Shown: positions 1-46,824 of the stretch, piece by piece
Position numbering within the stretch: the stretch's first letter is position 1
Layout of the letters: each line of letters begins with the position of its first letter
IMG/VR virus record: IMGVR_UViG_3300035157_000033
Span: 1 to 46,824 of that record
DNA length: 46,824 nucleotides
Direction: 5' to 3' (one strand)
DNA from: a virus
Translations under genes and position numbers: made by a program
The notes under the pieces: model-generated
The model's input: only the letters and a program-made list of their open reading frames with translations
What the model was told of the DNA's origin: nothing
The model's database searches: none

Positions 1-18
1 TTACCTGACACTTTTTAA

Positions 19-26
19 CTAAATAC
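19..26 (+). promoter_or_regulatory. possible T4-type late promoter
   Basis: CTAAATAC lies 21 bases before the gp4 start and resembles the TATAAATA late element seen repeatedly in this window. The match is imperfect, so this is tentative. Confidence 0.35.
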
Positions 27-46
27 TATGTGACCTATACTTATTT

Positions 47-478
47 ATGCGAAAAAAAAGATATTTACAAGGTAAGTATCGCCTTAGATTACCCTCTAAG
101 TACAAAGGGGATTCCCGCAATGTAGTTTTTAGGTCGTCTTGGGAGTATAAATTTATGCAATGGTGTGATTCTCGCTCAGTAGTAGAGGAATGGGGTAGTG
201 AAGAGATTGCTATTCCTTATATCAGTCCTGTTGATGGTAAACGACATAGATATTACCCTGATTTTTATGTAAAGGTGAGAGGTAAGAAATATATCGTTGA
301 AGTTAAACCTTTTAGGCAAACTAAAGAACCCAAAACTCAAAAAAGAATGACTAAATCATATATTAATGAAGTTTTCACTTGGGGTGTTAATCAAGCAAAG
401 TGGAAAGCAGCAACTGAGTTTTGTAAAGATTATGGAATGGAATTTATGTTAATTACAGAAAAAGAACTTAGGATCTAA
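47..478 (+). CDS. 4: head completion protein, T4 gp4-like, nuclease fold
   Basis: A 143-residue protein matching the T4 gp4 (gp50/gp4) head-completion family, which acts after DNA packaging to stabilise the filled head before tail joining. The sequence shows a TnsA-like PD-(D/E)XK layout: Glu33 in a RSSWE segment, Asp72 in YYPDF, then Glu85 and Lys87 in IVEVKP. The length fits T4 gp4 (about 150 residues). The protein is strongly basic, as expected for one contacting DNA at the portal. Its stop codon overlaps the ATG of the next gene (TAATG). The fold and family follow from motif recognition; whether it has nuclease activity is unknown. Confidence 0.85.
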   Translation: MRKKRYLQGKYRLRLPSKYKGDSRNVVFRSSWEYKFMQWCDSRSVVEEWGSEEIAIPYISPVDGKRHRYYPDFYVKVRGKKYIVEVKPFRQTKEPKTQKRMTKSYINEVFTWGVNQAKWKAATEFCKDYGMEFMLITEKELRI

Positions 479-1323
479 TGGCACAAGCACCTCATTGGCA
501 ATATGCACGATATAACTCCTTACAGGAGTTTCAGGCTTTCATGCGTGGTGAAGATAATACTCCGAGTTATACTAATCTATTTTCTCTTAGGTTTGCTTCA
601 CCTCCTATCTTCTCTAGAGGGATGGGACCACATCAAGGTGCTGATTTACAGGCAGAGACTGGTGATTTAGAAAAACTTTTGGATTTCTATGCAGCGAGTG
701 TAAGTCTTCCAAGTAAGCAAGTTACTTCTGGTCAGGCTATTAATGTGGGATCTCCTGTTAAATATGCTACAGGATCTGCATTTAGTCAGTTCCAAGTTAA
801 CTTCGTAATGCCAGAATCACAACTAACAAGGTTGTTCTTTGAACGATGGGTTAGTAAAATAGCTAATGATGCTAATCAATATACAGAATTTTATAATAAT
901 TATGTTTCACCTCATATAAGAATTTACAAGTATGAAAGAGGTGGTGGTGAGAAGGTTGGTGCATGGGGAGTTGGTTCAGGACATCAGGATGATATTGATA
1001 AGAAATTTTTTAATGATTTTGGAAGGATGAATAAGGTTACTGCCATGTGGGAGTTGAGAAATTGTTATCCATATAATATTGGTAGTGCTCAGTTAAATAA
1101 CTCTTCTTCATCTCTAATGACTATTGGTGTATCATTCTATTATGAACGATATAGATTCTATCCTGAAGTTAGATTTGAGGAGCCCGATGTTAGACAATGG
1201 GTTGAAATTCCCAATAGTAGTTACTGGGATGGAGCTGGTACGGCAAGTATTAATAACTTTATTGATAATTACGGAACAGTATATGTTGGTGACTTCTTTA
1301 CAAATTCCTCTAATATGGCTTGA
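478..1323 (+). CDS. baseplate/tail-tube junction protein, gp48/gp54-like
   Basis: A 281-residue structural protein placed between gp4 and gp26. The N-terminal part contains a segment reading SLRFASPPIF. The C-terminal strand region (MTIGVSFYYERYRFYPE, roughly residues 214-230) ends in the way tail-tube folds do, with a beta strand holding alternating aromatics. In T4, gp54 and gp48 have this tube fold and start tube polymerisation on the baseplate. I infer that this protein does the same, but cannot decide between gp54, gp48 and another tube-like subunit. It is translationally coupled to gp4. Confidence 0.55.
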   Translation: MAQAPHWQYARYNSLQEFQAFMRGEDNTPSYTNLFSLRFASPPIFSRGMGPHQGADLQAETGDLEKLLDFYAASVSLPSKQVTSGQAINVGSPVKYATGSAFSQFQVNFVMPESQLTRLFFERWVSKIANDANQYTEFYNNYVSPHIRIYKYERGGGEKVGAWGVGSGHQDDIDKKFFNDFGRMNKVTAMWELRNCYPYNIGSAQLNNSSSSLMTIGVSFYYERYRFYPEVRFEEPDVRQWVEIPNSSYWDGAGTASINNFIDNYGTVYVGDFFTNSSNMA

Positions 1324-1330
1324 TAAATAA
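1322..1330 (+). promoter_or_regulatory. T4-type late promoter
   Basis: GATAAATAA sits 20 bases upstream of the gp26 ATG and overlaps the stop codon of the preceding gene. It is a close match to the TATAAATA consensus read by gp55-type late sigma factors. Confidence 0.6.
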
Positions 1331-1350
1331 TTATACTGAATTGAATACCT

Positions 1351-2067
1351 ATGGCATTACCTAAATTAAACGTACCGAAGTACAAAATGAAACTACCGTC
1401 TACTGGACAGGTAGTAAATTATAGACCTTTTCTTGTAAAAGAAGAAAAGTTGCTTCTTTTAGCAACCGAAACTGGTGAACAGTCAGATTTGGTTACTGCT
1501 ATTAAAGATATTATTACAAATTGCACTGATTTAACAACAGTGGATGATTTGGCAACTTTTGATATTGAATATTTGTTTCTTCAAATTCGTGGAAAATCTG
1601 TTGGAGAGAGTGTTGAACTCAGTCTAACTTGTCCCGATGATAATGAGACTCAAGTTCCTGTTAAGATACCTTTGGCTGATATTAAAATTCAAAAGAATAA
1701 AAAGCATAAGACAGAGGTTAGATTATCTGATGAGATTGTCATGGAGATGCAATATCCCAGTATGGCAACTTTCGTTGAAATGAATTTCATTGGGGATGAT
1801 GATTCCTTTGGTGCTGATCAAGTATTTGAAATGGCAGCAGATTGTGTAAAAACTATCACTGATCCAGAACAGGTATATGATTGTACTGATATGCCTAAGT
1901 CTGAAATTATTGAATTCTTTGAAAACTTAAGTAGTAAGCAGTTTATGGCTGTTCAAGACTTCTTTGAAACTATGCCTAAACTATCACATACTGTTAAGGT
2001 TAAGAACCCTAAAACAGGTGTTGAAAGTGATGTAACATTGGAGGGACTAGCGAGTTTTTTCGCATAG
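1351..2067 (+). CDS. 26: baseplate hub / tail assembly chaperone, T4 gp26-like
   Basis: A 238-residue protein of the T4 gp26 baseplate family, recognised from the N-terminal segment KLPSTGQ..NYRPFLVKEEKLLLLA and the following helical region. T4 gp26 is needed for hub assembly. Here the gene lies immediately before two giant tape-measure-like genes, the position held by tail assembly chaperones in other long-tailed phages. Its last codons read AGT TTT TTC GCA TAG, and the -1 frame stays open for a further 66 codons (see the slippery site). The short product is therefore probably the G-like form and a frameshifted GT-like form is likely. A late promoter lies upstream. Confidence 0.8.
   Translation: MALPKLNVPKYKMKLPSTGQVVNYRPFLVKEEKLLLLATETGEQSDLVTAIKDIITNCTDLTTVDDLATFDIEYLFLQIRGKSVGESVELSLTCPDDNETQVPVKIPLADIKIQKNKKHKTEVRLSDEIVMEMQYPSMATFVEMNFIGDDDSFGADQVFEMAADCVKTITDPEQVYDCTDMPKSEIIEFFENLSSKQFMAVQDFFETMPKLSHTVKVKNPKTGVESDVTLEGLASFFA
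2055..2061 (+). promoter_or_regulatory. T TTT TTC slippery heptamer (-1 programmed frameshift site)
   Basis: The heptamer T TTT TTC is in exact phase with the gp26 codons, six bases before... the gp26 stop follows after one GCA codon. It fits the X XXY YYZ rule, allowing both tRNAs to re-pair after a -1 slip. After the slip translation continues at CGC (2061) to the stop at 2258. No downstream stimulator was established. Confidence 0.65.
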
Positions 2068-2258
2068 CTCTACTTCATACCAATTTACAAGCTTATTATG
2101 AAGGTAATTTCGCTTTAATGCATCATCATAAGTGGCAGTTAGATTATGTCGATAATATGATTCCTTTTGAAAAGGAAATATACGTGAATTTGTTGATGCA
2201 ATTCCTTAAAGAGGAAGAGCGAAGAGCAAAAGAGCAACAAGCACGACAAAATGGCTAA
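2061..2258 (+). CDS. -1 frame extension of gp26 (gp51/T-like tail chaperone domain)
   Basis: This frame encodes about 65 residues after the slip. It includes NFALMHHHKWQLDYVDNMIP and a charged helix (FLKEEERRAKEQQA). The in-frame stop upstream is at 2028-2030. Between that and the first ATG (2118) there is no ATG, GTG or TTG, so the segment before 2118 can hardly be translated except by frameshifting from gp26. The likely product is a gp26-extension fusion equivalent to lambda gpGT, which would bind the tape measure while the short form coats it. A 46-residue protein from ATG 2118 is the alternative. The end overlaps the start of the next gene at 2251. Confidence 0.65.
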   Translation, partial: RIALLHTNLQAYYEGNFALMHHHKWQLDYVDNMIPFEKEIYVNLLMQFLKEEERRAKEQQARQNG

Positions 2259-4992
2259 GATCGAAGCATACAAGTTTATCAATCCTGGCATGGCACAAGA
2301 TAATGCCAGTGATGGATCCCTTGTAGCTAGAAAATTAGTCTTAGGATATAATCGTCTTGGCAAAACCCTGACTGGTATGGGTAATGTCATTAAAGATATT
2401 GAAAATATTGAGATATTACGTCTTAAAGAAGATAGATTTCAAGATAAACAGGCACGTAAAAGAGCACAATTTGAGAGAGACCAACAGGCAGAAGAAGATG
2501 CAGAGATAAACGACCTTAGCAAAGCCGAGAAGGGGAAGGTCAGTAAGTCAAGAATGCGGAAGATGTTGGGTAGGTCTAAGGTTGGAGGTGCATTAAAGAA
2601 TGCACTTCCACTTTGGGCACAAGCAATGATGCCCATTTTTGAATTCTTCATAAGATTAAGTACAATTCCAGTCATCAAGGCGATGTTGGATTGGTGTGCT
2701 GATGAAGAGAATCAAAAGAAATTAGAGGTATTTTTACATAAACTTCATTTTGTTACTAAGAAGTTTTATGATTTCTTTAATTGGTTAGTAGGGAAGAAGA
2801 TAATTGGTGGTTATGCTAAGTTATTAGGGAAAGAAAGTACCATAGGAGACAGAATCTCAGGATTATGGGATCTGGTCCAAGCAGCAGCAGTGCTGCAAAT
2901 GATATTCAATCCATTATCTTCCTTAGCGTTTATATCAGGATCTATTGGTTGGTTCCTTAAGAATGTTACTACTATTCTTAAGAGTAAACCAAATGCAAAA
3001 GGAATTAGTGCAGGTTCTAGTGCTGATAGTAGTAAGTCGAAGACAAGTGCGAATAAGCAAAGGTTAAAGAGTCAGAAATCCTCAAAGGGTATTAAACCAA
3101 GAAATCTTAAACTTAAAGATGGTAAGTTTGGGGCAACAAGAGGTAGAGCTCCAAGTGTTGAAGGTAGTTCAAATCTTAAGATAAAAACAAAACGGAAATT
3201 CTGGCAAGAAGGTAATAAATGGTTAAAGGATGGTGCGAAGAGACAGTGGGATAAACTTTGGAAGACAACAAAGAACCAGGTAAAGCTTTTTAAAGCAAAA
3301 CCTAAAGCAAATTTAACTAATCTTTTCAAGTCTACCTTAACTAAAGGAAAGAACGTTCTTAAAAATCCATTGACTTGGAAGAGAGCAAGTTCTGTTAGTA
3401 AGGGTGTTGCAAAAGGTGGTGCTTCATTAGGTATTGGTATTCTCGCTGATATGACTGTTGATGCTGGTGTTAAGTGGGGTTTTGATAGACTTGGTGAGAA
3501 GATAGTTAGAGATCAGATACAGAAACATGGTGTTGAAGCTGTTATCAATGATCGTAGGAAGAAGGTAGAACTTGAACTAGGTAAATCAAAACCTCCGTGG
3601 TGGCATTTAGGATTTACTTCTGGTAGTAAGAACTATCGGGATGATAGAAGACTTGAAATGCTTGAGCATGATCTTGAGTATGCTATAAAACAGAAGGGTA
3701 AGTTAGATAATAAAAAAGTACCTCCTATAATTGAGAAGAAGGAGAAGAAGCACGATAGTAGTAGTGGTAATTGGTTTACAAATCTCTTTAAACCTAAAGA
3801 AGAGAAGAAGAAGGATCCACCTCCTGTTAAGAAGAAATCTAGTGGTAATTGGTTTAGTAACCTCTTTAAAAAGAAGGATACAAAAGTTGTTGAGAAGAAG
3901 AAGGAAACAAAGAAAAAACCTTGGTGGAAACTTTGGGGTAAAGGTGGATTACATAAGTTACCAGGGTTTATCTTTGGTAGAATATGGAAAGGTGTAAAGA
4001 AAGTTGCTAGTGGTGTATTTAATGGTGTTAGTAAGGCAGTTAGTGGTGTTGTTGAAACTGTTGGTAAGGTAGCAAGTAATCCTATAGTAAACACGGCATT
4101 ATCATTCATTCCTGGTATGCAAATACCAATGGCTATTGTCAATGGTGTTCAGGGAATTGCTAATGGCAACATTATGCAAGCAGTTAGTGGTATTGCAGGT
4201 GGTTTAGGTAACTTTGCTGCTATTGGTTCTACTGCTCAGTCTGTAGTAAACACACCAAATTGGTTAATGAACTTGCGTATGAGTAGTTTTGGTCAAGGAG
4301 TTGCTAATGCTTATAGTGGTGTCTCTAACTGGGTTAGTGGTATCTCGTCTGGATTTAATAATTTCATGCAGACGGATATTGGTAAATTGGGTAAGAGTGT
4401 TTATGGTGGACTGACTGGTCAAGGATGGGGTGGTACTATAAGTCAACTTGGTCATATGACTGGTATGACTAAACCAGGAGGACTCTTTGGTGAAGGGGGA
4501 TTCTTTGGTGAAGGTGGTCGTATGGCACAGTTTGGTGATTGGATGCAACAGCATCATCTTGGTGGTCTTGGTAATATGTTCCCTGGTCTGTCAAACTTTG
4601 CAGCAAGTATACCTGGATTTACCAATCTTCCTGGTATAAGTGATATATTCTCAGGTCAATTCTCTCCTACTCAAGCAATAGGTAAACTTGCAGATAGACA
4701 AGGATTGGGAGGAATATATAAGTCTGCAATGGGATTACTTGGTGGTGGTGATCAATATACTGGATTGAAAGAACTTGCAGGTGAGTTGGGAGTTAGTCCT
4801 GAAACACTTGGAGCAATTGATAAAGGTAAGAGTCTATATGAACGAGCTAAATCTGTTGCTCTATCTGAAGAACCAATAGAAATTATGCCAATCATCATGC
4901 CAATATTACAGGATCAAATTGTTATTGCTCCTGAAGTTAAGGAAAAGGCAGTTATAGTATATGATGCTGCTCAACGTCTGATGAATCGATAA
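2251..4992 (+). CDS. tape-measure-like virion protein, copy 1
   Basis: A 913-residue protein directly after the tail-chaperone pair, where a tape measure gene is expected. It has a short N-terminal module (KIEAYKF), charged helices to about residue 115, and hydrophobic helices around residues 120-150 and 205-250. A Lys-rich central part contains two near-identical NWF(T/S)NLFK units (DNA near 3766-3795 and 3844-3873). A Gly/Met-rich hydrophobic region follows (about 605-690). Its N-terminal quarter is paralogous to that of the next gene. The tape-measure role is inferred from position, length and composition; no homology to T4 gp29 is visible. It could alternatively be an ejected or baseplate-hub-associated protein. 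Confidence 0.5.
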   Translation: MAKIEAYKFINPGMAQDNASDGSLVARKLVLGYNRLGKTLTGMGNVIKDIENIEILRLKEDRFQDKQARKRAQFERDQQAEEDAEINDLSKAEKGKVSKSRMRKMLGRSKVGGALKNALPLWAQAMMPIFEFFIRLSTIPVIKAMLDWCADEENQKKLEVFLHKLHFVTKKFYDFFNWLVGKKIIGGYAKLLGKESTIGDRISGLWDLVQAAAVLQMIFNPLSSLAFISGSIGWFLKNVTTILKSKPNAKGISAGSSADSSKSKTSANKQRLKSQKSSKGIKPRNLKLKDGKFGATRGRAPSVEGSSNLKIKTKRKFWQEGNKWLKDGAKRQWDKLWKTTKNQVKLFKAKPKANLTNLFKSTLTKGKNVLKNPLTWKRASSVSKGVAKGGASLGIGILADMTVDAGVKWGFDRLGEKIVRDQIQKHGVEAVINDRRKKVELELGKSKPPWWHLGFTSGSKNYRDDRRLEMLEHDLEYAIKQKGKLDNKKVPPIIEKKEKKHDSSSGNWFTNLFKPKEEKKKDPPPVKKKSSGNWFSNLFKKKDTKVVEKKKETKKKPWWKLWGKGGLHKLPGFIFGRIWKGVKKVASGVFNGVSKAVSGVVETVGKVASNPIVNTALSFIPGMQIPMAIVNGVQGIANGNIMQAVSGIAGGLGNFAAIGSTAQSVVNTPNWLMNLRMSSFGQGVANAYSGVSNWVSGISSGFNNFMQTDIGKLGKSVYGGLTGQGWGGTISQLGHMTGMTKPGGLFGEGGFFGEGGRMAQFGDWMQQHHLGGLGNMFPGLSNFAASIPGFTNLPGISDIFSGQFSPTQAIGKLADRQGLGGIYKSAMGLLGGGDQYTGLKELAGELGVSPETLGAIDKGKSLYERAKSVALSEEPIEIMPIIMPILQDQIVIAPEVKEKAVIVYDAAQRLMNR

Positions 4993-4999
4993 TAAATAA
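4991..4999 (+). promoter_or_regulatory. T4-type late promoter
   Basis: AATAAATAA overlaps the stop codon of the preceding gene and lies 22 bases upstream of the next ATG. Confidence 0.55.
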
Positions 5000-5021
5000 C
5001 CTTGTGGAGCTGTAATCATTA

Positions 5022-8021
5022 ATGGCAACTGTAAAGAAAAGTTCTAAAATTGATCTGTATAAGTTTGTACCTTCGGGTGCTACTTCAACCAAGTCTAATC
5101 CTATGGTTAGGACTATGGTGTCTAATGTTGCTGCAGTCAATAATCTTGGTAAGACGGTTAATTCTATTGCAGGTGTTGTAGTTGATATTAAGAAGACTAA
5201 CCTTGCAAGGTTAGAACAAGAGAGAAAGAATAGAGTAAAATTTAAACCTGATTATACTGTTCCTAAAAAGAGGAAAAGTATGTTCAGTTTTCTGAACAAG
5301 ATAAAGAAGGGTAGGATACCTGGATTCTTAGAGTCTTTACTTAATTTACTTGGAGGTTTATTAGGACTTTTTGTTGTCCTTCCGATAATGAAATGGCTTG
5401 CTGATCCTAATAATCAGAAAAAGGTTGAAACATTTCTTGTAGCATTAGGACATGTCTTTAAAGCAATTGCTGGTTGGGCTAAGTTTGGTGTCACTAATGC
5501 TCTTGATGGTCTGTATAATATGCTTCGAGATGATGCCACTTGGATGGAAAGGTTGGGTGGACTTGCACAATTTTTAGTAGGATGGGCAACGTTGGCAGTG
5601 CCAATGATGTGGTTGAATCCTTTTAGAATTGCAAAGTCTAAGGCAGAGTTAGTAGCGATAGGAAAGTTTGTTAAGACTGGTCTTGTTGCTGCAGCAAAAG
5701 ATTTTGCAGCCTTGGCAGCTAGTCCTATTGGATTCTTATTTACTGCTGGACTATTATTCACTGCTGGTGGTTGGTTAACTGAGTTATTCCCTTGGATGGC
5801 TAAGTCTAGTTCTACCAATAAAGTAGATGAAAATGTGGAAGCAGTTGGTTTAATGAATACTATAAAGCAACTGGAAGAGGAGAAAGCAAAGAAAATTGCG
5901 GAACGTGATAAACTTGGTTGGCATGAATTATGGAGAAGGATGGATCTCAATAATGAGATCTCTGAAATTAATAATCAGATAGACAGATTAAAAGGAGAAG
6001 GTAAGTGGAAAGGTAGAAAGATACCTGGTGCTGATGAAAAAAACTTAGAAGGATTTGACTATAAAGTAGAAACAGGACAGATTAGTGAAAAAGATTTAGA
6101 GACTGTTAATAAGTTAAATGAAAAAATTGAGGAACTTTCAGATTCAGTAAAGGATCAAAGTTTATGGTCATTAATAGGGAATACCTTCAATCTTAATAAT
6201 CTTAGGACTAATCGTGAAATTTTAAATCTTAAAAAGCAGATTCATGAAATCCAAATGGGAGTTCCTGAAGATCAGAGAACTCAGAAAAAAGCATTTGGTA
6301 GATTTTTAAATAATTTCTCTCAAGGAGGATGGATAAGTGGACCTCAGTCTGGATATCCTGTTAGTCTTGATGGATCCAATATCGATTTTATCGGACATGG
6401 TACTGAGTACGTAGCAAGAGGAAAGAGTGACGGTTCAGCATACATTGTTCCTTTTGATACTAAGGCTACAAGAAATAATCCTAATCTTTTGATGAATCGT
6501 CTTGATGAAGCTAAGAGGATGGGTTACCATTTAGGTGGACTCGAACGTGATGCTGGTGGATTATTAGCTAATAATAAGAAGGATGGTAATAAAACATTAA
6601 CATTGGGTTGGACTGGTGGTGACTATTCTAATACTAAGGGTAGGTATCATACGGTATTTGGAGGTAGTGGTAAGAGGACACAGAATATAGACTATGGTGA
6701 TGTAGCGAAACGAGGTAGATCTAGTAATATAGCTCTTGGTATTGCTGCTATGGGTGGTAAAGGTTGGGAAGAATTTCCTCCTACATCTTCTCAATTAATT
6801 GGTATGATGCAAGAGGCAGCAAAAGTTGGTATGGGTTGGGGAATGGAAGGAAAGGATGTTACACGTAAGAATGTAATGACAGAAGCAGAAGCTGCAGGTG
6901 CTCGTGGTCCTGTTGCTTGGGGTGGTACTGGTGAAGTTTGGGATTTATTTAAGTTAAAGAAAAATGATCCTGATGGGTCTGGTGGTGATAGATTACGTCA
7001 GATGATGCGTAATTTTATGCAGAATCCAGGAAAGAGAAAGGCAGAAGGATATGATGGACGAATGATGTCTAATAATGAATTGAATCTTCTTAGAAGTTTA
7101 GTACTTGCTGAGGCAAGAGGTGAGGGTGTGACTGGAATGGCATTAGTAGCAAGATCTGTTCTACAGAGACAAGCACTTATTAGACAGGGTGGTAATCCAG
7201 GTTTGTTTATGTCAGCAGGGCAAAGTCTTACAGATATCATTTATGGAGATAATCAATATCAACCAACTAGAGATGGTTCTATTAATAACAAATGGTCCGC
7301 TGGACAACTTGCTTCTGCACAAAAAGCTATAGATTTAGCATTGAATACAGAAAGGTTTAGGAATCAACTTAGAGCAGCAGGGTATGATGATACTACAATC
7401 AATAAATTACTCGCTTCTACTGGGTTTAGAGGTGTTAGTGCTAAGGATGATCCATCCCAGAATGTTAATAGGACTAAGTTTGGTAACCATATATTTAATA
7501 CTGCTGGTAATAAATCTGCAACAGATTTAATAGGAACTGAAACAAGTAATAGAAGGTATGCTTCTTCTCCAGGTGCTACTTATAATCCTGCTAACATTAG
7601 TGGAAGGGAAAATGATGGACAAATTGACTCAATGAATAATAATACTGTTCCTAATTTACCAAGGGGGAAAACAGGTCAACCAAGTGTTACTATTAATAGA
7701 ACATCTGATGCTAGAGGAATTAAGAAAGCATCAGAAGAAAGAAATAAAGCAAGGATGCAAATGAATAAGAGGACATTAGCAATTGTCCAAGAAGCATTAG
7801 CAGCAGTTGAAAAACAAAATTCACAGAGTCGTAGTTGGGCACAACAAGCTAATGCTCAGGCTCAGACAGTTCTTGCTAGTGCAAATCAACCAAGAATAGT
7901 TGGTGGAGGTGGTGGTGGAAGATCAAGAGGAGGTGGAAGTGCTGGTAATCGTGGTATATGGGGCACAGCAGTTAGTATGCTAAATTCTTTTAGTAATCCT
8001 TTGAAAGGTTTATTCTCATGA
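5022..8021 (+). CDS. tape-measure-like virion protein, copy 2, with SleB-type hydrolase domain
   Basis: A 999-residue protein whose first ~150 residues align with the preceding protein: KI(D/E)xYKF start, NLGKT, and a hydrophobic helix ending in P(V/I)(I/M)K.(M)LD/AD..NQKK(V/L)E. After further hydrophobic and coiled segments, residues about 680-830 resemble the SleB/CwlJ cell-wall hydrolase family, with LRSLVLAEARGEG (candidate catalytic Glu in AEARGE), VARSVLQR and the terminal FGNHIFNTAG. Such a domain could open the host peptidoglycan during DNA injection. The C-terminus is Gly-rich, and the stop overlaps the next ATG. The hydrolase family call is good; the activity and the tape-measure role are inferred. 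Confidence 0.6.
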   Translation: MATVKKSSKIDLYKFVPSGATSTKSNPMVRTMVSNVAAVNNLGKTVNSIAGVVVDIKKTNLARLEQERKNRVKFKPDYTVPKKRKSMFSFLNKIKKGRIPGFLESLLNLLGGLLGLFVVLPIMKWLADPNNQKKVETFLVALGHVFKAIAGWAKFGVTNALDGLYNMLRDDATWMERLGGLAQFLVGWATLAVPMMWLNPFRIAKSKAELVAIGKFVKTGLVAAAKDFAALAASPIGFLFTAGLLFTAGGWLTELFPWMAKSSSTNKVDENVEAVGLMNTIKQLEEEKAKKIAERDKLGWHELWRRMDLNNEISEINNQIDRLKGEGKWKGRKIPGADEKNLEGFDYKVETGQISEKDLETVNKLNEKIEELSDSVKDQSLWSLIGNTFNLNNLRTNREILNLKKQIHEIQMGVPEDQRTQKKAFGRFLNNFSQGGWISGPQSGYPVSLDGSNIDFIGHGTEYVARGKSDGSAYIVPFDTKATRNNPNLLMNRLDEAKRMGYHLGGLERDAGGLLANNKKDGNKTLTLGWTGGDYSNTKGRYHTVFGGSGKRTQNIDYGDVAKRGRSSNIALGIAAMGGKGWEEFPPTSSQLIGMMQEAAKVGMGWGMEGKDVTRKNVMTEAEAAGARGPVAWGGTGEVWDLFKLKKNDPDGSGGDRLRQMMRNFMQNPGKRKAEGYDGRMMSNNELNLLRSLVLAEARGEGVTGMALVARSVLQRQALIRQGGNPGLFMSAGQSLTDIIYGDNQYQPTRDGSINNKWSAGQLASAQKAIDLALNTERFRNQLRAAGYDDTTINKLLASTGFRGVSAKDDPSQNVNRTKFGNHIFNTAGNKSATDLIGTETSNRRYASSPGATYNPANISGRENDGQIDSMNNNTVPNLPRGKTGQPSVTINRTSDARGIKKASEERNKARMQMNKRTLAIVQEALAAVEKQNSQSRSWAQQANAQAQTVLASANQPRIVGGGGGGRSRGGGSAGNRGIWGTAVSMLNSFSNPLKGLFS

Positions 8022-9502
8022 GTAGTGCTGTTCAGAATAGAAGAGGGTCTCTTAAACCTAATCAGGTAGGTGAAGTTGAACTTGCCCTCTCAATTTATAG
8101 GGATGGTAAGCGTGTTGAAGTTGATGGTAATTGGAATTTTAATGAATTTTTAGGTGGTTGGGAAGTATATACAAGTATTACTCATGGTGCTATTCAAGCA
8201 AGTTTTGCTATTAGAGATTCATTAGGTCTTCAAGCTGTTTTGACAGGATCTGAGATGTGGAGGTTGGATATTAGAAGTCAAATGTTAGATAGGAGTTATT
8301 TCTTTAGAACTTATGATATACAAGATCGTTCACGATCTAACCAATTGTCTGATATCTTTATAGTTCAGGCTACTACTGATGAATTTTTAAAGAATGAGAC
8401 TGTTAATATATTTGGTCATAGTGAAGTAATTTTTGGTAAGAGAAAGGATTTAAGTAAAAAGACAGCATACTTAGCTACACAAACTGGTACTAAGGCAGAG
8501 GCTATTGTTAAAAAGTTATTGACAGGTAAAGATTATATTTACTCAAAGAAGAAAGTATTTACTGATGAAAATGAGTCTATTAATAATCATCAATTTATAG
8601 CATCAAACTGGAGACCATTTGATCTTATCTATTGGATAGGTCAGCGTACTATTCGTAAGGCAAAGAAAGGTGGGACATTGCAGAATGCATATGCGTTCTT
8701 TGAAAATGCCTTGGGATATCATTTTAAGTCTATAGATGGTATGATTGAGAAGGTTAACGATCAATCTGCAGAGGCAGAGACTAATTTTTCTACTGGTGAT
8801 GCACAACTACATGTTTATGAATATGTTCCTAAGAGTATAGATGATGGTGATCAAGATCAATGGAAAATTAAATCTGTTGTTTTTCCTGATGAAAGAAGTT
8901 ATCTTATGGGATTAAGGCATGGTACTTGGTCTGGATATAGTATAGGTTTTGATCCAACTACACTTGGTAACTCTAAGGTAGGAACTGATGTTAGTCAGGA
9001 TATATCTGCTGATACCTATAGGTATAGTAATAAAGAGATATGGCCAAAGATGTCTCACCTTGGAACTACTAAAGATCAGAATCCAATGATTCTAATGGAT
9101 AAAGGTATTCGGAATTTGCTTGACTATCCTAAGAGAATACGGTATACTGCATTACCTAATCAGATATTTGATCCTAAGTTTAAGAAGAATCCTCAAAAGA
9201 ATTATGAACAACTCGTTGAGTTGCAAGCATATCAATGGATGCGTATTGAATCTTTGAAGAATATTAGATTAGAGATTACTGTACCTGGTAATCTGGATCT
9301 ATATGTAGGTTATGGTGTTTATGTTACTATTCCTGCAACAGGTAAAGTTGGTGATACTATTGCGGTTGACAAAAAGTATAGCGGACGCTATATTATAGCT
9401 TCATTAGCACATGAGTCACAAGACATGAATCTACGGTACGTCACTAAAATGCTCCTTGTTAAGGATACAATATATGGAAAACCTGATTCAGTAGTTGATT
9501 GA
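8018..9502 (+). CDS. baseplate hub protein, gp27-like
   Basis: A 494-residue protein overlapping the previous stop by 4 bases. Segments typical of gp27/gp44-type hub rings are visible: HGAIQASFAIRDS near residue 54, SNWRPFDLIYWIGQR near 195, FFENALGYHFKSIDG near 230, and a C-terminal beta barrel segment GYGVYVTIP near 437. In myoviruses this protein forms the trimeric platform between the tube and the gp5 spike. A gp5 homologue follows within 1.5 kb, which fits. The assignment rests on motif recognition and position; T4 gp27 is shorter (391 residues). Confidence 0.65.
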   Translation: MSSAVQNRRGSLKPNQVGEVELALSIYRDGKRVEVDGNWNFNEFLGGWEVYTSITHGAIQASFAIRDSLGLQAVLTGSEMWRLDIRSQMLDRSYFFRTYDIQDRSRSNQLSDIFIVQATTDEFLKNETVNIFGHSEVIFGKRKDLSKKTAYLATQTGTKAEAIVKKLLTGKDYIYSKKKVFTDENESINNHQFIASNWRPFDLIYWIGQRTIRKAKKGGTLQNAYAFFENALGYHFKSIDGMIEKVNDQSAEAETNFSTGDAQLHVYEYVPKSIDDGDQDQWKIKSVVFPDERSYLMGLRHGTWSGYSIGFDPTTLGNSKVGTDVSQDISADTYRYSNKEIWPKMSHLGTTKDQNPMILMDKGIRNLLDYPKRIRYTALPNQIFDPKFKKNPQKNYEQLVELQAYQWMRIESLKNIRLEITVPGNLDLYVGYGVYVTIPATGKVGDTIAVDKKYSGRYIIASLAHESQDMNLRYVTKMLLVKDTIYGKPDSVVD

Positions 9503-9503
9503 C

Positions 9504-9510
9504 CTAAATA
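9504..9510 (+). promoter_or_regulatory. possible late promoter
   Basis: CTAAATA lies 23 bases upstream of the next ATG and overlaps the preceding stop region. It is a variant of the late element. Confidence 0.35.
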
Positions 9511-9533
9511 TTATGGTATAGTTGGAGAAAACT

Positions 9534-9761
9534 ATGACAACAATCGAACAACATATTGAGCACGATAAAGAGCTCCTTGATGATCCTCAACTCAATCCTG
9601 CAGCACGTAGGCATATAAAAGAAGAATTGCATGATCTTATTGAGTATGAAGAGCATCATCATGACGAGATCGTAGCAGGAGATCATCATGATCCTAACTG
9701 CTTAGAACTATTCTGCGACCAGAATCCAGACGAACCAGAATGTTTAGTTTATGATGATTGA
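9534..9761 (+). CDS. small acidic His/Cys-rich protein
   Basis: 75 residues from ATG 9534, chosen because GGAGAAA lies 6 bases upstream; a TTG at 9522 is less likely. The protein is acidic with a His cluster (EEHHHDE, then DHHDPN) and three Cys in the tail (NCLELFCDQNPDEPEC). This arrangement could bind a metal, but no known family is recognised. It is coupled to the oxygenase gene that follows, which itself needs Fe(II); a partnership is possible but speculative. Confidence 0.65.
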   Translation: MTTIEQHIEHDKELLDDPQLNPAARRHIKEELHDLIEYEEHHHDEIVAGDHHDPNCLELFCDQNPDEPECLVYDD

Positions 9762-9766
9762 AGTTT

Positions 9767-10414
9767 ATGTTAGATTATGTTAATCCTGCTCCCTATATCT
9801 TTAAAGGGAAGTATGATTTTGAATTTCAAAAGAATAAGCAGAAGATAGTCGATAATCTTAAGATAGCAAAGGATATTACAACACAATATAATGTCCCGCA
9901 ACCTCTTATGAGAGATGGTGCGGAGACTAGTGTTGTTCTTATGGGTACTCAATACCATCCTCCTCACACTTGGACAGAGTTCCGAGATTTTGTGCAGGGG
10001 TGGTTGCCGTCTCGTATTGGAGAGATATGGGAAACTTGGAGACTTGAACCAAGAGTAAAGAATTATATTTCAGAGTCATGGGTTAATGTACATCCCAAAG
10101 GAGGATGGACTGCAGAACACATGCACAATAGAGCTATTGTTGCTGTATCATGCTATCTAAATGTACCACCTAAAGGTGGAAATTTATTGATAGAAAATCC
10201 AATGCAGATATACAAGTGTGCTGAACCTATGCATGGTAACTATGATAGTCTTGGATTAAAGTGGCATACTGTTGATGTAGAGACTAATGATGTGTTATTA
10301 TTTCCTGGTTGGTTAAAGCATAAGACAGAGACCAATCATTCTGATGAAGATAGATATATAATGTCAATCAACATAATGTATGATTTTGATCAGAGAGTGA
10401 GTAAAATGGTATGA
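9767..10414 (+). CDS. 2OG-Fe(II) oxygenase superfamily protein
   Basis: About 215 residues from ATG 9767 (a TTG at 9758 would overlap the previous stop). It resembles the phage-rich 2OG-Fe(II) oxygenase family: WVNVHPKGGWTAEHMHNRA carries candidate iron ligands His118 and/or His120, FPGWLKHKTE gives His185, and Arg196 in DRYIMSINI would bind 2-oxoglutarate. Such enzymes hydroxylate proteins, lipids or nucleic-acid bases, and the substrate here is unknown. It is one of four oxygenases of this superfamily in the window. The first Asp/Glu ligand is replaced by a His-x-His pattern, as in many marine phage members. Confidence 0.75.
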   Translation: MLDYVNPAPYIFKGKYDFEFQKNKQKIVDNLKIAKDITTQYNVPQPLMRDGAETSVVLMGTQYHPPHTWTEFRDFVQGWLPSRIGEIWETWRLEPRVKNYISESWVNVHPKGGWTAEHMHNRAIVAVSCYLNVPPKGGNLLIENPMQIYKCAEPMHGNYDSLGLKWHTVDVETNDVLLFPGWLKHKTETNHSDEDRYIMSINIMYDFDQRVSKMV

Positions 10415-10881
10415 GTGAATATTTTCAAGCATTTCTTCTGGGCACTTGGAGTAATAAATCTCAGGCACAGTCAAATCCTACTGGGTTTAGACAGGTAACT
10501 TTACATTGGACAAGGAAACCTGGTAGAGGATTGGGATTATATCATGCTGCGTATCATTATAGAGATGAACCTGATCCTTATCTTGAGGTACAGAAGAAAC
10601 TAGTAATAGTATCTGACGTAGAAGTAGTTCTTGAACATCACGGTGGAACATATACTAATTGGAAAAGACTTGATAATTGTGATATGAGACTGGGGTGGGA
10701 TGGTACTAAATGGACTGGATCATTTGATAGTAAAATAGATCAGGATGGAGAAGAAACTAATGTCCATGCTGAATTACATCTTTATGGTAATAAACTATTC
10801 ACTAAGGATAAGTCAACAGATTCTGAGGGCAATGTCCTTTGGGGTGATGATGGAACATACAAGTTTGTTCGTGTCACATAA
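10411..10881 (+). CDS. CpeT/CpcT-like protein
   Basis: 156 residues, overlapping the oxygenase stop by 4 bases. The N-terminal part (LGTWSNKSQAQSNPTGFRQV) follows the G.(F/W)SN..QA..NP pattern of CpcT/CpeT phycobiliprotein lyases. The later PDPYLEVQKKLVIV corresponds to the family's PYRQRV..L segment, but with the usual Arg residues changed. In cyanobacteria this family attaches bilins to phycobiliprotein cysteines; cyanophages commonly carry a divergent copy of unknown function. Its position amid baseplate genes, away from pcyA, suggests late expression. The family call is moderately secure and lyase activity is doubtful. Confidence 0.55.
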   Translation: MSEYFQAFLLGTWSNKSQAQSNPTGFRQVTLHWTRKPGRGLGLYHAAYHYRDEPDPYLEVQKKLVIVSDVEVVLEHHGGTYTNWKRLDNCDMRLGWDGTKWTGSFDSKIDQDGEETNVHAELHLYGNKLFTKDKSTDSEGNVLWGDDGTYKFVRVT

Positions 10882-10885
10882 ATAA
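10877..10885 (+). promoter_or_regulatory. T4-type late promoter
   Basis: CATAAATAA overlaps the previous stop and lies 21 bases before the gp5-like start. Confidence 0.6.
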
Positions 10886-10906
10886 AACATAAGGTACAAT
10901 AATAAT

Positions 10907-13468
10907 ATGGCAATTGACACCATTGATGGCATAACCTCAGAACCGTCGATTAATTTCGTTGGAAAGGACGGATTTTACTGGTGGGTTGGTGAAGTAGAAG
11001 ACCACGAAGATCCTATGAAGTTAGGTAGGGTTAAGTGTCGTGTGTTGGGATATTATACCAACGTACGAGGTGGTACTACAGCAGATCTTCCTACTAAGTA
11101 TCTTCCTTGGGCTACTGTAATGCAACATACCGCACAAGCGGGTAATGATAAGCAAGGTGAATCATCTGGTCAATTACAACCAGGTGCTATTGTCATGGGA
11201 TTTTTTATGGATGGTGATAGTGCTCAAATGCCTATTGTCATTGGTGTATTAAGAGTTCAGAAGTCTGATAAGACTAAGACAGATAAGAAATTTGCCTTTA
11301 CTGGTAAGAGGATGGAACCAGGAATTGCACCTACTCCTGCTGCAACACATCCATTATTTCCAAATGAGTCCTTAGCAGAAACTGAAGCAGAAGGTTATCA
11401 TAAGGGTGATAGTAATAGTAGTGTCAATATTGATTTTAATGAAGCAGAACCTAATGGTCCTGCGAGTCCTAACAATATATCCAATAAAGGTCTGGGTAAC
11501 ATAGCACCAAAATTATCATCACAACCAAGACCTGCTGCTAATGGTGTAGGTGGACCTTGGAAGACGATGGAGTATCAGTTAAATTATCTTGTAGAAGATC
11601 TTGCTGATAGTGCTGGTACTTTAATTAAGGGTGAGGATGGTGATTTTATTGATGTTGTTAGTGGTAAATTAGTACAAGCAAAGGAACTTACAGTTAAGAT
11701 TCAGAATTTCTTGGGTGCTATATTTGCTCAAGTTGTATCTGCAATGCGTCAGGCATTAGCTAATCTGGCAGATCAACTAAAACTTGTGAGTATTCTTGGG
11801 TCGAAGACTGGTGCACCGATGGTGATATTCGGTATCATTAAGACAGCAGTACAAATGATACTAAAAGCTTTGTGTATGCTTGACTCTAATATCTTGTCTT
11901 GGATAGCAGATCCTATGGCAATGATTCAAGAGAAGTTGAATTCTATGCTTCAGGGTGTAATTGATAAGGTAGCATTTGTTGTACAAAGCGTTCAAGATAC
12001 TATTGATAGTATTGTATGTAACGTTCAGTCAATGATCGATAGCATTCTTAGTGTTGTTAATAAGGTTAAGGGTATTGTTGATAGTGTAGGTAAAGCAAAG
12101 GAGATTATTGATACATGGCAAAAAGGTTCTGAAATATTTGCTGAAGGGTTTGACCTTATTAAGAATGGTAAAGCAAGTATAACAGGAATCATTTCAATGA
12201 TTATTGGATTCCTTGCAAGTGATTGTGGAAGAAAACCTGATGGTGGTAATGATACTGTTGGTTGGTATCCATTATTAGGTGTAACACATTGTACACCAGA
12301 AGAATTAGCAAATATTGATAATATAAAAGGTGGTGGTAGACCATCATGTAGTGGTGGTAAGGCTAAAGAGAGTGGTAGTCTTTTTGATACTCTTATAAAA
12401 GAGGCAGATCCTTATCTAACTGCTGCAAAAACTTTCTTAGATGGTGCTTATGATTTACACATAGGTAATCCAGGTGGTCAGATTACTCAGAAGAGACTAG
12501 CTAGTGGTTCAACTCACTTCTCTGTTAATAGTAATAACAGTAAGAGAGCAGAAGCAGCAGCAAAGAAAAAGATTAGAGAGGAAGAGGAGAAGATAGGTGA
12601 AAGACTGACTACTGCTGTAAGAAATTCATTAATTAAGAAAACTAAAGAAGCATATACTAAAACTAATGGTAAGACTAATTCAGGTGATAGAGGTAACTTA
12701 GTTGCTGACCATATTACTTGGGCAGGTAATCGTACACAGGATGTTAAAGGTGATGATTGTATAAACATTGAGAAGGATAAGGTAGAAACAGTTCATGGTG
12801 ACTATTTCCTTAAAGTTACTGGTGATTGTCATTTGGATGTTGGTGGTGGTTTCTTTATGAATGCTCAGGGTGCACCTAAGTCAGTTGATAGAAAAGGTGA
12901 TAAGAAGAATACTAAGATTCAAAAGCATACAATCAACTTTGGTTCTGATGTAGATATTGCTTCCGCAGGTGCTAAGATAACCTTCCAAGGAGCAGAACTT
13001 GATATTGGTTCACAGTCTACTAAGATCACTGGTAGTTCAATGGAATGTTCCTCAACAGTACAGAAATATGCTGGTGGAGAAATATTGATTGCTGGTGACA
13101 ACTCTATTGAATTGTTTGCAACTAGTCTTTATGAGATGATTAACTTCCCTCCAATGGGACCTGCTGCTGTATCTGGTATTAGAAGATTTATTGGAGGATC
13201 TGATGTTACAACAATGCTTCCTGCTGGATCTGCAACTGATGCTATTCCAAGGCATGTTATAAGGAATCCTTCTGGACCAATTTCTGCCACATGTGGTGTT
13301 ACTGGATATAATATGAATGTACTTACAGGTGCATATAATGTTAATGTTGCTGCTGGATTAATTTACATGCAAGCATCTGCAGCAGCGTCTATAAAAGCGG
13401 GTGCTGCTATGAATCTAACTGCAGGGGCAGTTATGAAACTGACTGCTGCAACTATCTTCTTGAATTAG
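10907..13468 (+). CDS. 5: baseplate central spike, gp5-like, no visible lysozyme domain
   Basis: An 853-residue protein. The N-terminal OB-fold region has the gp5/VgrG-type signature (WWVGEVEDHEDPMKLGRVK, residues about 24-42, and GAIVMGFFMDGD). The middle is long and alpha-helical (about 260-420), with amphipathic VVQSVQDTIDSIV-type heptads. The C-terminal third is rich in short Gly/Ala/Val repeats (AGAAMNLTAGAVMKLTAA at the end), as in gp5 beta-helix needles. T4 gp5 is 575 residues with a T4-lysozyme domain between OB fold and needle. That domain is not recognisable here; the SleB-like domain upstream may replace it. A late promoter precedes the gene. Confidence 0.8.
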   Translation: MAIDTIDGITSEPSINFVGKDGFYWWVGEVEDHEDPMKLGRVKCRVLGYYTNVRGGTTADLPTKYLPWATVMQHTAQAGNDKQGESSGQLQPGAIVMGFFMDGDSAQMPIVIGVLRVQKSDKTKTDKKFAFTGKRMEPGIAPTPAATHPLFPNESLAETEAEGYHKGDSNSSVNIDFNEAEPNGPASPNNISNKGLGNIAPKLSSQPRPAANGVGGPWKTMEYQLNYLVEDLADSAGTLIKGEDGDFIDVVSGKLVQAKELTVKIQNFLGAIFAQVVSAMRQALANLADQLKLVSILGSKTGAPMVIFGIIKTAVQMILKALCMLDSNILSWIADPMAMIQEKLNSMLQGVIDKVAFVVQSVQDTIDSIVCNVQSMIDSILSVVNKVKGIVDSVGKAKEIIDTWQKGSEIFAEGFDLIKNGKASITGIISMIIGFLASDCGRKPDGGNDTVGWYPLLGVTHCTPEELANIDNIKGGGRPSCSGGKAKESGSLFDTLIKEADPYLTAAKTFLDGAYDLHIGNPGGQITQKRLASGSTHFSVNSNNSKRAEAAAKKKIREEEEKIGERLTTAVRNSLIKKTKEAYTKTNGKTNSGDRGNLVADHITWAGNRTQDVKGDDCINIEKDKVETVHGDYFLKVTGDCHLDVGGGFFMNAQGAPKSVDRKGDKKNTKIQKHTINFGSDVDIASAGAKITFQGAELDIGSQSTKITGSSMECSSTVQKYAGGEILIAGDNSIELFATSLYEMINFPPMGPAAVSGIRRFIGGSDVTTMLPAGSATDAIPRHVIRNPSGPISATCGVTGYNMNVLTGAYNVNVAAGLIYMQASAAASIKAGAAMNLTAGAVMKLTAATIFLN

Positions 13469-13469
13469 G

Positions 13470-13498
13470 TTGACATCCTGATCGACTTGTGGTATGAT
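13470..13498 (+). promoter_or_regulatory. host-type sigma-70 promoter
   Basis: TTGACA (13470-13475), a 17-base spacer, then TATGAT (13493-13498). This is near-consensus, and it starts just after the gp5 stop. Transcription from about 13505 would begin upstream of ATG 13520, which supports that start over TTG 13487. Confidence 0.8.
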
Positions 13499-13519
13499 GA
13501 GTATATAAACGAGGTTCCT

Positions 13520-13729
13520 ATGGATGACGAAGCTCTTGAAGAAGTCATTGTTAATTTTGCTAAGAGACAGATTACTCTGATCTCGGATGAAGGTGACAAT
13601 AAGATCATTAATTGGAAATGGGATGATGAAGGATCTCAGGGATTTGCTGAGACAGTAGAATTAATCAAGCAGGTACTTCCTTACGGTGTGGAGGTTACCT
13701 ATATTGTCGAGGAGGCAGTTATCCAATGA
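13520..13729 (+). CDS. conserved-looking small acidic protein, unknown function
   Basis: 69 residues from ATG 13520, with GAGG 5 bases upstream and the sigma-70 promoter just before it. It is acidic, with alternating strand and helix (QITLISDEGDNKIINWKW, then AETVELIKQVL). No family is recognised. The stop overlaps the next ATG. Confidence 0.65.
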   Translation: MDDEALEEVIVNFAKRQITLISDEGDNKIINWKWDDEGSQGFAETVELIKQVLPYGVEVTYIVEEAVIQ

Positions 13730-13971
13730 CCGATATACAAGATATAACCGAAGAAGAAGCACAAAGTAACTTACCCTTTCTCATTACCATGTGTGAAAGG
13801 AATCGTACTGTATGGAGAATTAAGCGTCCAGATGGATGTACAGTACTATTATCACCTCTTTTACAACATGGACCTCCAATAGATCAAGAGGTAATTTCAC
13901 AGGTGGAAGAGTTTAAGAAAGAATTTATGGAGTCTACTCCAGAAGAAGCAAAAGTTGACAAAGTAGCATAA
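13726..13971 (+). CDS. small protein, unknown function
   Basis: 81 residues, coupled to the previous gene by a 4-base overlap. It shows CERNRTVWRIKRPDG, a basic beta segment, followed by an acidic helix near the C-terminus. Its last codons hold the -35 of the next promoter. Not recognised. Confidence 0.65.
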   Translation: MTDIQDITEEEAQSNLPFLITMCERNRTVWRIKRPDGCTVLLSPLLQHGPPIDQEVISQVEEFKKEFMESTPEEAKVDKVA

Positions 13972-13983
13972 ATATCCTATACT
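13955..13983 (+). promoter_or_regulatory. sigma-70 promoter with embedded late element
   Basis: TTGACA (13955-13960), a 17-base spacer, then TATACT (13978-13983). The spacer contains CATAAATAT (13967-13975), a late-promoter variant. The site lies over the end of the preceding gene and would start transcription near 13990. Confidence 0.75.
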
Positions 13984-14006
13984 CACCATAGTAAACAGGC
14001 AGACCG

Positions 14007-14138
14007 ATGCGTCTTAAACGCCATGAAACTCCTAGGAAGCAGGGACGAAATATTAAATCTCGTCTTGCGTCTGCTCGTTTGCGTCAAATTAAGAAGCGTA
14101 ATAAGAGATTTTTAAAGAAATTACGCAACGTTGCATAA
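14007..14138 (+). CDS. 43-residue strongly basic protein
   Basis: An open frame from ATG 14007 to TAA 14136-14138. The product is made almost entirely of Arg/Lys-rich helix (for example RLKRHETPRKQGRN and IKKRNKRFLKKLRN) and has very few acidic residues. It is directly downstream of a near-consensus promoter. Nucleic-acid or ribosome binding is plausible from charge alone. No family is recognised. Confidence 0.65.
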   Translation: MRLKRHETPRKQGRNIKSRLASARLRQIKKRNKRFLKKLRNVA

Positions 14139-14218
14139 AACGAAAGATATTATAAAATAAACGTCATTTGTTAGGATTTCCATATAAAATACTATGTAGA
14201 ATTCAAAACAATACAAAG

Positions 14219-14377
14219 ATGTCTGGAGATAACCTACATGACCCTCAACCTCCGAAATTTTATTCGGAAGAAGTAACGGAAACAAAGCGTGTCCTTATTA
14301 ATAGCAACTATGTTCTTGAGATAGAGAATATGTTTGTTGCAGCAAGAACTCGAACTGGAAGTTTGTTGCAAGAGTAG
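14219..14377 (+). CDS. small protein, unknown function
   Basis: 52 residues from ATG 14219; earlier in-frame codons from 14168 give an improbable N-terminus. A weak promoter-like pair (TTGTTA 14168-14173, 16-base spacer, TACTAT 14190-14195) lies upstream. It contains HDPQPPKFYSEEV and VLEIENMFVAARTRTG. Not recognised. Confidence 0.55.
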   Translation: MSGDNLHDPQPPKFYSEEVTETKRVLINSNYVLEIENMFVAARTRTGSLLQE

Positions 14378-14386
14378 ATGAGATCC

Positions 14387-14444
14387 ATTCTCAATAGTGT
14401 ATCATTTATTCGCAATAAGTGTGATATATAATACGGTTGAGAAT
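14387..14444 (+). promoter_or_regulatory. possible promoter/operator before ferredoxin
   Basis: A TATAAT -10 (14427-14432) has no good -35. An 8-base inverted repeat (ATTCTCAA at 14387-14394, TTGAGAAT at 14437-14444) flanks it. It could be an operator or chance in AT-rich DNA. Confidence 0.3.
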
Positions 14445-14452
14445 TTACTACT

Positions 14453-14743
14453 ATGGCAACGATTACTCTTCAATCCCCTGACGGATCTAAGGAAACATTT
14501 GAATGTGATGAAGATACTTTTATTTTAGAAGCATTAGAAGAAGCAGGTTTAGATCATCCTTCATCTTGTCGTGCTGGTGCATGTTCATCATGTGCTATGA
14601 AGATTGTAGAAGGAACAGTAGATCAAGAAGAGCAATCCTTTTTGGATGACGATCAATTAGAAGAAGGATATGTGCTAACATGTGTAGCACAACCTACTTC
14701 AGATGTTACATTATTAACTGAACAAGAGGAGAATTTATACTAA
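14453..14743 (+). CDS. petF: [2Fe-2S] ferredoxin, plant type
   Basis: 96 residues with the plant/cyanobacterial ferredoxin signature. Cys39, Cys44 and Cys47 lie in [11 protein letters not shown] and Cys77 in VLTC, which together bind the cluster. It is a soluble one-electron carrier. Cyanophage ferredoxins can feed electrons to ferredoxin-dependent bilin reductases, and pcyA lies about 800 bases downstream in the same gene run, so PcyA is the likely partner. Length and spacing match the family. The stop overlaps the next ATG (TAATG). Confidence 0.93.
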
Positions 14744-15009
14744 TGAGAAAACAATTAATTAATGCATTATTAGCACATGCTCAAGGTGACATTGCAAAGC
14801 ATAGAGCAAACGTAGAAGTTTATTTAACCAATCCTGCAGGTATTGGTGAACACTCTAATGTGGTGGAAGCGATTGAAGAAGAGATCAACATGATCGCTAA
14901 GTATCAGGATCAAATTGATGTTATAAATACTTACTTCAGAAGTAAAGAAAAGGTACAAAACCTTAATGAAGGACAAGAAGGCAGCGAAGTTAATTATCAA
15001 GAGGGCTAA
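14743..15009 (+). CDS. conserved cyanophage-type hypothetical protein
   Basis: 88 residues, mostly helical (ALLAHAQGDIAKHRANVEVYL near the start, then an acidic helix EAIEEEINMIAKYQDQIDV). It resembles short hypothetical proteins seen widely in cyanomyoviruses, but no function is known to me. It is coupled to the ferredoxin gene by a 1-base overlap, and the next small gene starts inside it. Confidence 0.75.
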   Translation: MRKQLINALLAHAQGDIAKHRANVEVYLTNPAGIGEHSNVVEAIEEEINMIAKYQDQIDVINTYFRSKEKVQNLNEGQEGSEVNYQEG

Positions 15010-15136
15010 AGAACATCCAGAATGGTACTCGACAGATGATGTTAAGTATGCTAAGATGATTAAGAGACGTATCAAGCAGGAGAAGAAACTCCATGACGAA
15101 GAAACAACTAAAGAAGATAGACAAGAAGGGGCGTGA
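14966..15136 (+). CDS. small basic helical protein
   Basis: 56 residues in the +1 frame relative to the preceding gene, overlapping its last 44 bases. Rich in Lys and Arg, with a conserved-looking core KRAKEHPEWYSTDDVKYAKM. This core resembles a short cyanophage hypothetical. No function is known. Confidence 0.6.
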   Translation: MKDKKAAKLIIKRAKEHPEWYSTDDVKYAKMIKRRIKQEKKLHDEETTKEDRQEGA

Positions 15137-15227
15137 AGAAACTTGGGAATGGGAAGAGACTGATGAAGTGCGAAAAGCACTAGATAGATTACATCAGAGT
15201 ATGCGTGAGGCGAAAGGTGACCAGTGA
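15093..15227 (+). CDS. small charged protein
   Basis: 44 residues from ATG 15093, overlapping the previous gene by 44 bases. Charged helix with TWEWEETDEVRKALDRLHQSM. Not recognised. The nested layout with its neighbours suggests translational coupling. Confidence 0.5.
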   Translation: MTKKQLKKIDKKGREETWEWEETDEVRKALDRLHQSMREAKGDQ

Positions 15228-15396
15228 AGAAGATAGATTCACTCTCATGGATGAGGGTGAATTAGTATCCGAGTGTTTGCAAATAGCATCCCTACTTGGT
15301 GGTACCTGCGAAAGAACCAATACACTCAATAGTATTGGTAGGTCTTCTAAAAAAATTATTATCGAATATGATATAAAACATAAGGAGACAAAATGA
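15217..15396 (+). CDS. small protein, unknown function
   Basis: 59 residues from GTG 15217, chosen because GAGG lies 6 bases upstream (GTG 15205 is an alternative). It contains MDEGELVSECLQIASLLGG and a basic strand SSKKIIIEYDI. It looks like a conserved short cyanophage protein of unknown role. The end overlaps the next start. Confidence 0.55.
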   Translation: MTSEEDRFTLMDEGELVSECLQIASLLGGTCERTNTLNSIGRSSKKIIIEYDIKHKETK

Positions 15397-15542
15397 AAAA
15401 AATTAAACAAGCAGTATATAATGTTAAAGAGTGGGACAAAAAAGTCGCAAAAAAAATCCAAGATAAATTTTCACTCACAGACTATCAAATGCTTTGTCTT
15501 GCATTTGCAAAAGGATTCGTTATTGGAGCAATAATACTATAG
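15393..15542 (+). CDS. small protein with C-terminal membrane helix
   Basis: 49 residues from ATG 15393, preceded by a strong AAGGAG site. A basic N-terminal half (KEWDKKVAKKI) is followed by a hydrophobic stretch (LCLAFAKGFVIGAIIL) long enough to cross or enter a membrane. The stop TAG shares its last base with the GTG start of pcyA. Confidence 0.55.
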   Translation: MKKIKQAVYNVKEWDKKVAKKIQDKFSLTDYQMLCLAFAKGFVIGAIIL

Positions 15543-16207
15543 TGACTATTGTTGATGATTTGGCAAAGGTAATTCGCACCTCTTGGAATGACTTACCTAA
15601 TATAGAATGTTTAGATAATGACTTCCCTGAGTTAACTAAGGAGGATCTTTACATTTCTAATGAGATGAGGAAATGTACTGGTCTTCGCAAGATTCATTTA
15701 GAAGTTGCTAAGGCAGGAAAACTGGATGTATTACATTGTGTATACTTTCCAGATCCTAAGTACGTTCTTCCTATATTTGGATGTGATATTATTGCTACAC
15801 CGTCAATGGTTACTGCTGCAATAGTTGATATATCTCCTATTAGTGGATCAAATTACATCTATGAAAGGGTAAAACCTATTTGTGATGTATTTAATTTTAA
15901 TGAACCTCGTCCTTTACCAGAATGGGGTGATATATTTTCACCTTATATGAAATTTCAACGTATAAGACAGGTTGAGGAACAAAGAAAATTCCTTGATGTT
16001 TTAATGGAATACCTTATTATATACTGTGATGCTGTTAAGGTTGCACAACAAGGATCACCATTAACAACAGCACAAAGGATGGCAGACCAAATTAGATACT
16101 CTGTACAACAGAGAAAGAATCCTAAGACATTAGCAGTTCTTTCTAATTGGTTTGATAAAGACTGGGCAAATAATTATATAAACAACATACTATTCTGTAC
16201 TCCATGA
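15542..16207 (+). CDS. pcyA: phycocyanobilin:ferredoxin oxidoreductase
   Basis: 221 residues from GTG 15542, which overlaps the previous stop by one base. It belongs to the ferredoxin-dependent bilin reductases and is closest in pattern to PcyA: RKIHLEVAKAG, LDVLHCVYFPDP, FGCDI, AAIVDISP and LPEWGDIFSPY all line up with cyanobacterial PcyA. The residues equivalent to PcyA Glu76, His88 and Asp105 are present (Glu54, His65, Asp82), with one residue fewer between Glu and His. PcyA reduces biliverdin IXalpha to phycocyanobilin in two two-electron steps. The upstream ferredoxin probably supplies electrons. No heme oxygenase is seen, so biliverdin must come from the host or elsewhere in the genome. 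PebS- or PcyX-like specificity is not excluded by sequence alone. Confidence 0.85.
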   Translation: MTIVDDLAKVIRTSWNDLPNIECLDNDFPELTKEDLYISNEMRKCTGLRKIHLEVAKAGKLDVLHCVYFPDPKYVLPIFGCDIIATPSMVTAAIVDISPISGSNYIYERVKPICDVFNFNEPRPLPEWGDIFSPYMKFQRIRQVEEQRKFLDVLMEYLIIYCDAVKVAQQGSPLTTAQRMADQIRYSVQQRKNPKTLAVLSNWFDKDWANNYINNILFCTP

Positions 16208-16365
16208 AACCTATTAGATGGGAAGCATACATTTTATTACCTTCTAATAGGTTACAGAAGGTAGAATTTTTGTCTGTATCTAATCTTAGAGAAGATGCAG
16301 AGAATGTATGTAAGGCACAGTTTGGTGTTACTGATGTAAGACAATTAAAAAGATTATGGAACTAA
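16204..16365 (+). CDS. small protein, unknown function
   Basis: 53 residues from ATG 16204, overlapping the pcyA stop (ATGA). It starts with a beta-like RWEAYILLPSNR and ends with VRQLKRLWN. The end overlaps the NifU-like start by 10 bases. Not recognised. Confidence 0.55.
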   Translation: MKPIRWEAYILLPSNRLQKVEFLSVSNLREDAENVCKAQFGVTDVRQLKRLWN

Positions 16366-16595
16366 ATGATTTAAACGTTAACAACGTACTTAACGAGATA
16401 CGTCCTTTCATTGAAGCAGATGGAGGATACCTTGAATATGTTGCAATAGATTACCTTAAAGAGGGACCAATTGTAATGGTGAGATTGTTGGGTGCATGTG
16501 CAGGATGTTCTATGAGTGCTCAGACTATGACTATGGGTATCGAACGTTTAGTTAAAGAAAGATTTCCTGAAGTAACACAGGTAGTATCAGTATAA
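16356..16595 (+). CDS. NifU C-terminal-domain Fe-S scaffold protein
   Basis: 79 residues corresponding to a stand-alone NifU C-terminal (Nfu) domain: IRPFIEADGGYLEYVAID followed by LLGACAGCSMS with the CXXC pair Cys48/Cys51 that holds a transient Fe-S cluster. Nfu proteins deliver clusters to apo-proteins. In this gene run the ferredoxin is an obvious client; the Cys-rich proteins at 29808 and 35911 could be others, though that is speculative. It is the last gene of the auxiliary block, and its end carries the next late promoter. Confidence 0.88.
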   Translation: MELNDLNVNNVLNEIRPFIEADGGYLEYVAIDYLKEGPIVMVRLLGACAGCSMSAQTMTMGIERLVKERFPEVTQVVSV

Positions 16596-16598
16596 ATA
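16591..16598 (+). promoter_or_regulatory. T4-type late promoter, exact consensus
   Basis: TATAAATA overlaps the NifU-like stop and lies 27 bases before the structural gene at 16626. It marks the return from the auxiliary block to late genes. Confidence 0.75.
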
Positions 16599-16625
16599 GA
16601 TCTGTAGGAAAACGTATGATGATTC

Positions 16626-17948
16626 GTGGCAACTAAGAAGATTTCACAACTGGAAACGATTTCGGACGCTAACCTGTCGGGAGAAGCGATTCTTCCTGTT
16701 GTGGTGTCTGACCCATTGATTCCTAATAGAAAAGCAAAAGTTAATCAGTTGTTTAGAGGAGTATCGCAAGGTACAAAAGCAGCACCAGGTATAGCTTTTG
16801 ATTTGGACAGAGACACTGGTTTCTATCAAACAGCATACGATCAATTGGGTATCGCATTTGGTGATGGTGGTTTCTATTGTTCTCGTATTGATAACGGTAA
16901 CAGTAGCACATCATTATACATTACTGCACAAGATGACGTTGCAACCAATACTGATATTGTTCTCGCACCGAAAGGTACGGGTGCTGTTAAAGTAACGGGA
17001 CAATTCTTGATGGAAGATGGATCTTTCATATTGGAAGATGCACAAGGACCAAAAGCAAGATTTGAAGTAAGTAATGTTGGTACTGGTACTAATACCAGAA
17101 TCATGACATTACCTGCTATTACCTCTGGTAACGGTACTACACTTGTTGGTGCTGATACACAACAAACATTGACTAACAAAACTATTCTTATTAATGAGAA
17201 TAACTTTGTTATCGTTGACGGGACTGAAGAAGCAATTTTCCAGATTAACTGGGCAACTACTTCAGGTGCTCGTCGTTCTTATTTCTTACCTGATGCTGGA
17301 TCAGTAACTACAACTTCTGAACCAACTGCTACATCATCTACTTTACTTGATACTAAGGCAGAACAAACTGCATTAAGCAAGACTTTCGTTAATTTGAAAC
17401 TTGCTGCTAACGCAGAGTCTGCAACAGCATCTGTTCAGTGGAATACTGATGCAGTAACCTCTAACAGGATTATAACAATGCCTGATCAGAGTGGTACTGT
17501 TGTAATGGAAGATACTACTCAGATTATGAGTAACAAAAGTATCAAGGCATTACAACTTGCAGATACAACTGATGTAACTAAAAAGATTACATTTGATGTA
17601 AGTAATCAGAACACATTATCTAATGAGAGTTTTCAGGTTCCTCCAACCAATAACCTAAATAGATCTGGTAACCATAACGTAATAGTTACTGAAAGAGGCG
17701 ACCAAGGGTTATACTATAAATCAATGTATAACATGTCGTTGAAAGATTCAACTAATGTCGCTGCATCAGTTGTTCTTTCTGCTGAAGGGATCACTGGTCC
17801 TCGAACTATTAAGTTCCCAGATGCTGATGCTACACTATTGTCTACTGAAAACGTAACTCTTGAAGATGTTACATTTGGTGCTGGTATTGGAGCAAACAAC
17901 CTTACTGGGTTAACAAGACAACAACAATTCTTTTACGCTGGATTCTAA
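16626..17948 (+). CDS. virion structural / fibre protein
   Basis: 440 residues from GTG 16626 (the nearby ATGs are out of frame or stop at once). The N-terminus KKISQLE..LPVVV...KVNQLF is typical of proteins that attach fibres to the tail. It is followed by GTKAAPGIAFDLDRDTGFY and repeated Thr/Asn-rich beta segments including TLTNKTI and MSNKSI, which look like fibre-shaft repeats. Cyanophages carry similar structural proteins here. The exact location in the particle is not determined. Confidence 0.65.
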   Translation: MATKKISQLETISDANLSGEAILPVVVSDPLIPNRKAKVNQLFRGVSQGTKAAPGIAFDLDRDTGFYQTAYDQLGIAFGDGGFYCSRIDNGNSSTSLYITAQDDVATNTDIVLAPKGTGAVKVTGQFLMEDGSFILEDAQGPKARFEVSNVGTGTNTRIMTLPAITSGNGTTLVGADTQQTLTNKTILINENNFVIVDGTEEAIFQINWATTSGARRSYFLPDAGSVTTTSEPTATSSTLLDTKAEQTALSKTFVNLKLAANAESATASVQWNTDAVTSNRIITMPDQSGTVVMEDTTQIMSNKSIKALQLADTTDVTKKITFDVSNQNTLSNESFQVPPTNNLNRSGNHNVIVTERGDQGLYYKSMYNMSLKDSTNVAASVVLSAEGITGPRTIKFPDADATLLSTENVTLEDVTFGAGIGANNLTGLTRQQQFFYAGF

Positions 17949-17954
17949 TTAACA

Positions 17955-19442
17955 ATGGCAGATCAAGGACTCTTAGCACAAGCGAAACCTGCAGGTACGA
18001 CGAACACAGTCCTGTATGCTGCACCTATTGACGCTTCCGCAAGTGCTATATTAAATATTGCAAACGATGGATCGGCATCCCAATGGGATCTCGCTCTTAA
18101 AGATTATGATCAAAAATTAACTTTAGATGCATCAACTTATGCATTACATAAAGGTGATATAGTTTCAGGATATAGGGTAAATCTTAACACTCCTGTACCT
18201 GCTGCTGCAACATTAGCAGGTAGTACATTATTAACATCAACGACTGGAGAAAAGTCGTTTAAGTTTGAATCGTATTACATTGCACCATATACAGAAATAT
18301 TCGTAAAAACATTTGCTATTCGTCAGATAACATTAGAATCAGTTAGTGGTACTCCCGCAATTGGAGAGACTATAGTTAAGGGAAGTGGTGGTAATACAGC
18401 AACAGCAACAATATATGCAGCAGCAGTAGGATCTGGTACAACTAATGTTTATATCGGACCTACAACACTTGCTGGATCTGGAGCAGAATTTGTTGCAGGT
18501 GATTCTGTAACTGCATCTGGTGGTGCTACTGGTACTATTGCATCTGGTGGTGTTGGTACAGCAAATAATGAATTTGCTTTCTCAACTACAACTGCTGGTG
18601 GTACATATGACCTTTACTTAGGTACTACGTTCACAGTATTTGGTGACAGAGCATATCGCTTCAACGTTGCTGATGCTTCAATGAGTGGTAGAGATTTCCA
18701 TATATCTACTACTGTTAATGGTGAGTGGGGTCCTGATGGTACATTTGGTAACTCTGATGATGGTACTGAATATACTACTGGTAAAACGACCAATGGTACT
18801 GCTGGATCCAGTGGTGCGTATGTTCAATATGATCTTTCAGCGAATTCCACTTTATCATCAAGTTATTACTTCTATGATGGTGGTACTGGTACTGCTGCTA
18901 ATGCTAACTATGGTGGATCAGATCGTCTACTAACAACTTCAACTGAATATTCATATGATTCATTATATGTTTATGACATTGAGGGAGATTGGTCAGGTGG
19001 TTCAGATCAGTTCACTCATAGTGGTACAACATATACAGTATCTTCTGTAACTGCTGGTCCTTATGGATACATCCGTAGTTATAGCGGTACAACTGCATAT
19101 GTTGTCAAGGGTACTAACTCTGCTGATTTTGCAGGTACTGATACTTTCAGGGATAATCCGAAAGTTGGTTCTACTACAAGGAATACGGTAACTGTAAGTA
19201 GTGTTGGTGTTGCAACTGCTGCTGTAGAGGCATCAAACTATCTCTATATTAATAATGATAATGCTGCAAATAATGTAATTAAGATTACCTCTCTGGTAAT
19301 TGGACCTGGTGAGCGATTGGTTGTAGAAAGTAATTCACAAAACAATATCTTTAGTTTGATTGGTTTTGAGGATACTGCTGCATCCTTTACTACAAGAGTC
19401 TTCGATCCTGCTGCTACAGTTGGTGGCGGTGGTTCAGGTTAG
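17955..19442 (+). CDS. virion structural protein, beta-rich
   Basis: 495 residues, rich in Gly, Thr, Ala and Ser, and almost free of Lys-rich segments. The N-terminal ~150 residues form a compact module (LLAQAKPAGTTNTVLYAAP). The middle holds low-complexity GGTYDL-, GATGTIASGG-type strands, and the end returns to ITSLVIGPGERLVVES. The composition and position suit a fibre or decoration protein. No specific family is recognised. Confidence 0.6.
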   Translation: MADQGLLAQAKPAGTTNTVLYAAPIDASASAILNIANDGSASQWDLALKDYDQKLTLDASTYALHKGDIVSGYRVNLNTPVPAAATLAGSTLLTSTTGEKSFKFESYYIAPYTEIFVKTFAIRQITLESVSGTPAIGETIVKGSGGNTATATIYAAAVGSGTTNVYIGPTTLAGSGAEFVAGDSVTASGGATGTIASGGVGTANNEFAFSTTTAGGTYDLYLGTTFTVFGDRAYRFNVADASMSGRDFHISTTVNGEWGPDGTFGNSDDGTEYTTGKTTNGTAGSSGAYVQYDLSANSTLSSSYYFYDGGTGTAANANYGGSDRLLTTSTEYSYDSLYVYDIEGDWSGGSDQFTHSGTTYTVSSVTAGPYGYIRSYSGTTAYVVKGTNSADFAGTDTFRDNPKVGSTTRNTVTVSSVGVATAAVEASNYLYINNDNAANNVIKITSLVIGPGERLVVESNSQNNIFSLIGFEDTAASFTTRVFDPAATVGGGGSG

Positions 19443-19450
19443 ATTCCATC

Positions 19451-19459
19451 AATAAATAA
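19451..19459 (+). promoter_or_regulatory. T4-type late promoter
   Basis: AATAAATAA lies 21 bases upstream of the ATG at 19481; a second variant TAAATAG follows at 19471. Confidence 0.55.
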
Positions 19460-19480
19460 CTAAAAGCACGTAAATAGGTA

Positions 19481-22400
19481 ATGTCACTAACTAGGTTAAA
19501 GAATATTATTACGTCCCGTACGGGACGTATTATCTACGTCAACCCAGACGACTTTGATGCTTCTGATGCGATTGACAACAGAGGTAACTCTGCTTTGCGT
19601 CCATTTAAGACGTTGCAACGTGCCTTTTTAGAAGTAGCAAGATTTTCATATAGAGTTGGTTTAAGTAATGACGAATTTGATGCATTCAGCATCATGTTAT
19701 ATCCTGCTGAATATCAGATAGACAATAGACCTGGTGAAGTTTTATATACCAATGTTCCACCTATTGACTCTAACTCAAACTTAGATTTAACATCTGCAAA
19801 TAACGTATTATATAAGTATAACTCAACCGAAGGAGGCGTTATCGTTCCCAGAGGTTGTTCTGTTGTTGGATTAGACTTACGTCGTACTAAGATACGACCA
19901 ATGTATATACCTTATCCTACAACATATGCTGCAAAAGGTATTAACACTGAAGCACAAATTCCTCCTACTACCGCAATCTTCAAGGTAACTGGTGGTACTT
20001 ACTTCTGGCAGTTCTCATTCTTTGATGGTATTGAAGAGGGGGTCTACTTTAAACCCGATAGTGTTGAGACTATACCTCCAAAATTTTCCCACCATAGATT
20101 GACCTGTTTTGAGTTTGCAGACGGTTTAAATCCTTTATCATCACTAATATCTGACGGAACTGTACCTAATGCAGATTATTCTGCTGTTCCTAATATTCTA
20201 ACAAGAACAGACTTAGACATATATTATCAGAAGGTATCTAAAGCATTCGCTACTATACCTGATACATCTGGTGATCCTTCAACAGACCAATTACAGGCAA
20301 GAGTAGAAGAAAACAGAATCGTTGGTCCTATTTCTGATGAATACAGAGTCTTACAAATCACAAGAAATGGTCAAACTGCGACAGCAGTTACTGTTGACGA
20401 ATTCGACAACCCAAGAGATCACGGTTTCTCTGTTGGCGTTAACATTAATATATCTGGTGTTACAGGGTCAACGGGACCACAATCCGAAGTTGATGCGACA
20501 GTGTATAACGGATCTTTCACCGTCACTTCAGCATCAGGTAACGTCTTTACTTATCAGATGGCAAGTGAACCTACAGGAAATGCTGTAGGTACTAACATTA
20601 CGGTTAAGACTGAGATTGATACTGTTGACTCAGCATCACCATACGCATTCAACCTATCACTAAGAAGTGTGTGGGGTATGAATGGTATGCATGCAAACGG
20701 TGCTAAAGCAACTGGTTTCAAATCAATGGTTGTGGCACAGTTTACTGGACTATCACTACAAAAAGATGACAGAGCATTCGTTAGATATAACGCATCAACT
20801 GGTAACTATGATGTAGCAACTGCTGGTGATGGTGCTCACTTAGACGGTTTCGCTGAATACCGTAAAGGTTGGGGACACATGCACATTAGAGCATCGGATG
20901 ATGCTTTCATTCAGGCAGTTTCTGTGTTCGCTGTTGGATACTTTGCACACTTCTCTGCATTCAGAGGTGCTGACATGTCTATTACTAACAGTAATAGTAA
21001 CTTTGGTAGTATCGCACTTAGGTCTGCTGGATTTAAAGCAAAAGCATTCTCTAAAGATAAGGCAGGTGCTATAACTCATATCATTCCACCTAAAGCACTT
21101 AATGTTATTTCAACTACTGCTACAGGTGTTAATGGATCATCAACAATTACACTTACTAATGATGGATCTATCAACGGTGTTATTGAAGGTGTAGCAGTTT
21201 ATGGTACAGGTATTGCTACAGGAGCAACAGTTGGTTCAGTTAATACTAATACAAGAGTTGTTACTCTGACAGGTACTAACACTGCAACTATTAATGGTAA
21301 TGTAATATTTGGTGAAGAAACTTCTGTTAACTGGGTTAACATTGATATATCAAGAACTAAAACAATTAACGCTGCATTAGCAGGTCAGGGTGGTACTCCT
21401 GGAACAAGATTGTACTTATATGGTTATACAACTCAAGCATCACCACCAACAACAAGAGTACAGGGTTATACAATCGGTGCAAGACAAGATGGTACTGGTT
21501 CATCTGCTATAGCAGATAAGATTAACTGTCTATTAGTTGCTCAAGGTGCAACTGCTGCAAGTGTTCATTATGCAAGTATATCACCTTATGGTCCAAGTGT
21601 ATCTGGATTAGATGCTGGTGCTGCTGGTTCTCCTATTCAGTATGATGCTGCAACATATACAATTAATGGTGCACCAAACTCAGTAGGTGGTTGGTATCTA
21701 TCTGTTAATGCTACAAATAACACAATATATACTACTCTATCTACTAATACTACCTACAATACAGTTAACTTTACACCAACTACATTCCTTAATAGAATAC
21801 CTGACCCAAGAGACTTGGATGACAGAACTTATCGTGTAAGGTATGTAATTGATAAGGATAAGACTAATCCATTACCAAGAGATCCTATCTCTGGTTATGT
21901 ATTACAACCATTGAACACTGATACTACTGCATATAAGTTAGGTAAGTGTTATTACATCTATAATATTGAAGTTGTTCAACCATTTGAAAGAGGTGTCAAG
22001 GATGGTATCTATTATATTACCTTCTTATGTGCATCTATAGCACCTTCAACTTCTAACTTCAATGACAGATTCTTCTCACAAAACGTCAATGAGGTTTATC
22101 CTACGTTTGATAGAGATAACCCCATTGCTGACCCTCTTTCTGCTCTGTCTGTTGCCGATAACCAAACTATTGGATTGGTAAATTCAACTGATGGTGCATC
22201 ACCAACTCCTAATTTAGATCCTAAGAGATCTATTACTAAGGAAGCAATTGAATTCTTATTAGAAGATACTGGTTGGAGTCAACCAGGTACTACACCTAAC
22301 TATGATTCAGTTAATAAGAGATTGTCTAACGTTGAATTAACTGCACGGGCAGGAGATGAAGAAACCCGTAAGATACAAATTAGATCTAATAATGATGGTA

Positions 22401-23443
22401 CTGTAGCACCGATTAACGTAGAGTTTAGACGACACTCAATTCTAAGATCAGGTAACCATACGTTTGAATATCTTGGTTTTGGACCAGGTAACTACAGTAC
22501 AGCGTTCCCTCAGACTCAGGTTGAGACACTATCTGCAAACCAAGTTAGATATTCTCAGTCTATTAAAGAAGAAGCAGGAGTTGCGTTCTACTCAGGACTT
22601 AACTCTCAAGGTGATCTATACATTGGTAACCAGGTTATTAACCCAGTTACAGGTCAGATCACAAGTGAAGACGTTGCACAGTTAAACGTTGTTGGTGAAG
22701 AAAATACTACGATTGAAACCTTCTCTGAATTGGTACTAACAGATAAACTAACCGTAATTGGTGGTGCATCTAACCAGTTAGAATCAATCTTTGCAGGTCC
22801 AGTTACATTCCAAGGATTAACTACCTTTACAGGTCAATTACAATCTAAGAGAATATCTTACTTCAACCAAGATGGTACTGTAATTAAGCAGACATTACTT
22901 GCACCAGAGTTAGCAACTGGATTACCAGACTTCTCTAATATACCTTGGTATACAACACCTGCTGATGGTGACTTAGTTTATAATATCAACTGGACTCCAG
23001 GTAAATCACTTGGTTGGATATACTATAACCAAGTATGGAAAGAGTTTGGTTTAACTGATACTGGACAAATTAATATTGAAACCTTTAGTGGTAATCAACA
23101 TATTGGTTTAGGTACTGCACCTAACTCTTCTTATAAAGTTAATGTACTTGGTTCTGTAAGAATAGATGGTGACCTTGTTGGTACTGGTCGAGGTGTTGTA
23201 GGTTCAGACAAATATATCACTAAGTCCTACACTGGTAATGGTACTCAATTAACGTTTGCTGTTACTACATATAGTGGAGGTATCAAACACTCTGATGATT
23301 CACTCTTAGTATTCTTAAATGGTGTAGCACAAATAGCAGGAACTAATTATACAGTTGATGCAAACGGTGCTAACGTTGTATTCTCTTCTGGAGATGCACC
23401 ACTATCATCTGATACTGTTCACATCTTAGAACTACCTATCTAA
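19481..23443 (+). CDS. giant fibre-like virion protein, probable beta-helix
   Basis: 1320 residues. The N-terminus contains GRIIYVNPDDFDA and ALRPFKTLQRAFLEVA, the type of segment that opens right-handed beta-helices in tail spikes and fibres. Around residues 460-560 there are regularly spaced strands (FIQAVSVFAVGYFAHFSAFRG, then SITNSNSNFGSIALRS) consistent with helix rungs. The last ~150 residues include an ITKSYTGNGTQLTFAV segment. It probably forms a long fibre or baseplate-attached spike. No catalytic motif is seen. The next gene begins 4 bases after its stop. Confidence 0.6.
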   Translation: MSLTRLKNIITSRTGRIIYVNPDDFDASDAIDNRGNSALRPFKTLQRAFLEVARFSYRVGLSNDEFDAFSIMLYPAEYQIDNRPGEVLYTNVPPIDSNSNLDLTSANNVLYKYNSTEGGVIVPRGCSVVGLDLRRTKIRPMYIPYPTTYAAKGINTEAQIPPTTAIFKVTGGTYFWQFSFFDGIEEGVYFKPDSVETIPPKFSHHRLTCFEFADGLNPLSSLISDGTVPNADYSAVPNILTRTDLDIYYQKVSKAFATIPDTSGDPSTDQLQARVEENRIVGPISDEYRVLQITRNGQTATAVTVDEFDNPRDHGFSVGVNINISGVTGSTGPQSEVDATVYNGSFTVTSASGNVFTYQMASEPTGNAVGTNITVKTEIDTVDSASPYAFNLSLRSVWGMNGMHANGAKATGFKSMVVAQFTGLSLQKDDRAFVRYNASTGNYDVATAGDGAHLDGFAEYRKGWGHMHIRASDDAFIQAVSVFAVGYFAHFSAFRGADMSITNSNSNFGSIALRSAGFKAKAFSKDKAGAITHIIPPKALNVISTTATGVNGSSTITLTNDGSINGVIEGVAVYGTGIATGATVGSVNTNTRVVTLTGTNTATINGNVIFGEETSVNWVNIDISRTKTINAALAGQGGTPGTRLYLYGYTTQASPPTTRVQGYTIGARQDGTGSSAIADKINCLLVAQGATAASVHYASISPYGPSVSGLDAGAAGSPIQYDAATYTINGAPNSVGGWYLSVNATNNTIYTTLSTNTTYNTVNFTPTTFLNRIPDPRDLDDRTYRVRYVIDKDKTNPLPRDPISGYVLQPLNTDTTAYKLGKCYYIYNIEVVQPFERGVKDGIYYITFLCASIAPSTSNFNDRFFSQNVNEVYPTFDRDNPIADPLSALSVADNQTIGLVNSTDGASPTPNLDPKRSITKEAIEFLLEDTGWSQPGTTPNYDSVNKRLSNVELTARAGDEETRKIQIRSNNDGTVAPINVEFRRHSILRSGNHTFEYLGFGPGNYSTAFPQTQVETLSANQVRYSQSIKEEAGVAFYSGLNSQGDLYIGNQVINPVTGQITSEDVAQLNVVGEENTTIETFSELVLTDKLTVIGGASNQLESIFAGPVTFQGLTTFTGQLQSKRISYFNQDGTVIKQTLLAPELATGLPDFSNIPWYTTPADGDLVYNINWTPGKSLGWIYYNQVWKEFGLTDTGQINIETFSGNQHIGLGTAPNSSYKVNVLGSVRIDGDLVGTGRGVVGSDKYITKSYTGNGTQLTFAVTTYSGGIKHSDDSLLVFLNGVAQIAGTNYTVDANGANVVFSSGDAPLSSDTVHILELPI

Positions 23444-23447
23444 TCTC

Positions 23448-23870
23448 ATGGCAATTTCAAGAATTAGTGGAAATCAGATTTCCACCGCAACAGAAGCAAT
23501 TATAACAACTCTAAGTTTCTTAAACACTAACAGTGTTATGAGAATACCAGCAGGTACTGCTGCTCAGAGACCTACGGGTGTTAGTGTAGGAACGATAAGA
23601 TTTAATAGTGATACTGATGCTGCTGAGATATACAAGGCAGATGATGGCACTGGTAGTGCTGGATGGGCAGCAATATCTGGTGGTGGACCTGCTGTAGGAA
23701 CTGATAGTATTATAAGAACTAATGCACCAACGATTGTAGAAAATATTACGATAGGACCAACTGCTAATGGAGATGCTAAGTATACCAACGGAATGACTGC
23801 TGGTCCCGTATCTATTAATAATGGTTTTACTGTGACGATAGAAAACGGAGCATCATGGAGTATTAGATAA
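23448..23870 (+). CDS. short fibre-associated protein with GTTAQRP-type module
   Basis: 140 residues. The IPAGTAAQRPTG...GTIRFNSDTDAAEIY segment near residues 36-65 is a variant of the module (GTTAQRP followed by a short strand) that recurs in the following fibre genes. The C-terminus is a small beta-rich domain ending NGASWSIR. It probably joins or caps a fibre. The stop overlaps the next ATG (TAATG). Confidence 0.6.
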   Translation: MAISRISGNQISTATEAIITTLSFLNTNSVMRIPAGTAAQRPTGVSVGTIRFNSDTDAAEIYKADDGTGSAGWAAISGGGPAVGTDSIIRTNAPTIVENITIGPTANGDAKYTNGMTAGPVSINNGFTVTIENGASWSIR

Positions 23871-24772
23871 TGGCAGCAGGTAAGATTAACGTTGGACTTA
23901 TTGAAGGTTTATCACCTAATTTTACTGTAACAGTACCAGAAGATACTGATCTTGCGTTTAAAGGTGATAGTAGTCTTGTAATTACAGGACAAAGTTATCT
24001 TCCATTACCAAATGGTGCACCATTAGATTTTAGAAATAGAGAGATAAGTTACGGTAAGAGAAGACAACCTCAGATTGGACAGTTAAGATTTAATACATCT
24101 ACAGATAAACTGGAGATGGTATATAATGGTGTTTGGCAGGATGGAACTGGATATCCTACAGGAACATTACCTGGTGCCAGTCAGGGTGCTGCTGCTAAGT
24201 CTGGTATGGAAATATTAGAATCTGGACAACCATCTGGTACTTACTGGATTAGTCCAGGAAATTCTGGTGCATATCAAATGTATGTTGATAATTCAAGAAA
24301 TAGTGGTGGATGGGTTCTTGTTGCAACAGTTCGTACTGCAACATGTCAAGATCACATGAATCAAGGAGGTGTCCGTATCACTGGTACTCAAGGTCCAACA
24401 CTTACTAATAGTTCAACTACTAAAATGTCAGATAGTTGGATTAATGCTTTAGTTGGTGAATCAACTTATACTGGATCTACACGATACTGGATGGAAGCAA
24501 CAGGATTTAATAAGAATGTATTTATTGATAGTAATGCTACTGTTGACCTACTAAGTAGTGCATCTAATCAGAATGAAAGAACAAGGATAACACTTACTTA
24601 TGAAGGTGGTATCAGCGATAGAGGTCCGAACACTGGTACGAGAGGATTTGGTGACCACCATACTTCAGGTGGTACATATTTTGCTTGGGGTCGGCATCCA
24701 GAGTCAGGTAATAACTGCGGTTTCCGTGAAGATAGTTTAGGTGCTTCTAACGGATATCTCTGGGTTAAATAA
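23870..24772 (+). CDS. fibre tip / receptor-binding protein, fibrinogen-like domain (1 of 3)
   Basis: 300 residues. An N-terminal attachment part ends with QIGQLRFNTSTDKLEMVY. From about residue 110 the sequence resembles a fibrinogen-related domain: SGMEILESGQPSGTYWISP, YQMYVDN and GGWVLVATV, closing with DHHTSGGTYFAWGR and YLWVK. Eukaryotic and bacterial FReDs bind acetylated or other glycans, so a receptor-binding role is reasonable. The domain call is from pattern recognition and is moderately sure. Confidence 0.6.
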   Translation: MAAGKINVGLIEGLSPNFTVTVPEDTDLAFKGDSSLVITGQSYLPLPNGAPLDFRNREISYGKRRQPQIGQLRFNTSTDKLEMVYNGVWQDGTGYPTGTLPGASQGAAAKSGMEILESGQPSGTYWISPGNSGAYQMYVDNSRNSGGWVLVATVRTATCQDHMNQGGVRITGTQGPTLTNSSTTKMSDSWINALVGESTYTGSTRYWMEATGFNKNVFIDSNATVDLLSSASNQNERTRITLTYEGGISDRGPNTGTRGFGDHHTSGGTYFAWGRHPESGNNCGFREDSLGASNGYLWVK

Positions 24773-24776
24773 ATAA
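24766..24776 (+). promoter_or_regulatory. T4-type late promoter (tandem)
   Basis: TAAATAAATAA overlaps the preceding stop and lies 18 bases before ATG 24795. Confidence 0.5.
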
Positions 24777-24794
24777 AAGAAAAGTATTCATCTC

Positions 24795-25829
24795 ATGAGT
24801 AAAATTGTCGTAAGTGGTCTTGGTGGGATTGCTCAAACAATTGGACAAGTAACTGTTAATTCTGGTCATACACTCCAGGTTAACGGCAATGTTTACCATG
24901 ATGGGTATGGTGCTGTTAGACTACCATCAGGAACAACAGGTCAACGTCCAGGTAGTCCTCAAGCAGGATACATGAGGTGGAACACTAGTACTCTTTCGGT
25001 AGAAGTATATACAGGTAGTACTTGGAAAGAATTTGGATCTGAAGATGGATCAGCAGGATCTCCATTTACAACAATGGCGAATATTGCATCTGCAAACCCA
25101 GGTAATGGAATATTTTATATTAATTTAGATGGTGGAGGAGCAGAACAGGCATATGTTTTCAAGGATACTAATAGTAAGTATTGGGTAGGAGTAGCATCAA
25201 TAGCAGATGATACTAATCACGGAACTTATACTGGTGGTAGTGATAGTTGGTATGGTAACTGGTCTAATACAACTACATTTGGATCAATAAACAGTTGGAT
25301 GCAAACTGATTGGAAGTCCAGACACTATCATGCATGGAATGGTGCTAATGATGTATTGATTATGCAAGGGTGGTCTACTTCTGGTACACCATACGATCAA
25401 TCTACTGAAGTAGCATACATAAATGGGTGCTTTACTAATAGAGGTGGTAACATGAAAAACATGTTTGAATCTCATATTAGTTTAGCAAATCATGGTAATA
25501 TTGGTGGTACTGAAATAGGTGGCATGACCTTCTTAAAAGGAAGTGCAAGTGCCTCAGACAATAGATATAGACCATCTTCTCGTGGTGAGTTAGATCCTAA
25601 TAATGTCTGGCATTTATCACCCGCTAATTGTGAAAACTATACTTTCAGTATGATTAATGCTCTTGGATGTTCATCTAATGGATGTAACGTTGAGCACCAT
25701 GCTTGGGTAGGTAATACTAATAATAACTACTCTGAACAAAATTTCCCAGAACCAAACTGGTCTGGATCATGGGGTATTAATAATCCTGGTGGTCAAAATC
25801 ACATGTATTGGTTGTTTTTCTATCACTAA
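24795..25829 (+). CDS. receptor-binding protein, fibrinogen-like domain (2 of 3)
   Basis: 344 residues. The N-terminus MSKIVVSGLGGIAQ is followed by the LPSGTTGQRPGSPQAGYMRWN module (about residues 39-59). Then comes a diverged FReD-like region: GNGIFYINLDGGGAEQAYVF, a Trp/Asn/Gly-rich body and a terminal NHMYWLFFYH. The N-terminal module is shared with the next gene and the tip domain differs, which fits alternative tips on a common attachment. The fibrinogen-like assignment is weaker than for its neighbours. Confidence 0.5.
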   Translation: MSKIVVSGLGGIAQTIGQVTVNSGHTLQVNGNVYHDGYGAVRLPSGTTGQRPGSPQAGYMRWNTSTLSVEVYTGSTWKEFGSEDGSAGSPFTTMANIASANPGNGIFYINLDGGGAEQAYVFKDTNSKYWVGVASIADDTNHGTYTGGSDSWYGNWSNTTTFGSINSWMQTDWKSRHYHAWNGANDVLIMQGWSTSGTPYDQSTEVAYINGCFTNRGGNMKNMFESHISLANHGNIGGTEIGGMTFLKGSASASDNRYRPSSRGELDPNNVWHLSPANCENYTFSMINALGCSSNGCNVEHHAWVGNTNNNYSEQNFPEPNWSGSWGINNPGGQNHMYWLFFYH

Positions 25830-25831
25830 CT

Positions 25832-26815
25832 ATGAGTAAACTTGTCGTCAATCAAATAGAAGCAGGATCTGATAACAACTTTACAGTTGAGATGGATTCG
25901 AGTAACAATATAATTGTTGCTGGTACTTATGATATGCATAATCAATCTGCATTTTCTGTACCATACGGGACAACAGCACAACGCCCGTCAAGTCCTCAAG
26001 CAGGAATGATAAGGGTAAATATTGAAACTAACTACTTAGAATGTTATAATGGTTCAGGATGGATTAATATTCTTGAAGGTTTTAGTAAACCTGCAGGATT
26101 TGGACAAAATACACAACCATTAGGATCAGAAGCAAATCCTGCTACTTCAGCAAAACAACTACGTGACTCTGGTAATACTACTAATGGTGCATATTATATT
26201 AACTTACCCTCTATTGGTGTTAAACAAACTTACTGTGCATTAGATCCAGGTTTCCAAGGTGGAGGTTGGATGTTAGCATGGAAGTGTACACGTGGTAGTA
26301 GATTTGATTATGATACAAATTATTGGACATCAACTAATACATATAATGAGACTGATATGTCAAGAAATGATGCTGATGCAAAGTATGATGTATTCAATTA
26401 CTTTGAAGCAGAAAATTTCATGGCAATCTTCCCTGACCTCAATAATGGAGGACAAGCAGGAGGATATGGTAATGGATGGAGTTGGTATGTAACAGGACAA
26501 AGTTCTACTTGTCTTAGTAGATTCCAGAGTAATGGACAATTATCTGGTAATCCTCGTGGAGAAAGTATGTTCCAAGGATCTGGATTCTCATCTCAGGGTG
26601 GATACCAATGGTATGGTTTTAACTATACTGGTAATGGTAGTAACCGAGTACGTTGGGGATTTGGTTGGAACAATGAAGGTGACCAAGGATCTAACGACGT
26701 TTCTGGTGGTATTGCCGTTGATAGGGCAAATTCCTCTGCTGGTGACCACATTTGGTGTTGTCAAAACACTACAGGTGTGAATAGAACTATCAGAGCAGAA
26801 ATCTGGGTTAGGTAA
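25832..26815 (+). CDS. receptor-binding protein, fibrinogen-like domain (3 of 3)
   Basis: 327 residues from ATG 25832, two bases after the previous stop. The N-terminal MSKLVVNQIEAG and the VPYGTTAQRPSSPQAGMIRVN module match the preceding gene. The C-terminal two thirds resemble a fibrinogen-related domain: SAKQLRDSGNTTNGAYYINL, QTYCALDPGFQGGGWMLAW and the closing IRAEIWVR. Probably a glycan-binding tip. Confidence 0.65.
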   Translation: MSKLVVNQIEAGSDNNFTVEMDSSNNIIVAGTYDMHNQSAFSVPYGTTAQRPSSPQAGMIRVNIETNYLECYNGSGWINILEGFSKPAGFGQNTQPLGSEANPATSAKQLRDSGNTTNGAYYINLPSIGVKQTYCALDPGFQGGGWMLAWKCTRGSRFDYDTNYWTSTNTYNETDMSRNDADAKYDVFNYFEAENFMAIFPDLNNGGQAGGYGNGWSWYVTGQSSTCLSRFQSNGQLSGNPRGESMFQGSGFSSQGGYQWYGFNYTGNGSNRVRWGFGWNNEGDQGSNDVSGGIAVDRANSSAGDHIWCCQNTTGVNRTIRAEIWVR

Positions 26816-26817
26816 GA

Positions 26818-26826
26818 CTATAAATA
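26818..26826 (+). promoter_or_regulatory. T4-type late promoter, exact consensus
   Basis: CTATAAATA lies 22 bases before ATG 26849. It would drive the first copy of the five-gene cassette. Confidence 0.75.
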
Positions 26827-26848
26827 ATACGAAGGATAGAATTAAAAC

Positions 26849-28240
26849 ATGTCACAGTTAAATGTCGATAAAATTGTATCTCTAGCAGGTGGTGGTGGAA
26901 CTGCTCGAATTGACTTGGAATCTAGTGGCAACTTTAGTTTTGACTCTGGAACACTTTATATTGATGCAGGTAACAATCGTATAGGTATTAACGATTCATC
27001 TCCGTCTTATGGTTTAGATATTAATGCTACTGATGCAGTCAAAGTACCTGTAGGTACAACCGCCCAAAGACCAGCAACCGCAGTAGAAGGTCTATTCAGA
27101 TACAATAGTACAGATAGAACCTTTGAAGGTTACTCACTTAATGCAAGTACAAACGTAGTTGAATGGGGACCGATTGCAGGTTCAGGTGGGGGAGGTATGC
27201 CCGATCAGTCTGCTGATAGATATAGCACAGATTATTCTGTTGGTGCTACACTAAAATCAGATGGTACTAATACATATTGGGCATTTGATGCTGGTGATAA
27301 TGATTGGTCAAGTGCAAGAATCTGGACACATGGTTATGTTGCTGGAGGATATAAGAACTCTTCTTCATGGAGAACTGTAAACAGAACTGTTCACTCTACT
27401 GACGTAACAACAAATATTGGTGATATCATTGATAGATCTGGAGGATATTTCTCTGGATCATGGAATGATATTACACACTTCTGTCATTCATTTGACAACA
27501 GTTTCAGAGCATCATCTAACTATACTTCTGCCTATAATATGGCAACTGAATCTGGTAGAACACACCAAGGTTCATGGGATATGACAGTGAATAGGAACTC
27601 TATGGGTTCATTCCAAGACCATGTATTTGCTGGTGGTAATTCATATCTATATGGTGGTGGTAACTCAAGAACTGATGTTATGAACCTGAAGACTGAGGTT
27701 ATGAGAACTTCAGGATTCCCACCCGATCACTATGATGGTGGTGATGACCCAACTTGGGGTGGTCATGGTAGATTGAAAGGATGGAAGAAGAGAGGAGATA
27801 CATGGTCAAGACAAGGTTTCTGGTGGAATACAGAGACTTGGTGTTCTTGGGCACATGCTCCTGGTGGAGATGGTTGGAAGAAGATCATGTCTACTATGAT
27901 AGGTCACATGTATGTTGGTACTGGTAATAACAACCAGAACGGTATGCAGAAAAATGATGATACTACTGGTATTTCAACAAGAGGTCTTGACTTTGGTAGG
28001 ACTGGAGAGGAGAATTATCAGATGGGTATGAGAAAAGGTTATATGTTAGGTAACTATAATGGTTCACAGAACAATAACACTTACAAGGTGAACTATAATA
28101 CTGACCAATACAATAACTTGGGTGGAACTACTGAACCGAAAGGTCATGGTGGTATGTCATCTGCTCACTGTGCATCTGCAAGTTCTGTAACATCACAGGC
28201 AGCATCATATGATTATGGTACTAACATTCCGAACTACTAA
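26849..28240 (+). CDS. adhesin-like fibre protein, cassette copy A
   Basis: 463 residues. The N-terminus is an attachment region with NRIGINDSSPSYGLDI and the VPVGTTAQRPATAVEG module (near residue 73). The C-terminal ~310 residues are very rich in Gly, Asn, Ser, Trp and Met and are paralogous to the gene at 33657. Shared motifs are WTHGYVAGGYKN / CTHGFVAGGYKN, GEENYQ, NGSQNNN.YK and EPKGH.GMSSA. It is probably a host-recognition protein. It is followed 2 bases later by the next cassette gene, so co-translation is likely. It may be the target of the modification enzymes downstream (inference). Confidence 0.6.
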   Translation: MSQLNVDKIVSLAGGGGTARIDLESSGNFSFDSGTLYIDAGNNRIGINDSSPSYGLDINATDAVKVPVGTTAQRPATAVEGLFRYNSTDRTFEGYSLNASTNVVEWGPIAGSGGGGMPDQSADRYSTDYSVGATLKSDGTNTYWAFDAGDNDWSSARIWTHGYVAGGYKNSSSWRTVNRTVHSTDVTTNIGDIIDRSGGYFSGSWNDITHFCHSFDNSFRASSNYTSAYNMATESGRTHQGSWDMTVNRNSMGSFQDHVFAGGNSYLYGGGNSRTDVMNLKTEVMRTSGFPPDHYDGGDDPTWGGHGRLKGWKKRGDTWSRQGFWWNTETWCSWAHAPGGDGWKKIMSTMIGHMYVGTGNNNQNGMQKNDDTTGISTRGLDFGRTGEENYQMGMRKGYMLGNYNGSQNNNTYKVNYNTDQYNNLGGTTEPKGHGGMSSAHCASASSVTSQAASYDYGTNIPNY

Positions 28241-28242
28241 TA

Positions 28243-29037
28243 ATGTCTAGCGTTTTAACAAGTCCTAATACCAGAGAGAATCCAGGATATTCTGATGTGA
28301 TAGTCTTGGATGTAGAGAAATTTCCTCAAGTAGACACATGGGGTACTCTTCTTGGTGGCAACATGGGGATAGAATATTATGTGCTGGATGATGAGTTCTG
28401 GGACTATATTCCTAATGATATTACACATCTTCGTTATACCTATAAGGAAGCAGATCTTGGGGCAAGGTATTGGGGTGAGACAAGATTTAAGAGATCTGAA
28501 TATGGTGTTAATGATGAAGGAACTACTTTAAAAGAAAAGGTAGAGATAGAAGATAAAAGTATATTTGGTAAGTATGTCGTACCATTTATGCAGGACGTAA
28601 TAACCCTAAAGACACAAGAAATTTTTGAGAAAAGACTCAACGTATTAAAGACTAAATACTCTTACCTTGAACAGGCAGTCTTCCCTGATCAACTTGCAGA
28701 GTCTAAAGCATTTTTAGATGACGATAAGTTTGAACCTAAGTTAATTAATCGATTGGCAGAATTAAGGGGATTGACAATCAAGGAGTTTGCTACTAAAATA
28801 GTAACATCACACGCTACTTGGAAAGAAAAGTTATTTGATCTCGCTGTTGCAGAACAGAAAGTAGTTCGTGCAGTTAAAGCATGTACGACTGTTGCAGAGA
28901 TTAACATCTTCCTTGAAGATTACTATGGTGAGCAAATGACTGACCAACAAACATTAGACACAGGAAGAGGAATTCGTAATGAAGAAACAGGACTCGTCGA
29001 ACGAGAAAAACCCTTTAAGTACGGAATACGTTTCTAA
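28243..29037 (+). CDS. fibre-associated protein (possible assembly factor), cassette copy A
   Basis: 264 residues, not a recognised family. The N-terminal half is acidic and beta-like (SDVIVLDVEKFPQVDTW); the C-terminal half is helical. It shares with the gene at 34664 a C-terminal segment of the form INI(F/I)xEDY(Y/L)G(E/D) near residue 228 and the same location between adhesin and helical protein. Position right after a fibre gene suggests a chaperone or connector, by analogy with T4 gp38-type genes. The end overlaps the next start by 59 bases. Confidence 0.5.
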   Translation: MSSVLTSPNTRENPGYSDVIVLDVEKFPQVDTWGTLLGGNMGIEYYVLDDEFWDYIPNDITHLRYTYKEADLGARYWGETRFKRSEYGVNDEGTTLKEKVEIEDKSIFGKYVVPFMQDVITLKTQEIFEKRLNVLKTKYSYLEQAVFPDQLAESKAFLDDDKFEPKLINRLAELRGLTIKEFATKIVTSHATWKEKLFDLAVAEQKVVRAVKACTTVAEINIFLEDYYGEQMTDQQTLDTGRGIRNEETGLVEREKPFKYGIRF

Positions 29038-29923
29038 AGACCCCAGATATACAATCGATAATATTATGGAGGATCTCGACTCCTTTTCTGATCCATCATT
29101 GGATTGGAAAGGTGTTGATGATTTTGATAGAGGTATAATAGACTGGACTGATACTGCTTTCTTTGAACAGACTGAGTTTCAGAATAGATGGTTCGTAGTT
29201 AATTCACAAGTCACACCATACCGTCAGATTAGACAGGCATGTATGGAAGTACAGTCACGTTATCAATCATTACAACGAGTAATTATACAGTATAAAAGAT
29301 CTATTAATGATTGCAAACGTGTAGAAGCAGAAATGAATGAAGAGAAGGATGAGTATTGGAAAGAAGATAAGAAATATGAATTAGAACTATTATATCTTGA
29401 CTTACAGAGTTGGAAGAATAAAATACGTCAATGTCAATCAGAACTATCAGGTATATTAAGTATCATCAAAGAAAAGGTAGGTGATCTACCTGCAAGTGAG
29501 GTTACTAAGTATCTTTCTGATAAAAATCTTCAGGAAGAAGAAGAGCATAAGTATTGGATTGCTCGTATGGCAAAACAATCCGCAACGGATCTTCTTACTA
29601 CAGGACGTATTCAGGCAGGTAACCTAGATAGTATGTTGATGATGAATCCCGAAGATCAAGCAGCAGTGACTGATCTCGCTATGACATATTCTACAGCAAT
29701 GAATAAATCTGTTGGTAAAATTAAAGAAGCAGCAGAAGATAAAGTTGATAGAATGTTGAAAGATCAACCACCACAAATGTTTGACACCGCAGGTGTTTTA
29801 AGTGATTATGCAACCAGTAACCTCGCAGATAGAAAAGAAAGGAATCTTCAGTCTTCCGATCAACCCGAAACTTCCTCCAGAGTTGATAGAAGAATCACTG
29901 ATTCCATTTCTAAAAAAGCATAA
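28979..29923 (+). CDS. acidic helical protein, cassette copy A
   Basis: 314 residues, mostly charged alpha-helix with probable coiled coil (about residues 85-165). Conserved with the copy at 35169: FFEQTEFQNRWFVV / FPQTEFQCTNFVAG, YRQIRQACMEV / YRAVRQALLEV, and EEHKYW(I/V)ARMAKQSA.DL followed by a GN(L/I)DS(M/I)LMM segment. No known family is recognised. It could be a fibre chaperone or an adaptor for the enzymes that follow. The next gene starts more than 100 bases inside it. Confidence 0.55.
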   Translation: MKKQDSSNEKNPLSTEYVSKDPRYTIDNIMEDLDSFSDPSLDWKGVDDFDRGIIDWTDTAFFEQTEFQNRWFVVNSQVTPYRQIRQACMEVQSRYQSLQRVIIQYKRSINDCKRVEAEMNEEKDEYWKEDKKYELELLYLDLQSWKNKIRQCQSELSGILSIIKEKVGDLPASEVTKYLSDKNLQEEEEHKYWIARMAKQSATDLLTTGRIQAGNLDSMLMMNPEDQAAVTDLAMTYSTAMNKSVGKIKEAAEDKVDRMLKDQPPQMFDTAGVLSDYATSNLADRKERNLQSSDQPETSSRVDRRITDSISKKA

Positions 29924-31571
29924 GCATTTAATATACGACTTGTATTTTACTTGTCGTATGCCACCATTTATGAATGATGCAATGGGTGACACCTTTCGTA
30001 CAGAAAGTGATGCGAAGGATGCTGCTAAGAATTCATTTTATATAATGCAAGAGACTGGCATACCATTGTCAGCAACATTTAATAGTCTATGGGTAAGACC
30101 TGACCAGAAGAATTTAGATATTTGGATTGAGAATTTTAAACCATTATATAATATTGGTGTAAAGACTGTTACGTTACCTCATACTTCATGGGTATCTACA
30201 GGACAAATACAAAAAGAGTTCCCAGAACTGTACATTAAGAATACTATACTTAGAGAGGTTGCAAGACCTAATGAGATAGTATCTCTTGCTACGTCTGGGT
30301 TTCATTATGTCAATTTAGATCGTGATCTAATGCGTGACAAAGAACTATTGTTGCGTATTAAAAAAGCAAAGGAATATTGTGCAGATAAAGGTAAACCAAT
30401 TAAGATCTCATTATTAGTTAATGAGGGATGTTGGGGTGGTTGTCCTATTATGCCAGAGCATTATCATATTAATGCAACAAGAGAAGGAAGAGATCCTCAG
30501 TTCTTTTATAGTGAAATTAGTAGAGTATCATGTAGTCGTTGGGATGTATATGATCCTGCTAGTGCACTTAAGGGATCTAACTTACCACCTTGGAAAGCAG
30601 ATTGGGAAGAGTTCTTTGACTTAGGTATTGATGTATTCAAATTTCATGGTAGAGATAATGCCATAAGAATGAAAGAATCAATGGATATTATTGCTAAGTG
30701 GGATGCAGATGAGGAATTATTATATAATGATTTTGATCCATTCTTTAAGGATTTACATCTTAAGGATGCACCTATAAATATATGGCGAGACAAAATCAAG
30801 ACATGCAAGTTCGATTGTTGGGATTGCAATTACTGTGAGTCTGTGGTAGAATCATCCATGAAGAAGGAGAAGAGAGTTTTGAATCCACTTATAGACAGAG
30901 TTATCAAGGCAATAGATGGTGCTGTTGATAATAATTCTAATTTCAAACCTGAAGGGTATGATGTCTTAGGGTTATCATCATCTAAAGTTAGACACTTCCT
31001 TAATAATATGTGTAGTGTACCTGGTACAGTATATGTTGATGCTGGATGTTATATGGGTAGCACATTGTTTGCAGCATTAATGGGTAATAAAGATGTCAGA
31101 GCATATGCTATTGATGATTACTCAGCAGGTGTAGTTAAACCAAGACGTAAAGATTTACATTCACAGTTTGAGGTAGAGAATCCTATACAAACATTTGTTG
31201 ATAATACAGAGAAATGGATGAGTGAGGATAATTCAGTTGGATTATCAGTTAGACCTATACATGAAGTAGAGTATAATCCTCAGTTCCCACCTAATGTAGT
31301 ATTCTATGATGCTGATAATCAAGACTCAAGGATGGTCACTAACTTAGAGAAGATTCATAGTCAAGCAGCAGATAGTTATGTTTTAATTGTTGATGATGCT
31401 AACTTTGAAGGTGTGATTGAAACTACTGAGAAGTTTTTAAAAGATAAGACTGTAGTATTTGAAAGGAAGTTACTAACAAAAGAATTAGAAGATGCTAATG
31501 ATTGGTGGAATGGTATGTATATAGTTGTTATAGATAAGACTCAAGAGGGAGCAGGTGCAAGACTATTATAA
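29808..31571 (+). CDS. U32-like Cys-rich barrel fused to SAM-dependent methyltransferase, cassette copy A
   Basis: 587 residues from ATG 29808 (GTG 29802 also possible). Residues ~15-345 look like a peptidase-U32-type TIM barrel (LSATFNSLWVRPDQKN, TVTLPHTSW, YVNLDRDLMRD). The Cys sets are Cys208/Cys212 in NEGCWGGCPIMPEHYH, Cys242, and Cys333/337/340/343 in CKFDCWDCNYC. U32 proteins carry a [4Fe-4S] cluster and include O2-independent hydroxylases (UbiU/UbiV, TrhP, RlhA). Residues ~400-585 look like a class I methyltransferase: VDAGCYMGST as the glycine-rich loop, then VVFYDADNQ and VLIVDDANF, as in TylF-like O-methyltransferases. The domain split is clear; the U32 relation and substrate are inference. 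It overlaps genes on both sides. Confidence 0.6.
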   Translation: MQPVTSQIEKKGIFSLPINPKLPPELIEESLIPFLKKHKHLIYDLYFTCRMPPFMNDAMGDTFRTESDAKDAAKNSFYIMQETGIPLSATFNSLWVRPDQKNLDIWIENFKPLYNIGVKTVTLPHTSWVSTGQIQKEFPELYIKNTILREVARPNEIVSLATSGFHYVNLDRDLMRDKELLLRIKKAKEYCADKGKPIKISLLVNEGCWGGCPIMPEHYHINATREGRDPQFFYSEISRVSCSRWDVYDPASALKGSNLPPWKADWEEFFDLGIDVFKFHGRDNAIRMKESMDIIAKWDADEELLYNDFDPFFKDLHLKDAPINIWRDKIKTCKFDCWDCNYCESVVESSMKKEKRVLNPLIDRVIKAIDGAVDNNSNFKPEGYDVLGLSSSKVRHFLNNMCSVPGTVYVDAGCYMGSTLFAALMGNKDVRAYAIDDYSAGVVKPRRKDLHSQFEVENPIQTFVDNTEKWMSEDNSVGLSVRPIHEVEYNPQFPPNVVFYDADNQDSRMVTNLEKIHSQAADSYVLIVDDANFEGVIETTEKFLKDKTVVFERKLLTKELEDANDWWNGMYIVVIDKTQEGAGARLL

Positions 31572-32073
31572 AATTACTGATAACTTTTTAGATACTGGTA
31601 CATTTAATACATTATCTAATGAGTTACTCATGCCATCATTCCCTTGGTATCCATCAAGTATTGATGCAGAAGAGCATGAAGGTAATAAGTTGCGTAATAT
31701 GCAATTCGTTCATTACTTTTATGAAAATAATATGGCAATGGATGGGTGTAATATATTATTTCCTTTAGTCAAGAAGATAGATCCTCTTGCTGTGTTGAGA
31801 ATTAAAGGAAATATTACTCTACAACATGATACTCAATTAAAACATAATCTACATGTTGATATAACAAATACTACAAATCCAACAGTTATGGTGTCCATAT
31901 TTTATATGAATACTAATAATGGGTGGACAGAATTTGAGGATGGTGTTAAAATACACAGTGTTGCAAATAGATTGGTTACATTTCCAAACTATATAAAGCA
32001 TACGTCTGTATCATGCAGCGATCAGACATATAGAATGGTATTAAATTTAAACTATGTTATCAGCGATCCTTAA
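31555..32073 (+). CDS. 2OG-Fe(II) oxygenase, cassette copy A
   Basis: 172 residues from GTG 31555, with GAGGGAG just upstream; it overlaps the previous gene by 17 bases. It shows a full facial triad in prolyl-hydroxylase order: His100-x-Asp102 (LHVD), His149 (YIKHT) and Arg160 for 2-oxoglutarate (YRMVLNLNY). The fold is the small double-stranded beta helix, with VMVSIFYMNTNNGWTEFEDG between the ligands. It is likely a hydroxylase. The substrate is unknown; context points to the fibre proteins, the product of the upstream enzyme, or a cell-surface sugar. Confidence 0.78.
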   Translation: MQDYYKITDNFLDTGTFNTLSNELLMPSFPWYPSSIDAEEHEGNKLRNMQFVHYFYENNMAMDGCNILFPLVKKIDPLAVLRIKGNITLQHDTQLKHNLHVDITNTTNPTVMVSIFYMNTNNGWTEFEDGVKIHSVANRLVTFPNYIKHTSVSCSDQTYRMVLNLNYVISDP

Positions 32074-33079
32074 GAATGAACTATACATGGGTTACATTTT
32101 TGGTATTATGATATTGGGTGGATTTATTCGTCAATATCATGTATTGGATGATGTATATTCATTAGCAAAGAGATATGTAAAGGATAATCGTGTGATGATA
32201 ATCATTACATCTATATTTGGTGGAGTCCTACCTATACCTGGTAGAGTAGCACTATCAGCACCATTATTAGATGCTATAGCACCAGAAAATAAGAGAAAGA
32301 GAAGTGAGTTTGGTATAATTGATTATCTTTCTACTCATCATTACTATTGGTGGAGTCCACTTGAAAAGACTGTGGCACTACCTATGGCAGTCATGGGTAT
32401 AAGTTATACTACATTTTTAGGATATACTATTGTACCATTGTGTATATGTTTAGCATATACATGGTGGTATATTTTTACTAAGGTAGATCCTCAAAGTGTT
32501 GTTCCTGACATGAGTAATATTAGTGATTTTAATTGGAAGAGAGCATTAAGAGGATGGGCACCATTTATTGCTACACTATGGTTCTTATTATGTGTAGGTA
32601 AAGCAGGTGCTATATTCTTCTTCCCTTGGTTTGCTGCTATGGCATGTTATTATAGTATTATATGTAAAGATTGGAAGTGGGGTAAATATTTGGATGGTAA
32701 GTTTGCTATCATTGCAACAGTAGTATTGGCATTAGGTGGTGTAGTTAAACAGATACATGCACCAGTGATGGAGTATCTTAAGAGTGCAGATACTACTATG
32801 ATTATACCTGTTAGTATTGTAGCAGCAGTAGCAGCATATATTATGGGTAGTAGTGGTAAGTATGCTGGTATGACTTCAGCGTTAGTTGCTATATTTGGAC
32901 CACAATATCTTGTATGGTTCTTAACTACAGAGTATTCTGGTTATCTATTATCACCAGCACATAAGTGTTTAATGATTGGTCAACAGTATTTCGGTACACC
33001 TATCAAGAAATATTATAAAGTATTAGGAGGATTGTGTGCATGTTTAATAACGTATGGGTTCTTCACATTGATTATATAA
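32054..33079 (+). CDS. multi-pass membrane permease, DUF401-like
   Basis: 341 residues with about nine or ten hydrophobic membrane segments. The N-terminal part includes GVLPIPGRVALSAPLLDAI and STHHYYWWSPLEKTVALP, resembling the DUF401 / GntP-related ion-transporter superfamily that usually transports organic anions. It overlaps the oxygenase gene by 20 bases and so belongs to the cassette transcript. A viral permease in a fibre region is unusual. It might import a substrate for the modification enzymes (inference), or act independently in host metabolism. No second copy is present after cassette B. Confidence 0.55.
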   Translation: MLSAILKNELYMGYIFGIMILGGFIRQYHVLDDVYSLAKRYVKDNRVMIIITSIFGGVLPIPGRVALSAPLLDAIAPENKRKRSEFGIIDYLSTHHYYWWSPLEKTVALPMAVMGISYTTFLGYTIVPLCICLAYTWWYIFTKVDPQSVVPDMSNISDFNWKRALRGWAPFIATLWFLLCVGKAGAIFFFPWFAAMACYYSIICKDWKWGKYLDGKFAIIATVVLALGGVVKQIHAPVMEYLKSADTTMIIPVSIVAAVAAYIMGSSGKYAGMTSALVAIFGPQYLVWFLTTEYSGYLLSPAHKCLMIGQQYFGTPIKKYYKVLGGLCACLITYGFFTLII

Positions 33080-33082
33080 ATA
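33075..33082 (+). promoter_or_regulatory. T4-type late promoter, exact consensus
   Basis: TATAAATA overlaps the permease stop and lies 24 bases before ATG 33107. Confidence 0.75.
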
Positions 33083-33106
33083 ACTGAGAGAAATAGTATA
33101 GAATAA

Positions 33107-33643
33107 ATGTCAGCACTTACAGTAGGTACTGCAACAGTAAGCACCAGTCTCATTGCAGGAACTAATACCTATCCAAATGTACAAGGTAATGCCAATGATG
33201 TGCTTACCACAAATGGTGCTGGAGTTTTAGCGTGGGCAGCACCAGCAGGAGGTGGTGGAGGTAAAGAGACAATAGTAAACTCAAGTAGTGCTTTATCAGG
33301 AACTATTAATTTAGATTTTCAGACTTCACAAATATATCATTATACTGGTAATGCTGGTGGTAACTGGACAGTGAACTTTAGAGGTAGTTCTTCAGTTACA
33401 TTGAATAGTGAAATGAGTACAGATCAGTCTCTTACATTTGTACTATATGTTCAGCAAGGTAGTACAGCATATTATAATAATGGATGGCAAATAGATGGTA
33501 GTGGTAAGACACCAAAATGGTTAGGTGGATTTGGTACTCCTAACTCAGGACATACTAACTCTGTTGATGTATACACATATACTATAATGAAGATCGGTAA
33601 TAATGACTTCCGAATTTATGCTAACCAGAACTTCTACACATAA
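33107..33643 (+). CDS. fibre attachment / structural protein
   Basis: 178 residues. N-terminal ALTVGTATVSTSLIAG and NANDVLTTNGAGVLAW are followed by a Gly run and a beta-rich domain with TFVLYVQQG, GWQIDGSGKTPKWLGG and VDVYTYTIMKIG. This last arrangement is common in cyanophage fibre proteins. It may be the attachment subunit for the adhesin encoded next, which lacks its own long N-terminal region. Confidence 0.6.
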   Translation: MSALTVGTATVSTSLIAGTNTYPNVQGNANDVLTTNGAGVLAWAAPAGGGGGKETIVNSSSALSGTINLDFQTSQIYHYTGNAGGNWTVNFRGSSSVTLNSEMSTDQSLTFVLYVQQGSTAYYNNGWQIDGSGKTPKWLGGFGTPNSGHTNSVDVYTYTIMKIGNNDFRIYANQNFYT

Positions 33644-33656
33644 GGAGGGAACTTGA

Positions 33657-34664
33657 ATGTCAGGACTAACGGCAAGTGCTACTGCACAAGGACCATTTGT
33701 AACCTCTGGTAGATCACAGCATAGTAGATCACAAGGTAGTGAACATGGACCTACTGCTACACCTTGGGAGAGATCAAGGATATGTACGCATGGGTTCGTT
33801 GCTGGAGGATATAAAAATGGTTCTCCTTGGAGAAATGTAAATAGGACACAACATAGTAATGATACATCAACTAATCTTGGTGACAAGATGAATGATGCTG
33901 GATCATATATTGATGGTGCATTTAGTGATCTTCACATGTATTGCTATGGTACTGATAATTCATTCTCTGGATGGTCTAACAGAGTTTGGTCAATGCAAAT
34001 GAGCAATGAATCAAACAGAGGTAATCAATCTGGAATGAATGTTAGTAGGAATGACATGGGATGTATGATTGATTATCATTACATGGGTGCTCATATCTAT
34101 ATTAGTGGAGGTGGTAATAGCACCACTGATAGAACTAATATGAAGAATGATTCTAATGCTACTACTAATGGATTTGGTAGTGGTGGTGACTATACAGCAG
34201 GGACACAAGGAAGATTAAGAGGATACATGAAGACAGGTGGTACTGCTCAATATATGACATGGGCAAATGAGTCATGGTCAACATGGAGTAATTCACCAGG
34301 AACTGACGGATGGGGTAAAGCATGTGGTAGTTGGATGGGTCATTTCTATATGAAGACGGGTGGTAACTGTGTTACGGGTTTAGCAAAATGTAATGATGAT
34401 ACTGGTGCTAATATATCTACATTCAACGTACAGAACTCAGGTGAAGAGAATTATCAGCAAGGTAACTTTAAAGGATATTGTTTAGGACATTATAACGGTT
34501 CACAGAATAATAATTCATACAAGTTCTCTACTACAAGTGATACATATAGTTCAGGTGGTGGAGGTATGGAACCTAAAGGACACAATGGAATGTCCAGTGC
34601 TGGCAATGCTTCTGCTTTCTCATTTAATAACTCTTCTTACGGAATTACACCCCCCTCATACTAA
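33657..34664 (+). CDS. adhesin-like fibre protein, cassette copy B
   Basis: 335 residues, with a strong AAGGAGGGA site 9 bases upstream. It is paralogous to the C-terminal part of the protein at 26849 but lacks that protein's N-terminal attachment module, which seems to have been replaced by the separate gene at 33107. Very Gly/Asn/Ser/Trp/Met-rich. It probably contacts the host surface. The stop overlaps the next ATG (TAATG). Confidence 0.6.
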   Translation: MSGLTASATAQGPFVTSGRSQHSRSQGSEHGPTATPWERSRICTHGFVAGGYKNGSPWRNVNRTQHSNDTSTNLGDKMNDAGSYIDGAFSDLHMYCYGTDNSFSGWSNRVWSMQMSNESNRGNQSGMNVSRNDMGCMIDYHYMGAHIYISGGGNSTTDRTNMKNDSNATTNGFGSGGDYTAGTQGRLRGYMKTGGTAQYMTWANESWSTWSNSPGTDGWGKACGSWMGHFYMKTGGNCVTGLAKCNDDTGANISTFNVQNSGEENYQQGNFKGYCLGHYNGSQNNNSYKFSTTSDTYSSGGGGMEPKGHNGMSSAGNASAFSFNNSSYGITPPSY

Positions 34665-35227
34665 TGGCATTATACGATCCCAATTTAATATTCTTCATAC
34701 ATGATGTTGAAGATCTACCTGTTGAGGTAAGAGGACATAGATTAATGTATGTTAGTAATAAGATTAAATATGCTATCTGTGGGGTAACACAGTCAACTAT
34801 AGATGAGTATATGAATGGATGGACTTTAGATAAGATATCTGAGGATGAAGCAATATCAGGTTCATCATTATGGGGTGAAGTAAGAACACATACAAGTGAG
34901 TGGACTGATGATGGTAATGGTAACTCACAAAAGATTAAAAGGGAAATTAGTGATGAAGATAGAGCAACATGTGTATCATTAATGAAGAAAGTTGCTAAGA
35001 AATTAGTTGAGTATGGTATCAGTAAACTTGGTGATTCACATGCTACATATAACAGTGCCTTATTGACATCTATTGATAATTGCAGTACAATGGAAGATAT
35101 CAATATAATATATGAGGACTATCTTGGTGACGAGTTACCAAGAACTCAAGCATTAGCATTATCTAAATATGACTCAGATGGAAAACGAACATACAATGCA
35201 GGACGGGTCACCCCAAGTTTCCTTTGA
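34664..35227 (+). CDS. fibre-associated protein (possible assembly factor), cassette copy B
   Basis: 187 residues, shorter than its copy-A counterpart at 28243. The N-terminal domains differ (here LIFFIHDVEDLPVEVRGHRL), while the C-terminal region matches in pattern, including INIIYEDYLGDE near residue 156. No family is recognised. It overlaps the next gene by 59 bases, the same overlap length as in copy A. Confidence 0.5.
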   Translation: MALYDPNLIFFIHDVEDLPVEVRGHRLMYVSNKIKYAICGVTQSTIDEYMNGWTLDKISEDEAISGSSLWGEVRTHTSEWTDDGNGNSQKIKREISDEDRATCVSLMKKVAKKLVEYGISKLGDSHATYNSALLTSIDNCSTMEDINIIYEDYLGDELPRTQALALSKYDSDGKRTYNAGRVTPSFL

Positions 35228-35927
35228 TGAATTTGATACTTTCATTAGAAAGAACGCCAATGTAACTCCATTTCCTCAAACAGAATTTCAATGTACTAAC
35301 TTTGTAGCAGGATCACATGCTACTAAGTATAGAGCAGTAAGACAAGCATTATTAGAAGTAGCAACAAGAAATCATGGCATCAATAAGATGCACATTGAGA
35401 TACAACGTGCAGATATTGAGATAGATAAGAAAGTACATGAGTTAGAGAAGTTAGGATTTAAAGAGGGAGATATACCAGGTAAAACTGATTTTGATGCAAG
35501 ATTATTATATGTTGAGTTAAACGATAAGCAAATTGATAGAAAGGAATATGTTAAACGATTGACTCAATCTGAAATGGAATTGAGATACTTTTTAGATTGG
35601 ATTAAAGAACAATGTGATGATGAACAGGAAGTTGCATCATATATGGTATTAGATAAGGAAGAAGAACATAAGTATTGGGTTGCAAGAATGGCAAAGCAAT
35701 CTGCTGTTGATCTTATTGGTTATGGTACTATTAATGTTGGTAATATAGATTCTATCTTGATGATGCCTGAAGAAGATCAATCTAAAACTATTGATATAGC
35801 ATTAAAGTATGCTGGTAGTATTAAATCAGGTATGGAAAGAATGAGACTAAAAGCAGAACAAGAGATTAGTTTATTGGAAGAGGGTATGCCATCACGCAAG
35901 ATGATTAGTGATGCAGTTGAAGAATAA
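35169..35927 (+). CDS. acidic helical protein, cassette copy B
   Basis: 252 residues from ATG 35169 (ATG 35178 or 35196 also possible). A helical protein aligned with the gene at 28979 through TEFQ, YRAVRQALLEVATRN, EEEHKYWVARMAKQSAVDLIG and NVGNIDSILMMPEEDQ. The N-terminal region before TEFQ is shorter than in copy A. No enzymatic motif is seen. Confidence 0.55.
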   Translation: MTQMENEHTMQDGSPQVSFDEFDTFIRKNANVTPFPQTEFQCTNFVAGSHATKYRAVRQALLEVATRNHGINKMHIEIQRADIEIDKKVHELEKLGFKEGDIPGKTDFDARLLYVELNDKQIDRKEYVKRLTQSEMELRYFLDWIKEQCDDEQEVASYMVLDKEEEHKYWVARMAKQSAVDLIGYGTINVGNIDSILMMPEEDQSKTIDIALKYAGSIKSGMERMRLKAEQEISLLEEGMPSRKMISDAVEE

Positions 35928-37599
35928 AATATTTTCAGTTCCTATTAATCCTAAATTAGATCCAGATTTTATTAAGAATGAGTATCTACAGTTCTTAATA
36001 AGAAATAAGGATCTAATATATGATTTATATTTTACTACAAGGATGCCACCCTTTACACAGGATGCAATGGGTGACGTATTTTATACTCAAGACATGGAGT
36101 TCCAAGTCATTGAGATGGCATTATGGTTATCTAATGAATCAGGTATACCATTATCAGCAACATTTAATAATCTATATGTTAGACCAGATCAAAAGAATTT
36201 AGAAACATGGATTCATAACTTTGAATCATTATATAATGCTGGCATTAAGATTGTTACTCTACCTCATACATCATGGGTATTAACTGGAGAGATACAGAAA
36301 CAATATCCTGAATTATACATTAAGAATACTATACTAAGAGAAGTTACTAGACCTAATGAGATAGTTGAACTTGCAAGAGCAGGTTTCCATTATATAAACC
36401 TAGATAGAGACTTGATGAGAGATAGGGATAGATTAAATGAAATCAAAGAGGCGAAAGAATACTGTGCTGAACAGGGATATCCCATTAAACTATCATTATT
36501 AACTAATGAGGGTTGTTGGGGTAATTGTCCTATCATGCCAGAACATTATCACTATAATAATACTAGAGATGCTGATGATCCTCAATACTTTAACAGTAGG
36601 ATTAGCAGAGTTAGTTGTAGTAAATGGGATGCACTTGATGGGGCAGCATCACTTAAGGCAGCAAATCTACCACCTTGGAAAGAAGATTGGATTGAGTTCT
36701 TAGATGTAATTGATGTATTTAAAATGCATGGAAGAGAAGCACCATTACGTCTTAAAGAGACTATGGATATTATTGATAGATGGGCAAATAATGAAGAGTA
36801 TTTGTTCTCTGATTTCAGAGAATATATTGATGTTGTTGATATTAAAGAGAGACCTATTGATGTATGGAGAGATAAGATAAAGACATGTAAGTTTAACTGT
36901 TGGAAGTGTAATTACTGTGATACAGTATACAAACATGGTAAAGGTGATATAGAAGTTAATCCTAAAATACCTCATATATTAGAGTCAATAGACAAGGCAG
37001 AGAGATTAGATAGTAACTATACAGGAGTTGCAATAGAATCACTTACATCAAATATAACTAAACACTTCTTAAATAATATCTGTTCATTATCTGATACAGT
37101 ATACTTAGAACTTGGATGTTATGCTGGTGGTACATTCTATTCAGCATTACAGAATAATAATGTTAAGGGATATGCAGTTGATAACTATAAACAACCAACA
37201 TATCCTAACAGGGATGATTTAAACTTTAAAGGGTATCAGAACCCTAAAGCAGTATTATTGGAACCACCTTGGTATCCTGATAAGAGATATGATTATAAAT
37301 TAATTGAGGAGGATATACAGAACATAGCATTACCAGAGGAAGTTAATGTTATATTCTATGATGCAGATCACGATCCTCAAGCACAATATATTAATCTTAA
37401 ACATGTTTACCAGTTCTGTAAAGATGAGTTTATTCTTATCATTGATGATGCTAATATGCCTAATGTTATTGAGTCTGTAGATGAGTTCATTCGTATTATG
37501 AAACTTAATGTAATCTTTGAACGTAAACTATTAACTAACAAACCAGAAGATGATTCTTCATGGTGGAATGGTCTTTATATATTATTACTGAAGAAATGA
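35911..37599 (+). CDS. U32-like Cys-rich barrel fused to SAM-dependent methyltransferase, cassette copy B
   Basis: 562 residues from ATG 35911, overlapping the helical protein by 17 bases. It aligns along its whole length with the protein at 29808. The Cys sets are all conserved: Cys202/Cys206 (EGCWGNCPIMPEHYH), Cys236, and Cys326/330/333/336 (CKFNCWKCNYC). The methyltransferase half has LELGCYAGGTF (about residue 398), FYDADHDPQ and LIIDDANMP, with an intact DADH acid pair. Conservation of the cysteines and of the SAM loop in two otherwise diverged copies indicates that both halves are functional. The substrate is unknown. Confidence 0.62.
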   Translation: MQLKNKIFSVPINPKLDPDFIKNEYLQFLIRNKDLIYDLYFTTRMPPFTQDAMGDVFYTQDMEFQVIEMALWLSNESGIPLSATFNNLYVRPDQKNLETWIHNFESLYNAGIKIVTLPHTSWVLTGEIQKQYPELYIKNTILREVTRPNEIVELARAGFHYINLDRDLMRDRDRLNEIKEAKEYCAEQGYPIKLSLLTNEGCWGNCPIMPEHYHYNNTRDADDPQYFNSRISRVSCSKWDALDGAASLKAANLPPWKEDWIEFLDVIDVFKMHGREAPLRLKETMDIIDRWANNEEYLFSDFREYIDVVDIKERPIDVWRDKIKTCKFNCWKCNYCDTVYKHGKGDIEVNPKIPHILESIDKAERLDSNYTGVAIESLTSNITKHFLNNICSLSDTVYLELGCYAGGTFYSALQNNNVKGYAVDNYKQPTYPNRDDLNFKGYQNPKAVLLEPPWYPDKRYDYKLIEEDIQNIALPEEVNVIFYDADHDPQAQYINLKHVYQFCKDEFILIIDDANMPNVIESVDEFIRIMKLNVIFERKLLTNKPEDDSSWWNGLYILLLKK

Positions 37600-38117
37600 A
37601 GATATACGATAACTTCTTACCTGATGAGATATTCCAGAAACTATTCTCATACATGAAAGGGTATGATTTTAAATGGAATATGACTAAGGTTGTTGATGAC
37701 ACCACAGACAATCGTATTAATAATAGACAATTAGCACATGTATTCTATGAAAGACATTTCTTATCAATGGATACCCTAGAACTATTGTTTCCATTCTTTC
37801 AGAAGATACAACCAGTAGCACTAATTAAAATTAAAGCAAATCTTAACATGCCTACGGAGAATATAATAGAGCATGGATTTCATAATGACATACAGGATGG
37901 TGTACACTTAGATTATATTAAGACAGCAGTATTCTATTTGAATACTAATAATGGATATACTAAATTTGAGGATGGTACAATAGTTGAGTCAGTACAGAAT
38001 AGATTTGTAGTATTTGATAATAGAATGAAGCATACAGGCACAACATGTACCGATCAACCGTTTAGGATGGTTATCAACTTCAACTATGTGCACGATCCAA
38101 AGTGTCACATAGGATAG
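37596..38117 (+). CDS. 2OG-Fe(II) oxygenase, cassette copy B
   Basis: 173 residues from ATG 37596, overlapping the previous stop (ATGA). Iron ligands are His96-x-Asp98 (FHND) and His146 (RMKHTG); Arg157 (PFRMVINFNY) is the 2-oxoglutarate site. It aligns with the oxygenase at 31555, including FYLNTNNGYTKFEDG. A host-type promoter for the next genes begins over its end. Confidence 0.78.
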   Translation: MKIYDNFLPDEIFQKLFSYMKGYDFKWNMTKVVDDTTDNRINNRQLAHVFYERHFLSMDTLELLFPFFQKIQPVALIKIKANLNMPTENIIEHGFHNDIQDGVHLDYIKTAVFYLNTNNGYTKFEDGTIVESVQNRFVVFDNRMKHTGTTCTDQPFRMVINFNYVHDPKCHIG

Positions 38118-38143
38118 ACAATACAAAAATAATGTGTTATACT
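38115..38143 (+). promoter_or_regulatory. host-type sigma-70 promoter
   Basis: TAGACA (38115-38120), a 17-base spacer, then TATACT (38138-38143), 23 bases before the next ATG. It marks the shift from fibre genes to small early-type genes. Confidence 0.65.
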
Positions 38144-38166
38144 CATAGGGTAATTGAGCAAATATA

Positions 38167-38400
38167 ATGCCATCCTTTTACTTACAATCCATAGATGAAG
38201 ATGGAGTAACAACAACCAAACATTTTAATTCTGTATACATTCAAGATGCTGTTGAGCATGTTGGAGATTTTTTAGCAGGGTGTGGGTTTTGTTTTGAAGA
38301 AATTAATGTTGTTAATAGACAGCAACCTCAAGTTCAATCTGAAGAACTTATTAAAAGGGTAGCAAACACTACAGATACAATCTATCGTAGTAGTGATTAA
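38167..38400 (+). CDS. small hypothetical protein
   Basis: 77 residues. It begins with a beta hairpin (FYLQSIDEDGVTTTKHFN), then a helix and FLAGCGFCFEEINVV with two Cys. The N-terminal pattern resembles small phage proteins built on a beta-alpha unit. No function is known to me. Confidence 0.65.
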   Translation: MPSFYLQSIDEDGVTTTKHFNSVYIQDAVEHVGDFLAGCGFCFEEINVVNRQQPQVQSEELIKRVANTTDTIYRSSD

Positions 38401-38448
38401 TAACATACATAAAATTACATAGTCGTTTATTGTTTCAAACAACTAACA

Positions 38449-38631
38449 ATGGGAAAGACATTTAGAAGAGGTGGTGCTGAACGAGGATATTCCTCACCAG
38501 GTAAATCACTCCGAGATAAGCGTCAACGAGGTTTAAATAGATCTGAATTTCGAGAAGATTCTTCAGACAAATATAGATCTAAAACTAACAAGAAAAAGTA
38601 CCAAAATGAGGAATACTATGGCACAACTTAA
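38449..38631 (+). CDS. small basic protein
   Basis: 60 residues, strongly basic and probably disordered (FRRGGAERGYSSPGK, then LRDKRQRGLNRSEF). The last codons overlap the start of a very acidic small protein in another frame. Not recognised. Confidence 0.6.
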   Translation: MGKTFRRGGAERGYSSPGKSLRDKRQRGLNRSEFREDSSDKYRSKTNKKKYQNEEYYGTT

Positions 38632-38755
38632 GTTAGATCCAACAATCAAACCATTACCTCAATCTATATTTGAGGATGATGATGACTATGATGATATTGA
38701 ATTTGATGACGGTAGTGCTGATGGTGTTGAAATCGACTACACAACTCAGTCATAA
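38618..38755 (+). CDS. small acidic protein
   Basis: 45 residues from ATG 38618 (GAGG 6 bases upstream; ATG 38606 is an alternative). A run of acidic residues (FEDDDDYDDIEFDDGS) dominates. The gene overlaps the basic protein upstream by 14 bases, so the two opposite-charge products are probably made together. The stop is directly followed by the next ATG. Confidence 0.55.
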   Translation: MAQLKLDPTIKPLPQSIFEDDDDYDDIEFDDGSADGVEIDYTTQS

Positions 38756-38950
38756 ATGAAAGACCAAAATACAATTAGAGAAGATGAAACTCCTGATGCT
38801 AAATGGAATCGGGGGTTAGATCTTTACATTGAAAGTGTACATAAGGCGGATCATCATTTGCGAGGTTGTGCACACAATCAGAAATGCTATAATGAACTTA
38901 TGGCAGTTCGTCAACATGTATTAGAATACTTACCATCATTGAGGAGATGA
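38756..38950 (+). CDS. small hypothetical protein
   Basis: 64 residues, starting at the base after the previous stop. Helical with HKADHHLRGCAHNQKCYN, a His/Cys segment. Not recognised. The end overlaps the next ATG (ATGA). Confidence 0.55.
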   Translation: MKDQNTIREDETPDAKWNRGLDLYIESVHKADHHLRGCAHNQKCYNELMAVRQHVLEYLPSLRR

Positions 38951-39138
38951 ACATAGAACTTCCAGCATGTATATTACTTGATGATCCTGAAAAACAGGTC
39001 TTGAAAGATGCCATGCTATGTTATATTAAAGAGTTAGAAATTAAAGCAAAAAAAGATAAAGTTTTATCTGTAGAGGCATACCAACAGGTCATGTCACAAT
39101 TATCAGAAATCATTAAAAAAACAGGTTTATCACAATGA
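38947..39138 (+). CDS. small helical protein
   Basis: 63 residues, with MNIELPACILLDDPEKQVL at the start and then a Lys-rich helix. Overlaps both neighbours by 4 bases. Not recognised. Confidence 0.55.
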   Translation: MNIELPACILLDDPEKQVLKDAMLCYIKELEIKAKKDKVLSVEAYQQVMSQLSEIIKKTGLSQ

Positions 39139-39776
39139 GTGTTGAAATGTTCGCTCCTGCATGGTATTATGTGGGAGATGTGAATGAAGAATATCAAAAA
39201 AGAATTGAAGAGTTATTTAAACCTTTCATTTCTAATGATGATAACTTTAGTGATGCAGTTGGATGGAATTGTAATGTACAAACATCATTCCAACATGCTA
39301 ATAATGGGTCAGCACCTTGGACACAATGGTTGGAGTGTTTAAGACCTCAAGTTGATGAGTTCATGGATGAGTTACAACCATTATGTGATATTGAAATCAT
39401 ACCTCAAGAGGCATGGGTTAATAAGTATCACAGAGGAGATCATCAAGAGTATCACGATCATGCAGTTCCTCAATGTAACTTAAGCATGGTATACTTTCAT
39501 ACTCTAACTCCTGGAGAAAAGAGTAACTTTAAGTTCTATAATAATTCTCATTCATTATATAAATCATGCGGTCTTGTAGATGTATTTAATTTACCTACAG
39601 GATTTGCTATTGAACCTAAGATAAGACAAGGGAGTTTAGTTATATTCCCATCATTCTATCCTCACTACGTCACACCCAACAATAGTGACCATGAAAGAGT
39701 GACGCTATCAGGGAACTTCTGGGTTGTGCCAGATGACAAAGCGTCCGCTAAAGCATGCAAACTACCAAATCCATGA
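39135..39776 (+). CDS. 2OG-Fe(II) oxygenase superfamily protein
   Basis: 213 residues with the pattern of the phage-rich 2OG-Fe(II) oxygenase family. WVNKYHRGDHQEYHDHA contains His107-x-His109, FPSFYPHYV gives His177, and Arg188 in DHERVTLSGNF is the 2-oxoglutarate contact. It is most similar in layout to the gene at 9767 and less so to the two cassette oxygenases. It sits in the small-gene early-type region, so its timing probably differs. Substrate unknown. Confidence 0.78.
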   Translation: MSVEMFAPAWYYVGDVNEEYQKRIEELFKPFISNDDNFSDAVGWNCNVQTSFQHANNGSAPWTQWLECLRPQVDEFMDELQPLCDIEIIPQEAWVNKYHRGDHQEYHDHAVPQCNLSMVYFHTLTPGEKSNFKFYNNSHSLYKSCGLVDVFNLPTGFAIEPKIRQGSLVIFPSFYPHYVTPNNSDHERVTLSGNFWVVPDDKASAKACKLPNP

Positions 39777-39788
39777 TATATTAAGACC

Positions 39789-39977
39789 ATGAGACAATTC
39801 TTCTCACCTGAGTCACAAGTTGACTTAATCAAAAAAGCACTCAAAGCGAGTGAAAAAGATCCATTTCTTTACAAAGAGGAAGAGATACACCATCTCAAGA
39901 AATCTCTTCGTAAAGCAAGGGAAGATATTGAATCAGCACGACAAGCAACCAATGGAGGTTTTGGTTATGACATTTAA
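39789..39977 (+). CDS. small helical protein
   Basis: 62 residues: two charged helices (SQVDLIKKALKASEKDP and HHLKKSLRKAREDIESAR). Not recognised. Overlaps the next start by 11 bases. Confidence 0.55.
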   Translation: MRQFFSPESQVDLIKKALKASEKDPFLYKEEEIHHLKKSLRKAREDIESARQATNGGFGYDI

Positions 39978-40128
39978 GGAACCATTATGGTCTACTAAGT
40001 TTGATCCTAATGACAAATCATTTTATGATACACAACATGACCATTATCAGGAGAAAGAAGATACTTGGGTATCTGATTTCTTAGGTTCAGAAAATGATGT
40101 AATTGCTGACATTATTGATTCAATATAA
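39967..40128 (+). CDS. small acidic protein
   Basis: 53 residues from ATG 39967, which has TGGAGG shortly upstream. Contains FYDTQHDHYQEKEDTWVSDF. Its stop shares a base with the next ATG (TAATG). Not recognised. Confidence 0.55.
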   Translation: MTFKEPLWSTKFDPNDKSFYDTQHDHYQEKEDTWVSDFLGSENDVIADIIDSI

Positions 40129-40358
40129 TGACAGCAGAACGTATAAAATTAGTTCCTAAGTCACAATGGGCAAGACAATTCCTAAGAGATCGTTTGGAGG
40201 GTTGCCCTTGGGTATACATTAACGACAGACGATTACAATGGTATGTTTGTAACTATGACTTAGGAGTTAAGTTTTATATAACACCTGACGGTACAGATCC
40301 TAATTGGGAGATATATCGAAGGGGACGTAATCCTAATGGAGTTAAAAATGTTATTTAA
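40128..40358 (+). CDS. small hypothetical protein
   Basis: 76 residues, basic, with alternating strands: KSQWARQFLRDRLEG, then RLQWYVCNYDLGVKFYI. It may be a small beta-rich protein. Not recognised. Overlaps the next gene. Confidence 0.6.
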   Translation: MTAERIKLVPKSQWARQFLRDRLEGCPWVYINDRRLQWYVCNYDLGVKFYITPDGTDPNWEIYRRGRNPNGVKNVI

Positions 40359-40518
40359 TTTATTTCAAACTGGTAGTAACTGGTCAGTCTTATTAGAAAG
40401 AGACAATGGTTACAACAAAGAGGTTCTAATTGAGGACTGTATGAGTGAAGAAGAGGCACTAAATCGTGCTGAGGATCAGTATGGTCTAAATGCTATTCGT
40501 GGTCTCTGGATGTCATAG
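40348..40518 (+). CDS. small hypothetical protein
   Basis: 56 residues from ATG 40348 (GGAG 6 bases upstream; ATG 40336 is less well placed). WSVLLERDNGYNKEVLIEDCMSEEEALNRAED looks like a small alpha/beta unit of the kind found in phage modifier proteins. Not recognised. Confidence 0.55.
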   Translation: MLFNLFQTGSNWSVLLERDNGYNKEVLIEDCMSEEEALNRAEDQYGLNAIRGLWMS

Positions 40519-40570
40519 AAGGAGTAGGCATTTATTTTTGTAACTAACAATTATAAATGTGTTGATATAG

Positions 40571-40580
40571 TAATAAATAG
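40571..40580 (+). promoter_or_regulatory. possible late promoter in a 141-base gap
   Basis: TAATAAATAG lies in the non-coding stretch 40519-40659. It is 80 bases before the next start, farther than usual. Between them AGAGG and CCTCT could form a weak hairpin; nothing else is seen there. Confidence 0.35.
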
Positions 40581-40659
40581 TTGGGAGAATTAGAGGCAAC
40601 AAGATGCACTGAAAACTCCTCTATATTATGAGTCTAAGTTAACAAACAGGAGGTTAAGT

Positions 40660-40833
40660 ATGTCAAACAGTTTAATATCACATAATCAATTAGCATATAC
40701 TAAACATCAAGACAATTCGCTAATGTATTCTTATACAGACGAATTGATGGACGATTACTTTGAATGTTTAATAGATTGTGATGATAGTTCACAAACAAGT
40801 TGTAGGAGGGTATGTTCAGATCTTTTAAGGTAG
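40660..40833 (+). CDS. 57-residue protein with twin CX3C motif
   Basis: ATG 40660 has an excellent AGGAGG site 7 bases upstream. The C-terminal half carries two CX3C pairs (CLIDC and CRRVC) on an amphipathic helical background (DYFECLIDCDDSS, then SCRRVCSDLL). This could form a disulfide-locked helical hairpin or a metal site. Not recognised. It is followed at once by a terminator, so the gene appears to have its own unit. Confidence 0.6.
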   Translation: MSNSLISHNQLAYTKHQDNSLMYSYTDELMDDYFECLIDCDDSSQTSCRRVCSDLLR

Positions 40834-40852
40834 ACAATTAATCTTCTGTCAC

Positions 40853-40877
40853 AACCACCCCACTGGGGTGGTTTTTT
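40853..40877 (+). terminator. rho-independent terminator
   Basis: A 9-bp perfect stem AACCACCCC / GGGGTGGTT with loop ACT, followed by T residues. Confidence 0.9.
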
Positions 40878-40882
40878 CATGT

Positions 40883-40888
40883 TATGAT
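40883..40888 (+). promoter_or_regulatory. possible -10 box after terminator
   Basis: TATGAT lies six bases after the terminator and 24 bases before the helicase start. No good -35 is seen. Confidence 0.35.
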
Positions 40889-40912
40889 GTAATCAGTTGA
40901 GAATGATGCCTT

Positions 40913-42163
40913 TTGAAAGACACATTGAGACCACACCAGTTAAGGGCATACGATAAGATGACCACAGAGAAGTCTGGTCAGATTATTATACCTACTGGTG
41001 GTGGCAAAACATTCATTATGATTGCTGATTGTGATAGAATAGTATCACAAACCGAAGGCAATTACAAGACATTTGTTATAGTAGCACCTCGTATCTTACT
41101 TGCTAATCAGTTATCTAGTGAGTTTGAATCTACTGTTAAAAATGTTAAGATATTACATGTACATAGTGGTGAAACTCATCACTTTAGTACCACTAATTCA
41201 CATGAGTTAAGTGTATATCACAATAATACTATTGGTCATAAGTTAATATTTACTACCTATCATTCTCTACACAGAGTGTTAGATAGTGATATTAATATTG
41301 ATAGAATGTATTTTGATGAAGCACATAATGGTACTGGTAAGAACTTCTTTCAACAGATAAAGAGGGTTGCTGCATCTGGTATCTCACGTTATTTCTTTAC
41401 TGCTACTCCAAGAGTTGCAAGATCTAAGAATAATGTTAGTGCAGAACGTGGTATGAATAATGCTCAAGTATATGGTAATGTATTAGAGCAAACTGAAGCA
41501 TGGGAGTTGATAAACAGTGGTACAATATTACCACCTAAAGTAATACCATTCCCTACAGATAGAGAGAGAACTAAACAGAACGCACATGAGGTAGATTGTG
41601 ATAACTTAAAGGATATAATTAATAGCATTAAATGTCAAGCACCTAAGATACTTGTATCAGCACCAACAACAAGAATTCTATGGAATATGCTTACACATAC
41701 TGATATTAGGTCATGGTTATATTCAGAGCAATATAACATTATGCACATAACATCTAAGCATGGTGCTATCATTAATGGTAAGAAAGTTGGTAGGGAAGAG
41801 TTCTTTGAAACACTTACAAAATGGGGCAAAGATAACAATAAGAAGTTTATAATCTTCCACTATTCTATACTATCAGAGGGTATAAATGTTCCAGGTTTAA
41901 CTCATTCAGTTATGCTTAGAAATCTACCTACTATTGAAATGGCACAGACAATAGGTAGAGTAATTAGAGTACATAATGATGATAGAAAGTTAATGGAAGA
42001 GGGTAAAATACCAGCAGGTAAGTATCAATTATACACCAAATCTTTTGGTCAAATATGTGTACCAATAGCAGGTAAATATGGTGAGAGAATTGCCAAAAGA
42101 CTGCAATCTGTGGTATCATATATTTTTATAGAAGGAATTCCCCCTAAATCTTATGTCTCGTAA
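40913..42163 (+). CDS. SF2 DEAH-box helicase, UvsW-like
   Basis: 416 residues from TTG 40913; no in-frame ATG lies nearby, and the sequence LRPHQLRAYDKM at once matches the Q-like start of the helicase core. Walker A PTGGGKT is at 27-33, DEAH at 135-138, TATP at 163-166, and motif VI QTIGRVIR at 345-352. T4 UvsW is a related recombination and fork-remodelling helicase of 503 residues; this one is shorter and lacks a clear N-terminal extra domain. It probably acts in phage replication or recombination. It overlaps the next gene by 11 bases. Confidence 0.8.
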   Translation: MKDTLRPHQLRAYDKMTTEKSGQIIIPTGGGKTFIMIADCDRIVSQTEGNYKTFVIVAPRILLANQLSSEFESTVKNVKILHVHSGETHHFSTTNSHELSVYHNNTIGHKLIFTTYHSLHRVLDSDINIDRMYFDEAHNGTGKNFFQQIKRVAASGISRYFFTATPRVARSKNNVSAERGMNNAQVYGNVLEQTEAWELINSGTILPPKVIPFPTDRERTKQNAHEVDCDNLKDIINSIKCQAPKILVSAPTTRILWNMLTHTDIRSWLYSEQYNIMHITSKHGAIINGKKVGREEFFETLTKWGKDNNKKFIIFHYSILSEGINVPGLTHSVMLRNLPTIEMAQTIGRVIRVHNDDRKLMEEGKIPAGKYQLYTKSFGQICVPIAGKYGERIAKRLQSVVSYIFIEGIPPKSYVS

Positions 42164-42332
42164 AATCAATCCTAAAGAATATATGCAAGATGGATGGAAT
42201 AGTACGTCCCTTAATGTACATCCATACGTCAGAGGTTCACGTCATAATAAGATAGGTATGACTATAATGTGGACATACTATTTGTTATTCATTGGCATGA
42301 TTATCCGTTTAATTGTTGTACTAAACACATGA
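42153..42332 (+). CDS. small membrane protein
   Basis: 59 residues from ATG 42153. A polar basic N-terminal half is followed by one hydrophobic helix (MWTYYLLFIGMIIRLIVVL). It overlaps the helicase end and the methyltransferase start, so it is probably co-translated. Not recognised. Confidence 0.5.
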   Translation: MSRKINPKEYMQDGWNSTSLNVHPYVRGSRHNKIGMTIMWTYYLLFIGMIIRLIVVLNT

Positions 42333-43261
42333 AAGATACCATACTATTTGGTGACTGTAGGGAGACACTTACAGCATTTATTGATAAAGCAAGGTGTTGT
42401 ATTACATCACCACCTTATTATGGTCTAAGAGATTATGGAGGTGAAAGTAAACAAATAGGACAGGAAGATACACCTGAAGAGTATATACAATCTCTTGTAG
42501 ATGTGTTTAGAAAAGTAAGAGATTGTCTAACTGATGATGGTACATTATGGGTGAATATTGGTGATAGTTATTATAACTATAGACCAGGTAAATCGTATCC
42601 TAAACAAACAGTTAGTAAGACTAATCAAGACCTACCAGAGTATACACCAAAGAGAGCAAATAAGTTAGATGGATATAAAGAAAAGGATCTAATTGGCATC
42701 CCTTGGATGTTAGCATTTGCACTAAGATCTGATGGTTGGTATCTACGTCAGGATATAATTTGGCACAAACCTAATCCTATGCCAGAAAGTGTGAAGGATA
42801 GATGTACTAAATCACATGAGTATTTGTTTCTCTTAAGTAAGAATAAGAACTATTATTATGACCATGAAAGTATTAAAGAGAAGGCAGTAGGTGAGCGTTG
42901 GGGTGGTAACAAACCTATCAACATGAATAACACTAAGGACACAGATAATCAGTTCTCAGGTTTAACAAGACCACGCAAAATGGTGTATGATAAGAGAAAC
43001 AAACGTAGTGTATGGAAAGTAACAAATAAACCCTATAAAGGTAGTCACTTCGCTGTATTTCCACCTGAATTAATAACACCTTGTATCCTTGCAGGTAGTG
43101 AGAAAAATGATATTATTCTTGACCCATTTATGGGTAGTGGTACAACTGCAATGGTAGCAAAAGAGTTAGGTAGGTATTACTTAGGGTGTGAATTGCATGA
43201 AGAATATGGTAACTTAATACAGGATAGATTACCTAATGATAGTTTAAGTAAATTACTGTGA
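42329..43261 (+). CDS. DNA (N4-cytosine or N6-adenine) methyltransferase
   Basis: 310 residues from ATG 42329, chosen because it overlaps the previous stop (ATGA) and the family starts here with DTILFGDC. Motif IV is SPPY (27-30) and the SAM loop DPFMGSGTT is at 265-273, giving the beta-class order (catalytic motif first). SPPY is typical of N4-cytosine enzymes, though some N6-adenine enzymes share it. No restriction endonuclease is adjacent, so it is an orphan. Protection of phage DNA or regulation is likely. The target site cannot be read from sequence. Confidence 0.85.
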   Translation: MKDTILFGDCRETLTAFIDKARCCITSPPYYGLRDYGGESKQIGQEDTPEEYIQSLVDVFRKVRDCLTDDGTLWVNIGDSYYNYRPGKSYPKQTVSKTNQDLPEYTPKRANKLDGYKEKDLIGIPWMLAFALRSDGWYLRQDIIWHKPNPMPESVKDRCTKSHEYLFLLSKNKNYYYDHESIKEKAVGERWGGNKPINMNNTKDTDNQFSGLTRPRKMVYDKRNKRSVWKVTNKPYKGSHFAVFPPELITPCILAGSEKNDIILDPFMGSGTTAMVAKELGRYYLGCELHEEYGNLIQDRLPNDSLSKLL

Positions 43262-43280
43262 CAGTATACCTAGTGGCACA

Positions 43281-43288
43281 CATAAATA
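43281..43288 (+). promoter_or_regulatory. T4-type late promoter
   Basis: CATAAATA lies 28 bases before ATG 43317. Confidence 0.55.
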
Positions 43289-43316
43289 CCATACGTCCAG
43301 ATCTGTGGTATATTAA

Positions 43317-43628
43317 ATGAGTACCTATCGAATGAGTTCTAACGACATGACATCAGCATCACAAAATGTTCTCAAACTTGTTAAACTATCTCGTCAGGAG
43401 TTTAATAACATTACTGAAGCATACGCTGAAAGAGTTGTTAACAACATGGACACAAAAACTTTAGAACAGTTAGTATTTGACATCATATTAGACGGTCTTG
43501 AGAATAAATCAGATAACGAAGTTCTTCAAGAAGTTTATGATTATGATGGTTCAGATGACGAGAGTTTTAGAGAATTTTGTGAGGATTTAGTTAGTGATAA
43601 CAATGTTGACGCATTTTTGGCAAGTTAA
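43317..43628 (+). CDS. small acidic protein, unknown function
   Basis: 103 residues, helical and strongly acidic toward the C-terminus (DYDGSDDESFREFCEDLVSD). Single gene between a late promoter and a terminator. Not recognised. Confidence 0.65.
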   Translation: MSTYRMSSNDMTSASQNVLKLVKLSRQEFNNITEAYAERVVNNMDTKTLEQLVFDIILDGLENKSDNEVLQEVYDYDGSDDESFREFCEDLVSDNNVDAFLAS

Positions 43629-43661
43629 CATCATTATTACAACCTGTTAAGGAACTGTCAC

Positions 43662-43687
43662 AAGCACCCTTGATTGGGTGCTTTTTT
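43662..43687 (+). terminator. rho-independent terminator
   Basis: Stem AAGCACCC / GGGTGCTT, loop TTGATT, followed by T residues. The loop is also a candidate -35. Confidence 0.9.
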
Positions 43688-43697
43688 CATGTATAAT
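43670..43697 (+). promoter_or_regulatory. sigma-70 promoter overlapping the terminator
   Basis: TTGATT (43670-43675, the terminator loop), a 16-base spacer, and TATAAT (43692-43697). ATG 43726 follows 28 bases later. Confidence 0.6.
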
Positions 43698-43725
43698 ATG
43701 GAGGTACACACGAATTAACGCACTT

Positions 43726-44151
43726 ATGCCAGTTGCTAAGTCATCAACAAGGAAGACAACTCCTCGTAAGACTCGCACTCGTAAGAGTTCACCTAAAGCA
43801 ACCAAATCAACTGCACAAGTTGATAAAGTGATTAAGGAAATTCAAGAAGTTCTTGATACTCCCACTAAAAAGGTTACTCCACTAAATACTCCCAAAACAG
43901 CAACAGTTGTTATGAATGAGTTAAACAAAAAAGTGGAAGCAAAAGGTGAACAACCTGTTAAAGTTCGTCCTAATTCACCTAAACTATCTCGTGCAGATTA
44001 CCTTGAAGATGTTAAAATCAGATGGGCAATTCATGAGTATGAGATACAAGAATTAGGGAAGGATTTGGTTAAAGGTTATCAATTAGTTGTTGAGAATTCA
44101 TCAACTGTTGTTAACTATATCAAAACCTCATACAACAGAGCATTTAACTAG
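43726..44151 (+). CDS. basic protein with Lys/Thr-rich N-terminal tail
   Basis: 141 residues from ATG 43726. The first ~35 residues are a disordered basic tail (RKTTPRKTRTRKSSPKATK), resembling a histone-like or nucleic-acid-binding tail. Pro/Lys-rich spacers and a helical C-terminal domain (RADYLEDVKIRWAIHEYEIQ) follow. No family is recognised. It has its own promoter and terminator, which suggests separate, possibly strong, expression. Confidence 0.65.
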   Translation: MPVAKSSTRKTTPRKTRTRKSSPKATKSTAQVDKVIKEIQEVLDTPTKKVTPLNTPKTATVVMNELNKKVEAKGEQPVKVRPNSPKLSRADYLEDVKIRWAIHEYEIQELGKDLVKGYQLVVENSSTVVNYIKTSYNRAFN

Positions 44152-44173
44152 GACAGTCAACAAACTGACACAC

Positions 44174-44196
44174 ACCCCCTTTACAGGGGGTTTTTT
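44174..44196 (+). terminator. rho-independent terminator
   Basis: Stem ACCCCC / GGGGGT with loop TTTACA, followed by T residues. The loop is also a candidate -35. Confidence 0.88.
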
Positions 44197-44207
44197 ATTG
44201 CTATAAT
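44180..44207 (+). promoter_or_regulatory. sigma-70 promoter overlapping the terminator
   Basis: TTTACA (44180-44185), a 16-base spacer, TATAAT (44202-44207). The predicted start is at about 44213, at the first bases of the structured leader. Confidence 0.65.
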
Positions 44208-44211
44208 ACAT

Positions 44212-44315
44212 GTATGGAAGGCAAGGGTGACTCCATCCCTGATCTTAATTAGACTCGGTAAACGAGTTAGCATAGGTCAGGTGGAAAGAGTCTTTAAATC
44301 GAACCTCTTCCATAC
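44212..44315 (+). ncRNA. structured 5' leader RNA (riboswitch-like candidate)
   Basis: A perfect 9-bp closing helix (GTATGGAAG 44212-44220 with CTTCCATAC 44307-44315) encloses further helices. These are AGGG/CCCT (44224-44227 with 44237-44240), GATC/GGTC (44241-44244 with 44275-44278), and ACTCG/CGAGT (44253-44257 with 44263-44267, loop GTAAA). GAGTC (44288-44292) could pair with GACTC in the first hairpin loop (44229-44233) as a pseudoknot, or with GACTC at 44252-44256, which would break the ACTCG/CGAGT hairpin. It starts at the predicted transcription start and ends before AAGGAG of the next gene. I do not recognise the class; it does not fold as a tRNA. Confidence 0.6.
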
Positions 44316-44336
44316 ACATTTTATAAGGAGTATTAC

Positions 44337-44654
44337 ATGCCTAAAGCACCATTTGTTACTAAAGTTTATGAGAGAACTCATAGATTAGTACAGAGATTGC
44401 AGCAGGATTATAATACTAACTCAACAGCAGATTGCGTTAACTTCGATATCAAAGAAGGACGCAAATACTATAAAATTGTTGAAGTTAAAGGTGGTGTACA
44501 TGCATTTGTTGACATTAAGTCAGGTGATGTATTTAAACCAGCAGGTTATAACAAACCAGCACGTCACGTTAGGTATAACTTATTAGATGATAATTCATTT
44601 AATGAGTGTATTCAACGAGCAGACTGGGCAGGTGGTTATCTATACTTAAGATAA
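44337..44654 (+). CDS. conserved-looking small protein behind the structured leader
   Basis: 105 residues, with AAGGAG 8 bases upstream. Alpha-beta layout: RTHRLVQRLQQDY helix, then GRKYYKIVEVKGGVHAFVDIKSGDVFKPAGYNKPA strands and a C-terminal WAGGYLYLR. It resembles a cyanophage hypothetical family but the function is unknown. The leader RNA suggests its expression is regulated after transcription starts. Confidence 0.7.
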   Translation: MPKAPFVTKVYERTHRLVQRLQQDYNTNSTADCVNFDIKEGRKYYKIVEVKGGVHAFVDIKSGDVFKPAGYNKPARHVRYNLLDDNSFNECIQRADWAGGYLYLR

Positions 44655-44720
44655 CCAATTATAGTCCTTAAGTATGACTTTAAACTGCTTAATTTGTCCC
44701 TCTTAATTAAACATCTAATC

Positions 44721-44822
44721 ATGGCATTTAATCCCGAAGTTGCTCTATTTGCACTCCTTGAAGATGCACAAACCTCAGCAGAATTGCTTGCGGTTATTGA
44801 TGACTACATTGCTAATTCATAG
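44721..44822 (+). CDS. 33-residue protein
   Basis: Starts MAFNPEVALFALLED and ends VIDDYIANS, an amphipathic acidic helix. The ribosome site is weak, but coding is plausible from the open frame in a dense region. Not recognised. Confidence 0.4.
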   Translation: MAFNPEVALFALLEDAQTSAELLAVIDDYIANS

Positions 44823-44845
44823 ATAGTAAGTATTACTTAAGCACT

Positions 44846-45073
44846 ATGAATTACAGGGAATTACGTCAACACATTGAAGGATTAAGTGATGCTGAGTTAG
44901 ACTCAGAGGTCACCATATTTGATGATATTAATAACAGATATCATCCTGTAAAATCATTTCATTGTGCTGACGTAGATCCTAATTATCCCCCATTAGTATA
45001 CATGGAGATCTACAAAGATGCAATGTTTATACAACAAACAATCGGTATAAAAGTCCATGACGATAACACTTAA
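44846..45073 (+). CDS. small acidic hypothetical protein
   Basis: 75 residues: ELRQHIEGLSDAELDSEVTIFDD, then strands to the end. The start resembles small phage proteins with a helix followed by a beta sheet. Function unknown. Confidence 0.6.
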   Translation: MNYRELRQHIEGLSDAELDSEVTIFDDINNRYHPVKSFHCADVDPNYPPLVYMEIYKDAMFIQQTIGIKVHDDNT

Positions 45074-45096
45074 CTCACCCAAATTGCATTAACTAA

Positions 45097-45300
45097 ATGG
45101 CATTTACTGTTGAAACTGAGTATCACTCAATCGACTTTACTTCCAAAAAAGCATATAAGAAAGTGATGGAAGTATGCTCAAAAAATGGTATTAATTTGGA
45201 CTATTATTTCCTTGAATTTGATACAACAGACACAGAACCAGAGAACTATGATTGGGATCTCATGTCAGACGCATGGGACTCAGCAGCAGAAGAAGAATAG
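45097..45300 (+). CDS. small acidic hypothetical protein
   Basis: 67 residues with a very acidic C-terminus (DTEPENYDWDLMSDAWDSAAEEE at the end, in part). A terminator follows. Not recognised. Confidence 0.6.
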   Translation: MAFTVETEYHSIDFTSKKAYKKVMEVCSKNGINLDYYFLEFDTTDTEPENYDWDLMSDAWDSAAEEE

Positions 45301-45325
45301 TAGACAGTTGGATAAGTTGCACACT

Positions 45326-45348
45326 ATACCCCCATTTGGGGGTATTTT
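45326..45348 (+). terminator. rho-independent terminator
   Basis: Stem ATACCCCC / GGGGGTAT with loop ATTT, followed by a short T run. Confidence 0.85.
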
Positions 45349-45352
45349 CGTG

Positions 45353-45382
45353 TATTATATAAGAGTGGTCAGGAAAGACCAC
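45353..45382 (+). promoter_or_regulatory. -10-like box and 5' end hairpin
   Basis: TATTAT (45353-45358) follows the terminator. Just after the likely start is a perfect 6-bp hairpin GTGGTC-AGGAAA-GACCAC (45365-45382), which would cap the mRNA 5' end. No clear -35 is seen. Confidence 0.4.
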
Positions 45383-45413
45383 CGATTTATTCAAGTTTAA
45401 CGATTTCAATCTT

Positions 45414-45716
45414 ATGACAAAAACTCTCTTTTCACAATCACTTAATCTATGTGATGACTTCTTAGGTTTCGAGTGGACTCAAGGAGTCCGTACCTCAATC
45501 TTTGATGTATATCGTAGAGAAAATGATTTAGATCCAAACCTTGCAATCTATCACTACGGTGGAGACCGTTTTGAAGTTAGATCCATGATTTACAATGATG
45601 CAAGTGGTTGCATAATCGGTGACCAACTCGATCTCGGCACATTTGATAACATCTATGATGCTGAAGATTGTGCAGAAACTTATCTAAAAGATTTGCTAAT
45701 TGACCTCGGAGTGTAA
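45414..45716 (+). CDS. small hypothetical protein
   Basis: 100 residues, alpha-beta (VRTSIFDVYRRENDLDPNLAIYHYGG, in part, then FDNIYDAEDCAETYLKDLL). Acidic overall. Follows its own promoter-like element. Not recognised. Confidence 0.65.
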   Translation: MTKTLFSQSLNLCDDFLGFEWTQGVRTSIFDVYRRENDLDPNLAIYHYGGDRFEVRSMIYNDASGCIIGDQLDLGTFDNIYDAEDCAETYLKDLLIDLGV

Positions 45717-45723
45717 CAACCGC

Positions 45724-45921
45724 ATGCATACCATGTGGATGTTCGCCCCGATTTTTTCTTTCTTAATTATGAACCAACTCTCTCAATCTACATACGAATT
45801 GTTATGTAATCCATCACCAATTATCAAGTATTACTTCTTAATTAGTGATGAAAGACCTGTGGTAATTAAATTACCTAAAGGCACAAATCTTACTAAAGGT
45901 AGAGGTTATCATGGTCAGTAA
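45724..45921 (+). CDS. small hypothetical protein with hydrophobic start
   Basis: 65 residues from ATG 45724 (TTG 45700, ATG 45733 and ATG 45769 are alternatives; GGAG is 12 bases upstream of 45724). Hydrophobic MWMFAPIFSFLIM at the N-terminus could be a membrane anchor if the upstream start is used. Overlaps the next gene by 11 bases. Confidence 0.4.
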   Translation: MHTMWMFAPIFSFLIMNQLSQSTYELLCNPSPIIKYYFLISDERPVVIKLPKGTNLTKGRGYHGQ

Positions 45922-46105
45922 GTATCCCTCAATGCCTGTTATTATTACAGAGGATATTACCCCTGATAATATAACATTAACTGAGAATGAATACAACCTT
46001 ATTGTATATTGTATTGAGCAACAAATGTACGAATTCAATAAGGAAGAGTACGAAGATTCCTACTCTATTATTAACAAACTTTCACAAATTACGGAGGTAA
46101 AATGA
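45911..46105 (+). CDS. small acidic protein
   Basis: 64 residues. VIITEDITPDNITLTENEYNLIVYCIEQQ resembles a short helix-rich regulator-type protein, but no family is recognised. The ATG overlaps the previous gene's end and the stop overlaps the next ATG. Confidence 0.55.
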   Translation: MVSKYPSMPVIITEDITPDNITLTENEYNLIVYCIEQQMYEFNKEEYEDSYSIINKLSQITEVK

Positions 46106-46290
46106 AATCATTTCTAATAGAATGTGCAGAGATTAACTACTTCACAATCGAAGTTGATGCACAAAATGAGGATGAAGCAAGAGAATTAGCACATGCTGAT
46201 ATTAACTCTTTCGAGGTAATTGATGAGTATGTATCAGAGTGGGACATCAATAGTGTTAGAGAACTTGACGAAGATGGGTGTGCAAAATGA
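46102..46290 (+). CDS. small acidic alpha-beta protein
   Basis: 62 residues, with GGAGG 6 bases upstream. FLIECAEINYFTIEVDAQNEDEARELAHADI (in part) has the beta-alpha pattern of small phage-encoded proteins. Overlaps neighbours by 4 bases on both sides. Confidence 0.55.
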   Translation: MKSFLIECAEINYFTIEVDAQNEDEARELAHADINSFEVIDEYVSEWDINSVRELDEDGCAK

Positions 46291-46496
46291 AAACAATTAA
46301 CTACACATTTCGCATAGTATGTGAAGACAATGATGCACCAAATCCTGTGCATTTATGTGAAGAAATACAGGTATATTTGAACTCTAATTTATCATATTAT
46401 GATGACGAATTAGGTGAGCATGTTAATGCTGAGGTTGTAGGATATAATGTTGAAGTTGATAACATTACCCCATTTATTGCTCAGGAGGAGTATTAA
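46287..46496 (+). CDS. small acidic beta-rich protein
   Basis: 69 residues from ATG 46287 (ATGA overlap with previous stop; GTG 46278 is less likely). Pattern similar in general form to its upstream neighbour: NYTFRIVCEDND, then NAEVVGYNVEVDN. Not recognised. Confidence 0.55.
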   Translation: MKTINYTFRIVCEDNDAPNPVHLCEEIQVYLNSNLSYYDDELGEHVNAEVVGYNVEVDNITPFIAQEEY

Positions 46497-46666
46497 TGAA
46501 CACACTTGATTTACTCACAGAAGTATTATGTGACTACTGCAAATTGCACTCTCTTGAGTTACAATCAGCAGATGACATTTTGTATACACAAAGAATAACT
46601 GAAGACCAGAGATTATGGTTGAAAAGTTATATCGAACTGTGGGATATTGCACAGGATAACTTATGA
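46496..46666 (+). CDS. small helical protein
   Basis: 56 residues from ATG 46496, with AGGAGG just upstream and a 1-base overlap with the previous stop. Contains LLTEVLCDYCKLHSLELQSADD. Not recognised. Confidence 0.55.
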   Translation: MNTLDLLTEVLCDYCKLHSLELQSADDILYTQRITEDQRLWLKSYIELWDIAQDNL

Positions 46667-46824
46667 AAGAACTCACCTATATTGACTCACCATTCTTCTC
46701 AAATTGGAGTCAAACTTACTTCACTAACTTATCAGTTAGAGAACACATGATTAACAACGAGTGGTTTATGAATACACTCACTATGTTAAAAGATGATGGA
46801 GTATTATATGTCCCTTGTTTAAAC
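46663..46824 (+). CDS. partial gene, cut by the window end
   Basis: At least 54 residues from ATG 46663 (ATGA overlap). It reads KELTYIDSPFFSNWSQTYF and continues to the last base without a stop. Function cannot be judged. Confidence 0.5.
   Translation, partial: MKELTYIDSPFFSNWSQTYFTNLSVREHMINNEWFMNTLTMLKDDGVLYVPCLN

Follow-up and report, generated by a model that had tools for sequence, protein, structure and literature searches.

Two copies of a five-gene cassette linking a putative adhesin to predicted modification enzymes in the tail-fiber region of a T4-like cyanomyovirus

Organization of the two cassettes

The DNA analyzed here, an IMG/VR virus record of 46,824 bases (hereinafter, the window, meaning this whole stretch), is a fragment of a T4-like cyanomyovirus and matches best other phages of this type, among them P-RSM1, S-BM1, metaG-MbCM1 and the S-RIM12/Syn33 group. 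A bilin reductase gene is located at positions 15494-16207 of the record. The tail-fiber region contains two five-gene cassettes, copy 1 at 26849-32073 and copy 2 at 33657-38117, that is, ten ORFs in two sets with the same gene order, all on the + strand (Table 1). In BLASTP comparisons of copy 1 with copy 2, genes 1-5 are 45, 31, 35, 52 and 40% identical, with E values of 8e-78, 7e-7, 1e-38, 0 and 3e-43, respectively; these values indicate gene-by-gene homology far beyond chance, so that the duplicated cassette described in the initial annotation of this DNA is borne out.

Table 1. Positions of the cassette genes and adjacent features in the window
Feature	Position	Strand	Remarks
TATAAATA, T4-type late-promoter motif, head of unit 1	26819..26826	+	30 nt before gene 1
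Copy 1 gene 1, putative adhesin (T4-GC 351, phrog_1417)	26849..28240	+	Poorly modeled N-terminal part and kelch-like beta-propeller
Copy 1 gene 2, fiber-associated protein (T4-GC 352, phrog_1604)	28243..29037	+	Possible assembly role
Copy 1 gene 3, helical protein (T4-GC 353, phrog_1409)	28979..29923	+	Constant partner of gene 4
Copy 1 gene 4, U32-related TIM barrel and Methyltransf_24-type domain (T4-GC 354, phrog_1458)	29802..31571	+	Seven invariant Cys; likely start ATG 29808
Copy 1 gene 5, 2OG-Fe(II) oxygenase (T4-GC 100, phrog_274)	31555..32073	+	Mislabeled in records as DNA endonuclease V
DUF401 membrane protein, between the copies	32054-33079		
TATAAATA, T4-type late-promoter motif, head of unit 2	33075..33082	+	
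Short fiber-like protein, between the copies, head of unit 2	33107..33643	+	
Copy 2 gene 1, putative adhesin	33657..34664	+	Propeller region only, no N-terminal attachment part
Copy 2 gene 2	34664..35227	+	
Copy 2 gene 3	35169..35927	+	
Copy 2 gene 4, U32-related barrel and methyltransferase	35908..37599	+	Likely start ATG 35911
Copy 2 gene 5, 2OG-Fe(II) oxygenase	37560..38117	+	

Successive genes overlap by -2, 59, 122 and 17 nt in copy 1, and by 1, 59, 20 and 40 nt in copy 2; the overlap of 122 nt shrinks to 116 nt if gene 4 of copy 1 begins at the conserved ATG. Genes 1 and 2 thus barely overlap, and the earlier description of overlapping genes within each copy applies to the 59 nt shared by genes 2 and 3 and to the later junctions, but hardly to the first one. 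Among 78 units, 59 nt is the most common length of the overlap between genes 2 and 3 (16/78), with 113, 68, 62 or 56 nt found elsewhere, so that its presence in both copies, being the commonest value of the family, carries no special weight. More telling is the overlap between genes 3 and 4, which varies in length but retains an identical phase in all 78 units.

Each of the two units is headed by a T4-type late-promoter motif. The window has no excess of such motifs over chance (5 vs 7.2 expected), and it is their placement alone that is notable. In relatives, the motif is located approximately 30 nt before 22 of the 103 gene-1 ORFs, 15 of these at exactly 30 nt, compared to 1% of random windows, with the proviso that several of the contigs in this count are near-copies. 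The sequence TATAAAT has been taken as the T4 late promoter in cyanophages by Sullivan et al. (PMC3037559). The placement of the motif supports a predicted late, operon-like mode of expression, which would be consistent with a role in virion maturation.

Predicted folds and activities of the cassette proteins

In the structural model of the gene 1 protein (mean pLDDT 67), the N-terminal third is poor and the body is all-beta. Foldseek matched this body to kelch domains and to designed six-bladed propellers (target TM scores of about 0.67-0.81), and gene 1 models as a kelch-like beta-propeller, an assignment that is new here. The name 'adhesin' is derived from this fold together with the locus, and the adhesin-like character ascribed to gene 1 previously agrees with the model. 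The attachment part that is absent from the copy 2 protein may be supplied by the short fiber-like protein encoded immediately upstream. Profiles of tail-fiber assembly chaperone families gave no match for gene 2 members or gene 3, and no chaperone match for genes 2 and 3 was found among PDB sequences.

Gene 4 is modeled as a fusion of a TIM-barrel-like N-terminal half with a Rossmann methyltransferase C-terminal half. Sequence and fold searches of the PDB returned nothing more specific than generic barrels or methyltransferases, which superposed poorly over the two domains. The Methyltransf_24 profile (PF13578) matches 35 of the 48 gene-4 members at E up to 0.1 (best 1.5e-8); gene 4 of copy 2 matches at E 9e-4, gene 4 of copy 1 on its own being without a match; the glycines and acidic residues of the SAM loop are invariant in all 47 members that have the methyltransferase domain. 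The profile match and the conserved SAM loop together identify gene 4 as a SAM methyltransferase of the Methyltransf_24-like type. In the barrel, seven cysteines are invariant in 48/48 proteins, the most distant members included.

The relationship of this barrel to the U32 family is less direct than initially proposed. The Pfam U32 profile PF01136 has no match in the window at E up to 10 and is absent from the 10 families listed for the 48 gene-4 members, and direct profile comparison of the barrel with E. coli U32 proteins yields nil or weak similarity; direct U32 membership was rejected on these grounds. One viral fold match of gene 4 led to a 'peptidase' from Escherichia phage OLB35. The full-length family of this RB69-type protein, compiled from five members of the Straboviridae, gives an end-to-end alignment with the gene-4 barrel (probability 94.9, score 46.9), whereas the best of 50 column-shuffled decoys scored 21.8, and decoy probabilities were at most 1.1%. 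This RB69-type family in turn matches E. coli U32 proteins of the UbiU/TrhP type with a probability of 69%. In the alignment, the gene-4 barrel and the RB69-type proteins share an NE.C motif that follows the sixth strand, an FK..GR motif and a group of C-terminal cysteines. Thus, the fusion itself is supported, and the barrel appears to be linked to U32 as a distant homolog, through the RB69-type intermediate only. The four-cysteine [4Fe-4S] motif of U32 proteins (CX6CX15CX3/4C or similar, PMC6747719) is absent from gene 4, which has seven cysteines in other spacing. The U32 homologs UbiU and UbiV are [4Fe-4S] proteins that take part in a hydroxylation pathway independent of O2 (PMC6747719), and, by way of this distant homology, an Fe-S oxidative role for gene 4 seems reasonable, with a sugar substrate being about equally well suggested.

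In gene 5, residues H108, D110 and H158 are invariant in 17/17 proteins, and R169 is an arginine in 16 of the 17. This HxD...H...R signature, combined with a profile match, identifies the family as a 2OG-Fe(II) oxygenase, as initially annotated. The matches of copy 2 (PF13640 at E 4e-4 and phrog_61 at 1e-4) are both under the Pfam cut-off, and copy 1 is assigned through homology only. DenV domain profiles from Pfam and NCBIfam do not match gene 5; a T4 DenV-like endonuclease V function was rejected, and the public label is wrong.

The oxygenase signature, the cysteine spacing and the SAM loop are intact in both copies, as had been noted from the sequence at the outset. This conservation bears on whether genes 2-5 could be structural or scaffolding components of the tail fiber, a noncatalytic reuse of enzyme folds. 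All of these genes lie within the tail-fiber region, and in one locus (L022) gene 3 precedes a barrel that lacks the methyltransferase, which would be compatible with such reuse; however, the invariance of catalytic and cysteine residues in 48 divergent gene-4 proteins, and of the oxygenase HxD...H in all 17 homologs, renders a purely structural role improbable. The arrangement in L022 looks as if the barrel and gene 3 form the core of the system, the methyltransferase having been added to it, or lost in L022.

Distribution, linkage and ancestry

Taken singly, the cassette is not new: it represents the published gene clusters T4-GC 351-352-353-354-100 of cyanomyoviruses, with homologous genes in the same order in the tail-fiber region. 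In the Syn33 and P-SSM4 annotations, T4-GC 351 is 'sericin 1 precursor-like', 352-354 are hypotheticals, and 100 is 'DNA endonuclease V'. The original remark that no phage system of this composition had been described is therefore true of function only, the cassette itself being common and already catalogued; any novelty would lie in the function and in the doubling rather than in the genes.

Genes 3 and 4 are each present in 123 cyanophage records, at one place per record and with the same counts by organism; from these counts and the loci read, we infer that the two sets comprise the same records. Gene 1 has matches over at least 80% of its own length in 115 phage records, and gene 4 has 449 relatives in IMG/VR. 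The cassette is widespread, and co-occurrence of its genes in other marine phages, which the initial annotation proposed to check, is supported. Among the loci read, the main arrangement is genes 1-2-3-4 in order. In S-ShM2, exceptionally, gene 4 lies approximately 6 kb downstream of genes 1-3, with oxygenases in between; in several contigs, additional ORFs separate gene 3 from gene 4; and S-SM1 lacks cassette genes 1-4, the slot being occupied by several 2OG oxygenases. A genome scan for cellular relatives produced two contigs, L106 and L107, recorded as parts of a Dehalococcoidia MAG and a Euryarchaeota MAG. A cellular origin was rejected for L106, which carries the phage cassette along with fiber genes and is most likely misbinned. 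Contig L107 is 3 kb long.

Independent occurrence of the genes, which the initial annotation considered incompatible with a functional unit, is not what is observed for genes 1-4, which keep together and in order across distant phages, but gene 5 departs from this pattern. It is largely limited, among the loci read, to one close phage group, and other 2OG oxygenases fill its place where it is absent. In 54 of 67 loci, the six ORFs that follow gene 4 include at least one 2OG oxygenase, compared to 11 of 34 loci before gene 1, some of these 11 cases being the copy 1 gene 5. Many oxygenases downstream of gene 4, along with three tryptophan halogenases, are confirmed by Pfam and PHROGs. Oxygenases make up 12% of all ORFs in these loci, the entire region thus being rich in them, and their share rises about twofold, to 24%, after gene 4. 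The frequency of oxygenases after gene 4 indicates that oxidative chemistry beside the adhesin is general, whereas the enzyme itself can be exchanged. Sullivan et al. 2010 (PMC3037559) put forward the idea that the numerous 2OG enzymes of cyanophages mainly consume 2-oxoglutarate or respond to nitrogen status. Applied to the present loci, this would leave both the U32-like/methyltransferase fusion and the constant linkage to the adhesin unexplained, and we regard it as the least probable of the explanations considered.

Two complete copies of gene 4 were detected here and in seven other IMG/VR contigs; none of the isolate records among the phage records searched contains two. In the gene 4, gene 3 and gene 1 trees (the last from a quick search), copy-1 genes fall into one clade together with those of single-copy phages, and copy-2 genes group apart in a clade of their own with full support. 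A recent tandem duplication was rejected, given that copy 2 is not the sister of copy 1 in the gene 4 tree; the placement points to an old paralogous or acquired unit that was inherited whole. In the double-copy genomes, genes 1, 3 and 4 cluster by copy, not by genome, indicating that each adhesin retained its own partner enzyme. Gene distances within units correlate at 0.89-0.97, to which common ancestry contributes a part.

Possible functions and comparison with known systems

The explanation that we tentatively prefer, while rating it at somewhat less than an even chance, is that each cassette is a late receptor-binding module whose enzymes oxidize and O-methylate the adhesin or its glycan. 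Each unit would be transcribed late and translationally coupled; gene 1 would be the distal adhesin, and genes 2 and 3 may hold or deliver its propeller during assembly. The Fe-S, U32-type barrel of gene 4 would oxidize residues or glycan on the adhesin, and its methyltransferase half would O-methylate such residues or glycan, with the exchangeable 2OG oxygenase contributing O2-dependent hydroxylation; two units would then yield two separately matured adhesins. The linkage of genes 1-4, the pairing within each copy, the overlap phase, the late-promoter motifs, the downstream oxygenases, the UbiU/UbiV chemistry and the intact active sites all argue for this scheme, and the oxidize-then-methylate pathway first suggested for this locus, along with its target, is plausible.

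Several observations weigh against adhesin maturation. No modified protein of the virion is known. The predicted homology to U32 is distant, the nearest phage relative of the barrel belongs to a sugar-nucleotide module and not to a protein-modification locus, gene 4 is set apart from genes 1-3 in S-ShM2 and some contigs, and co-inheritance is no proof that the adhesin is the substrate. A narrower version, in which an O2-independent, U32-type Fe-S hydroxylase fused to an O-methyltransferase acts with an O2-dependent oxygenase to place hydroxy or methoxy groups on the phage's own propeller, the second set maturing the second adhesin, appears rather unlikely in this full form. Our literature search found no reports on modification of cyanophage fibers, and the main text of the P-HM2 transcription paper (PMC5082946) contains nothing on the cassette genes.

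A close rival, doubtful yet only a step behind, is that genes 4 and 5 produce or decorate a sugar, acting late in infection on a nucleotide sugar or on a glycan of the host surface, and thereby alter the receptor (e.g., for superinfection exclusion or progeny release) or supply a fiber glycan, the adhesin binding the matching glycan. The closest homolog of the gene-4 barrel is found in the RB69-like module proposed to produce UDP-arabinose (PMC6024577), and the viral fold matches of the methyltransferase half include macrocin O-methyltransferases, which act on a sugar. Yet neither a sugar isomerase nor a nucleotidyltransferase or glycosyltransferase was seen around the cassette, and the tight linkage to the adhesin and the per-copy pairing fit a protein partner better. 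The same homology could imply that the enzymes modify phage DNA, as the RB69-type protein is thought to help do. This seems highly improbable in a late tail-fiber operon closely linked to an adhesin and lacking a dCMP hydroxymethylase and a glycosyltransferase nearby; indeed, among the features annotated or matched around the cassettes, no component of the RB69 DNA arabinosylation module (isomerase, nucleotidyltransferase, phosphatase, glycosyltransferase or dCMP hydroxymethylase) was found.

Although the cassette genes occur in many cyanomyovirus isolates and in 449 stretches of IMG/VR, their labels are hypothetical or, wrongly, 'endonuclease V'. Should the adhesin be the target of these enzymes, as in the preferred explanation, host range in abundant ocean viruses would be subject to a new layer of control, the chemical maturation of receptor-binding proteins. 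The tie to an enzyme of the RB69 arabinosylation module offers a common handle on unsolved phage sugar or oxidation chemistry. The single-copy cultured phages P-SSM4, Syn33 and P-HM2 make these predictions directly testable.

With respect to known systems, the genes and their order match those of the T4-GC 351-352-353-354-100 clusters defined by Sullivan et al. 2010 (Syn33, P-SSM4), which in known cyanomyoviruses are present in one copy per genome and have no assigned function, in contrast to the two copies here. Kelch beta-propellers such as KEAP1 and the designed six-bladed SAKe proteins share the fold of the gene 1 body at about 14% identity and with no Pfam match, a common fold that does not imply family membership. 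The 'U32 family peptidase' of RB69-like Straboviridae (phrog_5757) has a barrel that aligns with that of gene 4 from end to end, but it is neither fused to a methyltransferase nor accompanied by an adhesin; it adjoins sugar and DNA-base enzymes, namely a SIS sugar isomerase, a nucleotidyltransferase, a phosphatase and dCMP hydroxymethylase, a module suspected to produce UDP-arabinose for DNA (PMC6024577). The peptidase U32 proteins UbiU/UbiV, TrhP and RlhA, finally, resemble gene 4 in the barrel, in a cysteine cluster at the equivalent place and in the K..GR motif, whereas they possess four cysteines where gene 4 has seven (CX3C, C, CX3CX2CX2C).

Oxygenases and other genes near the cassettes

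PHROGs and many cyanophage records label the gene-5 family (T4-GC 100 / phrog_274) as denV, "DNA endonuclease V"; this label is a database error, and the family consists of 2OG-Fe(II) oxygenases. The additional oxygenase of the window has relatives at the equivalent position in other phages. The DUF401/TIGR00529-type membrane protein is an odd member for a tail-fibre operon; metaG-MbCM1 and a number of IMG/VR contigs also have it next to their cassette. Among the ORFs downstream of gene 4 in related loci, 3 of 107 match tryptophan halogenases, possibly another decorating enzyme encoded close to the adhesin. Elsewhere, the window encodes a ferredoxin-dependent bilin reductase, one of the auxiliary metabolic genes that cyanophages typically carry.

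Features of the window and of related loci (L-numbers)
Feature	Location	Remarks
Gene-5 2OG-Fe(II) oxygenases	window 31555-32073; 37560-38117	family mislabeled denV
Additional 2OG-Fe(II) oxygenase	window 39135-39776	PF13759, E 5e-12; directly past cassettes
DUF401/TIGR00529-type membrane protein	window 32054-33079	phrog_14035; between copies 1 and 2
Ferredoxin-dependent bilin reductase	window 15494-16207	Pfam E 6e-49
Candidate tryptophan halogenases	L109:10577; L125:11512	~500 aa each
RB69-type "U32 peptidase", Straboviridae	L150:2992-4161	example from L146-L150
RB69-type "U32 peptidase", OLB35	L144:1644-2804	

Relatives of the gene-4 protein

Gene-4 relatives are also encoded on two contigs assigned to Dehalococcoidia and Euryarchaeota MAGs (PBPE01000072.1 and DANB01000001.1); the former is clearly phage DNA, and its placement in a MAG most likely reflects misbinning. 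The RB69-type "U32 peptidase" of Straboviridae and of OLB35, where two ORFs make up the split gene, has the same fold, cysteine groups and motifs as the cyanophage TIM-barrel, the N-terminal half of the gene-4 product.
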